Source: Rhizobium sp. FKL33
GTDB lineage: Bacteria; Pseudomonadota; Alphaproteobacteria; Rhizobiales; Rhizobiaceae
Length of the DNA: 64,000 bases
NCBI RefSeq assembly: GCF_005222915.1
Contig: NZ_STFX01000009.1
Span: 96,605-160,604 of the forward strand
Direction: 5' to 3'
The position numbers were made by a program, and so were the translations under genes. Below the pieces are notes generated by a model that ran no database searches, was not told the DNA's origin, and worked only from the letters and a program-made list of their open reading frames with translations. Shown here in pieces: positions 1 through 64,000 of this stretch; position 1 is the stretch's first letter, and every line of letters starts with the position of its first letter.

Positions 1-1
1 C

Positions 2-1186
2 TTTTTGACAATTGCTTCAGCGGCTTTGATGTCGGGCGCGGCTTATGCCGGCGGCATCGAACGCAATGGTTACAATATCGATCTTTTATTCGATCCTTCC
101 AATGTGGCGGTGGAGGGGACAGCAACCTATGTCTCGCCGCATAGGAACTACGAGAACACGCAGAACTTTAACGGCATCGGCGGCTCCGACCCAGATGTCC
201 GGGACACCAAGGACTACTTCAACGGCTCCGTCGGCGTGAAAGCGCGGATCGTCGACGGCGTCGACTGCTTGGTTGATTATTCTCAACCCTGGGGCGCGCA
301 CTCGGCGCCGGGCCTGGACTGGACCGGCTCGAATGACAATGCCGAGACCAAGATCAACAGCGATAATTACGGCCTGACCTGCTCCTACAAGTTTGACATG
401 GGCAAGGGACAGCTTCGCCTGATCGGCGGCGGCTTCTATCAAACTGTCGATGGTTTCAAGGAAAGCCTTGTCACTCCCGCGATCGTGCCTGGCTTTGATG
501 GCACGGGCCGTCTGGATCTCGAGACGGACGGTTGGGGCTGGCGCGCAGGCGTAGCCTATGAAATTCCGGAATATGCCTTCCGCGCCTCGCTGGTCTACAA
601 CAGCGAAGTGAAGCTCGATGAGATTACCGGCACGCTCGACATGTCGAATGTGTCGCCGGCGCTTGTTCCGGGGCTCGGCGGTACGGTCTGGGATGTCTAC
701 GGTTCGACCAAAATGCCGGACTCGCTTGAACTGTCGATCCAATCCGGCATCGCGCCCGACTGGCTTGCTTTCGGCAGCGTGAAGTGGACGGACTGGAGCC
801 AACTCCAGACCATTCCCTTCTATCTCAAGGGAACCGATATCCAGGCGACGTCGCTCGACCTGTTCTATCGCGACGGCTGGACCATCACGGGCGGTGTCGG
901 TCATCAGTTTACCGAAAAGCTGTCGGGCGCGGTATCGGTCACATGGGACCGCGGCACCTCGCAGGGTTACGGTTCGCAGACCGACACCTGGCTGTTCGGC
1001 ACGGGTGTGAACTTCGCGGCGACCAAGAATGTCGACATCAAGCTGTCCGGCGCGATTGGCTGGATGAAGTCGGGCTCGTCGGGCGCCTATGTCTATGAAG
1101 GCGTCACCTATGGCGCGGACAACAGCTATGACTTCGGCACGGATTTCGTCGGGGCGATCTCGACCGGAATCAAGGTGAAGTTCTGA
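2..1186 (+). CDS. FadL/OmpP1-family outer-membrane channel, 5' end cut by window
   Basis: The frame is already open at the first bases of the window, so the true start lies upstream and only the tail of a signal peptide is visible (ASAALMSGAAYA before GGIERNGYNIDLLF). The rest, about 380 residues, is an outer-membrane beta-barrel with the N-terminal hatch typical of the FadL/OmpP1/TodX family of long-chain fatty acid and hydrophobic-compound channels. Alternating aromatic strands run to a C-terminal phenylalanine (GIKVKF), the usual barrel assembly signal. The family allows diffusion of hydrophobic substrates across the outer membrane; the substrate here cannot be read. A hairpin terminator follows, so it ends its transcription unit. 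Identity as a FadL-type barrel is fairly secure. Confidence 0.8.
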   Translation, partial: FLTIASAALMSGAAYAGGIERNGYNIDLLFDPSNVAVEGTATYVSPHRNYENTQNFNGIGGSDPDVRDTKDYFNGSVGVKARIVDGVDCLVDYSQPWGAHSAPGLDWTGSNDNAETKINSDNYGLTCSYKFDMGKGQLRLIGGGFYQTVDGFKESLVTPAIVPGFDGTGRLDLETDGWGWRAGVAYEIPEYAFRASLVYNSEVKLDEITGTLDMSNVSPALVPGLGGTVWDVYGSTKMPDSLELSIQSGIAPDWLAFGSVKWTDWSQLQTIPFYLKGTDIQATSLDLFYRDGWTITGGVGHQFTEKLSGAVSVTWDRGTSQGYGSQTDTWLFGTGVNFAATKNVDIKLSGAIGWMKSGSSGAYVYEGVTYGADNSYDFGTDFVGAISTGIKVKF

Positions 1187-1210
1187 TCCGATAAAGCGGC
1201 GGATCCAGGA

Positions 1211-1236
1211 GAAGCCCGGTCTAGGCCGGGCTTTTC
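1211..1236 (+). terminator. intrinsic terminator after the FadL-like gene
   Basis: An 8-bp perfect stem (AAGCCCGG / CCGGGCTT) with a 6-nt loop runs into a short T run. It sits 25 nt after the stop codon. Confidence 0.7.
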
Positions 1237-1337
1237 CGCGTTAACATTCTGTTTGCGTGGGTGAGACAATTTGATGTGGCAGACCGCAGTCTTTGTGGCA
1301 TCTAGGAAACCGACGAGAACTTAGCACTGGAATGAAC

Positions 1338-2690
1338 ATGACGAGACGCTATTTCGGCACCGACGGCATCCGCGGCCAGTCCAACAAATTTCCGATGACG
1401 CCGGATCTGGCCATGCGGGTCGGCATCGCCGCCGGAACGATCTTTCGGCGCGGCGGCCATCGCCATCGCGTGGTGATCGGCAAGGACACCCGGCTGTCGG
1501 GTTATATGCTCGAGAACGCGCTGGTGGCCGGCTTCACGGCCGCGGGCGTCGACGCCTTCGTGCTCGGCCCGATCCCGACGCCTGCGGTGGCCATGCTCAC
1601 CCGGTCGCTCCGCTGCGACATCGGCGTGATGGTGTCGGCCTCGCACAATCCCTATCAGGACAACGGCATCAAGCTGTTCGGACCCGATGGCTATAAATTG
1701 TCGGACGAGATCGAAGCGCAGATCGAGGCGCTTCTCGACAAGGACATCATTCCGCAACTCGCGGCGGCGGACGCCATCGGTCGCGCCAAGCGCGTCGACG
1801 GCGTGCATGACCGTTATATCGAATTCGCCAAGCGCACGTTGCCGCGCGACGTGACGCTGAAGGGCCTGAGGGTGGCGATCGATTGCGCCAATGGCGCGGC
1901 CTACAAGGTCGCCCCGGCCGTGCTGTGGGAACTCGGCGCCGAGGTCGTGACCATCGGCAACGAACCCAACGGCGTCAATATCAACGACCAGTGCGGCTCG
2001 ACCCATCCGGATGCGCTGATCAAGAAGGTGCATGAAGTCCGGGCCGATATCGGCATTGCTCTCGACGGCGACGCCGACCGGGTGATCATCGTCGATGAAA
2101 AGGGCAATATCGTCGACGGCGACCAGTTGATGGCGCTGATCGGCGAAACCTGGGCCAATGACGGTTTGCTGCGCGGCAACGGCATCGTCGCGACGATCAT
2201 GTCCAATCTCGGCCTGGAGCGTTTCATGCAGCAGCGCGGCCTGCAACTGGCCCGCACCAAGGTCGGCGACCGCTACGTGGTCGAGCATATGCGCCAGAAC
2301 GATTTCAATGTCGGCGGCGAACAGTCGGGCCATATCGTTCTGTCGGATTTCGGCACCACCGGCGACGGGCTGGTTGCGGCGCTGCAGGTGCTGGCGGCGG
2401 TTCGCCGCCAGGGCAAGACCGTCAGCGAGGTTTGCCGCCGCTTCGAACCCGCGCCGCAATTGCTCAAGAACGTCCGCTACGAAGGCGGCAAACCGCTGGA
2501 AGATCCGATCGTACGCGAGGCCATCGCCGACGCGGAGACAGAGCTTGCCGGTCGCGGCCGGTTGGTGATCCGGCCTTCGGGCACCGAACCTCTAATCCGG
2601 GTGATGGCGGAAGGCGACGACGAAAGCCAGCTTGAGCGAATCGTCAACGGCCTCATCGACCTGATCGGCCGGGTGAAGAACGCCGCCTGA
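1338..2690 (+). CDS. glmM: phosphoglucosamine mutase
   Basis: GlmM interconverts glucosamine-6-phosphate and glucosamine-1-phosphate in the cytoplasm, on the way to UDP-GlcNAc for peptidoglycan and LPS. The protein opens with [11 protein letters not shown], has the active-site loop [14 protein letters not shown] with the phospho-accepting serine at about residue 102, the metal loop DGDADR, and the C-terminal phosphate-binding [14 protein letters not shown]. Starting at 1338 gives 450 residues, the usual length in rhizobia; an in-frame ATG two codons upstream (1332) is equally possible and there is no strong ribosome site. In many rhizobia ftsH precedes glmM; here a FadL-like gene and terminator do, so the gene seems to have its own promoter. 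A terminator follows. Confidence 0.96.
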
Positions 2691-2715
2691 CGCATGCCTT
2701 TCCGGATAATCTTCG

Positions 2716-2746
2716 AAATCCCGGCCCGACAGGGTCGGGATTTTCT
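2716..2746 (+). terminator. intrinsic terminator after glmM
   Basis: Stem AAATCCCG / CGGGATTT with a 12-nt loop, running into TTTTCTGTTCT, 25 nt after the glmM stop. Confidence 0.65.
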
Positions 2747-2791
2747 GTTCTGAGAAGATTGCCGTCGATGCATCATGGTAAAGAAGCGTGG

Positions 2792-2806
2792 TTAAGCGCT
2801 ATTTAA
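2792..2806 (+). promoter_or_regulatory. CtrA box (TTAA-N7-TTAAC) before an Omp25-type gene
   Basis: TTAA-GCGCTAT-TTAA followed by CC is an exact match to the full CtrA recognition sequence TTAA-N7-TTAAC known from Caulobacter. It lies 77-91 nt upstream of the ATG at 2883, a normal promoter position. The master regulator CtrA is encoded in this window at 52661. Confidence 0.6.
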
Positions 2807-2882
2807 CCTTTGCCATTCATTATCCAAGCACTGCAATTCCCGAGGTCCTCTGGGCCGGACCGGTTTATCTGGAGTTTGGATC

Positions 2883-3737
2883 ATGAAAAAGCTTTTGACT
2901 TCCGCAGCCCTGGCGTTTGCCTTCGCCGGCGCCGCATCCGCGGCAGACCTCTATACTCCCGAGCCGCAGCCGGTCCCCTATGAACCGGCTCCTGTCGTCG
3001 AAACGGGCGGCTGGTATATTCGCGGCGATGCGTCCTATGACGTGATGAACCTGCGCGGCGCCAAGTTCTATCAGGGCGGCAGTTCCCGCCGGATGGTGGA
3101 TTTCCATGAAACGGATGTCGACAACACAGGCAATATCGGCGTCGGCGTCGGTTATCAAGTGAACGACCATTTTCGCGTCGACACCACGTTCGACTACCTG
3201 TTCTCGGCCGATTTCCGCGGTTCGACCACCGGCGGCGGCTCCGATTTCGGCGCCTGCACCGACACCTGCAAGTCCAAAGACGTCTCCGCCATGACAGCCT
3301 ATAGCCTGATGGCCAACGCCTATGTCGATGTCGGCCATTACGGCCTGTTCACGCCTTATGTCGGTGCCGGCCTCGGCGGCACCTATGTGAAGTGGGACGA
3401 CCTCAAGAACACCGCCTGCAGCGCGACCAATCCGGACGATTGCGACGACACAGTCACGCATAAGGGCAAGGGCAGCTGGCGCCTTACCTATGGCCTGATG
3501 CTCGGCACGGCCATCGACATCAACTGCAATCTCAAGGCCGATGTCGGTTACCGCTATCGCCGCGTCGATGACGGCGACATGTTCGGCTACAAGTCGAATG
3601 GCGGTCCGGGCAAGGACAAGGGCTTCGACATTCACGAAGCGCGCGCGGGCGTGCGCTACGCCTTCGGTGGCTGCGCCGAGCAGGCCTATCTGCCGCCGGC
3701 CGATATGCCGCAGCAGGAACAGCCGGTCTTCAAGTAA
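2883..3737 (+). CDS. Omp25/Omp31-type outer-membrane beta-barrel protein
   Basis: This 284-residue protein has a clear Sec signal peptide (MKKLLTSAALAFAFAGAASA, cleaved before ADLYTPEP), a proline-rich linker (about residues 24-38), then an eight-strand-type barrel (GWYIRGDASYDVM, FTPYVGAGLGGTYVKW, DVGYRYRR, EARAGVRYAF). Such proteins are abundant structural outer-membrane proteins of Rhizobiales. A second member of the family is encoded at 6347 with the same landmarks (GWYxRGD, ANAYVDxG, TPYxGAGxG, YVKW). The C-terminus is unusual: after the last strand it carries an extra tail with PPADMPQQEQPVFK. A perfect CtrA box upstream suggests cell-cycle-controlled expression. A strong terminator follows. 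Confidence 0.88.
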   Translation: MKKLLTSAALAFAFAGAASAADLYTPEPQPVPYEPAPVVETGGWYIRGDASYDVMNLRGAKFYQGGSSRRMVDFHETDVDNTGNIGVGVGYQVNDHFRVDTTFDYLFSADFRGSTTGGGSDFGACTDTCKSKDVSAMTAYSLMANAYVDVGHYGLFTPYVGAGLGGTYVKWDDLKNTACSATNPDDCDDTVTHKGKGSWRLTYGLMLGTAIDINCNLKADVGYRYRRVDDGDMFGYKSNGGPGKDKGFDIHEARAGVRYAFGGCAEQAYLPPADMPQQEQPVFK

Positions 3738-3755
3738 GATCGTCAGACAAATCTC

Positions 3756-3780
3756 AAAGCCGCCCTCCCGGGCGGCTTTG
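3756..3780 (+). terminator. intrinsic terminator after the Omp25-type gene
   Basis: Ten-base perfect stem AAAGCCGCCC / GGGCGGCTTT with a 4-nt loop, 18 nt after the stop. Confidence 0.75.
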
Positions 3781-3834
3781 GCGTTTCCGCCCCGCGCCTG
3801 TCATGCCGTCGGGGCCAATGAGGAAGAGCGCCGC

Positions 3835-4794
3835 ATGGCCGATGAATTCTCCCATGGCTATCCGTTCGATCCCTCCCATGGCTATAGCCTCGCCGAATTG
3901 AAGGCCGTCGCCGCGCCACCCGGGCCTGTCGATTTCGATGGGTTCTGGCAGGCGCGCTATCTGCGCGCGCTGACTGTCGAACCCGAGCTGACCCTGGCGA
4001 ACAGCGCCAAACGCCACGCGGACTGGAGAGTTCTGGATATTCGATTTCGCTCGACGGATGGTTTCGAACTCGGCGGCTGGCTCTGTCTGCCGAAACGCCG
4101 GCTGATCAAGCGCGGTCTCGTGATCGGGCATGGTTACGGAGGGCGCGACGCTCCGGATCTCGACTTTCCCGCCGAGGATGCGGCGCTGCTGTTTCCCTGC
4201 GTCCGGGGCCTGTCGCGCAGCGCGAAGCCGCCGATTTCCACCGATCCCAACTGGCATGTTCTGCACGACATCGACAAGCGGGACGCCTATATCATCGGCG
4301 GATGCGTCGACGATCTCTGGGTGTCGGTGACCGTGCTACTGCAGCTCTATCCCTGGCTCGACGGGCATGTTGGCTATAGCGGCGTCAGCCTCGGCGGCGG
4401 ATTGGGATGTTTCGCGCTCGCCTTCGACCCGCGGATCGTAAAGGGGCAGATCGAAGTTCCGACCTTCGGCGCCCAGCCGCTTCGTCTCGCTCTGCCGAGC
4501 ATCGGCAGCGCGCATGGTTTGCAATCCTACGCGAAGGACCATCCCGGCGTCATGGAAACGCTCGGCTATTTCGATGCGGCGACCGCCGCCCGCCGGATCA
4601 CCCAGCCGGCACTCTGCGCCGTGGCGCTGTTCGACCCCGCGGTCGCTCCGCCGTGCCAGTTCGCCATCGCCAATTCTTTGCAGAAAGATCATGAAATCTT
4701 CATCCTGAAAGCCGGCCACTTCGATTATCCTGATGCGCAAAAGGAGCAGACGATGCTCCGCGACAGGATCGGGCGGTTTTTCGGGGACCTATGA
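3835..4794 (+). CDS. acetyl-xylan esterase (AXE1/cephalosporin-C deacetylase) family hydrolase
   Basis: The start at 3835 is chosen because AGGAAGAG precedes it and it gives 319 residues, the normal length of the AXE1 family; the frame is open further upstream but lacks a ribosome site. The alpha/beta-hydrolase fold shows the nucleophile elbow GYSGVSLGGG, an acid candidate in VALFDPAVAPP and the C-terminal histidine in LKAGHFDYPDAQ. Known members deacetylate acetylated sugars or cephalosporin C and are cytoplasmic; no signal peptide is seen here. The stop codon overlaps the start of the next esterase gene by four bases, so the two are translationally coupled. The substrate is likely an acetylated saccharide or ester, which is inference. 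Confidence 0.8.
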   Translation: MADEFSHGYPFDPSHGYSLAELKAVAAPPGPVDFDGFWQARYLRALTVEPELTLANSAKRHADWRVLDIRFRSTDGFELGGWLCLPKRRLIKRGLVIGHGYGGRDAPDLDFPAEDAALLFPCVRGLSRSAKPPISTDPNWHVLHDIDKRDAYIIGGCVDDLWVSVTVLLQLYPWLDGHVGYSGVSLGGGLGCFALAFDPRIVKGQIEVPTFGAQPLRLALPSIGSAHGLQSYAKDHPGVMETLGYFDAATAARRITQPALCAVALFDPAVAPPCQFAIANSLQKDHEIFILKAGHFDYPDAQKEQTMLRDRIGRFFGDL

Positions 4795-5519
4795 ACCGGG
4801 AGTATCATTGCTGGCATAGTCCGCGCCTCGGGCGCGACATGGAACTTCTGATCTTCGGTCACGCCGGCGCGAAGGCGTTGATGTTTCCGACGCGCGAGGG
4901 ACGTTTCTGGGAGTATGAACAGCTCGGCGTCGTCGATAGTCTCGCCGGAAAGATCAGAGCCGGACAGATCCAGCTATTCTGCATCGAGGGGCTGGCGCAA
5001 GAAACGTTCTACGACCGTTCGCGCTCGCCGGGCGACCGGCTCCAGAGATATCAGACCTTCGAGAACTATGTGCTGAGCGAGGTCATGCCGCTGATGGCGC
5101 AGCGCAACCCTCACGAATGCACGATGGCCGTGGGCTGCAGTCTCGGCGCATTTCAGGCGGCCAGTCTCGCCTTCCGCCATCCGCAATATTTCCGGAAGCT
5201 GGTTCTCTTGTCGGGTCGCTACGATCTCACCATGAAAGTCGAGAGTTTTGGAGACCTGTTCGAAGGCTATTATGACGACGGTGTCTACTACCTCACCCCG
5301 TCGCATTTCCTGCCGGGGCTGCAATGTGCGCAGCGGCTCGATCATCTCCGTCGGATGGATATCGTCATGGCGGTGGGTGGGGAAGATCCATTTCTCGACA
5401 ACAACCGGCATTTGAGCCGGGTGCTGGAGGAAAAGGGCGTGCCGCACCAGATGCAGATCTGGGACGGGCGCGCCCATCGCGGCAGCGCCTGGCGGAAGAT
5501 GGCGCCGCTTTATGTCTAG
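4791..5519 (+). CDS. esterase D-type alpha/beta hydrolase
   Basis: This is a 242-residue hydrolase of the putative esterase family (esterase D/antigen 85-like fold). The nucleophile elbow is VGCSLGAFQAA, an acid lies in VGGEDPFLDN and the histidine in WDGRAHRGSAWR. The start ATG overlaps the previous stop (ATGA), making an operon of two different hydrolases. Members of this group act on short acyl esters and sometimes S-formylglutathione, but the typical SFGH motifs are not evident. No signal peptide, so cytoplasmic. The pairing suggests stepwise removal of acyl groups from one substrate, which is inference. Confidence 0.75.
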   Translation: MNREYHCWHSPRLGRDMELLIFGHAGAKALMFPTREGRFWEYEQLGVVDSLAGKIRAGQIQLFCIEGLAQETFYDRSRSPGDRLQRYQTFENYVLSEVMPLMAQRNPHECTMAVGCSLGAFQAASLAFRHPQYFRKLVLLSGRYDLTMKVESFGDLFEGYYDDGVYYLTPSHFLPGLQCAQRLDHLRRMDIVMAVGGEDPFLDNNRHLSRVLEEKGVPHQMQIWDGRAHRGSAWRKMAPLYV

Positions 5520-5558
5520 CGAAGTCTGGACGGACACCGCCGCCCGGAAATCAGATCA

Positions 5559-6092
5559 TCAGTTGACCGGATGCAGCGTGACGGTCGCGCCGGCGGCTGC
5601 GACATTCAGGCCCAGCTGGCCCTCGACGCTGACAGGCTGCAACTGGATCGAGCCTTCCGTGCCGCCCAGCAGCACATTGGCGCCGATGCCCGCGCCGACC
5701 GTCGCTTCGGCTGCCGCGCCGACATAGGTGCCGCCGAGCGAGCCGCGATGATAACCCGCGGTGGGAGCGAACACCGCCCAGACCATCTTGCCGCGGGTGG
5801 TGTAGCCGACATCGATGCCGAGCTTCTTCACATAGCCCGAATAGGCGTCGCTATGGGCGCCGCGCACGGAACGGAACGAGCAATCGAGTTCCTTGGCCGA
5901 GCCGATCAGAAAGCCGGCGCCCGAGCCCACGTCGCAGGACAGATAGCCGATTTTGACGCCGCCATGGGAATCGGTCTCGACCTGCACCTGCGGCGCTTCG
6001 TCATACCCCGTCATATCGGCGGCCCGCGCCAAACCGGCAGCGGAGGAAAGAGCGGCGATCGCCGCGACCATCGGCAGGATTTTCTTCATCAT
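5559..6092 (-). CDS. DUF992 secreted/periplasmic protein
   Basis: The 177-residue protein begins with a Sec signal peptide (MMKKILPMVAAIAALSSAAGLARA) and then matches the DUF992 pattern: GVKIGYLSCDVGSGAGFLIGSAKELDC, DVGYTTRGKMVWAVFAP, GSLGGTYVGAAAEATVGAGIGANVLLGG and a C-terminal QPVSVEGQLGLNVAAA. DUF992 proteins are small exported proteins common in Rhizobiales with no assigned function. A good ribosome site (GAGGAGA) precedes the ATG. The gene diverges from the Omp-type gene at 6347, sharing a 254-nt promoter region. Confidence 0.85.
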   Translation of the reverse strand: MMKKILPMVAAIAALSSAAGLARAADMTGYDEAPQVQVETDSHGGVKIGYLSCDVGSGAGFLIGSAKELDCSFRSVRGAHSDAYSGYVKKLGIDVGYTTRGKMVWAVFAPTAGYHRGSLGGTYVGAAAEATVGAGIGANVLLGGTEGSIQLQPVSVEGQLGLNVAAAGATVTLHPVN

Positions 6093-6265
6093 TGTTATTC
6101 TCCTCTGGGCCGGCGCAAAAAAATCGCGCGGCCTCAGCCTGTCAAAAACCGTTGATCCGCCGAGGCGGACGCTGAGCTAACGTATCAGCAGGCGGATTGT
6201 TCGATCTTCATTGAGACTTTTCCGAGGCGGTCGCCGAAAACCTAACAAATCCTGAACCGGCATGC

Positions 6266-6281
6266 TTAACGGCGCCTTAAC
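6266..6281 (+). promoter_or_regulatory. CtrA box (TTAA-N7-TTAAC) in the DUF992/Omp divergent promoter region
   Basis: TTAA-CGGCGCC-TTAAC is a perfect full CtrA box. It sits 66-81 nt upstream of the Omp-type gene at 6347 and about 170 nt upstream of the divergent DUF992 gene. A further GTTAAC follows at about 6296. Confidence 0.6.
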
Positions 6282-6346
6282 CTGTCAGCGGCATAGTTAA
6301 CGGCATCACGCATCTTCGCCGTCCGTCGGCCGTCGGGAGACAGTCC

Positions 6347-7183
6347 ATGTCCGTTGCTATTCGCCTTGCCCTCGCATCCCTGCTCAGCGCCTCCTCCGTC
6401 CCGGCGCTCGCCTTCGATCTGCCGCCGCCTGTAGACGCGCCCGAGATCGACGGCCCGATCTCCGATCCGGCCGGTTGGTATTTCCGCGGCGATATCGGCT
6501 ATAATCTCAAGCTGGATCAGGGCGATCCAAGCTACAAAACATTCGATGCGGCGACACAGACCACCACCTCCAGCGATTTCGACAAGAGCCGGATGGACCG
6601 GGACCCGACCTTCTCCGCAGGCGTCGGATATCAGTTCAACGACTTTCTGCGCAGCGACGTGACGCTCGACTATTTCAAGTCGACCCATAACGGCCAGACT
6701 GGCTGGGCCCAGTGCACCGAGACTAATGGAACCGCGACCGGCCGTTGCCGTTACGATTCGCAGTCGGTGTCTGCACTCTCTACCCTCGCAAACGCCTATG
6801 TCGACCTCGGAACCTATTGGGGCATGACCCCCTATGCCGGCGCCGGCGCTGGCGTGAGCTATGTGAAATGGTCGAAAGTAACCGGCAAACGGGGCTGCGC
6901 GGCCTCCGACAGCGACGATTGCGGCGGCCTCGATTATTCCAACTCGACGGAAAACGGCGCCGACAGTTGGCGCTTCACCTATGCGCTGATGGCCGGCGCG
7001 TCCTATGACATCACCGACCGGATGAAGCTCGACCTCGGCTATCGCTTCTCGCAGATCGGCAGCGGCGACATGTTCTCCTTCAACGATCACGACGAATTCA
7101 ACGGCGCTTTCGGGACCAAGGGCAAGGATGACGGTTTTACGCGGCACGAGATCCGCATGGGCGTGCGCGTGACCGGCTGGTAA
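6347..7183 (+). CDS. Omp25/Omp31-type outer-membrane beta-barrel protein (second copy)
   Basis: A 278-residue exported protein with signal peptide MSVAIRLALASLLSASSVPALA, a short proline-rich linker and a barrel domain (GWYFRGDIGYNLKLDQ, TPYAGAGAGVSYVKW, LDLGYRFSQIGSGDMF, HEIRMGVRV). It is a diverged paralogue of the protein at 2883; both have a disulfide-prone loop with several cysteines. It differs in ending directly after the last strand with TGW. A GGAGACAG ribosome site precedes the ATG. The CtrA box upstream points to the same regulation as its paralogue. Confidence 0.87.
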   Translation: MSVAIRLALASLLSASSVPALAFDLPPPVDAPEIDGPISDPAGWYFRGDIGYNLKLDQGDPSYKTFDAATQTTTSSDFDKSRMDRDPTFSAGVGYQFNDFLRSDVTLDYFKSTHNGQTGWAQCTETNGTATGRCRYDSQSVSALSTLANAYVDLGTYWGMTPYAGAGAGVSYVKWSKVTGKRGCAASDSDDCGGLDYSNSTENGADSWRFTYALMAGASYDITDRMKLDLGYRFSQIGSGDMFSFNDHDEFNGAFGTKGKDDGFTRHEIRMGVRVTGW

Positions 7184-7293
7184 TCTCGATACTTTTCCCA
7201 TTGCTTTTCGAACCGGCCGCGGGCGACCTCGGCCGGTTTCCTATTTTTGCGGCGGCCCGTTCCAAAAAAGACAAAAACTTTTTGAAATACGAC

Positions 7294-7321
7294 TTGACCC
7301 GACTCTGCGGCTCCCATAAAC
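7294..7321 (+). promoter_or_regulatory. probable sigma-70 promoter of serC-serA
   Basis: TTGACC (7294-7299) and ATAAAC (7316-7321) are 16 nt apart. Transcription would begin near 7328, so the mRNA would start just before the structured leader. Confidence 0.45.
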
Positions 7322-7379
7322 ACGGCGGCGGGACACCTCTCCCCAACGAGAGGCCATATACCTGGAAGGGTAGCTTATC
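7322..7379 (+). promoter_or_regulatory. structured leader of serC, candidate serC RNA motif
   Basis: Between the promoter and the serC ATG lies a compact leader with two hairpins: CCTCTC / GAGAGG (7336-7341 with 7348-7353) and TACC / GGTA (7359-7362 with 7369-7372), the second just before the start codon. A conserved cis-acting RNA called the serC motif is known upstream of serC in alphaproteobacteria, directly before the gene as here. The position and the hairpin with a C-rich, AAC-containing loop fit my memory of it, but I could not align it to the covariance model. Confidence 0.55.
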
Positions 7380-8558
<1,179 letters not shown>

Positions 8559-8565
8559 TTTCCTG

Positions 8566-8591
8566 GTCTTCCGCGCGCTGTCGCGGAAGAC
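8566..8591 (+). other. hairpin between serC and serA
   Basis: A perfect 10-bp stem GTCTTCCGCG / CGCGGAAGAC with a 6-nt loop starts 8 nt after the serC stop. No T run follows, so it is more likely an mRNA stability or partial-attenuation element than a full terminator. Confidence 0.5.
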
Positions 8592-8638
8592 GCGCCTATC
8601 CCAGACATTCCCATTTTCGCTTTTGAGGAGCCCAGACC

Positions 8639-10234
8639 ATGGCGCCACGCGTTCTCGTTTCCGACGAACTCTCGGAAACCGCCGTCCAGATCTTTCGTGA
8701 TCGCGGCATCGATGTCGATTTCCAGCCGAAGCTCGGCAAGGACAAGGACAAACTCGCCGAAATCATCGGTAATTACGACGGCCTCGCCATCCGCTCGGCC
8801 ACCAAGGCGACGGAAAAGCTGATCGCGGCGGCGACCAATCTCAAGGTCATCGGCCGCGCCGGCATCGGCGTCGACAATGTCGACATTCCCGCCGCCTCGC
8901 GCCGCGGCATCATCGTGATGAACACGCCGTTCGGCAATTCCATCACCACCGCCGAACACGCTATTGCGCTGATGTTCGCCGTCGCCCGCCAGCTTCCCGC
9001 CGCCGACACCTCCACCCAGGCCGGCAAATGGGAAAAATCGAAATTCATGGGTGTGGAAATCACCGGCAAGACGCTGGGCGTGATCGGCGCCGGCAATATC
9101 GGCTCGATCGTCTGCTCGCGGGCGCTGGGCCTCAAGATGCATGTTCTCGCCTACGACCCCTTCCTGTCTGCCGAGCGCGCGCAGGAAATGGGCGTCACCA
9201 AGGTTGAGCTCGACGAACTGTTGGCGCAGGCCGATTTCATCACCCTGCATGTGCCGATGACCGACAAGACGCGCGGCATTCTCAATAAGGACGCCATCGC
9301 CAAGACCAAGCCGGGCGTGCGCATCATCAACTGCGCCCGCGGCGGCCTCGTCGATGAAGCGGCGCTCGCCGAAGCGCTGAAGTCGGGCCATGTCGCCGGC
9401 GCCGGTTTCGACGTGTTCGAAGTCGAGCCCGCCACAGAAAGCCCGCTCTTCGGCCTGCCGAACGTGGTCTGCACGCCGCATCTCGGCGCATCCACCACCG
9501 AAGCCCAGGAAAACGTCGCCCTTCAGGTCGCCGAGCAGATGTCGGACTATCTGGTGCATGGCGCGGTGTCGAACGCCATCAACATGCCGTCGATCACCGC
9601 CGACGAAGCGCCGCGCCTCAAGCCCTTCATCAAGCTCGCCGACGTGCTGGGCGCGTTCGTGGGCCAGGTCACGGACACCGCCATCAAGGAAATCGAAATC
9701 CTCTATGACGGCTCGACCGCGTCGATGAACACCAAGGCGCTGACCTCGGCGCTGCTCGCCGGTCTGATCCGCAGCCAGGTCGCCGACGTCAACATGGTCT
9801 CGGCGCCGATCATGATCAAGGAAAAGGGCGTGATCCTGTCCGAAGTCAAGCGCGACAAGTCGGGCGTCTATGACGGCTATATCAAGCTGACCGTCACCAC
9901 CGACAAGAACACCCGTTCGGTCGCGGGCACGGTGTTCTCCGACGGCAAGCCGCGCTTCATCCAGATCAAGGGCATCAACATGGACGCCGATGTCGGCGCC
10001 AACATGGTCTATATCTCCAACACCGACGTGCCCGGCATGATCGGCTTCATGGGCACGACCCTCGGCGCCGCCGGCGTCAACATTGCCAACTTCCAGCTCG
10101 GCCGCGACAAGCAGGGCGGCGACGCGATCGCGCTCCTCTATGTCGACGAGCCGATCAAGGACGAGGTGATCGCCAAGCTGACCGCCAACGAGGCGATCCG
10201 TCAGGTGAAGCCGCTGGTGTTCAACGTCGACTGA
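8639..10234 (+). CDS. serA: D-3-phosphoglycerate dehydrogenase
   Basis: SerA oxidises 3-phosphoglycerate to 3-phosphohydroxypyruvate with NAD, the first step of serine synthesis. The 531 residues match the long form: substrate-binding halves around a Rossmann domain with GVIGAGNIGS at about residues 147-156, the catalytic elements INCARGGLVDE and PHLGASTTEAQENVA, an intervening domain, and a C-terminal ACT domain from about residue 455 (MVYISNTDVPGMIGFMG) that usually binds serine for feedback control. GAGGAGCCC before the ATG is a good ribosome site. A hairpin follows the stop. Confidence 0.97.
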   Translation: MAPRVLVSDELSETAVQIFRDRGIDVDFQPKLGKDKDKLAEIIGNYDGLAIRSATKATEKLIAAATNLKVIGRAGIGVDNVDIPAASRRGIIVMNTPFGNSITTAEHAIALMFAVARQLPAADTSTQAGKWEKSKFMGVEITGKTLGVIGAGNIGSIVCSRALGLKMHVLAYDPFLSAERAQEMGVTKVELDELLAQADFITLHVPMTDKTRGILNKDAIAKTKPGVRIINCARGGLVDEAALAEALKSGHVAGAGFDVFEVEPATESPLFGLPNVVCTPHLGASTTEAQENVALQVAEQMSDYLVHGAVSNAINMPSITADEAPRLKPFIKLADVLGAFVGQVTDTAIKEIEILYDGSTASMNTKALTSALLAGLIRSQVADVNMVSAPIMIKEKGVILSEVKRDKSGVYDGYIKLTVTTDKNTRSVAGTVFSDGKPRFIQIKGINMDADVGANMVYISNTDVPGMIGFMGTTLGAAGVNIANFQLGRDKQGGDAIALLYVDEPIKDEVIAKLTANEAIRQVKPLVFNVD

Positions 10235-10257
10235 TCCGGCCAGCACCTGAAAGATAG

Positions 10258-10285
10258 GAAGGGCGCGGCGCAAGCTGCGCCCTTC
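10258..10285 (+). terminator. hairpin after serA
   Basis: Perfect 9-bp stem GAAGGGCGC / GCGCCCTTC with a 10-nt loop, 23 nt after the stop; the T tract behind it is weak. It lies between convergent genes. Confidence 0.55.
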
Positions 10286-10301
10286 GTCATTTCCGACATG
10301 G

Positions 10302-10646
10302 TCAGGCCGTGGCGAGCGTCGTCCAGGCGGCGCCGGTCCAGACCTTCAGCGCTGCCGCATCGATGAACCAGGCGAGCCAGCCCGGTTTGGGCGTATGGAA
10401 TGTCCAGACTCCATCCTCGCGGGCGGCGATGGAGCCGCTCTTGCCCGCCCAATCGCCAACCGCCGGGCTCGACACGAAGTGACGATCGCCTTCGGCCGGG
10501 GAGAGGGGAGGGGAGCCTCGCATATCCACAATGGCGAGATGGACGAGCGCGTCCAACTTCTGGAGGGCTTCGTTATGGGTGATGTGTTTTTGCGCCTGCG
10601 ACGACAGGATGTAGGGCAGGTCGAGACGGCTGGTCTGCTCGGTCAA
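10302..10646 (-). CDS. DUF2793 protein, phage-tail-associated domain
   Basis: The 114-residue protein carries the DUF2793 signature LDLPYILSSQAQKHITHNEAL near the N-terminus, followed by a small beta-rich part (GDRHFVSSPAVGDWAGKSGSIAAREDGVWTF is the central stretch). DUF2793 is found in prophage and phage-like tail or baseplate proteins, usually as part of larger proteins; here it stands alone with no other phage genes. No ATG is available: TTG at 10646 is preferred because AGGA lies 7 nt upstream, while TTG at 10652 is too close to it. A near-CtrA sequence (CTAA-N7-TTAAC, 10656-10671) covers the promoter/ribosome-site region. Likely a domesticated or remnant phage gene. Confidence 0.7.
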   Translation of the reverse strand: MTEQTSRLDLPYILSSQAQKHITHNEALQKLDALVHLAIVDMRGSPPLSPAEGDRHFVSSPAVGDWAGKSGSIAAREDGVWTFHTPKPGWLAWFIDAAALKVWTGAAWTTLATA

Positions 10647-10747
10647 GGTCAAATCCTAACTTTGGGTTAACGGAAAGAAAGCCGTTCCATGCTAGGACAG
10701 TTTCGACAGGCGGGGACGTTCGGGAGACGGAAAATCAAGCCGAAACG

Positions 10748-10776
10748 AAAAAGACCGGGACGAACCCGGCCTTTTT
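10748..10776 (-). terminator. bidirectional terminator after sciP
   Basis: A stem around CCGGG / CCCGG extended by A/T pairs, loop of 5 nt, flanked by A5 on one side and T5 on the other, so it can work on both strands. It directly follows the sciP stop on the minus strand. Confidence 0.7.
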
Positions 10777-10794
10777 AAACTCGATCGCCAGGAC

Positions 10795-11070
10795 TTAGTG
10801 GCGATACTGCTGGATGCGCGTGGTGCGCAGGCCGGCAAGACCATGTTCGGAAATCGAGCTCTGCCAGGACAGGAACTCTTCCACCGTCAGAGTATAGCGT
10901 TCACAGGCTTCTTCGAGGCTCAACAGGCCGCCGCGCACGGCTGCGACCACTTCCGCCTTGCGGCGGATAACCCAGCGACGAGTATTGGAAGGCGGCAAAT
11001 CCGCGATCGTCAACGGGCTGCCATCGGGTCCGATGACATATTTAACTCTTGGACGTATTGCTTCGGTCAT
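10795..11070 (-). CDS. sciP: CtrA inhibitor SciP (DUF1153)
   Basis: The 91-residue protein is a near-textbook DUF1153/SciP: VKYVIGPDGSPLTIADLPP, then a helix-turn-helix RRWVIRRKAEVVAAVRGGLLSLEEACERY and TVEEFLSWQ. In Caulobacter SciP binds CtrA and blocks activation of CtrA-dependent promoters in the second half of the cell cycle. The start at 11070 (MTEAIRPR) is chosen over an upstream one (11097) by family length and a GAGAGTCC ribosome site. A GACTC methylation site and a near-consensus CtrA box lie just upstream, which would close a CtrA-SciP feedback loop. A terminator follows. Confidence 0.93.
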   Translation of the reverse strand: MTEAIRPRVKYVIGPDGSPLTIADLPPSNTRRWVIRRKAEVVAAVRGGLLSLEEACERYTLTVEEFLSWQSSISEHGLAGLRTTRIQQYRH

Positions 11071-11072
11071 TG

Positions 11073-11138
11073 GACTCTCTACACAAACAAAGACCATATG
11101 AGCGGTACTCTAGGACCCCACCTTTAAAATTTGCCTAA
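11073..11138 (-). promoter_or_regulatory. sciP control region: GANTC site and CtrA-like box
   Basis: GACTC at 11073-11077 fits the CcrM methylation sequence GANTC and lies almost in the ribosome site. TTAA-AATTTGC-CTAA at 11124-11138 differs from the CtrA box TTAA-N7-TTAA by one base and lies about 55-70 nt upstream of the start codon. In Caulobacter sciP is itself under CtrA control. Confidence 0.4.
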
Positions 11139-11320
11139 ACGCTCCGGAAAAAATTTATGAAAAGCTCTGATAAATCAGTCCGCTTGCGGAGAGCGCCCGC
11201 GAAAAGCCCGCACATCTCGGCTTGTTGGCGCCTCATTTAGTTCCTATATCGCCCGCGAAATTCATGTTAAACAGGGCATTCAAGCCCAGCGACAGCCTTT
11301 TCAGTGCAAGAGTAAAGACC

Positions 11321-12517
11321 GTGAACAGCCTCGATTTCGACAAGCGTCCTGAAGACACCCGCGTGGTCGTCGCCATGTCCGGCGGCGTCGATTCGTCCGT
11401 GGTCGCCGGTCTTCTGGCGCGCGAGGGCTATGAGGTCATCGGCATCACGCTGCAGCTCTACGATCATGGCGCCGCCGTGCATCGCGCCGGTTCCTGCTGC
11501 GCGGGCCAGGATATCGACGATGCGCGCCGGGTTTGCGAAACGCTCGGCATTCCGCATTACGTGCTGGATTACGAACGCCGCTTCAAGGAAACGGTGATCA
11601 ATCCTTTCGCCGAAAGCTATGTCGCGGGCGAAACGCCGATACCCTGCGTGGCCTGCAACCAGACGGTCAAATTCGCCGATCTCCTGATCACCGCCAAGGA
11701 ACTGGGCGCCGACGCGCTCGCCACCGGCCATTACATCCGCTCGCGCGCCAATCCGACGCCGGAAAATCCAGCTCGCCGCGCGCTGTACCGCCCGACGGAT
11801 GCGGAGCGCGACCAGAGCTATTTTCTGTTCGCCACAACGCAGGAGCAGATCGACTATCTCCGCTTTCCGCTCGGCGGCATGTCGAAGGCGGATGTGCGGG
11901 CGCTTGCGGCAGAGATGGGCCTCGTCGTCGCCGCCAAGGCCGACAGCCAGGACATCTGCTTCGTGCCGCAAGGCCGTTATAGCGACCTGATCACTAAATT
12001 GCGTCCTGACGCCAAGCTCGGCGGCGATATCGTCCATCTCGATGGACGCGTGCTCGGCCAGCATGACGGCATCCTGCATTACACGATTGGCCAGCGGCGC
12101 GGCATCGGCGTCGCCACCGGCGAGCCGCTGTATGTCGTGCATCTCGACGCCCGCAGCAAGCGGGTGATCGTGGGGCCGAAGGAAGCGCTGGACACCAGGC
12201 GGATCTATCTGCGCGACATGAACTGGCTGGGAGACGCCTCCCTGACCGAGATGGTCGGCGACGGTTTCGAATGTTTCGCCAAGGTGCGTTCGACGCGGCC
12301 GCCCAAGCCCGCGACGCTGCATGTCGACGCCACCGGCGTCTATGTCGACCTGCATGACGGCGAGCCGGGGCTCGCGCCCGGCCAGGCCTGCGCGCTCTAT
12401 TCCGCGCCCGGCGAAGACGCGCGCGTTTATGGCGGCGGCTTCATCGATCGGTCGGAAAAAGATGCGCCGTCGGAAGCGCTGCTGAAGCGGCTGCTGCAAT
12501 CGGCCCAGGCCGCCTGA
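11321..12517 (+). CDS. mnmA: tRNA 2-thiouridylase
   Basis: MnmA activates U34 of tRNA-Lys, -Glu and -Gln with ATP and inserts sulfur to give 2-thiouridine. The protein shows the ATP-binding PP-loop [12 protein letters not shown] (about residues 16-26), the nucleophile cysteine about C112 in PCVACN, and the persulfide cysteine about C213 in DSQDICFVP, both needed for catalysis. The GTG at 11321 is chosen because it gives the typical rhizobial N-terminus [14 protein letters not shown] and 398 residues; an ATG at 11264 would add 19 untypical residues. The ribosome site before the GTG is weak. Confidence 0.95.
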
Positions 12518-12540
12518 GCCTTGAATTGAAAAGGCTTTTT
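12517..12540 (+). terminator. probable terminator after mnmA
   Basis: A 6-bp stem AGCCTT / AAGGCT with an 8-nt loop starts at the end of the mnmA stop and continues into TTTT. Confidence 0.5.
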
Positions 12541-12581
12541 CAGCTTTTTCCGACCTTTGGGCAGAAAGTGACCGAAGGCGC

Positions 12582-12610
12582 TTGACAGGGGCGGAACCCG
12601 CTTCTATAAG
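12582..12610 (+). promoter_or_regulatory. sigma-70 promoter of the tRNA-Met gene
   Basis: A consensus TTGACA (12582-12587) is separated by exactly 17 nt from TATAAG (12605-12610), 40 nt before the tRNA. It is the strongest housekeeping promoter seen in the window. Confidence 0.8.
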
Positions 12611-12649
12611 CCGCGCCACGACGACGGCGCTAAGCCCGGTGTCGCGTGT

Positions 12650-12726
12650 GGCGGGGTAGCTCAGGTGGTGAGAGCGTGGGATTCATAACCCCAAGGTCGG
12701 CGGTTCAAGTCCGCCCTCCGCTACCA
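12650..12726 (+). tRNA. tRNA-Met (CAT), elongator type
   Basis: A 77-nt cloverleaf with encoded CCA. Acceptor GGCGGGG pairs with CTCCGCT using two G-U pairs, the D stem is GCTC/GAGC, the anticodon loop is TTCATAA with CAT, and the T arm is GGCGG-TTCAAGT-CCGCC. The anticodon stem has an A-C mismatch next to the loop. Initiator tRNA is unlikely because positions 29-31/39-41 are not three G-C pairs, and the tRNA-Ile2 body sequence is different. It has its own promoter and terminator. Confidence 0.95.
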
Positions 12727-12745
12727 AATATTCCAAGGTCGAGAT

Positions 12746-12775
12746 AAGCCGGATGCGTTTGCTCCGGCTTTTTTG
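12746..12775 (+). terminator. intrinsic terminator of tRNA-Met
   Basis: Perfect 8-bp stem AAGCCGGA / TCCGGCTT with a 9-nt loop followed by TTTT, 20 nt after the tRNA. Confidence 0.75.
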
Positions 12776-12809
12776 TTGCGCGACAGTCGCCTCGGCAAGG
12801 CTCTTGCCA

Positions 12810-13493
12810 TCACGGGCGCACGTGTTTGGGGTGGATGATCAGGGTTTGCCGCGTGATTTCCTGCTTGAGCAGCGATGTGTGATCTGCAAGAACCTCCTTG
12901 AGCGCATCCCAAGCTTCTTGCTCGCGCAGTCGTGCGCCCTCATCCGCCAGCAGCCTGATATTTTTCGACGACACAATACGAGCGAGATCGCCAAAGGTCG
13001 CAATTCTGGTGGGCAATCTTATCGGCGCTATTTTCAAGACCGCGCATGCCAAAACCGCCGATGTTATCGCTAGCCACCATGAGTAGCCTGAAACAAGAAT
13101 AGTGATTGGGGCCGCGATCATCAGGACCAGTGCGGCGTATCCCAAAAGTGGAAGTTCAAGGAATGGCGCTCTGAGATGGCAATCCTTTTCGATGATGCGG
13201 TGTATTTCTCTTGTCGGAATGGACGAAAGAACTGTGATCGGCGTGTTGGGCCTCAACTTCGTGCCTATACGAGGTTGTAACGCGCGGCGGAGCCGGAAAA
13301 ACGTCATCGCTGTAGCGCAGCGCCCCTCGGCAGCGCCAGCCGGCAATTTCGCCGCGACTGCGTTGAAAAAATCGCCTACGGTTCGGACATGCTCGAGTTC
13401 AAATTCATTGAAGCGACATCCGAACGCCTCCTCCACGTCTTCAAGCAGTTCGCTTTCGTCGCCGTCGCCATACAATCCCATCGAATTTGTCAT
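12810..13493 (-). CDS. acyl-carrier-like membrane protein of unknown function
   Basis: The start at 13493 has a strong ribosome site (GAAGGAG, 7-nt spacing) and gives 227 residues; the frame is open 36 codons further but without a site. The N-terminal 50 residues (ESELLEDVEEAFGCRFNEFELEHVRTVGDFF is the core, read from about residue 13) resemble the second half of an acyl carrier fold, closest in pattern to DUF1493, but the position of the phosphopantetheine serine holds aspartate. Two adjacent hydrophobic segments follow (LLGYAALVLMIAAPITILV and WWLAITSAVLACAVL), then a cytoplasmic C-terminal part that is basic and helical. It sits alone behind tRNA-Met. Function unknown; possibly a genomic-island cargo gene next to a tRNA. 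Confidence 0.7.
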   Translation of the reverse strand: MTNSMGLYGDGDESELLEDVEEAFGCRFNEFELEHVRTVGDFFNAVAAKLPAGAAEGRCATAMTFFRLRRALQPRIGTKLRPNTPITVLSSIPTREIHRIIEKDCHLRAPFLELPLLGYAALVLMIAAPITILVSGYSWWLAITSAVLACAVLKIAPIRLPTRIATFGDLARIVSSKNIRLLADEGARLREQEAWDALKEVLADHTSLLKQEITRQTLIIHPKHVRP

Positions 13494-13681
13494 CGATGCG
13501 CTCCTTCGGATTGATACTACAGCGCTGGGCGTCTGGATTCCAAGCGCATCTGTATGTCCTCTTTGCTTTGGCGATAATCTCTGACTTTCGCGCCACGTCA
13601 AGTTGTGATTGTTGCGGTCGCGCTAAGAAGAGCGGCTCGGCGGGATGCAGCTTGTTGTGGAATTCCCCTTGTCATTCATCC

Positions 13682-13711
13682 ATATTTGAATAATCTATTT
13701 ACTCATGAACT
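13682..13711 (+). promoter_or_regulatory. candidate IclR operator before the CoA-transferase gene
   Basis: The 19 bases from 13682 match 16 of 19 bases of the element at 18361 in the promoter region of the IclR regulator gene, including an identical TGAATAATCT. The rest of the element here ends in CTCATGAAC, a weaker copy of the second repeat. It lies 35-60 nt upstream of the start codon at 13745. Confidence 0.45.
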
Positions 13712-13744
13712 GAGTGGGCCGCTTCGGCTCGGGTGGAGGAGAGA

Positions 13745-14905
13745 ATGCCTGAAATGATCGAGCCGCCGCTGGCGGGTCTCGTGGTCGTCGACATGAGCCA
13801 GTTTCTGTCGGGTCCCTATTGTTCGCTCAGACTTCTGGATCTCGGCGCGCGCGTGATCAAGATCGAGCGGCCTGACGGCGGCGATCTTTCGCGGCGGCTT
13901 TATCTCAGCGACACCGAGATCGGCGGCGATTCCACCATTTTCCATGCGATCAACCGGGGCAAGGAAAGTCTCGCGATCGACATGAAGAACCCGGCTGATC
14001 TCGACGCGCTGAAGGCGCTGATTGCCAAGGCCGATGTGGTGATACAGAATTTCCGTCCGGGCGTGATCCAGCGTCTCGGGCTCGATTACGAGGCGGTGAA
14101 GGCGATCAATCCCGGCATCGTCTACGGTTCGATCTCGGGCTATGGCGAGGAGGGGCCGTGGGTGTCGCGGCCGGGGCAGGATCTGCTTGCCCAGTCGCGC
14201 TCGGGCCTGATGTGGCTGAACGGCGATCACGACCAGGGGCCGGTGCCGTTTGGCCTGGCGGTCGGCGACATGCTGGCGGGCGCCGCGCTCTGCCAGGGAC
14301 TGCTGGCGGCGCTGGTGCGGCGCGGAATTTCCGGCCGAGGCGCGCATGTCGAGACCAGCCTGCTCGAAGCGCTGGTGGATTTTCAGTTCGAAGTGCTGAC
14401 CACCTATCTCAATGATGGCCGGCGCATGCCCAAGCGCTCCGGCTTCCGCAGCGCGCATGCCTATCTCTCCGCGCCCTATGGCGTCTATCCTGCGCAGAAC
14501 GGCTATCTCGCGCTGGCGATGACGCCGATCGGCAAGATCGAGAAACTGCTCGACATTCCCGAACTCGCCGCCTTCAGCGACAATCCCTCCAGCTGGTTCA
14601 CCGAGCGCGACGACATCAAGAAGCTGATCGCGGCGCGCATCGCTGCCGGCACGGTCGAACATTGGCTGTCGCTGCTCGAGCCTGCCGACATCTGGTGCGC
14701 CAAGGTGCTGGACTGGGACGAATTGATGGAGCATGAAGGCTTCCAGACGCTCGACATGCTGCAGACGGTGACCCGCGAGGACGCCGTCTCCATACTCACC
14801 ACCTCGTCGCCGCTCCGGGTCAACGGCCAGCGCCCGCATGGCGACCGCGCCGCCCCCCGGATCGGCGAGCATTCGGACAGGATCCGCAAGGAGTTCAATC
14901 TATGA
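13745..14905 (+). CDS. CaiB/BaiF family (class III) CoA-transferase
   Basis: Class III CoA-transferases move CoA between carboxylic acids in the cytoplasm. The 386-residue protein has the family opening LAGLVVVDMSQFLSGPYCSLRLLDLGARVIKIERP, the segment INRGKESLAIDMKNP, and the catalytic aspartate at about D175 in GLAVGDMLAGAA. The ATG at 13745 is preferred because GGAGGAGAG precedes it. Its stop overlaps the start of the next gene by four bases (ATGA). The neighbouring genes are sugar-acid catabolic, so the acceptor is probably a sugar-derived or dicarboxylic acid; the actual substrate is not predictable. Confidence 0.88.
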   Translation: MPEMIEPPLAGLVVVDMSQFLSGPYCSLRLLDLGARVIKIERPDGGDLSRRLYLSDTEIGGDSTIFHAINRGKESLAIDMKNPADLDALKALIAKADVVIQNFRPGVIQRLGLDYEAVKAINPGIVYGSISGYGEEGPWVSRPGQDLLAQSRSGLMWLNGDHDQGPVPFGLAVGDMLAGAALCQGLLAALVRRGISGRGAHVETSLLEALVDFQFEVLTTYLNDGRRMPKRSGFRSAHAYLSAPYGVYPAQNGYLALAMTPIGKIEKLLDIPELAAFSDNPSSWFTERDDIKKLIAARIAAGTVEHWLSLLEPADIWCAKVLDWDELMEHEGFQTLDMLQTVTREDAVSILTTSSPLRVNGQRPHGDRAAPRIGEHSDRIRKEFNL

Positions 14906-16029
14906 CCATCACGCTCAAGGGCATGACCTGGAGCCATCCGCGCGGCTACGACCCGATGGTGGCGTCATCCGCGCTCTATCTCCAGCAGAAGGGCGTCGAG
15001 ATCGTCTGGGACAAGCGCTCGCTGCAGGATTTCGAATCCTTCCCGGTCGAAGAACTGGCCCGCGCCTATGACCTGATCGTCATCGATCATCCGCATGTGG
15101 GCCAGATCACTACCGAAAATTGCCTCGCGCCTTTGGACATCGACGGCCGCGAACAGGAATTCGACGCCATGGCGAAGGCCTCCGTCGGCGAATCCTTCCG
15201 CAGCTACAATTGGCAGGGCCGGCAATGGGCCTTCCCGATCGACGCCGCCGCCCAGGTCCAGGCTTTCCGCGAGGATCTCGCCGACGCCGTGGAGACGCTG
15301 GACGAGGTGTTCGAACTGGCCGAGCAGGGCGGGGTGATGCTGCCGCTCAAGCCGCCGCATTCGCTGATGACCTTCTACACGCTCTGCGCCAATATGATGA
15401 GCCCATGCTCGACGGCCAAGGGCGACCTGATCGACGAGGAGACGGGTCTTGCCGCCTATACGGTGCTCTCCGAACTGGTCGGGCTCATCGATCCCGCCTG
15501 CTTCGACATGGACCCGATCGCGGTGTCGGAAAAGATGGCCGAAGCCGACAGCGTCATCGCCTGCGCGCCCTATATCTATGGCTATGTTTCCTATGCGCTC
15601 GACGGCTTCCGACCCAATCCACTGACCTTCACCGATATTCCCGAGGCGGGCGTAATCGGGCCTGCCGGCTCGGCGCTCGGCGGCACCGGCATCGCCGTGT
15701 CGGCTTTCTCTAGCAACAAGGACGCGGCAATCGACTTCGCCTATTGGGTGGCGTCGGCCGAGATCCAGAAGGGCGTCTATGCCGCCTCCGGCGGCCAGCC
15801 CGGCCATGCCGACGCCTGGGAAGACGAGGGTGTGAACGAAAAGACCTTCGGCTTCTACGACAACACCCGTCCGACGCTGGAAGGCGCCTGGGTGCGGCCG
15901 CGCCACAATGGCTATATGGCGTTCCAGCATGCGGCGTCGGAGCGGATCAACAAGGGGCTGAAGGCGGGCGAGGACGGCAAGATCGTGATCGCCGATCTCA
16001 ACCGGCTGTTCCGCGACAGTTTTCTCTGA
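14902..16029 (+). CDS. solute-binding-like protein without signal peptide
   Basis: The 375-residue protein has the fold signature of family 1 extracellular solute-binding proteins (RAYDLIVIDHPHVGQ, FPIDAAAQVQAFREDL, YGYVSYALDGF, GGTGIAVSAFSSNKDAAIDFAYWVAS, GGQPGHADAW). Yet it begins MTITLKGMTWSHPRGYDPM, with no signal peptide, lipobox or twin-arginine motif, and its start codon overlaps the CoA-transferase stop, so there is no room for one. It is therefore expected in the cytoplasm and coupled to the CoA-transferase. It may be a substrate chaperone, sensor or accessory subunit; no transport genes adjoin it. A terminator follows. Confidence 0.75.
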   Translation: MTITLKGMTWSHPRGYDPMVASSALYLQQKGVEIVWDKRSLQDFESFPVEELARAYDLIVIDHPHVGQITTENCLAPLDIDGREQEFDAMAKASVGESFRSYNWQGRQWAFPIDAAAQVQAFREDLADAVETLDEVFELAEQGGVMLPLKPPHSLMTFYTLCANMMSPCSTAKGDLIDEETGLAAYTVLSELVGLIDPACFDMDPIAVSEKMAEADSVIACAPYIYGYVSYALDGFRPNPLTFTDIPEAGVIGPAGSALGGTGIAVSAFSSNKDAAIDFAYWVASAEIQKGVYAASGGQPGHADAWEDEGVNEKTFGFYDNTRPTLEGAWVRPRHNGYMAFQHAASERINKGLKAGEDGKIVIADLNRLFRDSFL

Positions 16030-16050
16030 GACATAGATCCCGATAGGACG

Positions 16051-16078
16051 AAGCCGCCGCAACGCTCGCGGCGGCTTT
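16051..16078 (+). terminator. terminator between convergent operons
   Basis: Perfect 10-bp stem AAGCCGCCGC / GCGGCGGCTT with a 7-nt loop ending in TTT, between the plus-strand CoA-transferase operon and the minus-strand MaoC gene. Confidence 0.7.
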
Positions 16079-16091
16079 GTTGCTCTCTGGG

Positions 16092-16628
16092 TCAGGCGTC
16101 CGGGCGCTGACCCGAGCGGTAGCGCACCGTCTGGATATGCTCGCAGTAGAGCACGAGTTCGCCTTCGCCCTTGAACACTTCGTAGGAGGCGCGGATCAGG
16201 CCGAGCTGGTCATATTTCGGCTCTTTGCCGAGATTGGTGCGGATTGTGTAGATCGTGTCGCCGATGAACACCGGCTTGATGAAGCGGAGCCGGTCATAGC
16301 CATAGGAAAAGGCGTTGACGCAGTTGGTCGCCACCAGTCCCAGGCCGGCGGAGAACACGAAGGCCCCGGCCACCAGCCGACGCCCGAACATGCCCTCGGT
16401 CTCGGCGAAGATCTGGTCGCCGACATAAGGATGCATGTCGAGCACCAGCGCGTTGAACTGCATGGACTCGCCTTCGGAGATCGTGCGCCTCAGCGAGCGG
16501 ATCTTGTGGCCGATCTCGAAATCCTCGTAGAACCAGTTCTCGGCATTCCACACCGGCAGATCGGCGTGATCGGCCGGCATGGTGCGGGGATGCGTGCTTT
16601 CGACGCCAACGGTCGGAGAGGGCGCCAT
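16092..16628 (-). CDS. MaoC-like hot-dog protein with altered active site
   Basis: The 178-residue protein belongs to the MaoC/R-specific enoyl-CoA hydratase family ([60 protein letters not shown]). It is clearly related to the MaoC protein at 19522, sharing the last motif almost unchanged. The catalytic loop is altered: the paralogue has GDFFPHHMD whereas this one has LDMHPYVGD, keeping the aspartate but replacing the catalytic histidine by valine, and the following HG is AG. It may be inactive, or partner the active copy as eukaryotic and archaeal hot-dog dehydratases do. It follows the amidohydrolase gene with 5 nt between, as one operon. Confidence 0.82.
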
Positions 16629-16633
16629 GGTCT

Positions 16634-17476
16634 TCAGGCTCCCAGCCGCCAGATGCGGCGGGCATTGCCGCTCAGCAGCTTGGCCTTGTCTTCGGCGCTG
16701 ACGCCCTCAAGCAGCGCATGCGTGGCCGCGACCCAGGTGGAGAGCGTGCCGGCCAGCGTGCAGACCGGCCAGTCGCTGCCCCAGACCATGCGGTCGAAGC
16801 CGAAGCTGCGGATCGTGTGTTCGGCATAGGGCCTGATGTCGTCGAGCGTCCAGGTTTCGGTGTCGGTATAGGCGACGATGCCGGAGAGCTTGCCGGTGAT
16901 GTTGGGGCGCTTGGCCACCTCGGTCATCTCTGTTCGCCAGAGATCATAGCCGCCGCCCTTGATGTCGGGCACGCCGCAATGATCGAGAATGAACTGGATA
17001 TCGGGATTGAGATCGGCTAGCGCCGCCGCCTTCTTCAACTGGTGCGGCTTGACCACGAGATCGAAGGTCAGGCCGGTGCCTTTGAGGCGGCTGATATTGT
17101 CGCGAAAGATAGCGCCTTCGGAGAGTTCGTCCGGCATCACATGCAACACGCGCCGGAAGCCCTTGATCACAGGGTTCTGGAGTGCGCGATCGAGATAGGC
17201 GGCGAAATCGGCATGTTCAGGCCTGCAGGCTGCGATGGCGCCGACCAGGAGTGACCCATCGCGGGCGGCGACGGATGCGACATAGTCGCTTTCTTTCTCG
17301 ATATCCTCTTCCGCGACATCCACTTCCATATGCAGCACGGCCTCGATGCCGAGCCGGCGGGCTTCGCGGGCATAGTCTTCATAAAGCGCATTGCGGTTCA
17401 GGGCGCCGGCCCCGGCCAGCCAGGGATAGGCAAGCGCCTGCTGGTCGACGATATGCAGATGGGTGTCGATGATCAT
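16634..17476 (-). CDS. amidohydrolase-superfamily lactonase, L-fuconolactonase-like
   Basis: A 280-residue TIM-barrel metal hydrolase of the COG3618 group, which includes L-fuconolactonase and 2-pyrone-4,6-dicarboxylate lactonase. The landmarks are [10 protein letters not shown] at the N-terminus, [28 protein letters not shown] and [15 protein letters not shown]. These enzymes hydrolyse sugar or aromatic lactones in the cytoplasm. Given FucD-like, BDH2-like and FAH-like genes next door, opening of L-fucono-1,5-lactone (or a related lactone) is the best guess. GGAGGAGGACAG gives a strong ribosome site. It probably belongs to the regulon of the adjacent IclR protein. Confidence 0.82.
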
Positions 17477-17527
17477 ACTGTCCTCCTCCGCCGGCGGCGC
17501 CGGCTCCTCCCTCTGGCCGGTCCGGGC

Positions 17528-18307
17528 TCAGCCGATTTCGAGACCGGCCGCTTTTGAAATCTCCTGGCTCGTTTCGAGCAGCAGCGCGATCGTCGCCTCC
17601 ATCTCCGGCGCCTCTGCATTCTTGATCGGCACATAGGGCGTGGTCAGCGCGGCAATGGCGCGGCCATCGACGCCGAGCACCGGCACTGACAGGTTGGTGA
17701 CCGAAGCCGTCTGCAGGCTGGGCATGATCTCATAGCCGCGGGCGCGGACGGATTCGAGCTTGGCGTCGAATTCCGGGGTCGTGTCGGCGCGGCCGCCATT
17801 GTCGGCATATTCCCGGAGCATCACCGCGCGCTCCTCGGGCGAGCGGAAAGCGAGCAGGATGTGGCCGGAGCCTGTGTCGATCATGTCGATATGAGCGCCG
17901 AGCCGCAGCGACAGGCCCCAATAGCCCGGCGCTTCCTGCTGGGCGATGACGACGGCTGCGCCGCGATCGAAGACGACGAGGTGATTGGCCTGCCGGCTTT
18001 TTTCCGCGAGTTCGCGCATCAGCGGCGTGGCGTAGGACACAAGACGGCGGACAGGAGCATGCATATGGGCGAGCCCGAACAGCTTCAGCGACAGGGCATA
18101 GCGGTCGCCGTCGATGCGCGTCACATAGCCTCGCTTCACGAGGCGGTCGAGCATGCGGTAATGTTCATTGGCGTTGCGGCCCATGCGCTTGGCGATTTCC
18201 GCTTGCGTCAGGCCGCCATCGACGCCGGCGAGCAGTTCGAGAATGTCGAGCCCCTTGTCGAGCGCGGGCGCCCGGTAACGGTCATCGTCTAAGGCTTCCT
18301 TGGCCAA
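17528..18307 (-). CDS. IclR family transcriptional regulator
   Basis: The protein has an N-terminal winged helix-turn-helix (about residues 14-65: ALDKGLDILELLAG, LTQAEIAKRMGRNANEHYRML, RLVKRGYV) and the IclR effector domain (LMRELAEKSRQANHLVVFDRG, GSGHILLAFRSPEER, LQTASVTNLSVPVLG). No ATG is available; TTG at 18307 is chosen because GGAGG lies 5 nt upstream, giving 259 residues. It is divergent from the oxidoreductase operon at 18455 and probably controls both arms of the cluster, including the CoA-transferase operon which carries a similar operator. Effector is probably a sugar-acid intermediate. Confidence 0.9.
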   Translation of the reverse strand: MAKEALDDDRYRAPALDKGLDILELLAGVDGGLTQAEIAKRMGRNANEHYRMLDRLVKRGYVTRIDGDRYALSLKLFGLAHMHAPVRRLVSYATPLMRELAEKSRQANHLVVFDRGAAVVIAQQEAPGYWGLSLRLGAHIDMIDTGSGHILLAFRSPEERAVMLREYADNGGRADTTPEFDAKLESVRARGYEIMPSLQTASVTNLSVPVLGVDGRAIAALTTPYVPIKNAEAPEMEATIALLLETSQEISKAAGLEIG

Positions 18308-18360
18308 CGCATCCTCCAGAACAAGATGAGGTTTTGTAGACCAGCGATGTGACCTTGACA

Positions 18361-18389
18361 ATATGTGAATAATCTCTTCATATGTGAAT
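18361..18389 (+). promoter_or_regulatory. direct-repeat operator in the IclR/oxidoreductase divergent promoter
   Basis: ATATGTGAAT occurs twice, at 18361-18370 and 18380-18389, with starts 19 nt apart, and TTCATATGTGAA within it is a partial inverted repeat. It lies 54 nt upstream of the regulator's start codon. A sequence sharing TGAATAATCT and most surrounding bases precedes the CoA-transferase gene at 13682. Confidence 0.5.
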
Positions 18390-18408
18390 GACCCAAGGGA
18401 GGAGCATC

Positions 18409-18465
18409 ATGAACAACCGGGAAGGGCTGGCGCGCGGATGCGCCGGATCGATCCATGACGTTTGA
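18409..18465 (+). CDS. 18-codon leader ORF coupled to the oxidoreductase gene
   Basis: The strong ribosome site GGGAGGAG serves the ATG at 18409, not the oxidoreductase start at 18455, which has no good site of its own. The [21 protein letters not shown] ends at 18465, overlapping the oxidoreductase start by 11 nt in another frame. This arrangement would couple translation of the two. It could also be a fortuitous reading frame in the 5' leader. Confidence 0.35.
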   Translation: MNNREGLARGCAGSIHDV

Positions 18466-19522
18466 CCCGAAAGCGCTCTCGCAATCCTGGCCGCTGCCAT
18501 CAAAGCCTCGCCCGATCGTCACGTTCGGCGCGGGCTCGATCGTCGGCGACGCGCATTTTCCCGCCTATCGCAAGGCCGGTTTGCCGGTGGCGGGACTATA
18601 TGATCCCGATCTCGCAAAAGCCAAGACGCTGGCGGAAAAATGGGGCGTTCAGGCTTACGCTTCCGTCGACGAAGCCGCCGCTGTCGACGGCGCTCTCTTC
18701 GATCTCGCCACGCCGCCTGCCGCGCATCGCGCCGTGTTGGAGAAACTGCCTGAAGGCGCAGGCGTGCTGATCCAGAAGCCGATGGGCGCCGATCTCGCGG
18801 CCGCCACCGAAATTCTCGACATCTGCCGAGAGCGCAAGCTGAAGGCGGCGATGAATTTCCAGCTGCGATTCGCGCCGATGATGCTGGCGCTGAAAAACGC
18901 CATCGCCAAGGGTTTTCTGGGCGAGGTGGTGGATGTCGACGCCTGGCTGGCGCTCGATACGCCATGGTCGCTCTGGGCCTTCCTCAAGGGCCTGCCGCGC
19001 ATCGAGATGACCATGCATTCGATCCATTATCTGGACCTGATCCGGCAATTGCTCGGCGATCCCCAGGGCGTTCACGCCAAGTCGATCGGCCATCCGAGCC
19101 ATGACATGGCGCAGACTCGGACCTCGGCGATCCTCGATTACGGCGACAAGGTGCGCTGCGCGCTCAGCATCAATCACGACCACCGCTTCGGCCGTAAACA
19201 TCAGGCCTGCGAATTCCGCATCTCCGGAACGGAAGGCGCAGCTTACCTTCAGCTCGGCGTCAATCTCAATTATCCCGAGGGCGAACCAGACATTTTGGAG
19301 ATCTATCCCAAGGGTGGCGACGGCTGGGTGAACGTGCCGCTCGAGGGCAAATGGTTTCCCGACGCCTTTGTCGGCCGCATGGCCAATCTGCAGCGCTTCG
19401 TCGCGGGCGAGGATGAGGAGCTCGTCAGCTCCGTTGAGGATGGCTGGCTGACCATGGCGCTGGTTGAAGCCGCCTATCAATCCTCCGCCGCCCCCGCCAC
19501 GGCCATTGCCGGGAGACCCTGA
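18455..19522 (+). CDS. Gfo/Idh/MocA family oxidoreductase
   Basis: A 355-residue NAD(P)-dependent dehydrogenase: Rossmann motif [21 protein letters not shown], the EKP-like motif [15 protein letters not shown] in which the usual glutamate is glutamine, MNFQLRFAP, and [17 protein letters not shown] carrying the catalytic-type histidine. Family members oxidise or reduce sugars, inositols and sugar acids. It is the first full gene of a five-gene run with MaoC, SDR, FAH and enolase-superfamily genes; the MaoC start overlaps its stop by one base (TGATG). A role in oxidising the sugar or a side-chain intermediate is inferred. Confidence 0.86.
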
Positions 19523-19974
19523 TGGAACAGGAAATTTTCTTCGAAGACTACGAACTCGGTCACGTCAGGCTTACCACTGGGCGGACTATAACCGAAACCG
19601 ACTTCGTCGTGCATGCCGGCCATACCGGCGATTTCTTCCCGCATCACATGGATGCGGAATTCGCCAAAACGCAGCCATTCGGCCAGCGCATCGCCCATGG
19701 CACCATGGTGTTTTCCATCGGCGTGGGGCTTACGGCAAGCCTTATCAATCCCGTCGCTTTCTCTTATGGTTACGATCGGCTGCGCTTCATCCGTCCGGTC
19801 TTCATCGGCGACACGATCAAGACGCGGGTGACGATCGCGGCCAAGGAGGATGATCCGAAGCGGAAGGATGCGGGCCGGGTGATCGAACGCTGCGAGGTGG
19901 TCAACCAGCGCGGCGAAGTCGTGCTCGCGGCCGACCACATTCTCATCGTCGAGCGGCGCGTGAAGACTGCTTGA
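19522..19974 (+). CDS. MaoC family (R)-hydratase/dehydratase
   Basis: A 150-residue hot-dog fold protein with the intact hydratase motif GDFFPHHMD (catalytic aspartate and histidine), followed by [18 protein letters not shown] and [20 protein letters not shown]. Enzymes of this group hydrate or dehydrate acyl-CoA thioesters. Its overlap with the preceding gene and short spacing to the SDR gene show one operon. The paralogue at 16092 lacks the histidine. With a CoA-transferase in the cluster, the substrate is probably a CoA thioester made from a catabolic intermediate. Confidence 0.87.
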
Positions 19975-19998
19975 GATGTTTCAGAAGGACAGGATTTG

Positions 19999-20733
19999 AT
20001 GAGCGACTATGTGAAGGGCAAGAAAGCTGTCGTCACGGCGGCGGCGCAGGGCATCGGCCGGGCGACGGCGCTGGCGCTGGCGGCTGCGGGCGCCGAGGTG
20101 CTGGCGACTGACATCAACGAGACCGTGCTCAAGGAGCTTGAGGGCACGACCGGCATCCGCACGCTGAAGCTCAACGTGCTCGATGACACGGCGGTGAAGG
20201 CGGCGATTGCGGAAAACGGCCCGTTCGACATTCTCGTCAACAGCGCCGGCGTGGTGCATGGCGGCTCGATCATGGAGATGAAGGACGAGGACCTCGACTT
20301 CGCCATGGATCTCAACGTCAAGTCGATGATCCGCATGATCCGCGCCGTGCTGCCGGCAATGCTGGAGAAGAAGGATGGCGCGATCGTCAATATCGGCTCG
20401 GTCGCCTCCTCCATCAAGGGCGTGCCCAACCGCTTCGCCTATGGCGTGACCAAGGCCGCCGTGATCGGCCTCACCAAGGCGGTGGCCGCCGATTACGTGA
20501 CGCAGGGCGTGCGCATCAACGCCATCTGCCCCGGCACGGTGGAAAGCCCCTCGCTGCAGGACCGGCTGCGCGCCCAGGGCGATTATGACGCGGCGCGCGC
20601 CGCCTTCATCGCCCGCCAGCCGATCGGCCGCATCGGCACGCCCGAGGAAATCGCCGATCTCGCCGTCTATCTCGCCGGCGCCACCTACACGACTGGTCAG
20701 GCCTATGCCATTGATGGCGGCTGGACCATCTGA
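19999..20733 (+). CDS. SDR dehydrogenase, 2-keto-3-deoxy-L-fuconate dehydrogenase-like
   Basis: A 244-residue short-chain dehydrogenase very similar in pattern to the BDH2/DHRS6 group: cofactor motif VTAAAQGIGRA, catalytic serine in NIGSVASSIKGV, YGVTK, and the signature CPGTVESPSLQDRL with RQPIGRIGTPEEIADLAVYLA. In Xanthomonas an enzyme of this group oxidises 2-keto-3-deoxy-L-fuconate in the non-phosphorylative L-fucose pathway, and the FAH-like and FucD-like genes that act after and before it follow here. ATG 19999 is chosen over TTG three bases upstream; GAAGGACAGG is the ribosome site. Confidence 0.88.
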   Translation: MSDYVKGKKAVVTAAAQGIGRATALALAAAGAEVLATDINETVLKELEGTTGIRTLKLNVLDDTAVKAAIAENGPFDILVNSAGVVHGGSIMEMKDEDLDFAMDLNVKSMIRMIRAVLPAMLEKKDGAIVNIGSVASSIKGVPNRFAYGVTKAAVIGLTKAVAADYVTQGVRINAICPGTVESPSLQDRLRAQGDYDAARAAFIARQPIGRIGTPEEIADLAVYLAGATYTTGQAYAIDGGWTI

Positions 20734-20757
20734 CGACAGCAACAAGGGAATATTGAC

Positions 20758-21603
20758 ATGAAACTCATGCGCGTTGGCCCGCTCGGCGCCGAAAAGCCCG
20801 CGATCCTCGCCGCCGACGGCACGATCCGCGATCTCTCCGCCCATGTGGCCGATATCGCCGGCGCGGCGATCGGCCCCGAAGGCCTGGCCAAGATCGCCGC
20901 CATCGACACCGCAAGCCTGCCCGTGGTGGCCGATGGAACCCGCATCGGCGCCTGCGTCGGCGGCACTGGAAAATTCATCTGCATCGGGCTCAACTATTCC
21001 GACCACGCCGCCGAATCCGGCATGGCGGTGCCGCCCGAGCCGGTGATCTTCATGAAGGCCACTTCGGCCATCTGCGGCCCCTATGACGACGTGCTGATCC
21101 CGCGCGGCTCGGAAAAGACCGACTGGGAAGTCGAACTCGGCGTCATCATCGGCAAGACGGCGAAATATGTCTCCGAAGATGAGGCGCTGGATTATGTGGC
21201 CGGCTACGCCGTCTCCCACGACGTTTCCGAACGCGCCTTCCAGACCGAGCGTTCTGGGCAATGGACCAAGGGCAAGTCCTGCGACACATTCGGCCCGACC
21301 GGCCCCTATCTCGTCACCAAGGACGAAGTGGTCGATCCGCAGAACCTGAAGATGTGGCTGAAAGTGAACGGCGAGACGATGCAGAACGGCACGTCCTCAA
21401 CCATGGTCTACAATGTGAAATTCCTGGTCTCCTATCTCAGCCAGTTCATGAGCCTGCATCCCGGCGACATCATCTCCACCGGCACGCCTCCGGGCGTCGG
21501 CATGGGCATGAAGCCGCCGCGCTATCTTCGCGATGGCGACGTGGTGGAGCTCGGCATCGAAGGGCTGGGAACGCAGAAGCAGACCTTCGTCCAGGATAGA
21601 TGA
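20758..21603 (+). CDS. fumarylacetoacetate hydrolase-family protein, 2,4-diketo-3-deoxy-L-fuconate hydrolase-like
   Basis: The 281-residue protein shows the FAH-domain landmarks: GTGKFICIGLNYSDHAAESGMAVPPEPVIFMK (read across residues 73-103), the metal ligands in DWEVELGVIIGK, YAVSHDVSERAFQ, TFGPTGPYLVTKDE and GDIISTGTPPGVGMG. In the bacterial L-fuconate route a FAH-family hydrolase splits 2,4-diketo-3-deoxy-L-fuconate into pyruvate and lactate. It follows the SDR gene by 24 nt with AAGGGA as ribosome site. A repeat element lies between it and the next gene, fucD-like, which may still be in the same transcript. Confidence 0.88.
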   Translation: MKLMRVGPLGAEKPAILAADGTIRDLSAHVADIAGAAIGPEGLAKIAAIDTASLPVVADGTRIGACVGGTGKFICIGLNYSDHAAESGMAVPPEPVIFMKATSAICGPYDDVLIPRGSEKTDWEVELGVIIGKTAKYVSEDEALDYVAGYAVSHDVSERAFQTERSGQWTKGKSCDTFGPTGPYLVTKDEVVDPQNLKMWLKVNGETMQNGTSSTMVYNVKFLVSYLSQFMSLHPGDIISTGTPPGVGMGMKPPRYLRDGDVVELGIEGLGTQKQTFVQDR

Positions 21604-21633
21604 GGGGAGTGGGGGGCGCGGCGTGCCGCGCAT

Positions 21634-21790
21634 ACCCCCCCTCTGCCCTGCCGTGCATCTCCCCCTCAAGGGGGGAGATCAGATGGGGCGCCGGCTTTCC
21701 CGAATCTCTGACGCTGGCGGCGGGGCGAGGTTCCCGCCTCTGGCCAATCTCCCCCTTGAGGGGGAGATGTCCGGCAGGACAGAGGGGGGT
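21634..21790 (+). repeat. palindromic intergenic repeat of RIME type
   Basis: Two arms of about 45 nt face each other: 21634-21679 and, as its reverse complement with a few changes, 21747-21790. Each arm has an inner palindrome (ATCTCCCCCT / AGGGGGAGAT) and an outer stretch with CCCCCTCTG and CCTGCCG. This pattern is known from Rhizobium-specific intergenic mosaic elements, which are scattered in many copies between genes. Here it separates the hydrolase and dehydratase genes inside one operon-like array and can fold into a large stem. Confidence 0.75.
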
Positions 21791-21834
21791 AACCCCACCC
21801 AAAGACATAACACACCGAACCAACAGAGGCATCC

Positions 21835-23112
21835 GTGACCAAGATCATCAGCCTGGAGACGCTCGATCTCCGTTTCCCGACCTCCCAGAGCCTTGACGGT
21901 TCGGATGCGATGAATCCGGATCCGGATTATTCGGCCGCCTATGTCATTCTCGGCACGGATGAGAGCGGGCTGGAAGGTCACGGCCTTACCTTCACCATCG
22001 GCCGCGGCAATGATATCTGCTGCGCGGCGATCGAAGCCATGCGGCATCTGGTGGTCGGGCTCGATCTCGCCTGGATCAAGGAAAATCCCGGCCGCTTCTG
22101 GCGGCATGTGACGAGCGACAGCCAGCTGCGCTGGATCGGCCCGGACAAGGGCGCCATCCATCTCGCCACCGGCGCCGTTGTCAACGCCGTCTGGGATCTC
22201 ATGGCCAAGCAGGCCGGCAAGCCAGTCTGGCGGCTCGTGGCCGAGATGAGCCCGGAAGAAATCGTCGACATCGTCGATTTCCGCTACATGACCGACGCCA
22301 TCACCCGCGACGAGGCGCTCGCCATCCTGCGCAAGGCCGAGCCCGGCAAGGCCGAGCGCATCGCCCGGCTCGAAGCCAAGGGCTATCCTTGCTACACGAC
22401 CTCGGCCGGCTGGCTGGGCTATGACGACGACAAGCTGCGCCGCCTGTGCAAGGAAGCCATCGACGCCGGCTTCAACCATATCAAGATGAAAGTCGGCCGC
22501 GATCTCGAAGACGATATCCGCCGCCTGACCATTGCGCGCGAGGTGATCGGCCCCGACCGCTATCTGATGATCGACGCCAACCAGGTGTGGGAAGTCGACC
22601 AGGCGATCGATTGGGTGAAAAAGCTCGCTTTCACGAAACCCTTCTTCATTGAGGAGCCGACCAGCCCCGACGATGTGTTCGGCCACAAGAAGATCCGCGA
22701 AGCCATCGAACCGGTGAAGGTGGCGACCGGCGAAATGTGCCAGAACCGCATCATGTTCAAGCAGATGATCGCCAATGGCGCGATCGACATCGTCCAGATC
22801 GACGCCTGCCGCATGGGCGGCCTCAACGAAGTGCTCGGCGTCCTGCTGATGGCCGCCAAATTCGGCCTCCCCGTCTGGCCGCATGCCGGCGGCGTCGGCC
22901 TGTGCGAATATGTCCAGCATCTATCGATGATCGACTATGTCGCCGTGTCAGGCGAGATCGACGGCCGGGTGATCGAATTCGTCGACCATCTGCATGAGCA
23001 TTTTCTGGAGCCTTGCGTGATCGAGAACGCCGCTTACATGCCGCCGAAGGCTGCGGGGTTTTCGATTGAGATGAAAGCCGAGAGCCGGGACGAGTATCGG
23101 TTCAGGGGGTGA
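21835..23112 (+). CDS. L-fuconate dehydratase-like enolase-superfamily enzyme
   Basis: A 425-residue mandelate racemase/enolase-superfamily dehydratase. Residues around DFRYMTDAITRDEAL, YPCYTTSAGWLGYDDDKL, HIKMKVGRDLEDDI, LMIDANQVWEVDQA, EEPTSPDD, VATGEMCQNR and VWPHAGGVGLCEYVQH match L-fuconate dehydratase (FucD), with the KxK lysines, the three metal acids and the His-dependent general acid. FucD makes 2-keto-3-deoxy-L-fuconate from L-fuconate. The start is a GTG at 21835 behind AGAGGCATCC; no earlier start is possible without entering the repeat. A hairpin follows. With the lactonase, SDR and FAH genes it completes the pathway from lactone to pyruvate plus lactate. Confidence 0.9.
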   Translation: MTKIISLETLDLRFPTSQSLDGSDAMNPDPDYSAAYVILGTDESGLEGHGLTFTIGRGNDICCAAIEAMRHLVVGLDLAWIKENPGRFWRHVTSDSQLRWIGPDKGAIHLATGAVVNAVWDLMAKQAGKPVWRLVAEMSPEEIVDIVDFRYMTDAITRDEALAILRKAEPGKAERIARLEAKGYPCYTTSAGWLGYDDDKLRRLCKEAIDAGFNHIKMKVGRDLEDDIRRLTIAREVIGPDRYLMIDANQVWEVDQAIDWVKKLAFTKPFFIEEPTSPDDVFGHKKIREAIEPVKVATGEMCQNRIMFKQMIANGAIDIVQIDACRMGGLNEVLGVLLMAAKFGLPVWPHAGGVGLCEYVQHLSMIDYVAVSGEIDGRVIEFVDHLHEHFLEPCVIENAAYMPPKAAGFSIEMKAESRDEYRFRG

Positions 23113-23123
23113 ACTAAAACTTA

Positions 23124-23162
23124 GCGCCCCTCGCAAAGTAGGCTTATACTTGCGAGGGGCGT
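23124..23162 (+). terminator. hairpin terminator after the fuconate dehydratase gene
   Basis: A long stem GCGCCCCTCGCA with AAGTA paired to TACTTGCGAGGGGC (one bulged A), 12 nt after the stop. It marks the end of the catabolic cluster and the left edge of the AT-rich island. Confidence 0.7.
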
Positions 23163-23263
23163 TCGGCCTTTCGCTATAATGTCACATTGTGCTTATGTGA
23201 ATTATTTTTTTGCAGAAGTGTCGATTTTTTATTATTATGGCAATACTTCACAATAATAAGCTT

Positions 23264-23923
23264 TTACCCAATTTCCTCATCGCTATTTTCGTTTGCAAGC
23301 TGCTCGGATATGACATTTGGTATATGACTGCCGAGTGCGGCAATAAAGGCTATAGTTAACTCAGTGTCAGGCTTGTCTATCGGCCACAATCTTATCCCAG
23401 CTAAAGTAGGATTGACGTCCGCCTCATGAGCTATTTGGTTTCTACGTTTCCAAATGCTTTTTAGCTGACCCTTTATTGATTGTTCATCATTTTGTGTTGA
23501 ATTTTCAACGCCTTCATTTATTCTCTCAATTATTTTCTGCCAAGGCTTGTCGCAGTAGCAAGAGAGTAGCTCGGCAAGCTTTGCTGGATCAACAAATGCT
23601 TTGTATGAGTTGCTTTTACGGATATGCGCGGATGCAACGGCAATCCTTTCCTCTGCGTCAGCTATTGTCATAATTTCCATCGGCAAGCTGATATTTCTTG
23701 TTTTTATGCTGTTCTGGAATCTGTGTGTTGCTTCAATAAGCGCTACCTCATGGACAAAAAAGTCAAACGAGCTAACGGCTTGAAAATATGCAGATCTTAA
23801 GGCGTCATCGTTAGCAGGGTCGTCCCGTCTTAGTGCACATAGAGCATCATACAAATTGATCAGTTGTCTTGCTCGATCAATAGCATGGTCGAACGTTCTT
23901 ATTGCGTCACCGAACCTCTCCAT
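23264..23923 (-). CDS. HEPN-domain protein (RiboL-PSP type), candidate RNase toxin/defence effector
   Basis: The 219-residue protein is helical and carries the HEPN signature R161-N-Q-I-A-H166 (R-X4-H with Asn after Arg) in KRRNQIAHEADVN, within an arrangement like RiboL-PSP-HEPN proteins: an N-terminal helix pair with ALRRDDPANDDALRSAYFQAVSSFDFFVHEVAL and the RX4H helix near residue 160. Active HEPN proteins cut RNA using these residues. It starts one base after the stop of the ParA-like gene, so the two are co-translated. Codon choice and base composition are AT-rich compared with all neighbours, a sign of horizontal transfer. An RNase toxin whose activity is gated by the ATPase is the working idea. 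Confidence 0.72.
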   Translation of the reverse strand: MERFGDAIRTFDHAIDRARQLINLYDALCALRRDDPANDDALRSAYFQAVSSFDFFVHEVALIEATHRFQNSIKTRNISLPMEIMTIADAEERIAVASAHIRKSNSYKAFVDPAKLAELLSCYCDKPWQKIIERINEGVENSTQNDEQSIKGQLKSIWKRRNQIAHEADVNPTLAGIRLWPIDKPDTELTIAFIAALGSHIPNVISEQLANENSDEEIG

Positions 23924-23924
23924 T

Positions 23925-24989
23925 TTAGAATGCGTCCGTCATCTTAATGATTTTCTCGGCTCCTTGTTCGAAGCCCTTCCGAACATCTTCAATTTTTTGG
24001 GCGTATATATCAGCGACGGTACCGCGAAACTCTGTGTCGACATCTAAATCGAGCGCAAAAACTGGTTTAGCTAGTTCCTGCGCAGTCGCAATCAAACTAT
24101 CGAGCGTACTGATCTCCATGAGAAATCCTTCAGGGGGCGCTTTTGCATCTTCATAAATGTTGTCAGAAAGAAGCATATGAGCTCCTTTAAGTGCGGCCAT
24201 TAGATCATTCGCTTTCGTTTCTGCTAGCCTATCAAACCACTTTTGGAATGCTTTTGTTGGCTTGGCTTCCTCGTTGTTTCTCGATCTCTTTCGAAAGTTA
24301 TTGACAGAAGAACCTAAATACTTTGGTGTTACGTCGGGAAATGAGTAATCAGCGTCCTTGAGGATTGCGTTGCTAGCAGCTTTTCTTCCCCACTCTGCCC
24401 ATTTAGGAAGAGTTCGAGATAGCGAACGCAGTGCCATAGAGGAAAAGAGATCAGGCGCCATCGGAATAATGAAAGCATCGCTCGTCATAAAAAGGTTTTG
24501 ATTGATTGCTCCCAAGCTAGGGCTCATGTCGATGAGGGCGAGATCGATACTATATTTTTCTCCCGTTTTTGCGATGGCGTGATGAAGTGCACCTGGAATA
24601 TTCTGCAGCGCCGACAAGGTGTTGCTCAATTCGTGAGAAACTGCGAGTTGACTTTCGTATTCTGCTAGTCCGACGTGGCCTGGAAGAAGAAGTAAATCCT
24701 TTTGCAGCGGTGAAGTATACAGTTCAGTTGCCTCAATCATGTAAGGCCTAGATTCAAAGGCTGGTTTGATCGCATCGCGGATGTTTTTTGGCTTCTGCGG
24801 AGATTTGCTTTCGAAGGGATAATCTTCTGTATCCATATCGCCAAGAAAGGCGCCTGTAAGGTTGCATTGTGGGTCGCAGTCTACGATCATGGTCCGTTTA
24901 CCAAGTGTAGCAAGCATCCATCCTAGATGGAATGTTAATGTCGTTTTGGCTACGCCGCCCTTGTGATTAAAAATTGCAATTTGCTTCAT
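23925..24989 (-). CDS. ParA/Soj-type ATPase paired with a HEPN gene
   Basis: The start at 24989 (MKQIAIFNHKGGVAKTT) is chosen because AAGGG lies 7 nt upstream and this is where ParA-family proteins normally begin; it gives 354 residues. The deviant Walker A is KGGVAKTT (about K10-T17), DCDPQCNLTGAF is switch I, and ALIDMSPSLGAINQNLFMTSDAFIIPMAPD contains the Walker B region. The C-terminal 150 residues are longer than in plain ParA and include LLLSDNIYEDAKAPPEG, perhaps a partner-binding part. No parB or partition site is nearby, so plasmid partition is unlikely. It forms an operon with the HEPN gene, and an inverted repeat precedes it. Confidence 0.82.
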   Translation of the reverse strand: MKQIAIFNHKGGVAKTTLTFHLGWMLATLGKRTMIVDCDPQCNLTGAFLGDMDTEDYPFESKSPQKPKNIRDAIKPAFESRPYMIEATELYTSPLQKDLLLLPGHVGLAEYESQLAVSHELSNTLSALQNIPGALHHAIAKTGEKYSIDLALIDMSPSLGAINQNLFMTSDAFIIPMAPDLFSSMALRSLSRTLPKWAEWGRKAASNAILKDADYSFPDVTPKYLGSSVNNFRKRSRNNEEAKPTKAFQKWFDRLAETKANDLMAALKGAHMLLSDNIYEDAKAPPEGFLMEISTLDSLIATAQELAKPVFALDLDVDTEFRGTVADIYAQKIEDVRKGFEQGAEKIIKMTDAF

Positions 24990-25012
24990 CAATCGACCCT
25001 TCCGCATTTTTC

Positions 25013-25039
25013 TGTTCTGTAGTGATATATTTCAGAACA
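25013..25039 (-). promoter_or_regulatory. inverted repeat upstream of the ParA-HEPN operon
   Basis: TGTTCTG and CAGAACA form a perfect 7-bp inverted repeat with 13 AT-rich bases between. It lies 24-50 nt upstream of the ParA-like start codon and could overlap its promoter (TATATC between the arms). Likely an operator for autoregulation. Confidence 0.4.
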
Positions 25040-25227
25040 TGAAGACGTATCCATCTACATATACCTGCATTCTTTACGTTCAGTTATGCTGCGGCTATGC
25101 TTTTTCGCAGCACATAAACTTTTAGCATTTCATTCAAACAATTGATTCAACCATTCCCTCCACGCGATGGATCGCGCCTCCGTCCTCCCATAGCATCGGC
25201 CACATTCCCACTGCTCCGGACCCCGCC

Positions 25228-25860
25228 ATGCCCCTTCTCGACGCCGATCTCCTCCATCCCATCACGCTGCCCGACGGGACCGTCTATCGCGACACCGTGC
25301 ATCTGAAACAGGCGATCGACCATCCGCGCATCGAGGTCGGCGACTACAGCTATTTCACTCATTCGGGCCGCGTGGAGGAGACCGCGGGGATTCTGGCGCC
25401 GTATCTTGGTCCCGGCTGCCGGGAAAAACTGGTGATCGGCAAATTCGTGCAGATCGCCCGCGGCAGCTATTTCATCACCAGTTCCGCCAATCACCCGATG
25501 GCCGGGGTTACCGCCTATCCCTTCCGCATCTTCAAGCCGGAAACCTTTGGCTACAAGGATCTGCCGGTCAGGGATACGGTGGTCGGCCACGACGTTTGGA
25601 TCGGCCATGAGGCGGCGATCATGCCGGGGGTGCGGATCGGGCCGGGCGCCATCATCGCGGCCCGCGCCGTGGTGACGCGGCATGTCCCCGCCTATGCCGT
25701 CGTCGGCGGCAATCCGGCCGGGATCATCCGCATGCGCTATCCCGACGATGTGATCGCTGACCTCCTCGACCTCGCCTGGTGGGATTGGCCGATCGCCAAG
25801 ATCGAGGCCAATCTTCCGTATCTCGAAAGCGGGGATATCGAGGCGCTCAAGCGGGCGTGA
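25228..25860 (+). CDS. CatB/Vat-type hexapeptide acetyltransferase
   Basis: The 210-residue protein is a left-handed beta-helix acyltransferase of the xenobiotic acetyltransferase group: [45 protein letters not shown] with the catalytic histidine, [54 protein letters not shown]. Such enzymes use acetyl-CoA to acetylate antibiotics (chloramphenicol, streptogramins) or sugars. The ribosome site is weak. It stands alone between the AT-rich island and the glycerol locus and has ordinary GC-rich codon use. Substrate uncertain. Confidence 0.85.
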
Positions 25861-25909
25861 GGGGGGCACCGCGCTGGGTCCGCCGCGTGGCTTCTGTCGC
25901 CCGTCCAAT

Positions 25910-25936
25910 AAAAAAACCGGGGCGTTTCCGCCCCGG
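25910..25936 (-). terminator. terminator of the glp operon
   Basis: Perfect 8-bp stem CCGGGGCG / CGCCCCGG with a 4-nt loop; read on the minus strand it is followed by a run of seven T. It lies 26 nt beyond the glpV stop. Confidence 0.8.
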
Positions 25937-25962
25937 TCCGTGACGTCACAGCGTGGCGTCGA

Positions 25963-27684
25963 TTACTTCTGCCAGCTCTTCACCAGTTCGTCATAGTTGA
26001 CGGTGAGGGGCTTTTCCTTCTCGTTCTCGATCTTCAGCTGCGGAGCGAGATGGCCGTTCTTCACGGCGTCGGCGTTCCAGTAGGCGAGATCATGCTCTTC
26101 GGCGAGCTTCGGGCCGATGTCGCCCTGGACGCCTGCGCGTTCCAGACGGCTCAGCACCTTTTCCTGCTCGGCGCAGAGCGAGTCCATGGCTTCCTGGGCG
26201 GTCTTGGCGCCCGAAGAGGCGTCGCCGATCGCCTGCCACCACAGCTGGGCCAGCTTCGGATAGTCCGGAACGTTGGTGCCGGTCGGCGACCACTGCACGC
26301 GGGCCGGCGAGCGATAGAACTCAATCAGGCCGCCGAGCTTCGGCGCGCGGTCCGTGAAGCTCTTGTGCTGGATGGTCGATTCGCGGATCAGCGTCAGGCC
26401 GACATGGCTCTTCTTGACGTCCACGGTCTTGGAGGTGACGAACTGCGCATAGAGCCAGGCGGCCTTGGCGCGATCGTCAGGCGTGGACTTCAGCAGCGTC
26501 CAGGAACCCACGTCCTGATAGCCGAGCTTCATGCCGTCCTTCCAGTAGACGCCATGCGGCGACGGCGCGAAACGCCACTTCGGCGTGCCGTCGGCGTTGA
26601 CCACCGGCAGGCCGTCCTTGACCATGTCGGCGGTGAAGGCGGTGTACATGAACATCTGCTGGGCGATTTCGCCCTGGGCCGGCACCGGGCCGGATTCCGA
26701 GAAGGTCATGCCCTGAGCGGCGGCCGGCGCATAGGCCTTCAGCCAGTCGAGGTATTTCTGGATGGCGTAGACCGAAGCCGGGCCGTTGGTGTCGCCGCCG
26801 CGGGCGACGCAGGAGCCGACCGGCTGGGACTTTTCATTGACCTTGATGCCCCATTCGTCGACGGGCAGACCGTTCGGAAGGCCCTTGTCGCCATTGCCGG
26901 CCATCGACAGCCAGGCGTCGGTGAAGCGCCAGCCGAGCGAGGGGTCCTTCTTGCCGTAGTCCATGTGGCCATAGACCTTCTTGCCGTCGATTTCGCGACC
27001 GGTGAAGAATTCGGCGATGTCTTCGTAGGCAGACCAGTTGACCGGCACGCCGAGGTCGTAACCGTACTTGGCCTTGAAGTCGGCCTTGTTCTTCTCGTCG
27101 TTGAACCAGTCATAGCGGAACCAGTAGAGGTTCGCGAACTGCTGGTCGGGCAGCTGGTAGAGCTTGCCATCCGGGGCAGTGGTGAATTTCAGGCCGATGA
27201 AGTCGTTGAGGTCGAGACCGGGATTGGTCACGTCCTTGCCTTCGTTCGCCATCCAGTCGGTCAGCGAGCGAGCCTGCTTGTAGCGCCAATGGGTGCCGAT
27301 CAGGTCGGAGTCGTTGACATAGGCGTCATAGACGTTTTCGCCCGACTGCATCTGCGTCTGCAGCTTTTCGACGACGTCGCCTTCACCGATCAGGTCATGC
27401 GTGATCTTGATGCCGGTGATGGCGGTGAAGGCCGGAGCCAGCACCTTGGATTCATATTCATGCGTGGTGATGGTTTCGGAGACGACCTTGATCTCCATGC
27501 CGGCAAAGGGCTTGGCGGCGTCGACGAACCACTGCATTTCCTTTTCCTGGTCCGCGCGGGACAGGGTCGACAGATCGCCGACTTCCTTGTCCAGGAACTG
27601 CTTGGCTTCTTCCATGCCGGCAAAGGCCGTGCCGGCGAAAGCGAGCAGAATTGCCGCCGTCGATGTCAGTAGATGCTTTCGCAT
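25963..27684 (-). CDS. glpV: glycerol ABC transporter substrate-binding protein
   Basis: A 573-residue periplasmic solute-binding protein with signal peptide MRKHLLTSTAAILLAFAGTAFA. It is larger than usual CUT1 binding proteins, as are the GlpV proteins of rhizobial glycerol transporters, and shows DAYVNDSDLIGTHWRYKQ, PDQQFANLYWFRYDW, GWRFTDAWLSMAGNG and LTLIRESTIQHKSFTDRAP. It is the last gene of glpD-S-T-P-Q-U-V, the arrangement shown to be needed for glycerol use in Rhizobium leguminosarum. GGGAGGATCTT gives a strong ribosome site; a terminator follows. Confidence 0.88.
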   Translation of the reverse strand: MRKHLLTSTAAILLAFAGTAFAGMEEAKQFLDKEVGDLSTLSRADQEKEMQWFVDAAKPFAGMEIKVVSETITTHEYESKVLAPAFTAITGIKITHDLIGEGDVVEKLQTQMQSGENVYDAYVNDSDLIGTHWRYKQARSLTDWMANEGKDVTNPGLDLNDFIGLKFTTAPDGKLYQLPDQQFANLYWFRYDWFNDEKNKADFKAKYGYDLGVPVNWSAYEDIAEFFTGREIDGKKVYGHMDYGKKDPSLGWRFTDAWLSMAGNGDKGLPNGLPVDEWGIKVNEKSQPVGSCVARGGDTNGPASVYAIQKYLDWLKAYAPAAAQGMTFSESGPVPAQGEIAQQMFMYTAFTADMVKDGLPVVNADGTPKWRFAPSPHGVYWKDGMKLGYQDVGSWTLLKSTPDDRAKAAWLYAQFVTSKTVDVKKSHVGLTLIRESTIQHKSFTDRAPKLGGLIEFYRSPARVQWSPTGTNVPDYPKLAQLWWQAIGDASSGAKTAQEAMDSLCAEQEKVLSRLERAGVQGDIGPKLAEEHDLAYWNADAVKNGHLAPQLKIENEKEKPLTVNYDELVKSWQK

Positions 27685-27757
27685 AAGATCCTCCCATAGG
27701 TTTTGCGATTGCGTAGAAGGCGAACCGGCTCCCCCGGCGCGCCCATTCCTCCGTGGC

Positions 27758-28165
27758 TCACACCAGCTTGAACACGCCGAGCGCGTAGACGAGCGAGAGA
27801 GCCAGAGCCCACCACAGATTGGCGCCGATCAGGCCCAACCATGCGAGATGAATAAATGCCGAGCCGAGCAGCGAGATGAACAGACGGTCCCCCCGCGTCG
27901 TCTCGAAGCGCAGGATGCCGATACGAGGGTTTCCACCCGGCGAGGCGCTTTCCCAGACCGCCATCAGCGCCAGCAGAAAGGCGATGGTCATGAAGAACAG
28001 CGCGCCGGGAAAGGACCAGGCCATCCAGCCGCCCGGTATCAGCGGCGCATACCAGTCGACGGCGCCGTCCTTGACCGGCAGGCGCGAGGCGAGAAGGCCC
28101 ACGGCCCCGGCATAGACGAGAACAACGATGGCGAGCGCGAACGGCCAGCGACGAGTAGCGTTCAT
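27758..28165 (-). CDS. glpU: DUF2160 small membrane protein of the glycerol transporter
   Basis: The 135-residue protein has four hydrophobic segments (FALAIVVLVYAGAVGLLA, FFMTIAFLLALMAVW, LGSAFIHLAWLGLIGANLWW continuing to LALSLVYALG). It matches DUF2160/GlpU, a membrane protein found only in this type of glycerol ABC operon and of unclear role. Its ATG overlaps the last base of the glpQ stop (TGATG), so it is co-translated with the permease. Confidence 0.82.
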   Translation of the reverse strand: MNATRRWPFALAIVVLVYAGAVGLLASRLPVKDGAVDWYAPLIPGGWMAWSFPGALFFMTIAFLLALMAVWESASPGGNPRIGILRFETTRGDRLFISLLGSAFIHLAWLGLIGANLWWALALSLVYALGVFKLV

Positions 28166-28977
28166 CAGACCCTCCCCAGGGCAAAGCCCTTGGCGATGTA
28201 ATTGCGGACAAAATAGATCACCAGCGCGCCGGGGATCAGGGTCAGAACGCCGGCGGCGGCCAGCACCCCCCAGTCCATGCCGGACGCCGAGACGGTGCGC
28301 GTCATGGTCGCGGCGATCGGCTTGGCGTCGGTCGTGGTCAGCGTGCGGGCGAGCAGCAGTTCGACCCAGGAGAACATGAAGCAGAAGAAGGCGGCGACCC
28401 CGATGCCCGAAGCGATCAGCGGCGTGAAGATCTTCACGAAGAAGCGCGGGAAAGAATAACCGTCGATATAAGCGGTTTCATCGATCTCCTTCGGCACGCC
28501 CGACATGAAGCCTTCGAGGATCCAGACCGCCAGCGGCACGTTGAACAGGCAGTGGGCGAGCGCGACCGCGATATGCGTGTCGATCAGGCCGAAGGCCGAA
28601 TAGAGCTGGAAGAAGGGCAAGGCGAACACAGCCGGCGGCGCCATGCGGTTGGTGAGCAGCCAGAAGAACAGGTGCTTGTCGCCCAAAAACCGGTAGCGCG
28701 AGAAGGCGTAGGCGGCCGGCAGCGCCACAGACACTGAGATGACCGTGTTGAGCGCCACATAAATGATCGAATTGATATAGCCCGAATACCAGGCCGGATC
28801 GGTGAAGATCACGGTGTAGTTCCGGAGCGTCGGATTGGCCGGCCAGAGCGAGAAGGCGCCGGTGATCTCGGCGTTGGTCTTGAAGCTCATGTTCACGAGC
28901 CAGTAGATCGGCGCGAGCAGGAACAGGATATAGAGCGTCGAGACGAGGAAGGCGCCGTAGCGAGGGGACTTGGTCAT
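28165..28977 (-). CDS. glpQ: glycerol ABC transporter permease
   Basis: A 270-residue inner-membrane permease of the MalG type with six predicted helices and the EAA loop motif in LEGFMSGVPKEIDETAYIDGYSFPRFFVKIFTPLI, which contacts the ATPases. N-terminal PRYGAFLVSTLYILFLLAPIYWLVNMSFK is typical. It partners GlpP. Only four bases separate it from the glpP stop, and AAAGGCTGAG overlapping that stop serves as ribosome site. Not to be confused with the E. coli phosphodiesterase also called GlpQ. Confidence 0.88.
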   Translation of the reverse strand: MTKSPRYGAFLVSTLYILFLLAPIYWLVNMSFKTNAEITGAFSLWPANPTLRNYTVIFTDPAWYSGYINSIIYVALNTVISVSVALPAAYAFSRYRFLGDKHLFFWLLTNRMAPPAVFALPFFQLYSAFGLIDTHIAVALAHCLFNVPLAVWILEGFMSGVPKEIDETAYIDGYSFPRFFVKIFTPLIASGIGVAAFFCFMFSWVELLLARTLTTTDAKPIAATMTRTVSASGMDWGVLAAAGVLTLIPGALVIYFVRNYIAKGFALGRV

Positions 28978-28981
28978 GGTC

Positions 28982-29848
28982 TCAGCCTTTCTGGTCGCTC
29001 GAGGTCATCACGGTGTAGAAGATCCATGACAACAGCAGGATGATCAGGAAGTAGATGATGGAGAGCGCGGCGGCCGGGCCGAGGTCGAACTGGCCGACCG
29101 CCATCTTGACGAGGTCGATCGACAGGAAGGTGGTCGAGTTGCCGGGGCCGCCGCCGGTGACGACGAAGGGCTCGGTATAGATCATGAAACTGTCCATGAA
29201 GCGCAAGAGCACGGCGATCAGCAGCACCCGCTTCATCTTGGGCAGTTCGATGTAGCGGAACACGGACCAGCGCGAGGCGCCGTCGATCTTGGCGGCCTGG
29301 TAATAGGCTTCGGGGATCGAAACGAGGCCGGCATAGCAGAGCAGCACGACGAGGCTCGTCCAGTGCCAGACATCCATGATGACCAGCGTCACCCAGGCGT
29401 CGATGGGGTCGCGGACGTAGTTATAGTCGACGCCGATGGCTTCGAGCGAGTAGCCGAGCAGGCCGATGTCGACGCGGCCGAAGATCTGCCAGATCGTGCC
29501 GACCACGTTCCACGGAATGAGCAGCGGCAGCGCCATCAGCACGAGGCAGACCGGCACGCCCAGGCCCTTCTTGGGCATGTTGAGTGCAATGAAGATGCCG
29601 AGCGGCACTTCGATCGCCAGGATGATGAAGGAGAACAGCAGGTTGCGCTGCAGCGCCGACCAGAAGCGTTCCGACGACAGCGTGTCAGAAAACCACTCGG
29701 CCCCGGCCCAGAAGAATTCGTTGTTGCCGAATGTGTCCTGCACCGAATAGTTCACCACCGTCATCAGCGGCACCACGGCGGAGAAGGCGACCAGCGCCAG
29801 CACCGGCAGGACCATGAACCAGGCCTTGTTGTTCCAGGTCTTGTTCAT
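28982..29848 (-). CDS. glpP: glycerol ABC transporter permease
   Basis: A 288-residue MalF-type permease with six helices (WFMVLPVLALVAFSAVVPLMTVV at the N-terminus) and the EAA loop in GLVSIPEAYYQAAKIDGASRWSVFRYIELPKMKRVLLIAVLLR, read across residues 176-218. It forms the translocation pore with GlpQ. The start follows the glpT stop with GGAGGCCTGAG as ribosome site. Its place in the glp locus supports glycerol uptake. Confidence 0.88.
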   Translation of the reverse strand: MNKTWNNKAWFMVLPVLALVAFSAVVPLMTVVNYSVQDTFGNNEFFWAGAEWFSDTLSSERFWSALQRNLLFSFIILAIEVPLGIFIALNMPKKGLGVPVCLVLMALPLLIPWNVVGTIWQIFGRVDIGLLGYSLEAIGVDYNYVRDPIDAWVTLVIMDVWHWTSLVVLLCYAGLVSIPEAYYQAAKIDGASRWSVFRYIELPKMKRVLLIAVLLRFMDSFMIYTEPFVVTGGGPGNSTTFLSIDLVKMAVGQFDLGPAAALSIIYFLIILLLSWIFYTVMTSSDQKG

Positions 29849-29849
29849 C

Positions 29850-30920
<1,071 letters not shown>

Positions 30921-30930
30921 GGTCTTCTCC

Positions 30931-32001
30931 TCAGGCCGCAAGCGCAGCGTTGCGCCCGTCCTCACGGAAGGCGAGCAGGTGGCGCGTGTCCAGATAGACC
31001 ATCAGATCGGTGCCGGGGGCGATATCATGCACGCCCTTGGTCAGCATGACCCAGGTTTCCGATCCATGGTCCAGATGCACGAAACTTTCCGAACCGGTGA
31101 TTTCCGTCACCGCCACCCGGGCGGGCAGGGCCGCCGTCTCGATGCTGACGGGCTTGGGCGACAGGTGATGCGGCCGGAAACCGATGGTCAGCTTGCCATC
31201 CGGCACATGCGCCATGTCGCGCGGCGTGGAGATCTCGGCGCCGCCTTCCAGCGCCAGCACCTCGCCGCGCTTGACGGCGGCGATCATGTTGAGCGGCGGA
31301 TCGGAGAAGGTCTGCGCGGTGAGGAGATCCGTCGGGCGACGGAAGACGTCGACCGTCGGACCATATTGCGTTACGCGGCCTTCATGCAGCGTCGCCGTGG
31401 CTCCACCCAATAGCAGGGCTTCTGTGGGTTCGGTGGTGGCGTAAACAAAGATCGCGCCGGTTTCGGCAAAGATGCGCGGCAGTTCTGCGCGCAGTTCCTC
31501 GCGGAGCTTGTAATCGAGATTGGCGAGCGGCTCGTCGAGCAGGACCAGGCCGGCATTCTTGACGATGGCGCGAGCAAGCGCGGTGCGCTGCTGTTGGCCG
31601 CCGGAGAGTTCGAGCGGCAGGCGCTTGAGATAGGGGGTGAGGCGAAGCAGTTCGGCCGCCTTCATCACCTGGCGTTCGATCTCGGCGCGATCGGCGCCCT
31701 TCACGCGCAGAGGCGAAGCGATGTTCTCATAGACCGTCATCGCCGGATAATTGATGAACTGCTGGTAGACCATCGCGACATTGCGCGCCTGCACGGGAAC
31801 GCCCGTCACATCCTTGCCGTCGAAGAAAACCGAGCCTTTCGTCGGGCGGTCGAGCCCAGCCATCAGCCGCATCAGCGTGGTCTTGCCTGACAGCGTCGGG
31901 CCGAGCAGCACGTTGAGCGAGCCTTTTTCGAGGCGCATGGACACATCGGTGATGTGACGCTCCGCGCCGACGTGTTTGCACACGCCCTTGAATTCCAGCA
32001 T
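30931..32001 (-). CDS. glpS: glycerol ABC transporter ATPase with altered H-loop
   Basis: A 356-residue ABC ATPase of the MalK/UgpC type. Walker A is GPTLSGKTTL, Q-loop VYQQFINYPAMTV, signature LSGGQQQRTALARA, Walker B LVLLDEP, D-loop LANLD. The H-loop reads FVYATTEPTEALLL where MalK-like proteins have VTHDQxEAM, so the switch histidine is threonine. The C-terminal regulatory domain starts near residue 235. Ten bases separate it from glpT; GGAGGAGGAAC is its ribosome site. It supplies the intact signature for the GlpT nucleotide site. Confidence 0.88.
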   Translation of the reverse strand: MLEFKGVCKHVGAERHITDVSMRLEKGSLNVLLGPTLSGKTTLMRLMAGLDRPTKGSVFFDGKDVTGVPVQARNVAMVYQQFINYPAMTVYENIASPLRVKGADRAEIERQVMKAAELLRLTPYLKRLPLELSGGQQQRTALARAIVKNAGLVLLDEPLANLDYKLREELRAELPRIFAETGAIFVYATTEPTEALLLGGATATLHEGRVTQYGPTVDVFRRPTDLLTAQTFSDPPLNMIAAVKRGEVLALEGGAEISTPRDMAHVPDGKLTIGFRPHHLSPKPVSIETAALPARVAVTEITGSESFVHLDHGSETWVMLTKGVHDIAPGTDLMVYLDTRHLLAFREDGRNAALAA

Positions 32002-32061
32002 TGTTCCTCCTCCCCAGCAGGACTGTGCCGTCAGCGGCCCTCTCGGCCTATGTCGTCAGTC

Positions 32062-33582
32062 CTACTGTGCGGCGGCGCGTGCGCTCCGCCGTTCCTGCAT
32101 ATAGGCCTCCAGCGCAGCCACGCTGTCGGCGTCGAGTTTCAAACCAAGCTTGGTGCGGCGCCAGAGAACGTCCTCGGCGTCCACCGCCCATTCCTGGTCC
32201 ATGAGATAGTTGACTTCCGCTTCGGTCAGATCGCCGCCGAAGATGCGGCCGAGATCGGCCAGGCTTCCGGCGCTCTTGGTGATGACGAATGCCTTGGTGC
32301 CGTAAAGGCGCACGAGACGTTCGGCGAGCGCGCCCGGCAGCCAGGGCTTTTCGGTCCGCAGCCGCGACACCAGTCCGCCAAAGCCGTTGCGGTCGAAATC
32401 TCCGCCCGGCAGCGTCGCGCCTTCGGTCCAGGGTTTGCCCTTTGCGCCGAGCACCGCCTCGATCTTTTCGAGCATGGATTCGGCGAGCTTGCGATAGGTG
32501 GTGATCTTGCCGCCGAAGACGTTGAGCATCTGCGGCTCGCCTTCGCCGCCGACCGCCTTCAACACGTAATCGCGGGTGGCTTCCTGCGCTTTGGAGGCGC
32601 CGTCGTCATAAAGCGGGCGCACGCCGGAATAGGACCAAACCATGTCTGCCCGGGTCACAGGCTCCTTGAAATATTCCGAAGCGCCGGCGCAGAGATAGTC
32701 GATCTCGTCGTCGGTGATCTTCACATCGGCCGGATCGCCCTTGTAGTCGCGATCCGTGGTGCCGATCAGGGTGAAATCCTGTTCATAGGGGATGGCGAAG
32801 AAGATGCGGCCGTCATTGTTCTGGAAGAAATAGGCGCGGGGATCGGCGAATTTCTTCTTCACCACGATATGGCTGCCTTGGACCAGGCGCACATTATGCG
32901 TGTTGGAGCCGGCGGCGTTCTGCAGAAGCTTGTCGACCCAGGGGCCGGCGGCGTTGACGAACAGCTTGGCCTTGACGGTGTCGCGCGCGCCGGTCAGCAC
33001 GTCTTCGACCACGATGGCCCAGAGGCCGCCTTCACGGCGGGCCGAGACCACCTTGGCGCGGGTGCGGATCGTCGCGCCGCGATCGGCGGCATCGCGGGCG
33101 TTGAGCACCACGAGACGGGCGTCGTTGACCCAGCAATCCGAATATTCGAAAGCCTTGCGGAAACGGTCCTTGAGCGGCTTGCCGGCGGGGTCGCGGGTGA
33201 GATCGAGCACCTGGGTGGCCGGCAGCGCCTTGCGGCCGCCGATATGGTCGTAAAGGAACAGGCCGAGGCGGATGAGCCAGCCGGGCCGCATATCCTTGTG
33301 CAGCGGCAGAACGAAACGCAGCGGCCAGATGATATGCGGCGCCATGCCCCAGAGCACTTCGCGCTCCATCAGCGCCTCGCGCACCAGGCGAAATTCGTAA
33401 TGTTCGAGATAACGCAGACCGCCATGGATGAGCTTGGTCGACCAGGACGAGGTGCCGGACGCCAGATCCTTCATTTCCGCCAGATAGACGGTGTAGCCGC
33501 GACCCACCGCGTCGCGGGCGATGCCACAGCCATTGATGCCGCCGCCCGCAATGAAAACATCATGGATCACGTCTGTCGTCAC
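32062..33582 (-). CDS. glpD: aerobic glycerol-3-phosphate dehydrogenase
   Basis: GlpD is a membrane-associated FAD enzyme that oxidises glycerol-3-phosphate to dihydroxyacetone phosphate and passes electrons to quinone. The 506-residue protein has the FAD motif VFIAGGGINGCGIARDAVGRG, SGTSSWSTKLIHGGLRYLE, LLQNAAG with LVQGSHIVV, TLIGTTDRDYKGDP and VFGGKITTYRKLAE. The start is GTG at 33582 behind GGGAGAGAATC. It is the first gene of the glp operon, with two GlpR-like operator repeats upstream. No glycerol kinase gene is present in the window. Confidence 0.95.
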   Translation of the reverse strand: MTTDVIHDVFIAGGGINGCGIARDAVGRGYTVYLAEMKDLASGTSSWSTKLIHGGLRYLEHYEFRLVREALMEREVLWGMAPHIIWPLRFVLPLHKDMRPGWLIRLGLFLYDHIGGRKALPATQVLDLTRDPAGKPLKDRFRKAFEYSDCWVNDARLVVLNARDAADRGATIRTRAKVVSARREGGLWAIVVEDVLTGARDTVKAKLFVNAAGPWVDKLLQNAAGSNTHNVRLVQGSHIVVKKKFADPRAYFFQNNDGRIFFAIPYEQDFTLIGTTDRDYKGDPADVKITDDEIDYLCAGASEYFKEPVTRADMVWSYSGVRPLYDDGASKAQEATRDYVLKAVGGEGEPQMLNVFGGKITTYRKLAESMLEKIEAVLGAKGKPWTEGATLPGGDFDRNGFGGLVSRLRTEKPWLPGALAERLVRLYGTKAFVITKSAGSLADLGRIFGGDLTEAEVNYLMDQEWAVDAEDVLWRRTKLGLKLDADSVAALEAYMQERRSARAAAQ

Positions 33583-33643
33583 GATTCTCTCCCTTTTCGC
33601 ATTGCAACATTTATCGCAATTGCGAAACTGAAATCATTCAAAG

Positions 33644-33679
33644 CGAAAACAAAACGAATGTCAATCGAAAACAAACGAG
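33644..33679 (-). promoter_or_regulatory. GlpR-like operator repeats before glpD
   Basis: CGAAAACAAAACGA (from 33644) and CGAAAACAAACGA (from 33666) are direct repeats 22 nt apart, about two helical turns, 60-100 nt upstream of the glpD start. Similar AACGAAA/TTTCGTT sequences precede glpR, as expected for a DeoR-family operator. Confidence 0.55.
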
Positions 33680-33709
33680 GTAAAATTTTACCGAGCATTA
33701 CTAGAAAAT

Positions 33710-34504
33710 TTACTGAGCGGTTGCGCTGCGAATGTCGGTTTGCGCCGCCGTCTCGACGAGGTTTACCCCGTTTTCACGACAGATTTTCTGCACGCTCGGG
33801 GGATAACAGCGGTCGGTGACGAAAGTGTGCACCTGCGAAATATGCGCGATTCTGACCGGCGCGGTGCGTTCGAATTTCGTCGAATCCGCCACCAGGATGA
33901 CGTGGCGGGCATTGGCGATGATCGCCTGGGCTACTTTCACTTCGCGAAAATCATAATCTAGGAGCGCGCCGTCGTCGTCGATCGCAGATGCGCCGATCAC
34001 GGCGTAATCGACCTTGAACTGGCGGATGAAATCGACGGCGGCTTCGCCGACTACGCCGCCGTCTGCAGCGCGCACCACGCCGCCGGCAATGACCACCTCG
34101 AATTGTGGGTAAACGCGCAACCTGTTGGCTACATTGATATTATTGGTGATGATCATCAGCCGGCCATGGTCAAGCAAGGCCTGGCCTACAGCTTCCGTCG
34201 TCGTGCCGATATTGACAAACAGCGAGGCGTTGTCGGGGATGAGGCCCGCTGCGGCGCGGCCGATCGCTTCTTTTTCTCCGGCGGCGATCTGGCGGCGCTG
34301 CTCATACTGCATGTTCTCGGTGCCGGAAGGAAACACGGCGCCGCCATGGATGCGGTTGAGCAGCTTCTTCTCACAGAGATCGTTGAGATCCTTGCGGATG
34401 GTCTGCGGCGTCATGTCGAAGCGTGAGGCCAGGTCTTCCACCAGCACCTTGCCATGCGTCTTGGCGATATCGAGGATCTGTTGATGGCGGGGTGAAAGAA
34501 ACAT
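33710..34504 (-). CDS. glpR: DeoR-family glycerol regulon repressor
   Basis: The start at 34504 (MFLSPRHQQILDIAK) is chosen as DeoR proteins begin right at the helix-turn-helix; the open frame upstream would run through the operator repeats. The 264 residues comprise the HTH (about 1-56, VLVEDLASRFDMTPQTIRKDLNDL, NRIHGGAV) and the sugar-phosphate sensing domain (SLFVNIGTTTEAVGQAL, ITNNINVANRL, VVRAADGGVVG, VILVADSTKFER). E. coli GlpR releases DNA on binding glycerol-3-phosphate. It lies upstream of glpD on the same strand with 127 nt between, each with its own operator. Confidence 0.9.
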   Translation of the reverse strand: MFLSPRHQQILDIAKTHGKVLVEDLASRFDMTPQTIRKDLNDLCEKKLLNRIHGGAVFPSGTENMQYEQRRQIAAGEKEAIGRAAAGLIPDNASLFVNIGTTTEAVGQALLDHGRLMIITNNINVANRLRVYPQFEVVIAGGVVRAADGGVVGEAAVDFIRQFKVDYAVIGASAIDDDGALLDYDFREVKVAQAIIANARHVILVADSTKFERTAPVRIAHISQVHTFVTDRCYPPSVQKICRENGVNLVETAAQTDIRSATAQ

Positions 34505-34515
34505 GCGCGCGGGTC

Positions 34516-34560
34516 CGTCGTTTCGTTTTCGCTCCGAAGATAGAACGAAAAAAACGAAAG
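34516..34560 (-). promoter_or_regulatory. GlpR-like operator repeats before glpR
   Basis: TCGTTTCGTTTTCG at 34518-34531 and AACGAAAAAAACGAAAG at 34544-34560 are repeats of the same CGTTT/AAACG theme in opposite orientation, directly upstream of the glpR start. They suggest autorepression. Confidence 0.5.
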
Positions 34561-34662
34561 TAAAGCCTGGCGAACATTTCCGCGCGCCTCGCGCGCCACG
34601 CAAGGTCCGGGAAACGGTGGGCGTGTAGCTGGTCTTCAAACCGAGTTGGGAAGGCAGGCGCG

Positions 34663-35595
34663 ATGAAGAGAATATTGGTCACCGGCGGGGCAGGTTTTCT
34701 GGGTTCGCATCTCTGCGAGCGACTGCTGGAACGGGGCAATTTCGTCACCTGCCTGGACAATTACTTCACCGGCGCCGTCGACAATATCGCCCATCTGCGC
34801 GGCCGCAACAATTTCGCGACCATCGAACAGTCGGTCATCGATCCGGTCGATGTCCGTTTCGAAGAGATCTTCAACTTGGCCTGCCCGGCGTCACCGGTGC
34901 ATTACCAGTCCGATCCGATCTACACGTTCAAGACCAGCATCATCGGCACGATGAATCTTCTGGAGCTGGCGTCGAAGACCGGCGCCAAGGTGCTGCAGGC
35001 CTCCACGTCCGAAATTTACGGCGACCCGCTCGTTCACCCGCAGACGGAAGCCTATTGGGGCAATGTCAACACGATGGGCATCCGCTCCTGCTATGACGAA
35101 GGCAAGCGCGGCGCGGAAACGTTGATGCATGACTATCACCGCACCCGCGGCGTCAATATCCGCGTCATGCGCATCTTCAACACCTATGGGCCCGGCATGA
35201 ACAAGGCGGACGGCCGCGTCGTGTCGAACTTCATCGTGCAGGCGCTCAGGGGCGATGACATCACCATGTTCGGCGATGGCCTGCAAACGCGCTCCTTCTG
35301 CTATCGGGACGACCTGGTCGAGGGCATGTTGCGCCTGATGGATGCGCCAGACAGCGTCAGCTATCCCGTCAACATCGGCAATCCCGGCGAATTCACCATG
35401 CGCGAACTTGCCGAGCTCGTGCTCGAGCTCACCGGCTCCATGTCGAAGATCGTCTATCTGCCGTTGCCGCAGGACGATCCGATGCAGCGTTGCCCGGACA
35501 TTTCCCGCGCCAAGGACGTTCTCGGCTGGGAACCGACCGTGCCCCTGCGCGAAGGCTTGAAGCGCACGATCGACTATTTCAAGACCGTTATCTGA
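34663..35595 (+). CDS. UDP-glucuronate decarboxylase (UDP-xylose synthase)
   Basis: A 310-residue extended short-chain dehydrogenase. [24 protein letters not shown] binds [42 protein letters not shown], the catalytic YDEGKR and [10 protein letters not shown] are characteristic of UXS, which converts UDP-glucuronate to UDP-xylose for polysaccharide or LPS. The length equals soluble bacterial UXS. GGGAAGG lies before the ATG. It stands alone, divergent from glpR. Confidence 0.88.
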
Positions 35596-35612
35596 TCAGG
35601 AACAGGACCTGA

Positions 35613-36626
35613 TCAGGACTTGTCGATCGGCTTCGAGCGGATGCGCATGACGGTTTCCCGTTCCGCCCGCTTGCAGGCCACCGGCGGCAGGCCGCGCGCG
35701 ATCTGCCCCAGATCTTCCAGCACGTAATTGCCGATGTTCTCAAGCGCTGAAGTCAGCGCGCCGGCGCGATGAGCCGAGAACAGGATATTCGGAATTTTCC
35801 GGATCGGATCGTCTTTCGCAACCGGCTCTTCCGGGAACACATCCGTCGCCACCAGAATGCGGCCGGATGCGGCGGCTTCGGCAAGGGCCGCGAAATCCGC
35901 CACAGCCGCGCGGCTGAGCAGTAAAAGTTTCGCGCCCTGTTGCATCAGGCCGAGCTTTTCGGCGTTGAGCAGGTGGGCGTTTTCCGTGGTGATGGTCGCG
36001 ACCACGAAGACGAAACGGCTCTTCGACAGAACATCGTCGAGCGAGGCCGGGATCACGCCGAGGCGCGACAGCACGCCTTCGGGTAGCCAGGGATCGAAGG
36101 CGCGGACGGTGGGGTTGAAACCAGCCAGCAGCTTGTGGGTGGCGCGGCCGAGATCGCCGAAGCCGACGAAGCCGACATCGGAGCCAGCCAGCAGCTCGGC
36201 CGTATGATTGCCGTCCAACCCGTAAAGCTCCTCGCCGTTCAGGAAATCGCCATGCGACGCGTGAATGCCGCGGGCCAGCGACAAAGCCATGCCGACAGCC
36301 ATTTCCGCGACCGGCGCGGCGAAGACAGAGCTCGGCGCGATCACATGCACGCCGCGCTGGAAGCAGGCCTCGTAATCCACATTGGGCAGGAAATTGGTCT
36401 CGACATTGACGATGGCGCGCAGCTTCGGGGCGAGGTCCAGCCGGTCGCGCTCCATCGGCTGCTGGCTGATCAGCACTTCGGTCTCCGGCAGGTGGCGGCG
36501 GTAGAAATCGTCGCGATCTTCACCGTTCCAGGCGATCACGTCATAGGTTGAAAAGAACTTTTCCTTTGCCGACGCGCTGAAGATGTCCTCTGTGGCGCGG
36601 GGGGAGGGGTCGTAGAGTATGCGCAT
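35613..36626 (-). CDS. D-2-hydroxyacid dehydrogenase family protein
   Basis: The 337-residue protein has the D-isomer 2-hydroxyacid dehydrogenase layout: an N-terminal substrate domain, VFAAPVAEMAVGMALSLARG, the nucleotide-binding VGFVGFGDLGRATHKLL (about residues 150-166), TITTENAHLLNAEKL, LLLSRAAVADFAALAEA and the catalytic histidine in LFSAHRAGAL. The usual N-C-A-R-G stretch reads LLLSRAAVAD, a variant also with the substrate-binding arginine. Substrate unknown. It is convergent with the UXS gene with only 17 nt between, and has a good AGAGGAGATC ribosome site. Confidence 0.85.
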   Translation of the reverse strand: MRILYDPSPRATEDIFSASAKEKFFSTYDVIAWNGEDRDDFYRRHLPETEVLISQQPMERDRLDLAPKLRAIVNVETNFLPNVDYEACFQRGVHVIAPSSVFAAPVAEMAVGMALSLARGIHASHGDFLNGEELYGLDGNHTAELLAGSDVGFVGFGDLGRATHKLLAGFNPTVRAFDPWLPEGVLSRLGVIPASLDDVLSKSRFVFVVATITTENAHLLNAEKLGLMQQGAKLLLLSRAAVADFAALAEAAASGRILVATDVFPEEPVAKDDPIRKIPNILFSAHRAGALTSALENIGNYVLEDLGQIARGLPPVACKRAERETVMRIRSKPIDKS

Positions 36627-36739
36627 GTGTGATCTCCTCTTTGCGCCTTTCCTAGCCCTGGTCGGCTGGTTTGGAAAGCCGCAGAGATTTGCGAAACGAC
36701 CTCTGTTGCTTTAATCGGGACCAGACAAGGGAGGATGCC

Positions 36740-37369
36740 ATGCGACTGTCCATCACATTCGAAACGCTCGTTGAAACGGTCGAGGCGCGCGGCGCTGAGG
36801 CGCGGTCGATCACCGCCATCGCCGGCCCGCCGGGCGCAGGCAAATCGACGCTCGCCGAACAACTGGTCGAGGCGCTGAACACGCGCGAGCCGGGGTCGGC
36901 CGCCGTCTTTCCCATGGACGGCTATCACTATGATGATCTCGTGCTGGTTCCGCGCGGTCTCAGGCCACGCAAGGGCGCGCTCGAAACCTTCGACGTCGCC
37001 GGTTTCTCGCATATGCTGGGCCGTCTCCGCGCCAATCTCGACGATGAGATCGCCGTGCCGGTGTTCGACAGGTCGATCGAGATCGCCCGCGCCGGCGGAC
37101 GCATGATCCCCAAGAGCGTGCGGCATCTGGTCGTTGAGGGAAATTATATCCTTCTGGGCGACGGCGCCTGGGCGGATCTCCGCCGACATTACGACACGAC
37201 CGTGCTGATCGAAGTTCCGGAGGACGAACTGCGCCGGCGTCTCACCGAGCGCTGGAAGGATCTGGCCGGCGACGATCTCACCCATAAGTTGGACGGCAAC
37301 GATCTGCCGAACGGGCGGCTGGTGATGACGCGCAGCGTCGAGCCGGAATTCGTCTATCTGCAGGGATGA
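36740..37369 (+). CDS. P-loop nucleoside/sugar kinase-like protein (FrcK/uridine kinase group)
   Basis: The ATG at 36740 has GGGAGGATGCC before it; 209 residues. Walker A is IAGPPGAGKSTLAEQL (about residues 25-40), FPMDGYHYDDLVLVPRGLRPRKGALETFD is the nucleoside/pantothenate-kinase-like acceptor loop, and VVEGNYILLGDGAWADLR, VPEDELRRRLTERW follow. Rhizobia carry a related putative kinase (FrcK) with fructose transport genes. The acceptor here is unknown. A strong hairpin follows. Confidence 0.82.
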   Translation: MRLSITFETLVETVEARGAEARSITAIAGPPGAGKSTLAEQLVEALNTREPGSAAVFPMDGYHYDDLVLVPRGLRPRKGALETFDVAGFSHMLGRLRANLDDEIAVPVFDRSIEIARAGGRMIPKSVRHLVVEGNYILLGDGAWADLRRHYDTTVLIEVPEDELRRRLTERWKDLAGDDLTHKLDGNDLPNGRLVMTRSVEPEFVYLQG

Positions 37370-37380
37370 TGTTTAAATGA

Positions 37381-37414
37381 TCGAGGGCGCGACCCTTGCG
37401 GTTCGCGCCCTCGA
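37381..37414. terminator. hairpin between convergent kinase and cold-shock genes
   Basis: A perfect 12-bp stem TCGAGGGCGCGA / TCGCGCCCTCGA with a 10-nt loop, shortly after the kinase stop and 24 nt beyond the csp stop on the other strand. T tracts are short on both sides. Confidence 0.65.
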
Positions 37415-37438
37415 AAACGTTCCGGATCTATCGACAGA

Positions 37439-37648
37439 TCAAGCGGCGCGCAGGTTGCCGGCGGCGGACTTGCCGGTGCGACGGTCAGCGAGCACTTCGT
37501 AGGAGATCTTCTGGCCTTCGTTGAGCGTGGTCAAGCCGGCGCGTTCAACGGCGCTGATATGCACGAATACATCCGCTCCGCCATTGTCCGGCTGGATGAA
37601 TCCGTAACCCTTCTGGGAGTTGAACCACTTTACGGTACCAGTGTTCAT
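37439..37648 (-). CDS. cspA: cold-shock protein
   Basis: A 69-residue single cold-shock domain, an RNA/ssDNA chaperone. It shows RNP1 (KGYGFIQP), RNP2 (VFVHISAV) and the opening [25 protein letters not shown] precedes the ATG. csp genes usually have long 5' leaders that respond to temperature; nearly 300 nt without a gene lie upstream here. Which csp copy of the genome this is cannot be told. Confidence 0.95.
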
Positions 37649-37942
37649 AACAGTTCCTTTCGAGAACCTTCGTAGAATAGTGTGCTCTCTGCCGAGAGCA
37701 GGTGGTGGCATCGATAGATCGTTCGGGGATAAGTCGTAGGCCGCGCCCGTGCCAAGTGACGGGGGAGCCGAGCCAATCGGCCTCAGGAAAATCGATGGTG
37801 GCATTGGTGACAGAAAAATTCTGTCCGCACAAGACTGTTTGGCAATGCTTTTTCAGCGCGCATCGCGAATAGGTTGCGTCGCCGTCGGTCGCGTCCCGGA
37901 GGACGCGACCCGGAAAATCAGACCAGCTAAGCCCGCAAAACA
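37649..37942 (-). promoter_or_regulatory. gene-free region upstream of cspA, probable long leader and promoter
   Basis: No convincing coding frame is present in these 294 nt. On the minus strand TTGCCA (about 37846) with AGAAT some 18 nt downstream is a weak promoter candidate about 170 nt before the cspA start, which would leave a long 5' untranslated leader as is common in cold-shock genes. Confidence 0.35.
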
Positions 37943-38962
37943 TCACACCGGCGCGTCAGCGCGCAGCAATCCCTCCGCCTTCAACTCTTCCCACAGCGCC
38001 GATGGAATTTCCTTGCCGAGAATGTCGCGGTTGGAGCGGACTTCGGCCACGCTCTGGCCGCCGGGGATGACGGAAACAACCTGCGGGTGCCGGAGCGGGA
38101 AATTCAGCGCCGCTTCGATCAGCCGCACGCCATGCGTCTGGCAGACCGCGTCGATCCTGCGGACACGCTCGATCACCTCCACCGGCGCGTTCGAATAGTT
38201 GTATTGCGCCGCTTCCGAAGGGCCGCGGGCGAGGATGCCGGAATTGTAGGGTCCGCCGAGCACGATGCCGATATTGCGCTGTTCGCAGAGCGGCAGGAAG
38301 CTCTCGAGCGCCTCCTGTTCGAGCAGCGTATAGCGGCCGGCGAGCAGGAAGAGATCGAAATCGCCGCGCTCGGCCAATGTCTGGCAGACCTGCCATTCGT
38401 TGACGCCGCCGCCGAAGGCGCCGATGACGCCCTGATCGCGAAGCGACAGCAGCGCATAATAGCCGCCGCGCATGAATTCCTCGATGCGGGCGTCGGAGGC
38501 TTCTTTCGAGCCATGGGTGAAGATGTCGACGTCGTGCACGAAGATGATGTCGAAGCGATCGAGCCCGGTGCGCTCGGAGGAGGCTTCGAACGACCGCATC
38601 ACACCGTCATAGGAATAGTCGTAGATTTCGCGCCGATTGGGCGTGTCGAAAAACTTGCCGATGCCGGTGCGTTGATCGGGCGGGCAGACCGACAGAAGAC
38701 GACCGACCTTGGTCGAGATCAGATAGTCCTCGCGCGTCTTGGTCTTGAGGAAATCGCCGACGCGGCGCTCGGAGAGGCCGAGGCCGTAAAGCGGCGCGGT
38801 GTCGAAATAGCGGCAGCCGGTTTCCCAGGCGGCATCGAGAACCGCATGCGCCTCTTCGTCCGAAATGGCCTTGTAGAGATTGCCGAGTGGGGCCGTGCCG
38901 AAGCCGAGTTCGGTGAAATCGAAGCCGCCATTGCCGCGACGGTCCCAGTGCCGGATTTTCAT
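37943..38962 (-). CDS. aldo/keto reductase, D-threo-aldose 1-dehydrogenase (L-fucose dehydrogenase) type
   Basis: The 339-residue TIM-barrel oxidoreductase has ELGFGTAPLGNLYKAISDEEAHAVLDAAW, CRYFDTAPLYGLGLSERRVG with the catalytic aspartate and tyrosine, ISTKVGRLL with lysine, IIFVHDVD with histidine, and FGGGVNEWQVC. This pattern is that of D-threo-aldose 1-dehydrogenase/pyridoxal dehydrogenase, whose members oxidise L-fucose and related aldoses to lactones. That activity would feed the lactonase-dehydratase cluster at 16-23 kb. GGAGGATAGCG is the ribosome site. It is divergent from the BtpA-M42-FGGY operon, 151 nt away, so it may instead belong to that pathway. Confidence 0.86.
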   Translation of the reverse strand: MKIRHWDRRGNGGFDFTELGFGTAPLGNLYKAISDEEAHAVLDAAWETGCRYFDTAPLYGLGLSERRVGDFLKTKTREDYLISTKVGRLLSVCPPDQRTGIGKFFDTPNRREIYDYSYDGVMRSFEASSERTGLDRFDIIFVHDVDIFTHGSKEASDARIEEFMRGGYYALLSLRDQGVIGAFGGGVNEWQVCQTLAERGDFDLFLLAGRYTLLEQEALESFLPLCEQRNIGIVLGGPYNSGILARGPSEAAQYNYSNAPVEVIERVRRIDAVCQTHGVRLIEAALNFPLRHPQVVSVIPGGQSVAEVRSNRDILGKEIPSALWEELKAEGLLRADAPV

Positions 38963-39113
38963 CGCTATCCTCCTGAATAGGTCTCCTCAGGCGGCGAGTG
39001 TATCGAGGCGATCAATCCGAAAGCAATTGTTTTTATTCATTTTCAAAGGTGCGCCCGTGACAAGCAGTGCCTGAAATGGCAAGTTCCCGGCACGGTTTGG
39101 AGGAGATCGTATC

Positions 39114-39920
39114 GTGAGTGAAAAACTGGAGCGCCTGTTCGGCGAGGTCAAACCCGTCATCGCCATGGTCCATTTCGGCGCGCTGCCCGGCTCGCCGCTC
39201 TATGATCGCGAGGGAGGCCTGGAGGCGCTGCTGGACGGCGTCCGCAAGGATCTGGCCGCGCTGCAGGACGCCGGCTTCGACGCCGTCATGTTCGGCAACG
39301 AAAATGACCGGCCCTATGAATTCAAGGTGGATACGGCGTCGATCGCGACCATGGCCTATGTGATCGGCCAGGTGCGCCAGGAGATCCGCATTCCCTTCGG
39401 CATCAATGTGCTCTGGGATCCCGAAGCCTCGATCGCGCTGGCTGCGGCGACCGGTGCGGGCTTCGTCCGTGAGATTTTCACCGGAACCTACGCCTCCGAC
39501 ATGGGGCCGTGGACCCCTGACGCGGGCAAGGCGATGCGCTATCGCGACCGGCTGCATCGGCAGGATCTGGCGCTGCTCTACAATATCTCGGCGGAATTCG
39601 CCTATTCGCTCGACCGCCGCAGCGTCGCCGATCGCGCCCGCAGCGCGGTGTTTTCGTCCATTCCCGACGCCGTGCTGGTCTCCGGCAACATCACCGGCGA
39701 AGCGGCCGAGATGACCGATCTCGAAGCGGTCAAGCGCGTGCTGCCCGATACTTACGTCTTCGCCAATACCGGCGTGAAGCACGCCACCGTGCGCGACACG
39801 CTGAAGGTGGCCGACGGCGTGATCGTTGGGTCGTCGCTCAAATATGACGGCCATACCTGGAACGCCGTCGATCCCGAGCGTGCGGCCGAATTCATGCGTC
39901 TCGTCCGCATGGATCGCTGA
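39114..39920 (+). CDS. BtpA/SgcQ family protein
   Basis: A 268-residue protein of the BtpA/SgcQ family, TIM-barrel-like: PVIAMVHFGALPGSPLYD, GFDAVMFGNENDRPYEF, PFGINVLWDPEASIALA, GFVREIFTGTYASDMGPW and the C-terminal FANTGVKHATVRDTLKVADGVIVGSSLK, a phosphate-binding-like end. BtpA is linked to photosystem I accumulation in cyanobacteria and SgcQ sits in the uncharacterised E. coli sgc sugar operon; the enzymatic role is unknown. The start is GTG behind GGAGGAGATC. It leads an operon with an M42 peptidase and an FGGY kinase. Confidence 0.87.
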   Translation: MSEKLERLFGEVKPVIAMVHFGALPGSPLYDREGGLEALLDGVRKDLAALQDAGFDAVMFGNENDRPYEFKVDTASIATMAYVIGQVRQEIRIPFGINVLWDPEASIALAAATGAGFVREIFTGTYASDMGPWTPDAGKAMRYRDRLHRQDLALLYNISAEFAYSLDRRSVADRARSAVFSSIPDAVLVSGNITGEAAEMTDLEAVKRVLPDTYVFANTGVKHATVRDTLKVADGVIVGSSLKYDGHTWNAVDPERAAEFMRLVRMDR

Positions 39921-39930
39921 GGAGCTGGAC

Positions 39931-41034
39931 ATGCGCGACAGGCTGAGGGCTGAACTCGAAACGCTGATGCGCATTCCCGGCCTGTCCGGCTATGAAGGGC
40001 GCGTCCGCCGTTACCTCAAATCGCAGCTTCAGGCGATCGGGCTTGAAACCCGCACCGACCGGCTGGGCAATCTGATCGCCACGATCAAGGGCGCCGAGGG
40101 CGCGCCGTCGGTGATGCTGTTCACCCATATGGATCAGCTCGGTTTCGTGGTGCGCAAGATCGAGAAGAACGGCTATGTCAGGGTCGAACGGCTCGGCGGG
40201 GTGCCGGAGCGCGCGCTCGCCTCGCAGGCGGTGTTGTTCTCGCTCGGCGAAGGCAGGGATATTCCCGGCGTGATCGCCAACAAGGCCCATCACGCCACCC
40301 AGCCCGATGAAAAATACAAGGTGCTGCCCTATCTGGAGCTCTATATCGACGCCGGCTTCAGAAGCGCCGAGGAGGCGCTGGCCGCAGGCATCGATGTGGG
40401 CACGCCCATCGTCTATCAGCCCGAAGTCATCGATCTCCGCAATGGCCGCATCGCCGGCACATCCGTCGATGACCGCGCCGGCTGCGCGGTGGTGCTGGAG
40501 GCGGCGCGGGCGTTGGCCTCGGCAGAGGATCGCCCGACGGTGCATATCGTCTTCTCCGTGCTCGAAGAATTCAACCTTCGCGGCGCGCTGACGGCGGCGC
40601 AGATGCTCGAGCCCGATATCGCCATCCAGATCGACATCATCCTGGCCGCCGACACGCCCGATATGGGCGCGCGGGGCGAGGTGACGCTGGGCGGCGGGCC
40701 TGGCATGGGGCTCTATTCCTTCCACGGGCGCGGCACGCTCAACGGCACGATCCCGCATCCGGCGCTGGTGCGGCTGTTTGAGGAAACGTCCGCGGGCGAG
40801 GGCATCCGTCTGCAGAAAAGCGCCCATATCGGCTGCCTGACGGATTCCTCCTATGTGCAGCTGGTGGGGCAAGGCGTGGCGTCGATCGATATGGGCTTTC
40901 CGATGCGCTACTCGCATTCGTCGCTCGAAATGTGCGACCTCGCCGATCTCGAAGAGCTGACGCGCTTGCTGGTCGCCGCAATCACCCGCATCAAGCCGGG
41001 CTTCAGCCTCGATCGGGACGATTTCGAACAATAG
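39931..41034 (+). CDS. M42 family metallopeptidase/SgcX-like
   Basis: The ATG at 39931 has GAGGAG, which overlaps the previous stop; 367 residues. Zinc and catalytic landmarks of M42 aminopeptidases are visible: LFTHMDQLGFVVRKI, GTSVDDRAGCAVVLE, VLEEFNLRGALTA, AADTPD, HIGCLTDSSYVQL and MRYSHSSLEMCDL. The family includes glutamyl aminopeptidase and proteins once called endoglucanases (FrvX, SgcX). In E. coli sgcX and sgcQ share an operon, as their homologues do here, so it may act on a glycoconjugate rather than peptides; this is inference. Confidence 0.87.
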   Translation: MRDRLRAELETLMRIPGLSGYEGRVRRYLKSQLQAIGLETRTDRLGNLIATIKGAEGAPSVMLFTHMDQLGFVVRKIEKNGYVRVERLGGVPERALASQAVLFSLGEGRDIPGVIANKAHHATQPDEKYKVLPYLELYIDAGFRSAEEALAAGIDVGTPIVYQPEVIDLRNGRIAGTSVDDRAGCAVVLEAARALASAEDRPTVHIVFSVLEEFNLRGALTAAQMLEPDIAIQIDIILAADTPDMGARGEVTLGGGPGMGLYSFHGRGTLNGTIPHPALVRLFEETSAGEGIRLQKSAHIGCLTDSSYVQLVGQGVASIDMGFPMRYSHSSLEMCDLADLEELTRLLVAAITRIKPGFSLDRDDFEQ

Positions 41035-41042
41035 AGGGGACA

Positions 41043-42536
41043 ATGGCCTATTATCTCGGCGTCGATATCGGGACCTTCGAATCCAAGGGCGTGCTGGTCG
41101 ATGGGACCGGCGAGATCGTCGCCCAGGCGGCGCGCCCGCACAAGATGCTGGTGCCGCAGCCCGGCTGGGCCGAGCACGATCCCGACAAGGATTGGTGGGG
41201 CGATTTCTGCTTTCTCTCCAAGGCGCTGATCGCCCAGGGCGGGATTGATCCCAAGGATATCCGCGCAGTCGGCGCTTCCGCCATCGGGCCCTGCATGCTG
41301 CCGGTCGATCGTGACGGCAATGCGCTGATGAACGGCGTGCTCTATGGCGTCGACACACGCGCCGCCCGCGAGATCGAAGCGTTGAACGCCAGCCTCGGCG
41401 AGGCGCGCATTCTCGACGAATGCGGCAATGCCCTGACCTCGCAGTCGGTCGGCCCGAAGATTCTCTGGCTCAAGAACAACAGGCCCGATCTCTACGAGAA
41501 GGCCGACAAGTTCGTGACCTCCACGACCTATATCGTCCAGAAGCTGACGGGCCGGTCGGTGATGGATCATTACACCGCCGCCAATTTCTCGCCGCTCTAC
41601 CGGATCGACGAGCAGGGATGGTCGGACGCGCTCAATGACGGCATCGCGCCGCTCGACAAGCTTCCCGAGATCCTCTGGACCACCGATATCGCCGGCGAAG
41701 TGACGGCTGCAGCCGCCCACGCCACCGGGCTCGCCTCTGGCACCCCCGTCATTTGCGGCACGATCGATGCGGCGGCGGAAGCCTTTTCCGTCGGCGTGAG
41801 CGAAGCCGGCGACATGATGGTGATGTATGGCTCGACCATCTTCATCATCGAACTGACCGCGGCGCGGGTGCGCGACGCACGCCTCTGGTATGCGCCCTGG
41901 CTGTTCCCGGGCGAACACGCCTCGATGTCGGGGCTTGCGACATCCGGCACGCTCACGCACTGGTTCCGCGACCAGTTCGGCCGCGATCTCGATCCGGCCA
42001 CGGCTTTCGGCGAGCTTGCGCGCGAGGCCGAAACCTCCGAGCCCGGCGCGAAGGGTCTCGTCTTCCTGCCGTATTTCTCGGGCGAGCGGACGCCGCTGCA
42101 CGATCCCGACGCCAAGGGCGTGCTGTTCGGTCTCAACCTCACCCATGGGCGCGGGGACATTTACAGAGCGCTGATCGAGGGCATCGCGCACGCCACCAAT
42201 CATATCTTCGAGACCTATGCCGAAGTCGGCGCCCGCCCGGAACGGCTGATGGCCGTGGGCGGCGGGGTCAAGAACAAGATCTGGCTGGAGGCGACCTCCG
42301 ACATTTCGTGCCTTCCGCAGAGGCTGGCGCGGCGCATGGTCGGCGCGTCCTATGGCGATGCTTTCCTGGCGGCGCTCGGCGTGGGGGACGTACGGCGCGA
42401 GGATATTCTGGCCTGGAACCCGGTCGAGGCGGAAGTGGCGGCGCATCCCCATCCCGCGCATGTCCGAAATCACCGGGTCTTCCGCAGCCTTTACGGTCGG
42501 ACCAAGGATCTGATGCGTGAGATCGCCACGCCCTGA
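41043..42536 (+). CDS. FGGY family carbohydrate kinase
   Basis: ATG 41043 lies eight bases after the peptidase stop with GAGGGGAC as ribosome site; 497 residues, typical of FGGY kinases. YYLGVDIGTFESKGVLVDGTG is the N-terminal phosphate motif, VGASAIGPCMLPVD and GVLYGVDTRAA bind sugar, GTIDAAAEAFSVGVSEAGDMMVMYGST holds the catalytic aspartate, and LMAVGGGVKNKIWLEATSD binds adenine. It phosphorylates a ketose or alditol, closest in form to xylulokinases. Substrate unknown; the operon partners suggest an unusual sugar or glycoconjugate. Confidence 0.9.
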   Translation: MAYYLGVDIGTFESKGVLVDGTGEIVAQAARPHKMLVPQPGWAEHDPDKDWWGDFCFLSKALIAQGGIDPKDIRAVGASAIGPCMLPVDRDGNALMNGVLYGVDTRAAREIEALNASLGEARILDECGNALTSQSVGPKILWLKNNRPDLYEKADKFVTSTTYIVQKLTGRSVMDHYTAANFSPLYRIDEQGWSDALNDGIAPLDKLPEILWTTDIAGEVTAAAAHATGLASGTPVICGTIDAAAEAFSVGVSEAGDMMVMYGSTIFIIELTAARVRDARLWYAPWLFPGEHASMSGLATSGTLTHWFRDQFGRDLDPATAFGELAREAETSEPGAKGLVFLPYFSGERTPLHDPDAKGVLFGLNLTHGRGDIYRALIEGIAHATNHIFETYAEVGARPERLMAVGGGVKNKIWLEATSDISCLPQRLARRMVGASYGDAFLAALGVGDVRREDILAWNPVEAEVAAHPHPAHVRNHRVFRSLYGRTKDLMREIATP

Positions 42537-42545
42537 TCCAGGAGG

Positions 42546-43652
42546 TCAGGTCTCGACATGCAGCCAGACGCGATTGCGGCCATTCTGCTTGGCTTTGTAA
42601 AGCGCCGCATCGGCGGCGCTCATCACTTCGGTTATGACGCTTGCCGCTCTTGCGACGGCGACCCCGGCGCTGATGGTGGTGATGGCGTCGTGATGGTTCT
42701 CGATCCGTTTGCGGATGAGTTCGGCGATGGCCAGCGCCGCGTCGTTGCCGGACCCCGGCAGGAAGACGCCGAATTCCTCTCCGCCCAGGCGACCATAGAT
42801 CGCCTGTGACGGCAGATCGCGGGCGATCATTTCGGCGACCTTGCGGAGCACCCTGTCTCCCGTCGCATGGCCCAATGTGTCATTGACCCGCTTGAAATGG
42901 TCAATATCAAGCAGGATGAACGCGTCGCCCGGGCGAGGCTCCGCTGGCAGGCCATTGAAGAAATGGCGGCGGTTGGGAAGACCGGTCAATTCGTCCGTTG
43001 CGATCAGCCGATGCAGATCCGCTTCCGTCCGCTCCTTCACCATGATGATGATGAACAGGCAGATGATGAAGAACAGCACGATCAGCAGGAAAAAGACGAT
43101 GTTGAGAGCGTCAGGGGAGATCAATAGGCCGTTTATGCCCAGGACGATGGCGAAGCAGAGAAATGCGCCTGAGCCGAGCGCCAGGGACAGCGGGACTTTC
43201 GCGCTCAGCTTTTCTCGCCCGATGTCATGGCAGACCATGACCGAGCAAGCCAGGAGATAGACGCCCGCGGAGAGATTGAAAACCGAGGCGCGGATCCTGT
43301 TGTCGTCGACACTGTCGGTAAACAGAACAGCGACGGTCAAGAGAGATGGCGGCAGCATCGTCAGCCATAGACCTTTTGTTTTTACTCCGGTCGTCAGTTC
43401 TTTGAGCCCGGTCCAGAGCAGGGCGTAACCCGCCAGGCCCAATGCGGTCATGATCACGATCCAAACCGTGCCTGTGAGGGTTCCGGATTCCACCATGCCG
43501 GCAAACGTTGTGGCCGCCGCCTGAAGCAAGAACGATACGGCGAGCACCCCGAGACCTTCGCCATGTTTGCCGTGCCACCGGACGTAAACGAAGCAGAGGG
43601 CTCCCACGAGCAGTGACGACTTGAACAGCAGGAGAATGGTGGCGAGATCCAA
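42546..43652 (-). CDS. membrane diguanylate cyclase (GGDEF)
   Basis: The 368-residue protein starts at TTG 43652 behind GGAAG. About seven hydrophobic segments fill residues 1-205, a MASE-like membrane sensor; a GGDEF domain follows with DELTGLPNRRHFFNGL and the active-site loop GRLGGEEF at residues 288-294 or so, so it should make cyclic di-GMP. The RxxD inhibitory site expected just upstream is absent (PSQA in its place), implying no product inhibition. It is the only c-di-GMP enzyme seen in the window and stands alone, convergent with the kinase operon. Confidence 0.92.
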   Translation of the reverse strand: MDLATILLLFKSSLLVGALCFVYVRWHGKHGEGLGVLAVSFLLQAAATTFAGMVESGTLTGTVWIVIMTALGLAGYALLWTGLKELTTGVKTKGLWLTMLPPSLLTVAVLFTDSVDDNRIRASVFNLSAGVYLLACSVMVCHDIGREKLSAKVPLSLALGSGAFLCFAIVLGINGLLISPDALNIVFFLLIVLFFIICLFIIIMVKERTEADLHRLIATDELTGLPNRRHFFNGLPAEPRPGDAFILLDIDHFKRVNDTLGHATGDRVLRKVAEMIARDLPSQAIYGRLGGEEFGVFLPGSGNDAALAIAELIRKRIENHHDAITTISAGVAVARAASVITEVMSAADAALYKAKQNGRNRVWLHVET

Positions 43653-43736
43653 CGTCGGCTTCCGAATGCTTACTTCATGGAATAAGCATAGGCCGAGCGC
43701 GTTACGGTTTTCTGAACCGGTTCAAGATCTCAGAGC

Positions 43737-43773
43737 AAAAAAACGGAACGCGACGACCGAACCGTCGCGTTCC
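43737..43773 (-). terminator. terminator of the nitroreductase gene
   Basis: Perfect 11-bp stem GGAACGCGACG / CGTCGCGTTCC with a 7-nt loop, followed on the minus strand by GTTTTTTT. Confidence 0.8.
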
Positions 43774-43781
43774 CGGAGCCA

Positions 43782-44414
43782 TCAGGCGACGGTGGAGACG
43801 AATTCGTCGCGAGGGCGGCGAACCTTCTTGAGGTTGGCCAGCCAGTCGCCTTCGGTTGCGCGATAGCCGAGCGGCAGAATGGTGACGGAGCGCAGTCCAC
43901 GGGCGCGCAGCCCAAGGATCTCGTCGAGGGCGGCGGGATCGAAGCCCTCCATCGGGGTCGCGTCGACCTTTTCTTCGGCGGCTTGGGCGATGGCGAGGCC
44001 GAAGCCAATATAGGCCTGGCGAGCGGCATGTTCGAAATTCACCTGCTCGTCACGATTTGGATAGTTGTTGAGCAGCATCTGCCGGTAGTTTTCCCAGCCT
44101 TCATTGGTGAAGCCGCGTTCCTCATTGACGAGGTCGAACATTTTGTTGATGCGGTCCGTGGTGTAATTGTCCCAGGCGGCGAAGACGAGCAGATGGGAGC
44201 CGTCGGTGACCTGCGCCTGGTTCCAGGCGATCGCCTTGATCTTTTCACGGACGTCCTTGTTGGTGACGACGATGACTTCGAAGGGCTGCAAACCGCTGGA
44301 TGTCGGCGCCAGCCGCGCGGCCTCAACGATGCGGTCGACCTTGTCTTCGGAGACGGTCTTTGAGGGGTCCATTTTCTTGGTGGCGTAACGCCAGGAGAGG
44401 GTGTCGAGAAGCAT
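43782..44414 (-). CDS. nitroreductase family NAD(P)H-dependent oxidoreductase
   Basis: A 210-residue FMN oxidoreductase like NfsB: SWRYATKKMDPSKTVSEDKVDRIVEAARLAPTSSGLQPFEVIVV (read across residues 7-50) binds FMN, HAARQAYIGFGLAIAQAAEEKVDATPMEGFDPAALDEILGL and VTILPLGYRATEGDW complete the family pattern. Such enzymes reduce nitro compounds, quinones or chromate in the cytoplasm. A perfect 12-bp palindrome overlaps the ribosome site and promoter, pointing to tight repression by a dimeric regulator that is not encoded next door. It ends with a strong terminator. Confidence 0.92.
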   Translation of the reverse strand: MLLDTLSWRYATKKMDPSKTVSEDKVDRIVEAARLAPTSSGLQPFEVIVVTNKDVREKIKAIAWNQAQVTDGSHLLVFAAWDNYTTDRINKMFDLVNEERGFTNEGWENYRQMLLNNYPNRDEQVNFEHAARQAYIGFGLAIAQAAEEKVDATPMEGFDPAALDEILGLRARGLRSVTILPLGYRATEGDWLANLKKVRRPRDEFVSTVA

Positions 44415-44423
44415 GATTGCCTT

Positions 44424-44453
44424 CCTAAGTGATCATTGCAGTGATCACTTAGG
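44424..44453 (-). promoter_or_regulatory. perfect 12-bp palindromic operator before the nitroreductase gene
   Basis: CCTAAGTGATCA and TGATCACTTAGG are separated by 6 nt and lie 10-39 nt before the start codon. The left edge overlaps the ribosome site AGGAAGG. The symmetry suits a MarR-, HxlR- or TetR-type dimer. Confidence 0.7.
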
Positions 44454-44527
44454 CGCCCGTTCATCGGAAGACAATTAGCATGCTGATAAATATTTTGCGC
44501 CGGAACGACGATTTCTCCCGCGTCAGA

Positions 44528-44971
44528 TCAGATCACGCCTTTCTTGATGATAAAACAGCCGTAAGGACCAGGATCGGAGGTCCGGAACACCACAAAACTC
44601 TGCCGCGCCGCCTCGTAGAAGGCGAAACGCTCCAAGGCCGCCATGCCCACGGCTCGGCCTTCCGCCGCATCGACTACAGTCTGCACGGCGTCGAAGATCG
44701 GCAGGACTTCGCCGGGATTGCCGACAACCTGCATCCGTTTCACCGGTTGCTCGACGAAGGTGTCGACCGGAAACAGTTCGAGAATGGCGGCGAGCGCAGT
44801 CGGAATGTCAGCTCCGGCGAGATCGATGATCTCTCCGTAAACGGTGTCGCGCGCAATGGTCGCTGCCGGGTGGTTGACATCGCAGATGAGGAATTCGTCG
44901 CCGTGGCCCATCAGCATCAGCGCATTCAGGGCCTCGGCGCTCAGAAGGCGTGGAATCTTCTTCAACATCAT
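44528..44971 (-). CDS. RbsD/FucU family sugar mutarotase
   Basis: The start at 44971 (MMLKKIPRLLSAEALNALM) overlaps the permease stop by four bases; 147 residues. LMLMGHGDEFLICDVNHPA holds the catalytic histidine and aspartates, GCFIIKKGVI closes the protein, and FVEQPVKRMQVVGNPGEV lies between. FucU and RbsD interconvert anomers (L-fucose, or ribose pyranose/furanose). The ending and GHGDE pattern favour FucU. It is the last gene of the transporter operon read from 48783 to 44528. A second family member is at 50347. Confidence 0.87.
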   Translation of the reverse strand: MMLKKIPRLLSAEALNALMLMGHGDEFLICDVNHPAATIARDTVYGEIIDLAGADIPTALAAILELFPVDTFVEQPVKRMQVVGNPGEVLPIFDAVQTVVDAAEGRAVGMAALERFAFYEAARQSFVVFRTSDPGPYGCFIIKKGVI

Positions 44972-45897
44972 TTCACCGATCCGGCTGTCATGCCCTTGAT
45001 GATATAGCGCTCGAGGAAGATGCCCATCACCACAAGCGGCGCGATGGCCGCCGTCGACAGCGCCGCCATGGACCACCAGTTGATGCCTTGCGATCCGGTC
45101 TGGCTCGCCACCATGACCGGCACGGTCGTGGCATGGGTGGACGTGAGGAGGGCTGCGAAGAAATACTCGTTCCAGCACAGCACCAGCGCCAGAATGAAGG
45201 CTGCGACCATGCCGGGCGCTGCGAGAGGGAAGACGATCCGGAAGAACGCGCCCCAGATCGACAGGCCGTCCACCAGCGCCGCCTCCTCGAGTTCGACGGG
45301 AATGCCGGCGAACTGGTCGCGCATGATCCAGATGACGATCGGCAGCACCATCAGCGTGTAGAGCATCACCAGGCCGATGGTGGTGTCGAGCAGGGCTAGC
45401 TCCTTGTAGAGCGCCAGGAACGGCAGGGCCAGCACCACCGGCGGCAGTATGAGCTGCGACAGGAAGAAGAAGGAGATGTCCTTGTTGCGCATCCAGCCGA
45501 TCTTGTAGGCAAAACGGGTCAGACCGTAAGCGGCAAGCGAACCGATCAGCACGGCGAGCAGCGAGGCGCTGACCGAGGTGATGACGCTGTTGAAGAAACG
45601 CTTCAGGAATTCATCGCGCACCGTGGAGGGGCGAATGATGGTTTCGGGCGACAGGCCGAGCGACTGCCAGCCCTTCCAGTTCGGAATGAAATCCACCCAG
45701 GGGGTGATCGCGCCCTTCTGCACATCCTTGGCGACCTTGAAGGAGGTGGTCAGCGTCCAGTAGATCGGGAACAGGCAGATGATCGTCCAGAGCGTAAGGG
45801 CTCCGTAGATGAAGAACCGGCCGAAATAGAATTTGGCGGTTCCGTCTTTTTCCGTGGGCGCGTCGGCCGCGCTGATGGCTTGGCTCAGTGTCGACAT
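44968..45897 (-). CDS. carbohydrate ABC transporter permease (MalG type)
   Basis: A 309-residue inner-membrane permease with six helices. The EAA loop is in FAGIPVELEEAALVDGLSIWGAFFRIVFPLAAPG (about residues 213-246). It forms the channel with the permease at 45908 and ends overlapping the mutarotase start. GAGGAGCACGCC precedes the ATG. Belongs to the CUT1 family used for oligosaccharides, polyols and monosaccharides. Confidence 0.92.
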   Translation of the reverse strand: MSTLSQAISAADAPTEKDGTAKFYFGRFFIYGALTLWTIICLFPIYWTLTTSFKVAKDVQKGAITPWVDFIPNWKGWQSLGLSPETIIRPSTVRDEFLKRFFNSVITSVSASLLAVLIGSLAAYGLTRFAYKIGWMRNKDISFFFLSQLILPPVVLALPFLALYKELALLDTTIGLVMLYTLMVLPIVIWIMRDQFAGIPVELEEAALVDGLSIWGAFFRIVFPLAAPGMVAAFILALVLCWNEYFFAALLTSTHATTVPVMVASQTGSQGINWWSMAALSTAAIAPLVVMGIFLERYIIKGMTAGSVK

Positions 45898-45907
45898 GGC
45901 GTGCTCC

Positions 45908-47032
45908 TCAATTCTGTTCGCTGGTGTTCCACCGGCTGGCGAGTTTCAACAGCCCGGTCACGAAGAGGATGATCAGCACGAGATAGACGAAGGCCAACAT
46001 AGTGCCGTAACCGACATTCGATCGCTCTCGATATTCGCGGAAGATGAAGCTGGTGACGGTGTCGGTCGCTCCGCCGGGACCGCCGGCGGTCATGTTGATG
46101 ACGATGTCGGCCAGCTTCAGCTTGAAGATCACCCGGAGAATGACGGCGGTGATCGACACCGGCAGCATCAGCGGGAAGGTGATGCGCCAGAAAGCCTGCC
46201 AGGGCGTTGCGCCGTCGACGCGGGCTGCTTCCTGGACTTCCTTCGGCATGGCCTGAAGACCGGCCAGCAGCATGATCAGCATGAAGGGGATATAGGTCCA
46301 GGCGTCCATGATCATGATGGAGACGCGGGCGATGCCCGGCGTCGCGAAGAAGGCCGGCTGGTCCCAACCGAGATGGCGGGCGAGCGTGGCCAGCGGGCCG
46401 AAGCGATATTCGCCGAGCGACTTGCCGACCATCCAGGACACCGCCACCGGCGAGAGCATGAAGGGCAGAAGGAAGGCGACGCGGAAGAACTTGCGGGCGC
46501 GGATCTCGGCGTTCAGCAGCAGCGCAAGCCCGAAGGCGATAGCGTATTCCACCAGGATCGCCAAAACATAATAGACCATGTTCAGGATGGCGTTCCAGAA
46601 ATAGGGATCGCTGGCCATCTTCACGAGATTGTCGGCGCCGTTGAAATGCTGGCCTTCGAAGGAGGACAGGTTCCAGTCGGTGAAGGCGATATAGAGGCCG
46701 AAGAGGGTCGGGAAGATCACCATGAACACGGTGAACAGAAAGGCCGGCAGGATGAACAGCATCTTCTTGCCGTATTCGCCGCGGACCATCACCAGGGAAT
46801 AGGCCAGCGCCACGCACCATAGCAGAACGGCGTAGAGCACCGGCCGCCAGTTCTCGAAGCCGAAAGTTAGCGAGCCCGCCACATGCAGGCTCTGGATGAC
46901 GGCGGTGATGACCAGGAGGGCTGTCGCCGCCCAGAATGTCAGCCGGCCCAGCCGCTTGCGGCTTTCGGGAATTTCGTCGTCGGTGTTGACCGTGAACAAC
47001 CGGTCATTGACCAGATCAGCGCTGCTCGACAT
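45908..47032 (-). CDS. carbohydrate ABC transporter permease (MalF type)
   Basis: A 374-residue permease, longer than most, because an extra N-terminal part with two to three hydrophobic segments (LTFWAATALLVITAVIQSL, PVLYAVLLWCVALAYSLVMV) precedes the usual six-helix core. The EAA loop is GLQAMPKEVQEAARVDGATPWQAFWRITFPLMLP (about 251-284). Eleven bases separate it from the next permease. GGAGCCGC before the ATG is the ribosome site. Confidence 0.9.
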   Translation of the reverse strand: MSSSADLVNDRLFTVNTDDEIPESRKRLGRLTFWAATALLVITAVIQSLHVAGSLTFGFENWRPVLYAVLLWCVALAYSLVMVRGEYGKKMLFILPAFLFTVFMVIFPTLFGLYIAFTDWNLSSFEGQHFNGADNLVKMASDPYFWNAILNMVYYVLAILVEYAIAFGLALLLNAEIRARKFFRVAFLLPFMLSPVAVSWMVGKSLGEYRFGPLATLARHLGWDQPAFFATPGIARVSIMIMDAWTYIPFMLIMLLAGLQAMPKEVQEAARVDGATPWQAFWRITFPLMLPVSITAVILRVIFKLKLADIVINMTAGGPGGATDTVTSFIFREYRERSNVGYGTMLAFVYLVLIILFVTGLLKLASRWNTSEQN

Positions 47033-47072
47033 GCGGCTCCGCCCATTCCTCTTGATGTCTTGGTAAACAGAA

Positions 47073-47102
47073 GGGCCGGCGACGCAACGCCGCCGCCGGC
47101 CC
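47073..47102 (-). other. hairpin between binding-protein and permease genes
   Basis: A 9-bp stem GGGCCGGCG / CGCCGGCCC with a 12-nt loop lies in the 89-nt gap. Hairpins at this place in ABC operons commonly stabilise the binding-protein mRNA so it is made in excess. Confidence 0.5.
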
Positions 47103-47121
47103 AGATGCTGATGTCACGCGC

Positions 47122-48783
47122 TCAGAGGCCGAGCGAGGCCTTGTAGAGCGCGATCTGCTTGTCGCGACCGATCTGATCGGTGAGTTTTTCCCAGGCGGCG
47201 GCGATCTTGTCGGCGCCTTCCTGCGCGGTCAGCTGACCGGCGAAGATCTTGGCCAGTTCGTCTTCGGCGACCGAATAGTACTGGAAGATGCCGGGGATGC
47301 GCGGTTCGATGGCCGCGTTCGGATGGTTGTAGCTGTCCTTTTCCGAGCTGAGATAAGACGAGATGAAGGCCTCGTCATAGCCGGCGGCAACCCATTCCTC
47401 GATGTTGAAATGCGAGTTGCGGTAAGGCTGCATGCCCGACGGATAGGCGGCGGTCCACAGCGAAATGTCCTTGCCGCCGAGATGGGCCGCAGCGGACCAG
47501 GCCGCCTTCTGCTTGACCGGATCGGAATCGACGCGGGCCATGACGTAGATGCCCCAGCCGATATAGGCCATGTTCGGCGCGTAGTTCGGGCCCGAAGCGA
47601 GCTTGTCCCACTGGCCGGTCTTGGCGTTGTAGACGTCGTCCGAACCGGGAAGGATCGAGAAGCCCACGGTGTCGCCGATGACCGACGAATCCGAGGTCTT
47701 CGCCGAGGAGCCCACATCGCCCCACCAGGCCAGCATCGAGCCGGTGCCGGCGAGGAACTGCTGGAAGGCGGTGGTGCCGGGGTCGGCGTTGAGCTGGTCG
47801 GCGGGCTGCGAGGGCAGCGCGTCGATGACGTCCTGAATAGTGCGAACCCAGGCCGGGTTGTTGATCCGCGGCTTCATCGTGTCGGCGTCGAACAGCCAAG
47901 CCTTGTCGTCCGGATGCTTGGCGTAAGCCGTCGCGCGCGAAGCGAGGAAGTAGAAGCCGAAACCGCCCCAGCCCTTGGGGGCGTCGAGATAGCCGTAGAG
48001 ATCCTGACCGTCGAGCTGCTTGCCCTTGAGGAATTTGGTGACTTCCTGAACCTGCTGCCAGGTCTTCGGTACGCCCCATTCGCCCTGGTGGCCTTCGTCC
48101 TTCCACGCCTTGGCGAGGTCGGCGCTCGCGAACACGTCGGAGCGGTAGTTGAAGTTGTGGCAGTCGCCGTCGACGGAGATGCGGTAGGTCTTGCCGTCCC
48201 AGGTGCCGACCGGCGCCTTGAGGTAGCCGACATAGTCGTCCATGTCGATCTGCTGCTTGACCCAATCCGGCATAACCGAGGCCAGACCCTTGCCGCAGAC
48301 GTCGCCCTCGAAGGGCGCGCCCATTTCGAGAATGTCGAAGTCGACGGTGCCGGTGGCGATCGACTGCTGCAGGCGGGCGTTATAGTCGGCCTGGGCGAGG
48401 TCGATCCAGTTGATCTTAGCGCCGGTATACTGTTCCCAGGCGTAAAGCAGGCCGCGGAACAGCACGTTGTGGAGGTTCTGGTTGTTGAGGCCCATGAAGG
48501 ACAGTTCGACGCCCTTGAACTCGCCTTCCTTCACCGAGGCCTTGGTCGCGCCGAGGCAGAGCTCGCCGACCTTCTGCCAGTCCGCGTCCGTGGGAGAACC
48601 CGCGCCGACGCCAGGAATCTTCAGGATTTCCGCGCGCAGATTGTCCTGCGCCATTGCCGGGCCGGCGATGCCGGACAGAGCTGTGCCTGCAAGGCCCATC
48701 GCGCCGAGGCTCGCCGCGCCCTTCAACAGGCTGCGACGGTTCATGGCCTGCCTGGCCAACAGTTCATAAAGTTCAACTTTCAC
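47122..48783 (-). CDS. carbohydrate ABC transporter substrate-binding protein
   Basis: A large solute-binding protein (553 residues from GTG 48783, which has GGGAGGAT upstream). The N-terminus carries a twin-arginine-like signal, MNRRSLLKGAASLGAMGLAG, ending near GPAMAQ, preceded by 17 residues (VKVELYELLARQA). Typical segments are FDILEMGAPFEGDVCGKGLA, FNYRSDVFAS, GTGSMLAWWGDVGSS and TAAYPSGMQPYRNS. It opens the minus-strand operon with two permeases and a mutarotase; the ATPase is on the divergent strand. Sugar not determined; mutarotase and kinase genes suggest a monosaccharide. Confidence 0.88.
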   Translation of the reverse strand: MKVELYELLARQAMNRRSLLKGAASLGAMGLAGTALSGIAGPAMAQDNLRAEILKIPGVGAGSPTDADWQKVGELCLGATKASVKEGEFKGVELSFMGLNNQNLHNVLFRGLLYAWEQYTGAKINWIDLAQADYNARLQQSIATGTVDFDILEMGAPFEGDVCGKGLASVMPDWVKQQIDMDDYVGYLKAPVGTWDGKTYRISVDGDCHNFNYRSDVFASADLAKAWKDEGHQGEWGVPKTWQQVQEVTKFLKGKQLDGQDLYGYLDAPKGWGGFGFYFLASRATAYAKHPDDKAWLFDADTMKPRINNPAWVRTIQDVIDALPSQPADQLNADPGTTAFQQFLAGTGSMLAWWGDVGSSAKTSDSSVIGDTVGFSILPGSDDVYNAKTGQWDKLASGPNYAPNMAYIGWGIYVMARVDSDPVKQKAAWSAAAHLGGKDISLWTAAYPSGMQPYRNSHFNIEEWVAAGYDEAFISSYLSSEKDSYNHPNAAIEPRIPGIFQYYSVAEDELAKIFAGQLTAQEGADKIAAAWEKLTDQIGRDKQIALYKASLGL

Positions 48784-49014
48784 GCCATATCCTCCCATGG
48801 TGGCTACGATCCAGCCTGGCGCACTCCCCGCCTCGCTGCATCGTCGAAGAAGTCTTGCATGTGGACCGCGTCGGACGCAAATTGTATTTTACCGACATCG
48901 ATAAGGACAAAAGCGTCCGCTCCTCCGCAGTCTCTGCGTAAATCACGCCGGATTCCGCGATTTTCAAAATAAATCTGTCTCGTGGCGGCCGTCAATCATC
49001 AATTTCAATGGCTT

Positions 49015-49050
49015 GTATTGCGTTGCGGCAATATTGCTGCGACGCAATAC
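49015..49050 (+). promoter_or_regulatory. 36-bp palindromic operator in the divergent sugar-transporter promoter
   Basis: Two 18-bp arms match in 16 positions when one is reversed and complemented: GTATTGCGTTGCGGCAAT and ATTGCTGCGACGCAATAC, meeting in GCAATATTGC. It sits midway in the 438-nt region 48784-49221 between the binding-protein and ATPase genes, so one factor could control both arms. LacI-family operators often have such TTGCG/CGCAA symmetry. I see no gene elsewhere in this region. Confidence 0.6.
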
Positions 49051-49221
49051 ATACGCGTCCGGAAAAATCTGGACAGTCCATTCGGCGTCGGCTACACGGA
49101 ATTTAAGGGAGCGGCGGCCCGTAGCGGCCGTGGAGCGCCTTTGGGGAGGTATTGTAAGTTTTGAACAACGATCGCCATGAGGCTTCGGGTTCAAGACGAC
49201 ATCCGCATTTCGGGAGGTGGA

Positions 49222-50283
49222 ATGTCTCAGGTTCTGGTCCAGGACGTCAGGAAGGCCTATGGGTCTCTCGAAGTCATTCACGGCGTCAATATCGACATCG
49301 CCGATGGCGAATTCGTGGTGCTCGTCGGTCCGTCGGGCTGCGGAAAATCGACGCTGCTGCGCATGGTCGCGGGGCTCGAAAGCATCTCCGGCGGCAAGAT
49401 CCTGATCGGCGATCGCATCGTCAACAATGTGCCGCCGTCCGACCGCGACATCGCCATGGTCTTCCAGTCCTATGCGCTTTATCCGCATATGAAGGTCAAG
49501 GACAACATGGCGTTTTCGCTGAAGCTCAAGAAGACCGACCCGGCCATCGTCGCCGAGCGCGTCGCTTCTGCTGCCAATATTCTCGGCCTGACGCCCTATC
49601 TCGACCGCTATCCCCGGCAATTGTCGGGCGGTCAGCGGCAGCGCGTGGCCATGGGCCGCGCCATCGTGCGCAATCCGCAGGTCTTCCTGTTCGACGAGCC
49701 GCTGTCCAATCTGGACGCCAAGCTTCGCGTGCAGATGCGCACCGAGATCAAGGAACTGCATCAGCGCCTCAAGACCACGACTATCTATGTCACGCATGAC
49801 CAGGTCGAAGCCATGACGATGGCCGACCGGATCGTGGTCCTGCAGGATGGCCGCGTCGAGCAGATCGGCGCGCCGCTCGAACTCTACGACAATCCCGCCA
49901 ATCTGTTCGTGGCGACCTTCATCGGTTCGCCGTCGATGAACCTGATCAAGGGTCGCGTGAAGATCGTCGGCGGCGAAGCCTTCGTCGAAGCCGGCGACGT
50001 GCTGTTGCCGGTCGGGACCAAGCACGCGGTGACGGAAGGGCAGGAGGTCACCTATGGCATCCGCCCCGAACATCTCGAAATCGCCGATGACGGGTTCGAG
50101 GGCAAGGTCGGCGTGGTCGAGCCTACCGGCTCGGAGACCATGGTGTTCGTGCATGCCGGCGGCCGCGATATCCTCGCGCTGTTCCGCGAGCGGCATCACT
50201 TCACGCCGGGCCAGACCATACGTCTGAGACCGCGCCGCGAAGCCTCGCATGTCTTCGACGCCGCGACGGGAAAACGCATTTGA
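49222..50283 (+). CDS. sugar ABC transporter ATPase (UgpC/MsmK type)
   Basis: The ATG at 49222 has GGGAGGTGG upstream and gives 353 residues. All motifs are canonical: Walker [15 protein letters not shown]-loop [13 protein letters not shown], signature [14 protein letters not shown], Walker [16 protein letters not shown]-loop [14 protein letters not shown]. The C-terminal MalK-like domain reads [16 protein letters not shown]. It energises the permeases encoded on the other strand and leads an operon with a second mutarotase and a ribokinase-like kinase. Confidence 0.93.
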
Positions 50284-50346
50284 GCGCATGGCGGCGTGTC
50301 GTCGCCGTCCGCATCCATTTCATAACGACAATCCAGGGAGGCCATC

Positions 50347-50802
50347 ATGCTCAAAGGTCTATCTCCGCTTCTCAATGCGGATGTTCTCTATGTTCTGAAA
50401 TCCATGGGTCATGGCGATTACATCGTCCTGTCCGACCTCAATTTCCCGTCTGAATCGGTGGCGCAGCAGACGGTCTATGGCAGCCTGCTGAGGATGGAGA
50501 ACACCACCTCCGCCCAGGCCGCCGAAGCGATCCTCTCGCTGATGCCGCTCGACACCTTCATCGACAACGCCGCCCAGCGCATGGAAGTCGTCGGCGATCC
50601 GAACGAAATTCCTGTGGTGCAGCAGGAAGTGCAGTCGGTGATCGACAAGGCCGAAGGCAAGCATTGGCCGTTGGTGGGCGTCGAACGCTATGCCTTCTAC
50701 GATCTCGCCAAGAAGGCCTATGCGGTCATCCAGACCGGCGAGCGTCGTTTCTACGGCTGCTTCATCCTCACCAAGGGCGTGATTCCGCCGGATGCTGCGT
50801 GA
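50347..50802 (+). CDS. RbsD/FucU family sugar mutarotase (second copy)
   Basis: A 151-residue mutarotase homologue with MLKGLSPLLNADVLYVLKSMGHGDYIVLSDLN, QTVYGSLLRMEN, AAQRMEVVGDPNEIPVVQQEV and RRFYGCFILTKGVI. It shares GHGD and GCFI..KGVI with the copy at 44528 but differs in most other places, so they probably act on different sugars or anomer pairs. The ribosome site is AGGGAGGCC. It precedes the kinase gene by seven nucleotides. Confidence 0.87.
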   Translation: MLKGLSPLLNADVLYVLKSMGHGDYIVLSDLNFPSESVAQQTVYGSLLRMENTTSAQAAEAILSLMPLDTFIDNAAQRMEVVGDPNEIPVVQQEVQSVIDKAEGKHWPLVGVERYAFYDLAKKAYAVIQTGERRFYGCFILTKGVIPPDAA

Positions 50803-50809
50803 GGGTTCC

Positions 50810-51733
50810 ATGGCGCATGACATCGTCATTCTCGGCGTCTTCGTCGCCGACACCGCCTATCGCGCCGCCCGCCAGCCGAAAATAGGCGAGACCATTCTCG
50901 GCAAGAGCTTTTCGCTCGGGCCCGGCGGCAAGGGTTCGAACCAGGCTGTCGCCGCCGCCCGCGCAGGCGGCGACGTCGCTTTTCTGACCAAGCTCGGCGA
51001 CGACGCTTTCGCCGACATGGCGATGAGCACCTGGGAAAAGGCCGGCGTCAACCCGGTCGTCACCCGTGATGCCACAAGCTATACCGGCGCCGCCTACATC
51101 TTCCTTGAGGAGGGAACGGGCAACAACGCCATCATCGTGGCTCCGGGCGCGGCGGCGACCATTTCTCCAGGGGATATGGACGCCCAGGCGGATCTGATCG
51201 GCAAGGCGAAGATCTTCGTGACGCAACTCGAGCAACCGCTCGACGCCGCGATCCGGGCGCTTGAAATCGCCAAGGCGGGCGGGGCGACGACGATCCTCAA
51301 CCCTGCGCCGGCTCAACCGCTCGACGCCTCTGTCTTCGCGCTCTGCGACTATGTCACGCCGAATGAGAGCGAGGCGGAAATCCTGACCGGTCTGCCGGTG
51401 ACGACGGTCGACGAGGCCCGTGCGGCGGCCGACAAACTGCTGTCGATGGGCGTCAAGACGGCGATCATCACGCTCGGTTCACAAGGGGCGCTTTATCACA
51501 CTCAGGGCGAATCGGTGCTGGTCCCGGCTTTCAAGGCCGGCGAGGTGGTCGATACGACGGGCGCAGGCGATGCGTTCAATGGCGGGTTCGCCGCCGCTCT
51601 GTCGCGCGGGGAAGCGCCTGTCGATGCGGTGCGTTTCGGCTCCGCCGTTGCCGGGATCTCGGTGACACGGCCTGGCACCGCGCCCGCCATGCCGTCCCGC
51701 GAGGAAGCCGAAGCGCTGCTGCGGTCGGTCTGA
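50810..51733 (+). CDS. rbsK: ribokinase-like PfkB carbohydrate kinase
   Basis: The ATG at 50810 (MAHDIVILGVFVADTAYRA) is chosen for GTGAGGGTTCC upstream and family length; 307 residues. LGPGGKGSNQAVAAARAGGDVAFLTKLG is PfkB signature 1, LNPAPAQPLD and TPNESEAEILTG are ribokinase-typical, and DTTGAGDAFNGGFAAAL contains the catalytic aspartate. It would phosphorylate ribose or another pentose/hexose brought in by the adjacent transporter. The symbol reflects family, the sugar is unproven. A very strong terminator follows. Confidence 0.82.
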   Translation: MAHDIVILGVFVADTAYRAARQPKIGETILGKSFSLGPGGKGSNQAVAAARAGGDVAFLTKLGDDAFADMAMSTWEKAGVNPVVTRDATSYTGAAYIFLEEGTGNNAIIVAPGAAATISPGDMDAQADLIGKAKIFVTQLEQPLDAAIRALEIAKAGGATTILNPAPAQPLDASVFALCDYVTPNESEAEILTGLPVTTVDEARAAADKLLSMGVKTAIITLGSQGALYHTQGESVLVPAFKAGEVVDTTGAGDAFNGGFAAALSRGEAPVDAVRFGSAVAGISVTRPGTAPAMPSREEAEALLRSV

Positions 51734-51750
51734 AATCTGTCTTAGCTCAA

Positions 51751-51791
51751 CGGAAAAACCGCGGTCGCTCGTTGCGACCGCGGTTTTTCCG
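51751..51791. terminator. strong bidirectional terminator after the ribokinase-like gene
   Basis: A perfect 18-bp stem (51751-51768 with 51774-51791) with 5-nt loop; A5 and T5 tracts lie inside the stem ends, so both directions can be terminated. Confidence 0.85.
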
Positions 51792-51800
51792 CGTGTGCCA

Positions 51801-51859
51801 ATGAGATCTAGCCGCGCGCTGATGCGCCCGCGCGTGGGAGCCGCGCGGCTAGATCTCAT
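51801..51859. repeat. perfect 18-bp inverted repeat with 23-nt spacer
   Basis: ATGAGATCTAGCCGCGCG (51801-51818) and its exact reverse complement (51842-51859) flank 23 GC-rich bases. It starts 9 nt after the terminator and ends 20 nt from the fliJ-like stop. No T tract follows, so it is not a standard terminator; it may be the end of a small mobile repeat or a protein binding site. Confidence 0.7.
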
Positions 51860-51879
51860 GTCGTCGGGCAGACGCCGCC

Positions 51880-52224
51880 TCAGGCGCGCATCTTCACGTC
51901 CCGTTCCTCGATGGCCGAAGCCTTATCGAATTCCGCCTGCAACTCTTCCACCTGGGCTTCCGCAGCATCCTGTTGAACCTTCAGTTCCTTGATGGAAACC
52001 TGAAGATTGTCGGCGCGCTGACGGGCGGCTTTGGCGAAAGTGGAATAGGCGAAGTGGTTGGGGTCCGTAATGCCGGACTTTTTTTCCTCGTAAACGATCT
52101 GGTTTTCCAGATCCTTGGCCATACGCTCAAATTCGGCCATCATCATCTGAAGCTGTTTCAGCTGCCGGCGTTTCTCCTTCAGCTGGAATTCCTTCAGACG
52201 CACTAGGCTCTCACGCGACTTCAT
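51880..52224 (-). CDS. fliJ: FliJ-like flagellar export coiled-coil protein
   Basis: A 114-residue, nearly fully helical, charged protein (MKSRESLVRLKEFQLKEKRRQLKQ, ADNLQVSIKELKVQQDAAEAQVEELQAEF). It fits FliJ, the stalk-like coiled coil that links the FliI ATPase and the export gate in flagellar type III secretion. In Rhizobiales a fliJ-like gene is commonly found next to ctrA. ATG 52224 with GGAG upstream is preferred to a TTG two codons earlier. It is divergent from ctrA and shares its CtrA-rich control region. Sequence alone gives moderate certainty. Confidence 0.7.
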   Translation of the reverse strand: MKSRESLVRLKEFQLKEKRRQLKQLQMMMAEFERMAKDLENQIVYEEKKSGITDPNHFAYSTFAKAARQRADNLQVSIKELKVQQDAAEAQVEELQAEFDKASAIEERDVKMRA

Positions 52225-52660
52225 ACGCAATACTCCATGGATAGCGAGACCCGCTTACAACAGGACTGCCCGCCGAAGGATTTTCATAATCCCTCGAAAA
52301 AAGTTCGCCGACGTTAATAAAAACATAACGGCGGTAACCTTTCGTTTACGTGCATCGTTAATGATAGCCATCATCATTTAAGGGTCGGTAAATGGCGAAG
52401 GCCAGAGATCGACGAAGTCCAAAGAATGAGTCTGCGGAGTCAGTTAGCCGGGGTTCCTCATCTTAAACGTTAAGATGGGTTCTCGGAATGTGTGATGAAA
52501 ATCAGGGGGCTACGAAAAATCTTTAACAAATACGATACACCTTGCCAGGATGAATCAGAATTTGTTAACCATTTGATGGCAGCCTCCAAATCAGGCAAAA
52601 GCTGGATCCTGGCCGGGTTAGGACGTTGCACCTTTCAAGGCGGCGGAAAAGGGGACGAAG
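52225..52660 (+). promoter_or_regulatory. ctrA/fliJ divergent control region with GANTC and CtrA-like sites
   Basis: This 436-nt gene-free region carries three GANTC sites: GAGTC at 52428-52432 and 52437-52441 and GAATC at 52552-52556. Two near-CtrA boxes are TTAA-N7-ATAA (52314-52328) and TTAA-N7-TAAA (52378-52392), each one base off, and TTAACCAT (52565-52572) is a half-site. In Caulobacter and Sinorhizobium, ctrA is controlled by methylation state of GANTC sites and by CtrA itself. A 62-codon open frame (52492-52680) overlaps the ctrA start but has no ribosome site. Confidence 0.55.
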
Positions 52661-53362
52661 ATGCGGGTTCTACTAATTGAAGACGACAGCGCGACAGCGC
52701 AGAGCATTGAGCTTATGCTCAAATCCGAAAGTTTTAACGTCTACACGACCGATTTGGGCGAGGAAGGCGTCGATCTGGGCAAGCTGTATGATTATGACAT
52801 CATCCTGCTCGACCTGAACCTGCCCGACATGTCCGGCTATGAAGTGCTTCGCACGCTGCGCCTGTCCAAGGTCAAGACCCCCATCCTGATCCTGTCGGGC
52901 ATGGCGGGGATCGAAGACAAGGTGCGCGGTCTCGGCTTCGGCGCCGACGACTACATGACCAAGCCGTTCCACAAGGACGAGCTGGTGGCGCGCATCCATG
53001 CGATCGTTCGCCGTTCGAAGGGCCATGCCCAGTCGGTCATCATCACCGGCGACCTGATCGTCAATCTCGACGCCAAGACGGTCGAAATCGGCGGCCAGCG
53101 CGTGCATCTGACCGGCAAGGAATATCAGATGCTGGAGCTGCTCTCGCTGCGCAAGGGCACCACGCTCACCAAGGAAATGTTCCTCAACCACCTCTATGGC
53201 GGTATGGACGAACCGGAACTGAAGATTATCGACGTCTTTATCTGCAAGCTGCGCAAGAAGCTCGCGGCAGCCGCAGGCGGCGCCAATTACATCGAAACGG
53301 TCTGGGGCCGCGGCTATGTGCTGCGCGAGCCCGACGGTTCGGAGTATATGGAAAGCGCCTGA
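52661..53362 (+). CDS. ctrA: cell-cycle master response regulator CtrA
   Basis: CtrA is an OmpR-type DNA-binding response regulator, essential in many Rhizobiales, that controls division, flagella, outer membrane and replication. The 233-residue protein has a receiver ([19 protein letters not shown], phosphorylated D51 in [15 protein letters not shown], the switch lysine in [10 protein letters not shown]) and a winged helix domain ([52 protein letters not shown], read across residues 148-200). It nearly equals CtrA of Caulobacter in key regions. Phosphorylation comes from CckA through ChpT, encoded at 54004; its inhibitor SciP is at 10795. A terminator follows. Confidence 0.98.
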
Positions 53363-53390
53363 TCCCTCTGCCTTGCCTTATTCCCGCAGA

Positions 53391-53420
53391 AACCCGTCTC
53401 GAATGTCGAGGCGGGTTTTT
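53391..53420 (+). terminator. intrinsic terminator of ctrA
   Basis: Twelve-base stem AACCCGTCTCGA / TCGAGGCGGGTT (one G-T pair) with a 3-nt loop and TTTTTT behind it. Confidence 0.8.
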
Positions 53421-53464
53421 TGCCGTTGTCAGACGCGCTGGAAGGGGAGGGTTCGTATGAACGC

Positions 53465-53492
53465 AAAACGCCCCGACTCGGTCGGGGCGTTT
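53465..53492 (-). terminator. terminator after the receiver-domain gene
   Basis: Perfect 11-bp stem AAACGCCCCGA / TCGGGGCGTTT with a 5-nt loop; on the minus strand it ends in TTTT, 21 nt past the stop. Confidence 0.7.
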
Positions 53493-53513
53493 GATAGGCT
53501 AAGACGTTAAAAG

Positions 53514-53888
53514 TCAGGCCACTGCTTCCATTGATGGGATGGCGGAGAATGCTGCGGCGAGCACCTTGCGATCGAAAGGTTTCAGCAGGAAATCGGAAGC
53601 GCCGGCGGTTTTGCCCGCCATCAGGCAGCGAAGATCCGCTTTCACCAGGCTGTAGAGAATGAGAGGGCGGCGACCGTCGCGCATGCTGCGGACGGCGCGG
53701 ATCAGGTCGAGCGCGCCCGTCATCGCCGAATCGACGATCAGGGCGTCCGGCATCTGCGCGTCGCTCCGCGCCAGCGCTTCGAGCGTCGTGGCGCATTGGC
53801 CGCAATCGTAACCCATTTGTCCCAGTATGTCGGCGGCGATTTTCCGCACCGCCTCGCTTTCATCAGCAATCAGAACACGCAACTTCAT
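53514..53888 (-). CDS. single-domain response regulator
   Basis: The start at 53888 (MKLRVLIADESEAVRKIAADIL) is the natural receiver N-terminus; 124 residues. It has the acidic pair DE near residue 9, the phospho-acceptor in ALIVDSAMTG and the lysine in FLLKPFDRKVLAAAF. No output domain exists, so it works by protein contact or as a phosphate sink. It lies downstream of chpT on the same strand (115 nt gap) and beside ctrA, so it could exchange phosphate with ChpT in the cell-cycle relay; CpdR is the known partner of that kind, but this sequence is not recognisably CpdR. Confidence 0.85.
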   Translation of the reverse strand: MKLRVLIADESEAVRKIAADILGQMGYDCGQCATTLEALARSDAQMPDALIVDSAMTGALDLIRAVRSMRDGRRPLILYSLVKADLRCLMAGKTAGASDFLLKPFDRKVLAAAFSAIPSMEAVA

Positions 53889-54003
53889 CGTTCGCCCTAT
53901 TGTCGTTCTTTCGCGCTGCGGCAAAGATTATGGAGAAAACCATAAACAAGCAGTTACTGTAGGAGCAGCGCCCGCAAACAAACAAACGGAGCGATTGAGG
54001 CGT

Positions 54004-54654
54004 TTATTCGACAGGAGCCATCACGGCGGTGTAGACGAGCGAATCTTCCGTCTGGACAGCGGAGAGGACCATGCCGGCCTCTTCGGCGAGCAGCACCGTG
54101 TAATAGGGCTGGATGGCGTGAGCGTCGATCGCCTCTTCCACCTGCCCGGAGTTGATCTCCATGAATTTCGGCGGCAGGCGCATCATCCGGCCTTTGGCCA
54201 CGAGCGTGAACTTGGCCTCGTATTCCGGATTTTCGAGCGTCACGTCGATGACGCCGCCGCGCGGAATCGAGCCATAAGCGACCAGGAACAGGTTGAGCAG
54301 CATCTTCACCCGGTTCTTGGGGATGATCGCGCGCGGACCGTTCCAGACCACTTCCGTCTTCTTCTCGGCGGCTGCGAAATCCTTGGCGGCCTTTTCGGCT
54401 TCGCCGGTGTCGATCGATGCGCCGACCGAACCCGACGCGCCGAAGGCGAGGCGGGCGAGTTTGAGGCGCACCGAGGCGTTTAGCGCCGATGTGCGGATAA
54501 GATCGAGGGCGTCGGCGTCTGAGCCGCCTTCGTCGAGCAATTCGAGACCGTTGTTGATAGCGCCGACCGGGGAAATCACGTCATGGCAGACGCGGCTGCA
54601 CAAAAGCGCGGCGAGATCGGATCCTGCAAGGGTCAGGTTCGGGTTCTTGGCCAT
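54004..54654 (-). CDS. chpT: histidine phosphotransferase ChpT
   Basis: ChpT takes phosphate from the kinase CckA and passes it to CtrA and CpdR. The 216-residue protein starts at 54654 (MAKNPNLTLAGSDLAALLCSRVCHD) behind AAGGAGAAAGAC. The phosphorylated histidine lies in SRVCHDVISPVGAINNGLELLDE, about H23; the C-terminal half is a degenerate ATPase-like fold (KMLLNLFLVAYGSIPRGGVIDVTLE, YYTVLLAEEAGMVLSAVQT) lacking ATP motifs. Being next to ctrA is typical in Rhizobiales. Confidence 0.95.
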   Translation of the reverse strand: MAKNPNLTLAGSDLAALLCSRVCHDVISPVGAINNGLELLDEGGSDADALDLIRTSALNASVRLKLARLAFGASGSVGASIDTGEAEKAAKDFAAAEKKTEVVWNGPRAIIPKNRVKMLLNLFLVAYGSIPRGGVIDVTLENPEYEAKFTLVAKGRMMRLPPKFMEINSGQVEEAIDAHAIQPYYTVLLAEEAGMVLSAVQTEDSLVYTAVMAPVE

Positions 54655-54782
54655 GTCTTTCTCCTTGGGACAGCCGGGATGCGCCCGGCATGGTCGCGTC
54701 ATCTGCTCGTCATTCAATGCTTGCGCCGCGCGCGCCCTTTAATGCGGGCGATCACCGTCAGCCATAAAGACACCACATTTGG

Positions 54783-54797
54783 TAAACCGATTATTAA
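54783..54797 (+). promoter_or_regulatory. near-consensus CtrA box before eipA
   Basis: TAAA-CCGATTA-TTAA differs from TTAA-N7-TTAA in one base and lies about 100 nt upstream of the eipA start. Brucella eipA is reported to be directly controlled by CtrA. Confidence 0.4.
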
Positions 54798-54899
54798 GCG
54801 GATCGCTTCACTATGCACTTAATTTGTTTCTGAGCCCAGTTTCAACGCCGATGCTGGCGTCGGGCCTGGAAACGGCCACAGGAAGAGACGGACGGACTG

Positions 54900-55472
54900 A
54901 TGACCAAACCGCCAAAACTCGCCCGCTTGATCGGCATTTTCTGCTTCATCCTCACAGTCGTGGGCTATTCGCCGGCGCGCGCCCAGAGCGATCAATACAC
55001 GATGCTCGAAATCGTCGACGCCGGGCACGGCTTCTTCGGCTCGACCACCGGCGGTCTGGCGAAGGTCGTGGAAAAGGCGTTTCAGAAATATGGTTTGCCC
55101 AACGGCTATATTCTTGGCCAGGAAGGGGCAGGGGCCTTCATCGCCGGCGCCACCTATGGCGAAGGCGATCTCTACACTAAGAATGCCGGTCAGCATAACG
55201 TCTATTGGCAGGGGCCGTCGCTCGGAATCGATTACGGCGGAGCCGGCAGCCGGGTCATGATGCTGGTCTATAATCTTCCCGAAGTGAACAGTCTCTACAA
55301 GCGCTATGGCGGCGTCAGCGGCCAGGCCTATGTCATCGCCGGCTTCGGCATGACGGTGATGGAGTCGCGCGACGTGTTGCTGGTGCCGATCCGCACCGGC
55401 GTCGGCGCACGGCTCGGCTTGAATGTCGGCTATCTCAAGCTCACCCGCAAGCCGACCTGGAACCCGTTCTGA
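54900..55472 (+). CDS. eipA: envelope integrity protein EipA (DUF1134)
   Basis: A 190-residue periplasmic protein with signal peptide (LARLIGIFCFILTVVGYSPARA) and the DUF1134 domain: MLEIVDAGHGFFGSTTGGLAKVVEKAF, YILGQEGAGAFIAGATYGEGDLYT, GPSLGIDYGGAGSRVMMLVYNL, VIAGFGMTVMES and a C-terminal GARLGLNVGYLKLTRKPTWNPF. In Brucella abortus EipA is a small beta-barrel-like protein needed for envelope integrity and is CtrA-regulated. It lies divergent from chpT, next to ctrA, which fits that regulation. Confidence 0.9.
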   Translation: MTKPPKLARLIGIFCFILTVVGYSPARAQSDQYTMLEIVDAGHGFFGSTTGGLAKVVEKAFQKYGLPNGYILGQEGAGAFIAGATYGEGDLYTKNAGQHNVYWQGPSLGIDYGGAGSRVMMLVYNLPEVNSLYKRYGGVSGQAYVIAGFGMTVMESRDVLLVPIRTGVGARLGLNVGYLKLTRKPTWNPF

Positions 55473-55598
55473 GCGGCGGCGTTTGCTCGAATGCCCGCTG
55501 GGCGTTAAAGTAGTGGGACAATGCCCTGGCGCGTGAGCCGCGATTGAGCGGCCGGCGCGCTCCAGGGCAATCATGGATCTGAACGGCGCGAGGCGGTC

Positions 55599-56786
55599 GT
55601 GATTGAATTTGGATTGCTTTTCGGCCTCGGTTTTTTGACGGCAGTCGTCGCGGCGCTTCTGGCGGCGCCTGCGATCCACAGGCGCATCGTCGCCTATACC
55701 GAAAACCGGATCATGACGACCCTGCCGATCAACCGCCAGGAGTTGCGCGCGCAGAAGGATATGGTTCGCGCCGAAATGGCCGCCGCCATGGCGCGCACCA
55801 GCCATGATCTCAGGGTCGAGCGCGAAAAGCTGACCAGTGCGATCGTGTCTCGGGACCAGGTCGCCGCGGAAGCTTCGCGCCTTTACGGCGAGAACAGCGA
55901 TCTGCTGCAGACGGTCGAGGCGATGAAGGTGGAAGCCGCCGAAATGCGCGCAGAGTTGCGCAACGAGGAACTGGCCCTCATCCGTGCGAAGGAGGCGCTC
56001 GCCAAGAGCGAACACGGCGCGCAGATGACCCAGGCCCGCATCGACGAACTTCGGCACAAGGCCCACCGTCTCGGCGTGGAGATCGACAATCTCAAGATCG
56101 AGCTCGCGAGCCGCGACACCGAAATCGAGGGCCTGAAGCTGCGCGTCAACGGGTTGCGCGACGAGCGGGAGACGCTGCGCGACGATCTGAAGTCGATGAC
56201 GGTGCGGGCCAAGGACGCCGAATTGCGGATGGCGCGCGAAGAGAACAAGATCAGGCGCCTCGAGGAAAAGCTCAACGAGGAAGTGTCGAGCAGCATCGAC
56301 AAGGACACCGTGCTCGAACGGCGGATGGGCGAAATCGCCAAACTGAGGAATCGGCTGAAACAGCCCGGCGAAGATGGCCCCGCCGTCGCGCTGCCTTTTG
56401 TCGAGCGCACGATCCTGATCGACAAGACGCAGCGTAGCCCCAAAACGCCGCTTCCGGTCGACAAGAATGCGGCCCCGACTGCGGGCAAGCGGCAGAGGCT
56501 CTCTGTAAAAGTCATCGACGCCAAGGCCGCTGCGGAACTGGTGGAGCAGGTGAAGACATCGTCACAGCAGACCGCCGAGGCGTTGATGACGCTGGATGCA
56601 GCCGGCGACGAGGCGATGCGACAGGAGATCGCCGGCATTGCAGCCAAGATGATCGCCATTGTCGGCCAGGCGGAAGGCGGGGACTCGCCGATCCGCGCCA
56701 TTCTTCCGCCGACGGCAGCGCCGAATGAGCATAACCGGCTCTCGCTGGGCAACCGGGCGCGCAGCGAACTTTATCCCGAGACCTGA
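55599..56786 (+). CDS. membrane-anchored coiled-coil protein of unknown function
   Basis: The 395-residue protein begins with one transmembrane helix (LLFGLGFLTAVVAALLAAPAI), then a continuous coiled coil over about residues 48-260 rich in E, R, A and L heptads, then a basic/proline linker with LPFVERTILIDKTQRS and a C-terminal helical part (VKVIDAKAAAELVEQVK). The start is GTG behind GCGAGGCGG. Homologues seem common in rhizobia near ctrA-like loci, but I recognise no named family. A cytoplasmic scaffold for division or envelope is possible, not shown. Confidence 0.75.
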   Translation: MIEFGLLFGLGFLTAVVAALLAAPAIHRRIVAYTENRIMTTLPINRQELRAQKDMVRAEMAAAMARTSHDLRVEREKLTSAIVSRDQVAAEASRLYGENSDLLQTVEAMKVEAAEMRAELRNEELALIRAKEALAKSEHGAQMTQARIDELRHKAHRLGVEIDNLKIELASRDTEIEGLKLRVNGLRDERETLRDDLKSMTVRAKDAELRMAREENKIRRLEEKLNEEVSSSIDKDTVLERRMGEIAKLRNRLKQPGEDGPAVALPFVERTILIDKTQRSPKTPLPVDKNAAPTAGKRQRLSVKVIDAKAAAELVEQVKTSSQQTAEALMTLDAAGDEAMRQEIAGIAAKMIAIVGQAEGGDSPIRAILPPTAAPNEHNRLSLGNRARSELYPET

Positions 56787-56788
56787 CC

Positions 56789-57622
56789 TCAGATCCGGCG
56801 CATAGCCGAGGCTACCGCGAAAAGCGCCACGCCCGTGGCGACGCCGGCGTTGAGGCTGTCGAGCCCCGGCGCCTGCGGGATACGCGCCGTGCTGACCGCC
56901 TTCATCACCTCGGGCGGCAGCCCTTCGCCTTCGGCGCCGGTCAGAAGCGCCATGCGCGGGGAGGCGGGTATGGCGCGAATATCGACGTTACCCGAGGGCG
57001 ATAGTCCCCAGACGCTGAAGCCGGCGCGATCGAGCGCGCCGATGAGATCGGCGGCCGACCCCGCCTTCACATAAGGAAGTTTGAGCGCGGCGCCGACGGA
57101 GACGCGCAGCGCCTTGCGGTAGAGCGGATCGCAGCAGGTCTCATCGAGAAACACCGCGTCGGCGCCGAAGGCGGCGGCGTTGCGGAAGATGGCGCCGATA
57201 TTGTCGTGATTGGCGATGCCGATCGCGGCGACGACCAGCGAATGGTCGGGAAGAGCCGAAAGCCTGTTCTCGATCGTGGGCTCTATCGCGCGACTGCCGA
57301 GCGCCAGCACGCCGCGATGGATGTCGAAGCCGACCACGGCGTTCATCACCGCGCGATCCGCCACATAGACAGGCGTCTCCTCCGGAAAGGCTGCGATCGT
57401 CTCCGCAAGACCGGCAACGCGGTTCTCCAGCAGGAAAACCGCCTCGGCCCTGAATTCTCCGCCGCGCCTTGCCGCGTCCGCAAGGAGCCGAAGCACCACC
57501 GTGCCCTCGGCGATGAACTGCCCTTGCTGCCGGCGGAGGTCGCGTTCCCGAATGTCGCCGAAGGCCGCGATGCGTGGATCAGCGGGGTCGATGATCCGGA
57601 TCAGGCGGTCGTTCAGGCTCAT
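56789..57622 (-). CDS. SpoU/TrmH family RNA methyltransferase
   Basis: A 277-residue SPOUT-fold methyltransferase that adds a methyl to 2'-OH of rRNA or tRNA. It has an N-terminal substrate domain (GQFIAEGTVVLRLLADAAR) and the SPOUT core: AIGIANHDNIGAIFRNAAAFGADAVFLDETCCDPLYRKALRVSVGAA (motif 1, residues 132-178), ALLTGAEGEGLPPEVM (motif 2) and IPQAPGLDSLNAGVATGVALF (motif 3). Target nucleotide unknown. Its start overlaps the small membrane protein gene by four bases. Confidence 0.9.
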   Translation of the reverse strand: MSLNDRLIRIIDPADPRIAAFGDIRERDLRRQQGQFIAEGTVVLRLLADAARRGGEFRAEAVFLLENRVAGLAETIAAFPEETPVYVADRAVMNAVVGFDIHRGVLALGSRAIEPTIENRLSALPDHSLVVAAIGIANHDNIGAIFRNAAAFGADAVFLDETCCDPLYRKALRVSVGAALKLPYVKAGSAADLIGALDRAGFSVWGLSPSGNVDIRAIPASPRMALLTGAEGEGLPPEVMKAVSTARIPQAPGLDSLNAGVATGVALFAVASAMRRI

Positions 57623-58014
57623 TGCTCGGGGACGACGACAGTGATGTCGGAGATCGTCTTGCCGGTGGCGATGTCATGAACGATCATCACCCGGCGGCCG
57701 GTCGCGTCGGTGCCCGAGAACCAGACGCGATTGCCGTCGACCGTGGTCGCCTCGTTCACGAAGCCTTTGGGCAGGGTGATGGTCTGGGTCGCCAAGGGAG
57801 CCGAGAGCGCTGCTCCATGACCGGGAGCGACGGCTGCCTGTTGCGCGGCCGAATTGTTCCTGGCCTTGTAGACAAGCGAGCCGAGGACCGCCATAAGGGC
57901 GAGAATAATCGCCGAGCTGGACACGAAAAGCAGGCGCACCATCTTCCGGCGCACTTTTTCCATCGTCGGATCGAGCGGCTTCTCTTCTTCCTCGGGGAAA
58001 TTCGGATTGTTCAT
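57619..58014 (-). CDS. small single-pass membrane protein (DUF6476-like)
   Basis: The 131-residue protein has an acidic N-terminus, one transmembrane helix (LLFVSSSAIILALMAVLGSLVY) near residues 28-49, and a periplasmic beta-rich tail (ITLPKGFVNEATTVDGNRVWFSGTDATGRRVMIVHD). It resembles DUF6476-type proteins but I am not certain. It is upstream of and overlaps the SpoU methyltransferase start, and diverges from rluD with just 27 nt between start codons, so the promoters must overlap the coding starts. Confidence 0.75.
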   Translation of the reverse strand: MNNPNFPEEEEKPLDPTMEKVRRKMVRLLFVSSSAIILALMAVLGSLVYKARNNSAAQQAAVAPGHGAALSAPLATQTITLPKGFVNEATTVDGNRVWFSGTDATGRRVMIVHDIATGKTISDITVVVPEQ

Positions 58015-58041
58015 CGCAGGTCCTGATCGGGTTTGAGCTTC

Positions 58042-59082
58042 ATGTCAGCCTCCTTTACTGAAGACGGCGAGGCGGGGAAAGTCCTGATCGCCGAAGAAAC
58101 CGCATCGGGGCGGCTCGACGCCTGGCTGGCCCAGGCGCTCGGCCCCGAGTTTTCGCGCAGCCGCGTCAAGACGCTGATCGAAAATGGCGATGTCTCGCTG
58201 AACGGCAAGGAAACCACCGAGGCCAAGCGCAAGATCGCGCCCGGTGATCGCGTCGAGATCGTCTTGCCCGAGCCCGAGGCGGCGCAGCCCAAGCCTGAAA
58301 ACATACCGCTCGATGTGCTCTATGAGGATGACGACGTCATCGTGCTGGTCAAGCCGGCCGGGCTCGTGGTGCATCCGGGGGCGGGCAATTGGCACGGCAC
58401 CCTGGTCAATGCATTGCTCTATCACTGCGGCGACAGCCTGTCCGGCATCGGCGGCGTCAAGCGGCCGGGCATCGTGCACAGGCTCGACAAGGACACCAGC
58501 GGCGTAATGATCGCCGCCAAGAACGATCTCTCCCATCGGCTGCTCAGCGAGCAATTCGCCGATCACGGCCGCACGACGGCTCTCGAGCGGGCCTATCACG
58601 CCGTGGTCTGGGGACAGCCGCGGCCATCCAAGGGCACGATCAACGCGCCGCTGGGGCGGTCTTCGGATCGCGTGCGGCGTGCGGTGACCAGCAAGGACGC
58701 GCCCGACGCCCGTCACGCAGTCACCCATTATGAGATCGTCGACTTCTATGATCGGCGCGAGGACGGCAGTTCAGTGGCCGCGAGCGTCATCTGCAGGCTG
58801 GAAACAGGACGGACGCATCAGATCAGAGTTCATATGTCCTATATCGGCCATCCCCTGATCGGCGATACAGATTATGGCGCCGCCTTCAAGACGAAGGTTA
58901 ATCTGTTGAAACAACCGGCGCGTAAGATCGTTGAGAAGTTTCCGAGGCAGGCGCTTCACGCTTTCCTTCTCCAGTTCCAGCATCCGCGGACCGGGGAGGT
59001 GATGCGCTTCGAAGCGCCGCTGCCGAAGGATATGCAAAGGTTGATAGAGGCGTTGCGCAACGAGGGTGAAACAGAATCGTAA
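58042..59082 (+). CDS. rluD: RluA-family 23S rRNA pseudouridine synthase
   Basis: RluD makes pseudouridines in helix 69 of 23S rRNA. The 346-residue protein has an N-terminal S4 domain (GRLDAWLAQALGPEFSRSRVKTLIENGDVSLNGKE), YEDDDVIVLVKPAGLVVHPGAGN, the catalytic aspartate in GIVHRLDKDTSGVMIAAK, and CRLETGRTHQIRVHMSYIGHPLIGD. ATG 58042 is used rather than TTG three codons upstream; neither has a strong ribosome site. It is a single gene between the divergent membrane protein and rpoH. Confidence 0.93.
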   Translation: MSASFTEDGEAGKVLIAEETASGRLDAWLAQALGPEFSRSRVKTLIENGDVSLNGKETTEAKRKIAPGDRVEIVLPEPEAAQPKPENIPLDVLYEDDDVIVLVKPAGLVVHPGAGNWHGTLVNALLYHCGDSLSGIGGVKRPGIVHRLDKDTSGVMIAAKNDLSHRLLSEQFADHGRTTALERAYHAVVWGQPRPSKGTINAPLGRSSDRVRRAVTSKDAPDARHAVTHYEIVDFYDRREDGSSVAASVICRLETGRTHQIRVHMSYIGHPLIGDTDYGAAFKTKVNLLKQPARKIVEKFPRQALHAFLLQFQHPRTGEVMRFEAPLPKDMQRLIEALRNEGETES

Positions 59083-59120
59083 GGTAGACTTATTTTTCAC
59101 GATTTTGTGAAGTTTCAGCC

Positions 59121-59148
59121 TTGAAAGCGCCGCATCGCGATCATAGAT
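59121..59148 (+). promoter_or_regulatory. candidate rpoH promoter
   Basis: CTTGAAA (59120-59126) and ATAGAT (59143-59148) are spaced 16 nt; the CTTGAA form also fits an RpoH-type -35 element, so the gene may be partly autoregulated. It lies 75 nt before the start codon. Confidence 0.35.
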
Positions 59149-59222
59149 CACGACCATGGCGGATGGGACAATTCCGCCTCACAAGGCTTGCCTGAAAGGA
59201 AGCCGTTCAAGAGGGGTGCTTC

Positions 59223-60128
59223 ATGGCCCGGAATTCTCTGCCGATGTTGACCGCCGGGGAGGCTGGTCTCAACAGATATCTCGACGAAATCAGACGCTTT
59301 CCCATGCTGGAGCCGCAGGAAGAGTATATGCTCGCCAAGCGCTACCAGGAGCATGAGGACCGTAACGCCGCCCATAAGCTGGTGACCAGCCATTTGCGTC
59401 TCGTGGCCAAGATCGCCATGGGCTATCGCGGTTATGGCCTGCCGATCGGCGAAGTCATTTCCGAAGGCAATGTCGGCTTGATGCAGGCGGTCAAGAAATT
59501 CGAGCCCGATCGCGGCTTCCGCCTCGCCACCTATGCGATGTGGTGGATCAAGGCCGCCATCCAGGAATATATCCTGCGCTCCTGGTCGCTGGTGAAGATG
59601 GGCACGACCGCCAATCAGAAGCGGCTGTTCTTCAATCTCCGCCGCCTCAAGGGCCGCATCCAGGCCATCGACGAGGGCGATCTGAAGCCCGAACAGGTGA
59701 CCGAGATCGCGACCAAGCTGAATGTCAGCGAGGAAGAAGTCATTTCCATGAACCGTCGCCTGTCTGGCGATGCCTCGCTCAACGCGCCGATCAAGGCCGC
59801 CGAAGGGGATTCCGGACAGTGGCAGGATTGGCTCGTGGACGACCACGACAGCCAGGAAGACATTCTGATCGAGCAGGACGAGTTGGACTCGCGCCGCGCT
59901 CTGTTGTCGAATGCGCTGAAGGTGCTGAACGATCGCGAAAAGCGCATCTTCGAGGCCCGCCGTCTCCGTGATGAGCCTGTCACGCTCGAAGAGCTGTCGA
60001 CCGAGTTCGACATCAGCCGCGAACGCGTTCGCCAGATCGAAGTCCGCGCGTTCGAAAAGGTGCAGGACGCCGTGCGCAAGGCCGCGCTCGAACAGGCCAA
60101 GGCGCTGCGCGTCGTCGAGCCGAGTTGA
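59223..60128 (+). CDS. rpoH: heat-shock sigma factor RpoH (sigma-32)
   Basis: A 301-residue sigma-70 family factor: region 1.2/2.1 (NRYLDEIRRFPMLEPQEEYMLAKRYQE), 2.4 (FRLATYAMWWIKAAIQEYILRSWSLVKMGTT), the RpoH box QKRLFFNLRRLKGRI, and region 4.2 (VTLEELSTEFDISRERVRQIEVRAFEKVQ). The RpoH box separates it from RpoD-like factors. It directs heat-shock gene transcription. Rhizobiales often have two rpoH genes; this sequence (MARNSLPMLTAGEAGLNRYL) looks like rpoH1. AAGAGGGG is the ribosome site. Confidence 0.97.
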   Translation: MARNSLPMLTAGEAGLNRYLDEIRRFPMLEPQEEYMLAKRYQEHEDRNAAHKLVTSHLRLVAKIAMGYRGYGLPIGEVISEGNVGLMQAVKKFEPDRGFRLATYAMWWIKAAIQEYILRSWSLVKMGTTANQKRLFFNLRRLKGRIQAIDEGDLKPEQVTEIATKLNVSEEEVISMNRRLSGDASLNAPIKAAEGDSGQWQDWLVDDHDSQEDILIEQDELDSRRALLSNALKVLNDREKRIFEARRLRDEPVTLEELSTEFDISRERVRQIEVRAFEKVQDAVRKAALEQAKALRVVEPS

Positions 60129-60151
60129 CGCAAATTGATTACGTCGAAACG

Positions 60152-60183
60152 AAAACGCCGCTCCCGTGAGGGGGCGGCGTTTG
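60152..60183 (+). terminator. terminator after rpoH
   Basis: Stem AAACGCCGCTCCC with GGGGCGGCGTTT (one G-T pair) and a short loop, 25 nt after the stop, between convergent genes. Confidence 0.65.
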
Positions 60184-60207
60184 TGTCTTGCTGATCAGGT
60201 TGGATTG

Positions 60208-62697
60208 TTATTGCGGCGTTGAAGCCTGATTGCCGAGCGCAGACCATTCGCCGATGACCTTGTCGAACAGCGCGGTGCCGGAGGCGCCTTTCTCGAGCGT
60301 GATCAGGCCGCGGCGGCCATTGCGATAGGTGATCGGAATATCGATCCAGCCGCGATTCTTCATCAGGTCGAGATTGACCTTTTGGGCTTCCGCGTCGCTG
60401 TTGAGCGCGACCATATGGTAATCGTCGGTCACCTTGGCCGGAACGGCGATCAGCGGATTGCCGGCATCCTGCTCGGTCTGCTTGAAGGCGATGCGCTGCA
60501 CGCTTTCGACATTGCCTTCCTCGAAGCCTGCGGGCAGGTCGAAGACGATTTCGACAATGTGGCTCGCCGGAAGCGATGGGTCCATATTCTTCTTGAACGT
60601 GATCAGCGCCGTCAGCTTGCGGCCGGGCGCTTCCACCTTGGCCTGGATCGACGGCACCGGCTTGTCGCCGTCATCCTCGGTCGTCTCGCTCCAGGCGACA
60701 GAGCCGGGCGTCGCAGACGGCGTCGTCTGCCCGAGCCTTTCTTCGTAGAGGAACATCTTCTGGGTTACGCCCAAGCCCGCGGGAGCCGCCGGCTTCGCGT
60801 CGGCGGTCTGGGCGGCCGGATCGGTCGAGGCGACTTCCTTGGATTTCTCGGTCTGGCCCGCGACGCTTTTGCCCTCCGGCAACGCTTCGTCGACAATCGC
60901 CTTGCTGGCGTCGGACTCCGTTTCGCTGCCGTCGGGCATCAGCCGCTGGGTGAATTTCTGCGGGCCGGTATCGAGCGAAGCCACTTCGGTCGGCTTCGCA
61001 GTGGCGGGCGCTTCCGCAGATTTCTCCGACGCTTTGCTCGGAGTAACCGCTTTTTCGGTCTGCGGCGCCGTCGGCGTTTCGGATGGTCCGGTCACCGAAG
61101 CGATCATCTTGCCGAGATCGTCGCGATAGGTCCAGGCGCCATAGGCTGCGCCGCCGAGCACGACAACGCCGGCGAGGGCTGCGACCAGCGGAAGCAACTT
61201 ACGCCCGCTCTTGCCGCCCCGCTCTCTGGCTTTGCCCGGCTTGAAGCCTTTTCCAGCCGCCTTCTTGCCCTTCTTGCCGGCGACGGGCGGAACCTGAACC
61301 CATTCCGGATCCGGTGAGGTCAGGGCCGCCATTTCGTCGAATCCGACGAGTTCCGCCAGTTCGGCGCGCGGAGATTTGTCCTTGTCAGACGCCTCTGACT
61401 GCGGGGCAGTCGCGAGTTCGTCCTGCTTGGCTTTCAAGGCGTCGTCGAAAGCATCGGTCTTGGGCAGGTCGGGCAGATCGTCGAAGCCCGCGCCCCAGCC
61501 GAGATCCTCTTCCGGCGGACGCTTGCCGGGCGGCGGCGGCACGACCTGCCGGCTGATCTCTTCCTGCACGAATGCGTTGAAGCCCGAGACGACATCGGTC
61601 TCGTCATAGACGACGCGGGGCATTTCGGGCTCGCGCCGGCCTTCAGGCTCGCGCGTTTGCGGTTCGATCGCCCAGTTCTGAGAATCGCCGAAAGCTGCCG
61701 TCTCTGTCGCGGCCGCCGGCTGAACCGGCGCGGGCTGCACGTCTTCGAACGGTGTTTGCGGCCATTCCGCCTGGACCGGCTCGGGCTCGCGCGCCGCTAC
61801 GGTCTGGGCCGGCTCTTCATATTGCGGCCAGGTGAAGGGTTCGGCATCCGGCTCGATCGGCTCGGCTTCGACCAGCGGCGCGGGTTCCGGCGTTGAGGCC
61901 GGGGCGACCGGTTCGGAGGCGAGGATCTGGTCGCGCCAATCGACTTCCGTTTCTGAAATGCTTTCGGCAGGCGCCGCTTCAGCAGGCTCTTCCTGGACAG
62001 GAAGAGACTGCTCGGGCTGTTCCGCAACGAAACTCTGTTCGGCTTCCGCCGGCTGTTCGGGATAATAGGGTTCGGTCGGCGCGATGAATGCGTCCGCGGA
62101 GGCCGGGTGATCGACCGTCTCGGCGGTGAACGGCTGTTCGGCGGGATATTCGTCCACCGCCTCGGGCTGCGCCTCTTCGACCCTCGCTTCGATCGGCTCG
62201 GGAGAAACGGGTTCCGCCTGTTCGACAGTTTCGACGACGGCAGGCTCAGCCTGCTCCTCGGCATAGACTGTTTCCGGCTCGGCAGAGACGGCAGCTGGTT
62301 GTTCTTCGACGACAGGCTCGTAGACGTCCTGCTCGGGAGCAGCCTCAGGGGCTGGCTCCGGCTGAGGCTCAACCGCCGGTTCGGGCGCCGCAGCGATCGG
62401 CTCCGGCCCATGTTCCGGCTCCGCTTCGATGAATCTTTCAGGCTCCGGCTGAGGCGCGGCTTCTTCGACCGGCTCCGGCGGCAGGGCCTCGGCGTAGTCG
62501 GCCTCGACTTCGCGAATCGCCGCGTCCAGCTTGTCGAGTTGACGCTGGAACATGCTTTCCGGCGGGCGGGGCTTCATGTTTTCGAGTTGCCGCACCACCG
62601 CGCTGCGCGCGCGGTCATAGACCTTCACGCGCATTTCAGGTGTGTTTTCGCTCAGCCCGTCAACGGCTCGCCGGATAACTGCAATAAAATCGGCCAT
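60208..62697 (-). CDS. large Pro/Glu-rich single-pass membrane protein of unknown function
   Basis: The 829-residue protein has a conserved-looking N-terminal helical part (MADFIAVIRRAVDGLSENTPEMRVKVYDRARSAVVRQLENM, residues 1-41), then about 400 residues dominated by P, E, A and Q (low complexity), one transmembrane helix at about 499-519 (LLPLVAALAGVVVLGGAAYGAW) and a probably periplasmic C-terminal domain (RKLTALITFKKNMDPSLPASHIVEIVFDLPAGF, GWIDIPITYRNGRRGLITLEKG). It lies downstream of purA on the same strand with 59 nt between. I recognise no named family; the domain after the helix has the look of an envelope-binding beta domain. Confidence 0.85.
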   Translation of the reverse strand: MADFIAVIRRAVDGLSENTPEMRVKVYDRARSAVVRQLENMKPRPPESMFQRQLDKLDAAIREVEADYAEALPPEPVEEAAPQPEPERFIEAEPEHGPEPIAAAPEPAVEPQPEPAPEAAPEQDVYEPVVEEQPAAVSAEPETVYAEEQAEPAVVETVEQAEPVSPEPIEARVEEAQPEAVDEYPAEQPFTAETVDHPASADAFIAPTEPYYPEQPAEAEQSFVAEQPEQSLPVQEEPAEAAPAESISETEVDWRDQILASEPVAPASTPEPAPLVEAEPIEPDAEPFTWPQYEEPAQTVAAREPEPVQAEWPQTPFEDVQPAPVQPAAATETAAFGDSQNWAIEPQTREPEGRREPEMPRVVYDETDVVSGFNAFVQEEISRQVVPPPPGKRPPEEDLGWGAGFDDLPDLPKTDAFDDALKAKQDELATAPQSEASDKDKSPRAELAELVGFDEMAALTSPDPEWVQVPPVAGKKGKKAAGKGFKPGKARERGGKSGRKLLPLVAALAGVVVLGGAAYGAWTYRDDLGKMIASVTGPSETPTAPQTEKAVTPSKASEKSAEAPATAKPTEVASLDTGPQKFTQRLMPDGSETESDASKAIVDEALPEGKSVAGQTEKSKEVASTDPAAQTADAKPAAPAGLGVTQKMFLYEERLGQTTPSATPGSVAWSETTEDDGDKPVPSIQAKVEAPGRKLTALITFKKNMDPSLPASHIVEIVFDLPAGFEEGNVESVQRIAFKQTEQDAGNPLIAVPAKVTDDYHMVALNSDAEAQKVNLDLMKNRGWIDIPITYRNGRRGLITLEKGASGTALFDKVIGEWSALGNQASTPQ

Positions 62698-62756
62698 TCG
62701 ATCTTTCTCAAAACCTCAGGGCCCGAATGGAGCGCTCCATTCCGGCCCTGCCGGGA

Positions 62757-64000
62757 TTAGTCTTCAAAAGGATCCGTCACCAAAATCGTGTCGTCGCGTT
62801 CGGGACTGGTCGACAGAAGCGAGACCGGAGCTCCGATGAGTTCTTCCACCTGCCGAACATATTTGATCGCCTGGGCGGGCAGATCGGCCCATTTCCGGGC
62901 CCCGACGGTCGATTCCTTCCATCCTTCCAGCGTTATGTAGACAGGCTGGATCCGGGCTTGCGCCGCCTGTCCTGCCGGAAGGTGGTCGATTTCCACGCCG
63001 TCAAGCGTGTAACCGGTGCAGATCTTCAGTTCATCCAGCCCGTCGAGCACGTCGAGCTTGGTGAGCGCGATGCCGGTGATGCCGTTGGTGGCCACGGATT
63101 GGCGCACCAGGGCGGCGTCGAACCAACCGCAACGTCTCTTTCTACCGGTAACTGTGCCGAATTCATGACCGCGTTCGCCGAGGAACTGGCCGATCTCATC
63201 CTTGAGCTCGGTGGGGAAGGGGCCTTCGCCGACGCGGGTCGTGTAGGCCTTGGTGATTCCGAGCACGTAGTTCAGCGAGCCGGGACCCATGCCGGAGCCG
63301 GCGGCGGCCTGGCCGGCGACCGTGTTGGACGAGGTCACGAAGGGATAGGTGCCATGGTCGACGTCGAGCAGCGTGCCCTGCGCGCCTTCGAACAGGATGC
63401 GGGCGCCCTTGCGGCGCTCGCGGTCGAGCAGCGCCCAGACGGTGTCGGAGAAGGGCAGGATCTTTTCGGCGACCGACGTCAACTCAGTCATGATCGCCTC
63501 ATGGCTGACTTCCTTTTCGCCCAGGCCCCGGCGCAGCGCATTATGATGCGTCAGCAGGCGGTCGACCTTCGCGCCGAGCGAGCCGGGATCGGCGAGGTCG
63601 GTGACGCGGATGGCGCGGCGACCGACCTTGTCTTCATAAGCCGGGCCGATGCCGCGACGGGTGGTGCCGATCTTGGTGCCGGAATTGGAAGCGGCGTCCT
63701 CGCGGATGCCGTCGAGTTCGCGATGCAGCGAGAGAATCAGGGTCGCATTGTCGGCGACGCGCAGGTTCTCGGGGGTGATCGCCACGCCCTGGGCGGCAAG
63801 CTTGTCGATTTCAGCGACCAGCGCATGCGGATCGATGACCACGCCATTGCCGATGATGGCGAGCTTGCCGGGACGCACGACGCCCGACGGAAGCAGCGAG
63901 AGCTTGTAGCTCACGCCGTCGATGACGAGCGTATGGCCGGCATTGTGACCGCCCTGGAAGCGGACCACGATGTCCGCGCGTTCCGAAAGCCAGTCGACAA
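62757..64000 (-). CDS. purA: adenylosuccinate synthetase, N-terminus cut by window
   Basis: PurA joins IMP and aspartate with GTP to make adenylosuccinate, the first AMP-specific step. The visible part begins inside the N-terminal P-loop region ([25 protein letters not shown]), so about 20 residues including the GDEGKGK motif lie beyond the right edge. The rest is complete: [50 protein letters not shown] as [31 protein letters not shown] near the C-terminus. The length agrees with about 432 residues for the full enzyme. Confidence 0.96.

Follow-up and report, generated by a model that had tools for sequence, protein, structure and literature searches.

A conserved, mobile ParA-HEPN gene pair in an AT-rich islet of Rhizobium sp. 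FKL33, probably a defence or toxin module

ParA ATPases are DNA-segregation motors. The locus described here lies in a 64,000-nucleotide stretch of the Rhizobium sp. FKL33 genome (the window; positions are counted from its first nucleotide) and raises the question of what such an ATPase does when the adjoining gene encodes a HEPN protein, a predicted RNase. We find that the pair is real, conserved and mobile, and comparison of sequences suggests a probable role as a defence or toxin module. The features of the locus are collected in Table 1.

Table 1. Features of the ParA-HEPN locus, in window coordinates
Feature	Position	Strand	Remarks
Variable AT-rich segment	23113..25130	.	Genome G003 is homologous up to 23112 and again from 25131, with other cargo between
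Perfect 12-bp inverted repeat	23125..23161	.	3' of the plus-strand gene ending at 23112
AT-rich 11-bp inverted repeat, 91%	23229..23259	.	Just beyond the HEPN stop
HEPN protein, 219 aa, predicted RNase effector	23264..23923	-	Pfam PF18735; R161-N-x3-H166
ParA-type ATPase, 354 aa	23925..24989	-	Pfam AAA_31, 8e-28; ParA/Soj fold; invariant motifs
7-bp inverted repeat TGTTCTG-13-CAGAACA	25013..25039	.	Upstream of ParA

The GC content of the pair is 0.443, compared with 0.620 in its flanks. All of the lowest-GC 1.7-kb stretches of the window fall in the islet, the next lowest elsewhere being 0.545; a preliminary description of this DNA had called it richer in A/T than all its neighbours. The region with the second lowest value (51850-53600) contains a response-regulator gene, which we take to be CtrA, and because it holds this gene it is probably ordinary. 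The same description had the pair flanked by a terminator and an inverted repeat. Two repeats are indeed present (23125-23161 and 23229-23259), but neither was among the sites returned by a terminator scan, which gave a chance-level result (3 sites, 2.7 expected), as did a promoter scan. The perfect repeat probably marks where the plus-strand gene before it ends. The repeat at 25013-25039 is a possible candidate operator; it was not seen upstream of any of the 12 relatives inspected, for which reason a conserved upstream operator was rejected and the repeat may be due to chance. An Rfam search of positions 22500-26000 gave no match.

Both open reading frames are intact and, as first described, are separated by one base (23924). 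That of ParA can be read from 25007 (23925-25007, 360 aa), and the start at 24989 (MKQIAIFN..., 354 aa), which is common to the relatives, is the more likely one. The deviant Walker A noted earlier is intact, as are the VDCDPQ and DMSPSLG motifs, and with the ParA fold it places the protein in the ParA/MinD group. Residues K10, G11, G12, V13, K15, T16 and T17 of the Walker A are invariant in 13 of 13 aligned ParA proteins, and so are R233, R235 and R237 in a basic stretch. The long C-terminal extension attributed to the ATPase was not borne out as a separate domain; it looks more like internal insertions in the ParA fold, which is what fold comparison suggests instead. No parB lies beside the pair, in agreement with the preliminary description, and none of the five ParB_N matches in the genome is on the contig that contains the window (C60). 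ParA as a partition gene was rejected on the lack of a ParB on the contig and on a score of 58.9 vs 348 with the RepA partition equivalog model.

The HEPN protein scores above the cut-off of Pfam PF18735, HEPN_RiboL-PSP (45.5 bits, cut-off 28.4; 1.1e-11), and below that of PF18737, MAE_28990/MAE_18760 (13.4, cut-off 26.8). It carries the R-x4-6-H motif of the HEPN RNase superfamily in the R-N-X3-H form originally noted, and R161, N162 and H166 are invariant in 13/13 aligned HEPN proteins. Among 33 diverse partners with a full HEPN, R161 and H166 were found in all 33 and N162 in 32, while R43, D54, H58, W128, D169 and P172 are also invariant. All 33 match PF18735 at E<=1, at least one of them (L003, 25.9) under the cut-off, and since ten also match PF18737 at E<=1 the two families may grade into each other. 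A Foldseek search with the HEPN model returned nothing at E<=0.001; after VIA re-ranking of the structure matches the model resembles HEPN toxins, and the likeness rests on this re-ranking together with the sequence. The solved HEPN toxins that it resembles are members of toxin-antitoxin pairs. In PADLOC no model clearly fits either window protein; the HEPN matches PD-T4-2_B weakly (E 0.021, 12.9 bits) over residues 133-168 only.

The preliminary description had staked its reading on the pair being conserved together elsewhere, and this was found. With one genome scanned per species, ParA relatives turned up at 12 loci, 11 of them full length and 72-78% identical; the twelfth (L013), a 48-residue N-terminal match at a locus without HEPN, was left out. 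Directly downstream of ParA in 11/11 of these full-length relatives is a HEPN gene whose product is 64-71% identical. Their hosts are Silicimonas, Mesorhizobium (2), Azospirillum, Sphingomonas (2), Methylobacterium, Roseomonas, Afipia and two MAGs assigned at family level. When the HEPN alignment was searched against 398 genomes of the phylum, five contained a match and ParA adjoins it in four, a count that includes the FKL33 genome itself and one (G587) that is probably of the same species as the Methylobacterium relative. The fifth genome (G663; L051, 1393-2656) has a PF18735 HEPN without ParA and an L-PSP/RidA gene about 175 bp downstream, an association that seems to be the source of the name of the Pfam family.

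The spacing of the two genes ranged from -17 to +30 nt among 34 dereplicated pairs, from which one truncated protein (L056) was left out of the pair alignment, giving the 33 pairs used for residue counts. Across the diverse pairs ParA and HEPN distances are correlated at 0.93, a value inflated by related sequences and not reached in any of 5000 permutations. Both genes are under purifying selection in the seven pairs compared: pN/pS was 0.12-0.19 in ParA and 0.14-0.31 in HEPN, although six of these pairs have saturated synonymous sites. In the 11 relatives the pair has a GC content 0.02 to 0.28 below that of its flanks and, judged by eye, is usually a lone two-gene islet, most loci having no obvious defence neighbours. 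An integrase gene lies 3.3 kb upstream at L002, and a phage portal gene (L008), a recombinase (L003) and a DNA methylase (L010) are found near the pair at three other loci.

The gene on the left flank was searched in eight other genomes of the genus and was present in seven, three of which have other AT-rich cargo (GC 0.41-0.46) beside it. Genome G003 has a 301-aa DUF2971 gene (GC 0.46) between the homology breakpoints at 23112 and 25131, and its product matches PDC-S31 weakly in PADLOC (2.9e-5). Both flanking genes recur in G002, where a gene for a 687-aa AAA_15/OLD-TOPRIM protein (GC 0.41) lies between them; by PADLOC this protein resembles GajA, AriAB and Old. In G004 a 320-aa SLFN_AlbA_2 gene (GC 0.46) adjoins the left gene and the right flank is different; its product was unmatched in PADLOC at 0.001. 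No such cargo was seen adjoining the left gene in the other four (G001, G005, G006 and G007), nor was the right-hand acetyltransferase found there in the stretch examined. Across these seven genomes the site looks like a small hotspot of AT-rich conflict genes. Next to its DUF2971 cargo, G003 has two copies of the 5' portion of the acetyltransferase gene of the right flank (L189, 2026-2172 and 3082-3711), as if an insertion had left them.

The pair is present on phages, prophages, plasmids and chromosomes. Public phage records with the ParA are those of the filamentous phage Pf1, in which it is Orf317, annotated as a Soj-like regulatory protein, and of phage WX-TY; in both, the HEPN gene overlaps the end of the ParA gene. 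The Pf1 HEPN frame (175 aa; L052, 5034-5558; AY324828) is unannotated in the record. Both WX-TY genes are annotated as hypothetical, and the HEPN matches PF18735 at 6.8e-14. The term HEPN is absent from the available text of two Pf phage papers (PMC7549136 and PMC11341870). Many IMG/VR contigs carry the pair, counting the best 80 of 104 loci, and a plasmid collection searched with the HEPN at 1e-5 gave no match. On one viral contig (L091, 2187-6737) Ogr/Delta-type, DprA and HAD/phosphoribosyltransferase-like genes precede ParA-HEPN in a segment of GC 0.33-0.40 beside DNA of GC 0.62.

Both proteins have relatives with other partners. A PF18735 match at 1e-6 was found in 14 of 337 genomes of the class, and in nine of these a gene for GmrSD_N, a DUF262-type domain, precedes the HEPN; the FKL33 genome alone has ParA there, and four have neither. 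These nine neighbours suggest that the HEPN family occurs mostly with defence-like partners and that pairing with ParA is a side branch. Three of the nine GmrSD_N genes were tried in PADLOC, and all three gave NsnA as best match and PD-T4-2_A as second (E 1e-30 to 1e-37), while their HEPNs did not match PD-T4-2_B. Deletion of PD-T4-2 raised T4 plaquing, and the system protects its native strain from T4 (PMC9519451, available text).

For the ParA side a tree was built from 161 open reading frames of 270-460 aa (E<=1e-12), of which 120 remained once copies of 92% identity or more had been removed; the length limits left out, for example, L104, L040, L042 and L124. By neighbour, these 120 comprise 34 with HEPN, 16 with an AlbA_2-type gene upstream, four with SIR2, four with RelA/SpoT, two with an uncharacterised family, one cut by a contig end, and 59 without a recognised partner, the last including nine partition-type ParA proteins (the outgroup) and a few other ParAs. 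Pfam confirmed SIR2_2 in 4/4, RelA_SpoT in 4/4 and AlbA_2 in the one case tested (L041). In this quick maximum-likelihood tree, which has long branches and open forks where the effector types join, a single branch (SH-aLRT 96) sets off 38 sequences that include all the HEPN-linked ParAs. Of the four among these without a neighbour label, two (L060 and L094) have a full-length HEPN directly behind ParA by tblastn, bringing the total to 36 of 38. The SIR2-linked ParAs form one side of a branch (99), and the neighbour labels need 14 changes on the tree, compared with 54 in shuffles.

The ParAs that have an effector but fall outside the HEPN clade are distant relatives (E 1e-26 to 1e-45). Nearest to the HEPN side are 34 sequences without a recognised partner, mostly (pro)phage copies, among them the ParA of the P22-like phage SE1, which lies near the immunity region and is annotated as a ParA-like partition protein. 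Because about half of the relatives lack a recognised partner, ParA must also work without such effectors. The same-genus genome G002 has a ParA-SIR2 pair at another chromosomal site (L018), and on a Salmonella plasmid (L058, 3878-6937) genes for a DNA methyltransferase, ParA and SIR2 overlap end to start. Two ParAs near the HEPN-type ones (L104, 6023-6955; L105, 2078-2593) have another, related partner; the two partners are 22% identical over 127 residues, and that of L104 has an RNDAIH stretch and no Pfam match. No partner was recognised at L103. The partners at L045 and L070 have no Pfam match and share phrog_23933, the phrogs matched being of unknown function only.

We propose, at a probability of roughly 0.55, that the pair is a horizontally moving two-gene conflict module in which a HEPN RNase is restrained by ParA and released on invasion. 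The HEPN protein, to judge from its modelled fold and its motif, would be an RNase able to arrest or kill the cell. ParA, co-translated with it, would keep it inactive, most likely by direct contact dependent on the ATP state of ParA, and a phage or other invader that disturbs the cell would lead ParA to release or arm the HEPN, with abortive infection as the outcome. RNase activity, toxicity and phage protection are what we infer for the pair, as are the direction of control by ParA and the trigger. The sequences themselves show two conserved genes that look functional, are tightly coupled and inherited together, differ from the surrounding DNA in composition as foreign genes do, and occupy a variable site. 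Points against the proposal are the many ParA relatives, mostly from prophages, with no recognised partner, the scarcity of obvious defence genes around the close relatives, the distance of the ParAs with other effectors, and the PADLOC results for the window proteins and for the HEPNs beside GmrSD_N. The ATPase-gated defence module that had been called plausible is thus best retained as a defence or toxin module, because of the cargo at the site, the exchange of effectors, and the HEPN relatives beside known defence proteins.

The pair might instead be a plain toxin-antitoxin pair, in which ParA neutralises the HEPN toxin and the two genes stabilise themselves or their island by addiction, with no specific anti-phage role. 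The available text of PMC3710099 makes this same prediction for a ParA-HEPN dyad, and an occurrence on phages, prophages and plasmids as well as chromosomes is in keeping with it. We hold this to be possible, if rather doubtful, as the chromosomal copies are isolated two-gene islets and not pieces of a large element, and defence-like genes occupy the same site in related genomes. It is unlikely that ParA is an activator, ATP-bound on invader DNA and there recruiting or dimerising a HEPN that is inactive alone. The ParA fold is that of the DNA-binding Soj/ParA dimers, and the invariant basic stretch may serve in DNA binding; however, the solved HEPN toxins to which the model is similar come from toxin-antitoxin pairs.

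Segregation, with ParA partitioning DNA and the HEPN replacing ParB as an unusual adaptor, appears very improbable. It would suit the family of the ATPase, the copies on phages and plasmids and the annotation of the SE1 gene, but chromosomal islets need no partition, no ParB accompanies the pair, the RNase motif is invariant, and the score is far under the RepA partition model. Other ParA relatives, moreover, adjoin SIR2 and RelA/SpoT proteins.

The restrained-RNase reading can be extended, with some hesitation and at odds that we would place below even, to the ParA lineage as a whole. The ParA would then be one branch of an undescribed modular family with poisons exchangeable by clade (HEPN RNase, SIR2 NADase-like, RelA/SpoT-like nucleotide synthetase, AlbA_2 and unknown proteins), carried also on filamentous phages such as Pf1, and would serve as the sensor of invaders, or the gate, common to ATPase-gated immune modules of a new class. 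Control of poisons by a ParA lineage would add a new role to those of the family, and would suggest that dynamic ATP switches of the ParA type can sense infection. The pair also points to a candidate function for those accessory genes in Pf1-type phages now annotated as regulatory or hypothetical.

Several known systems come close to the pair. ParABS and RepABC have a ParA-type ATPase of the same fold and motifs; unlike them, the present pair has no ParB, low equivalog scores and a HEPN partner. In HEPN-MNT (HepT/MntA, type VII toxin-antitoxin) the partner is an MNT nucleotidyltransferase and not, as here, an AAA_31 ParA ATPase. DUF262/GmrSD and HEPN pairs such as PD-T4-2 have a HEPN as the second gene, of PF18735 in the 9/14 genomes above, whereas the first gene here is ParA. 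Tha, an anti-phage HEPN RNase of a S. aureus prophage (301 aa), has the R-x4-H motif and is likewise prophage-borne; it differs in being a single protein with its own inhibitor and without an ATPase partner, the term ATPase being absent from the available text (PMC11087260). A search of mostly open-access journal literature found no experimental study of a ParA-HEPN pair. The preliminary description knew of no named system of this two-gene form, which stands in part: Anantharaman et al. 2013 (PMC3710099) described a ParA/Soj-HEPN dyad and predicted that it is probably a toxin-antitoxin pair in which the ATPase acts as antitoxin, but with a HEPN of another family. As far as the available text of that paper goes, the dyad's HEPN is placed in MAE_18760, and Ribo L-PSP-HEPN is listed as 'operon with ParB'. 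Common to both is a ParA-type ATPase gene adjacent to a HEPN gene with the catalytic motif; the HEPN here is assigned by Pfam to PF18735 and not to MAE_18760. The pair is small, conserved and readily cloned, so that what was predicted in 2013, HEPN toxins under the control of an ATPase, is directly testable with it. By its family assignments, the Rhizobium pair is a variant, with a PF18735 HEPN, of the kind of ParA-HEPN dyad predicted there.
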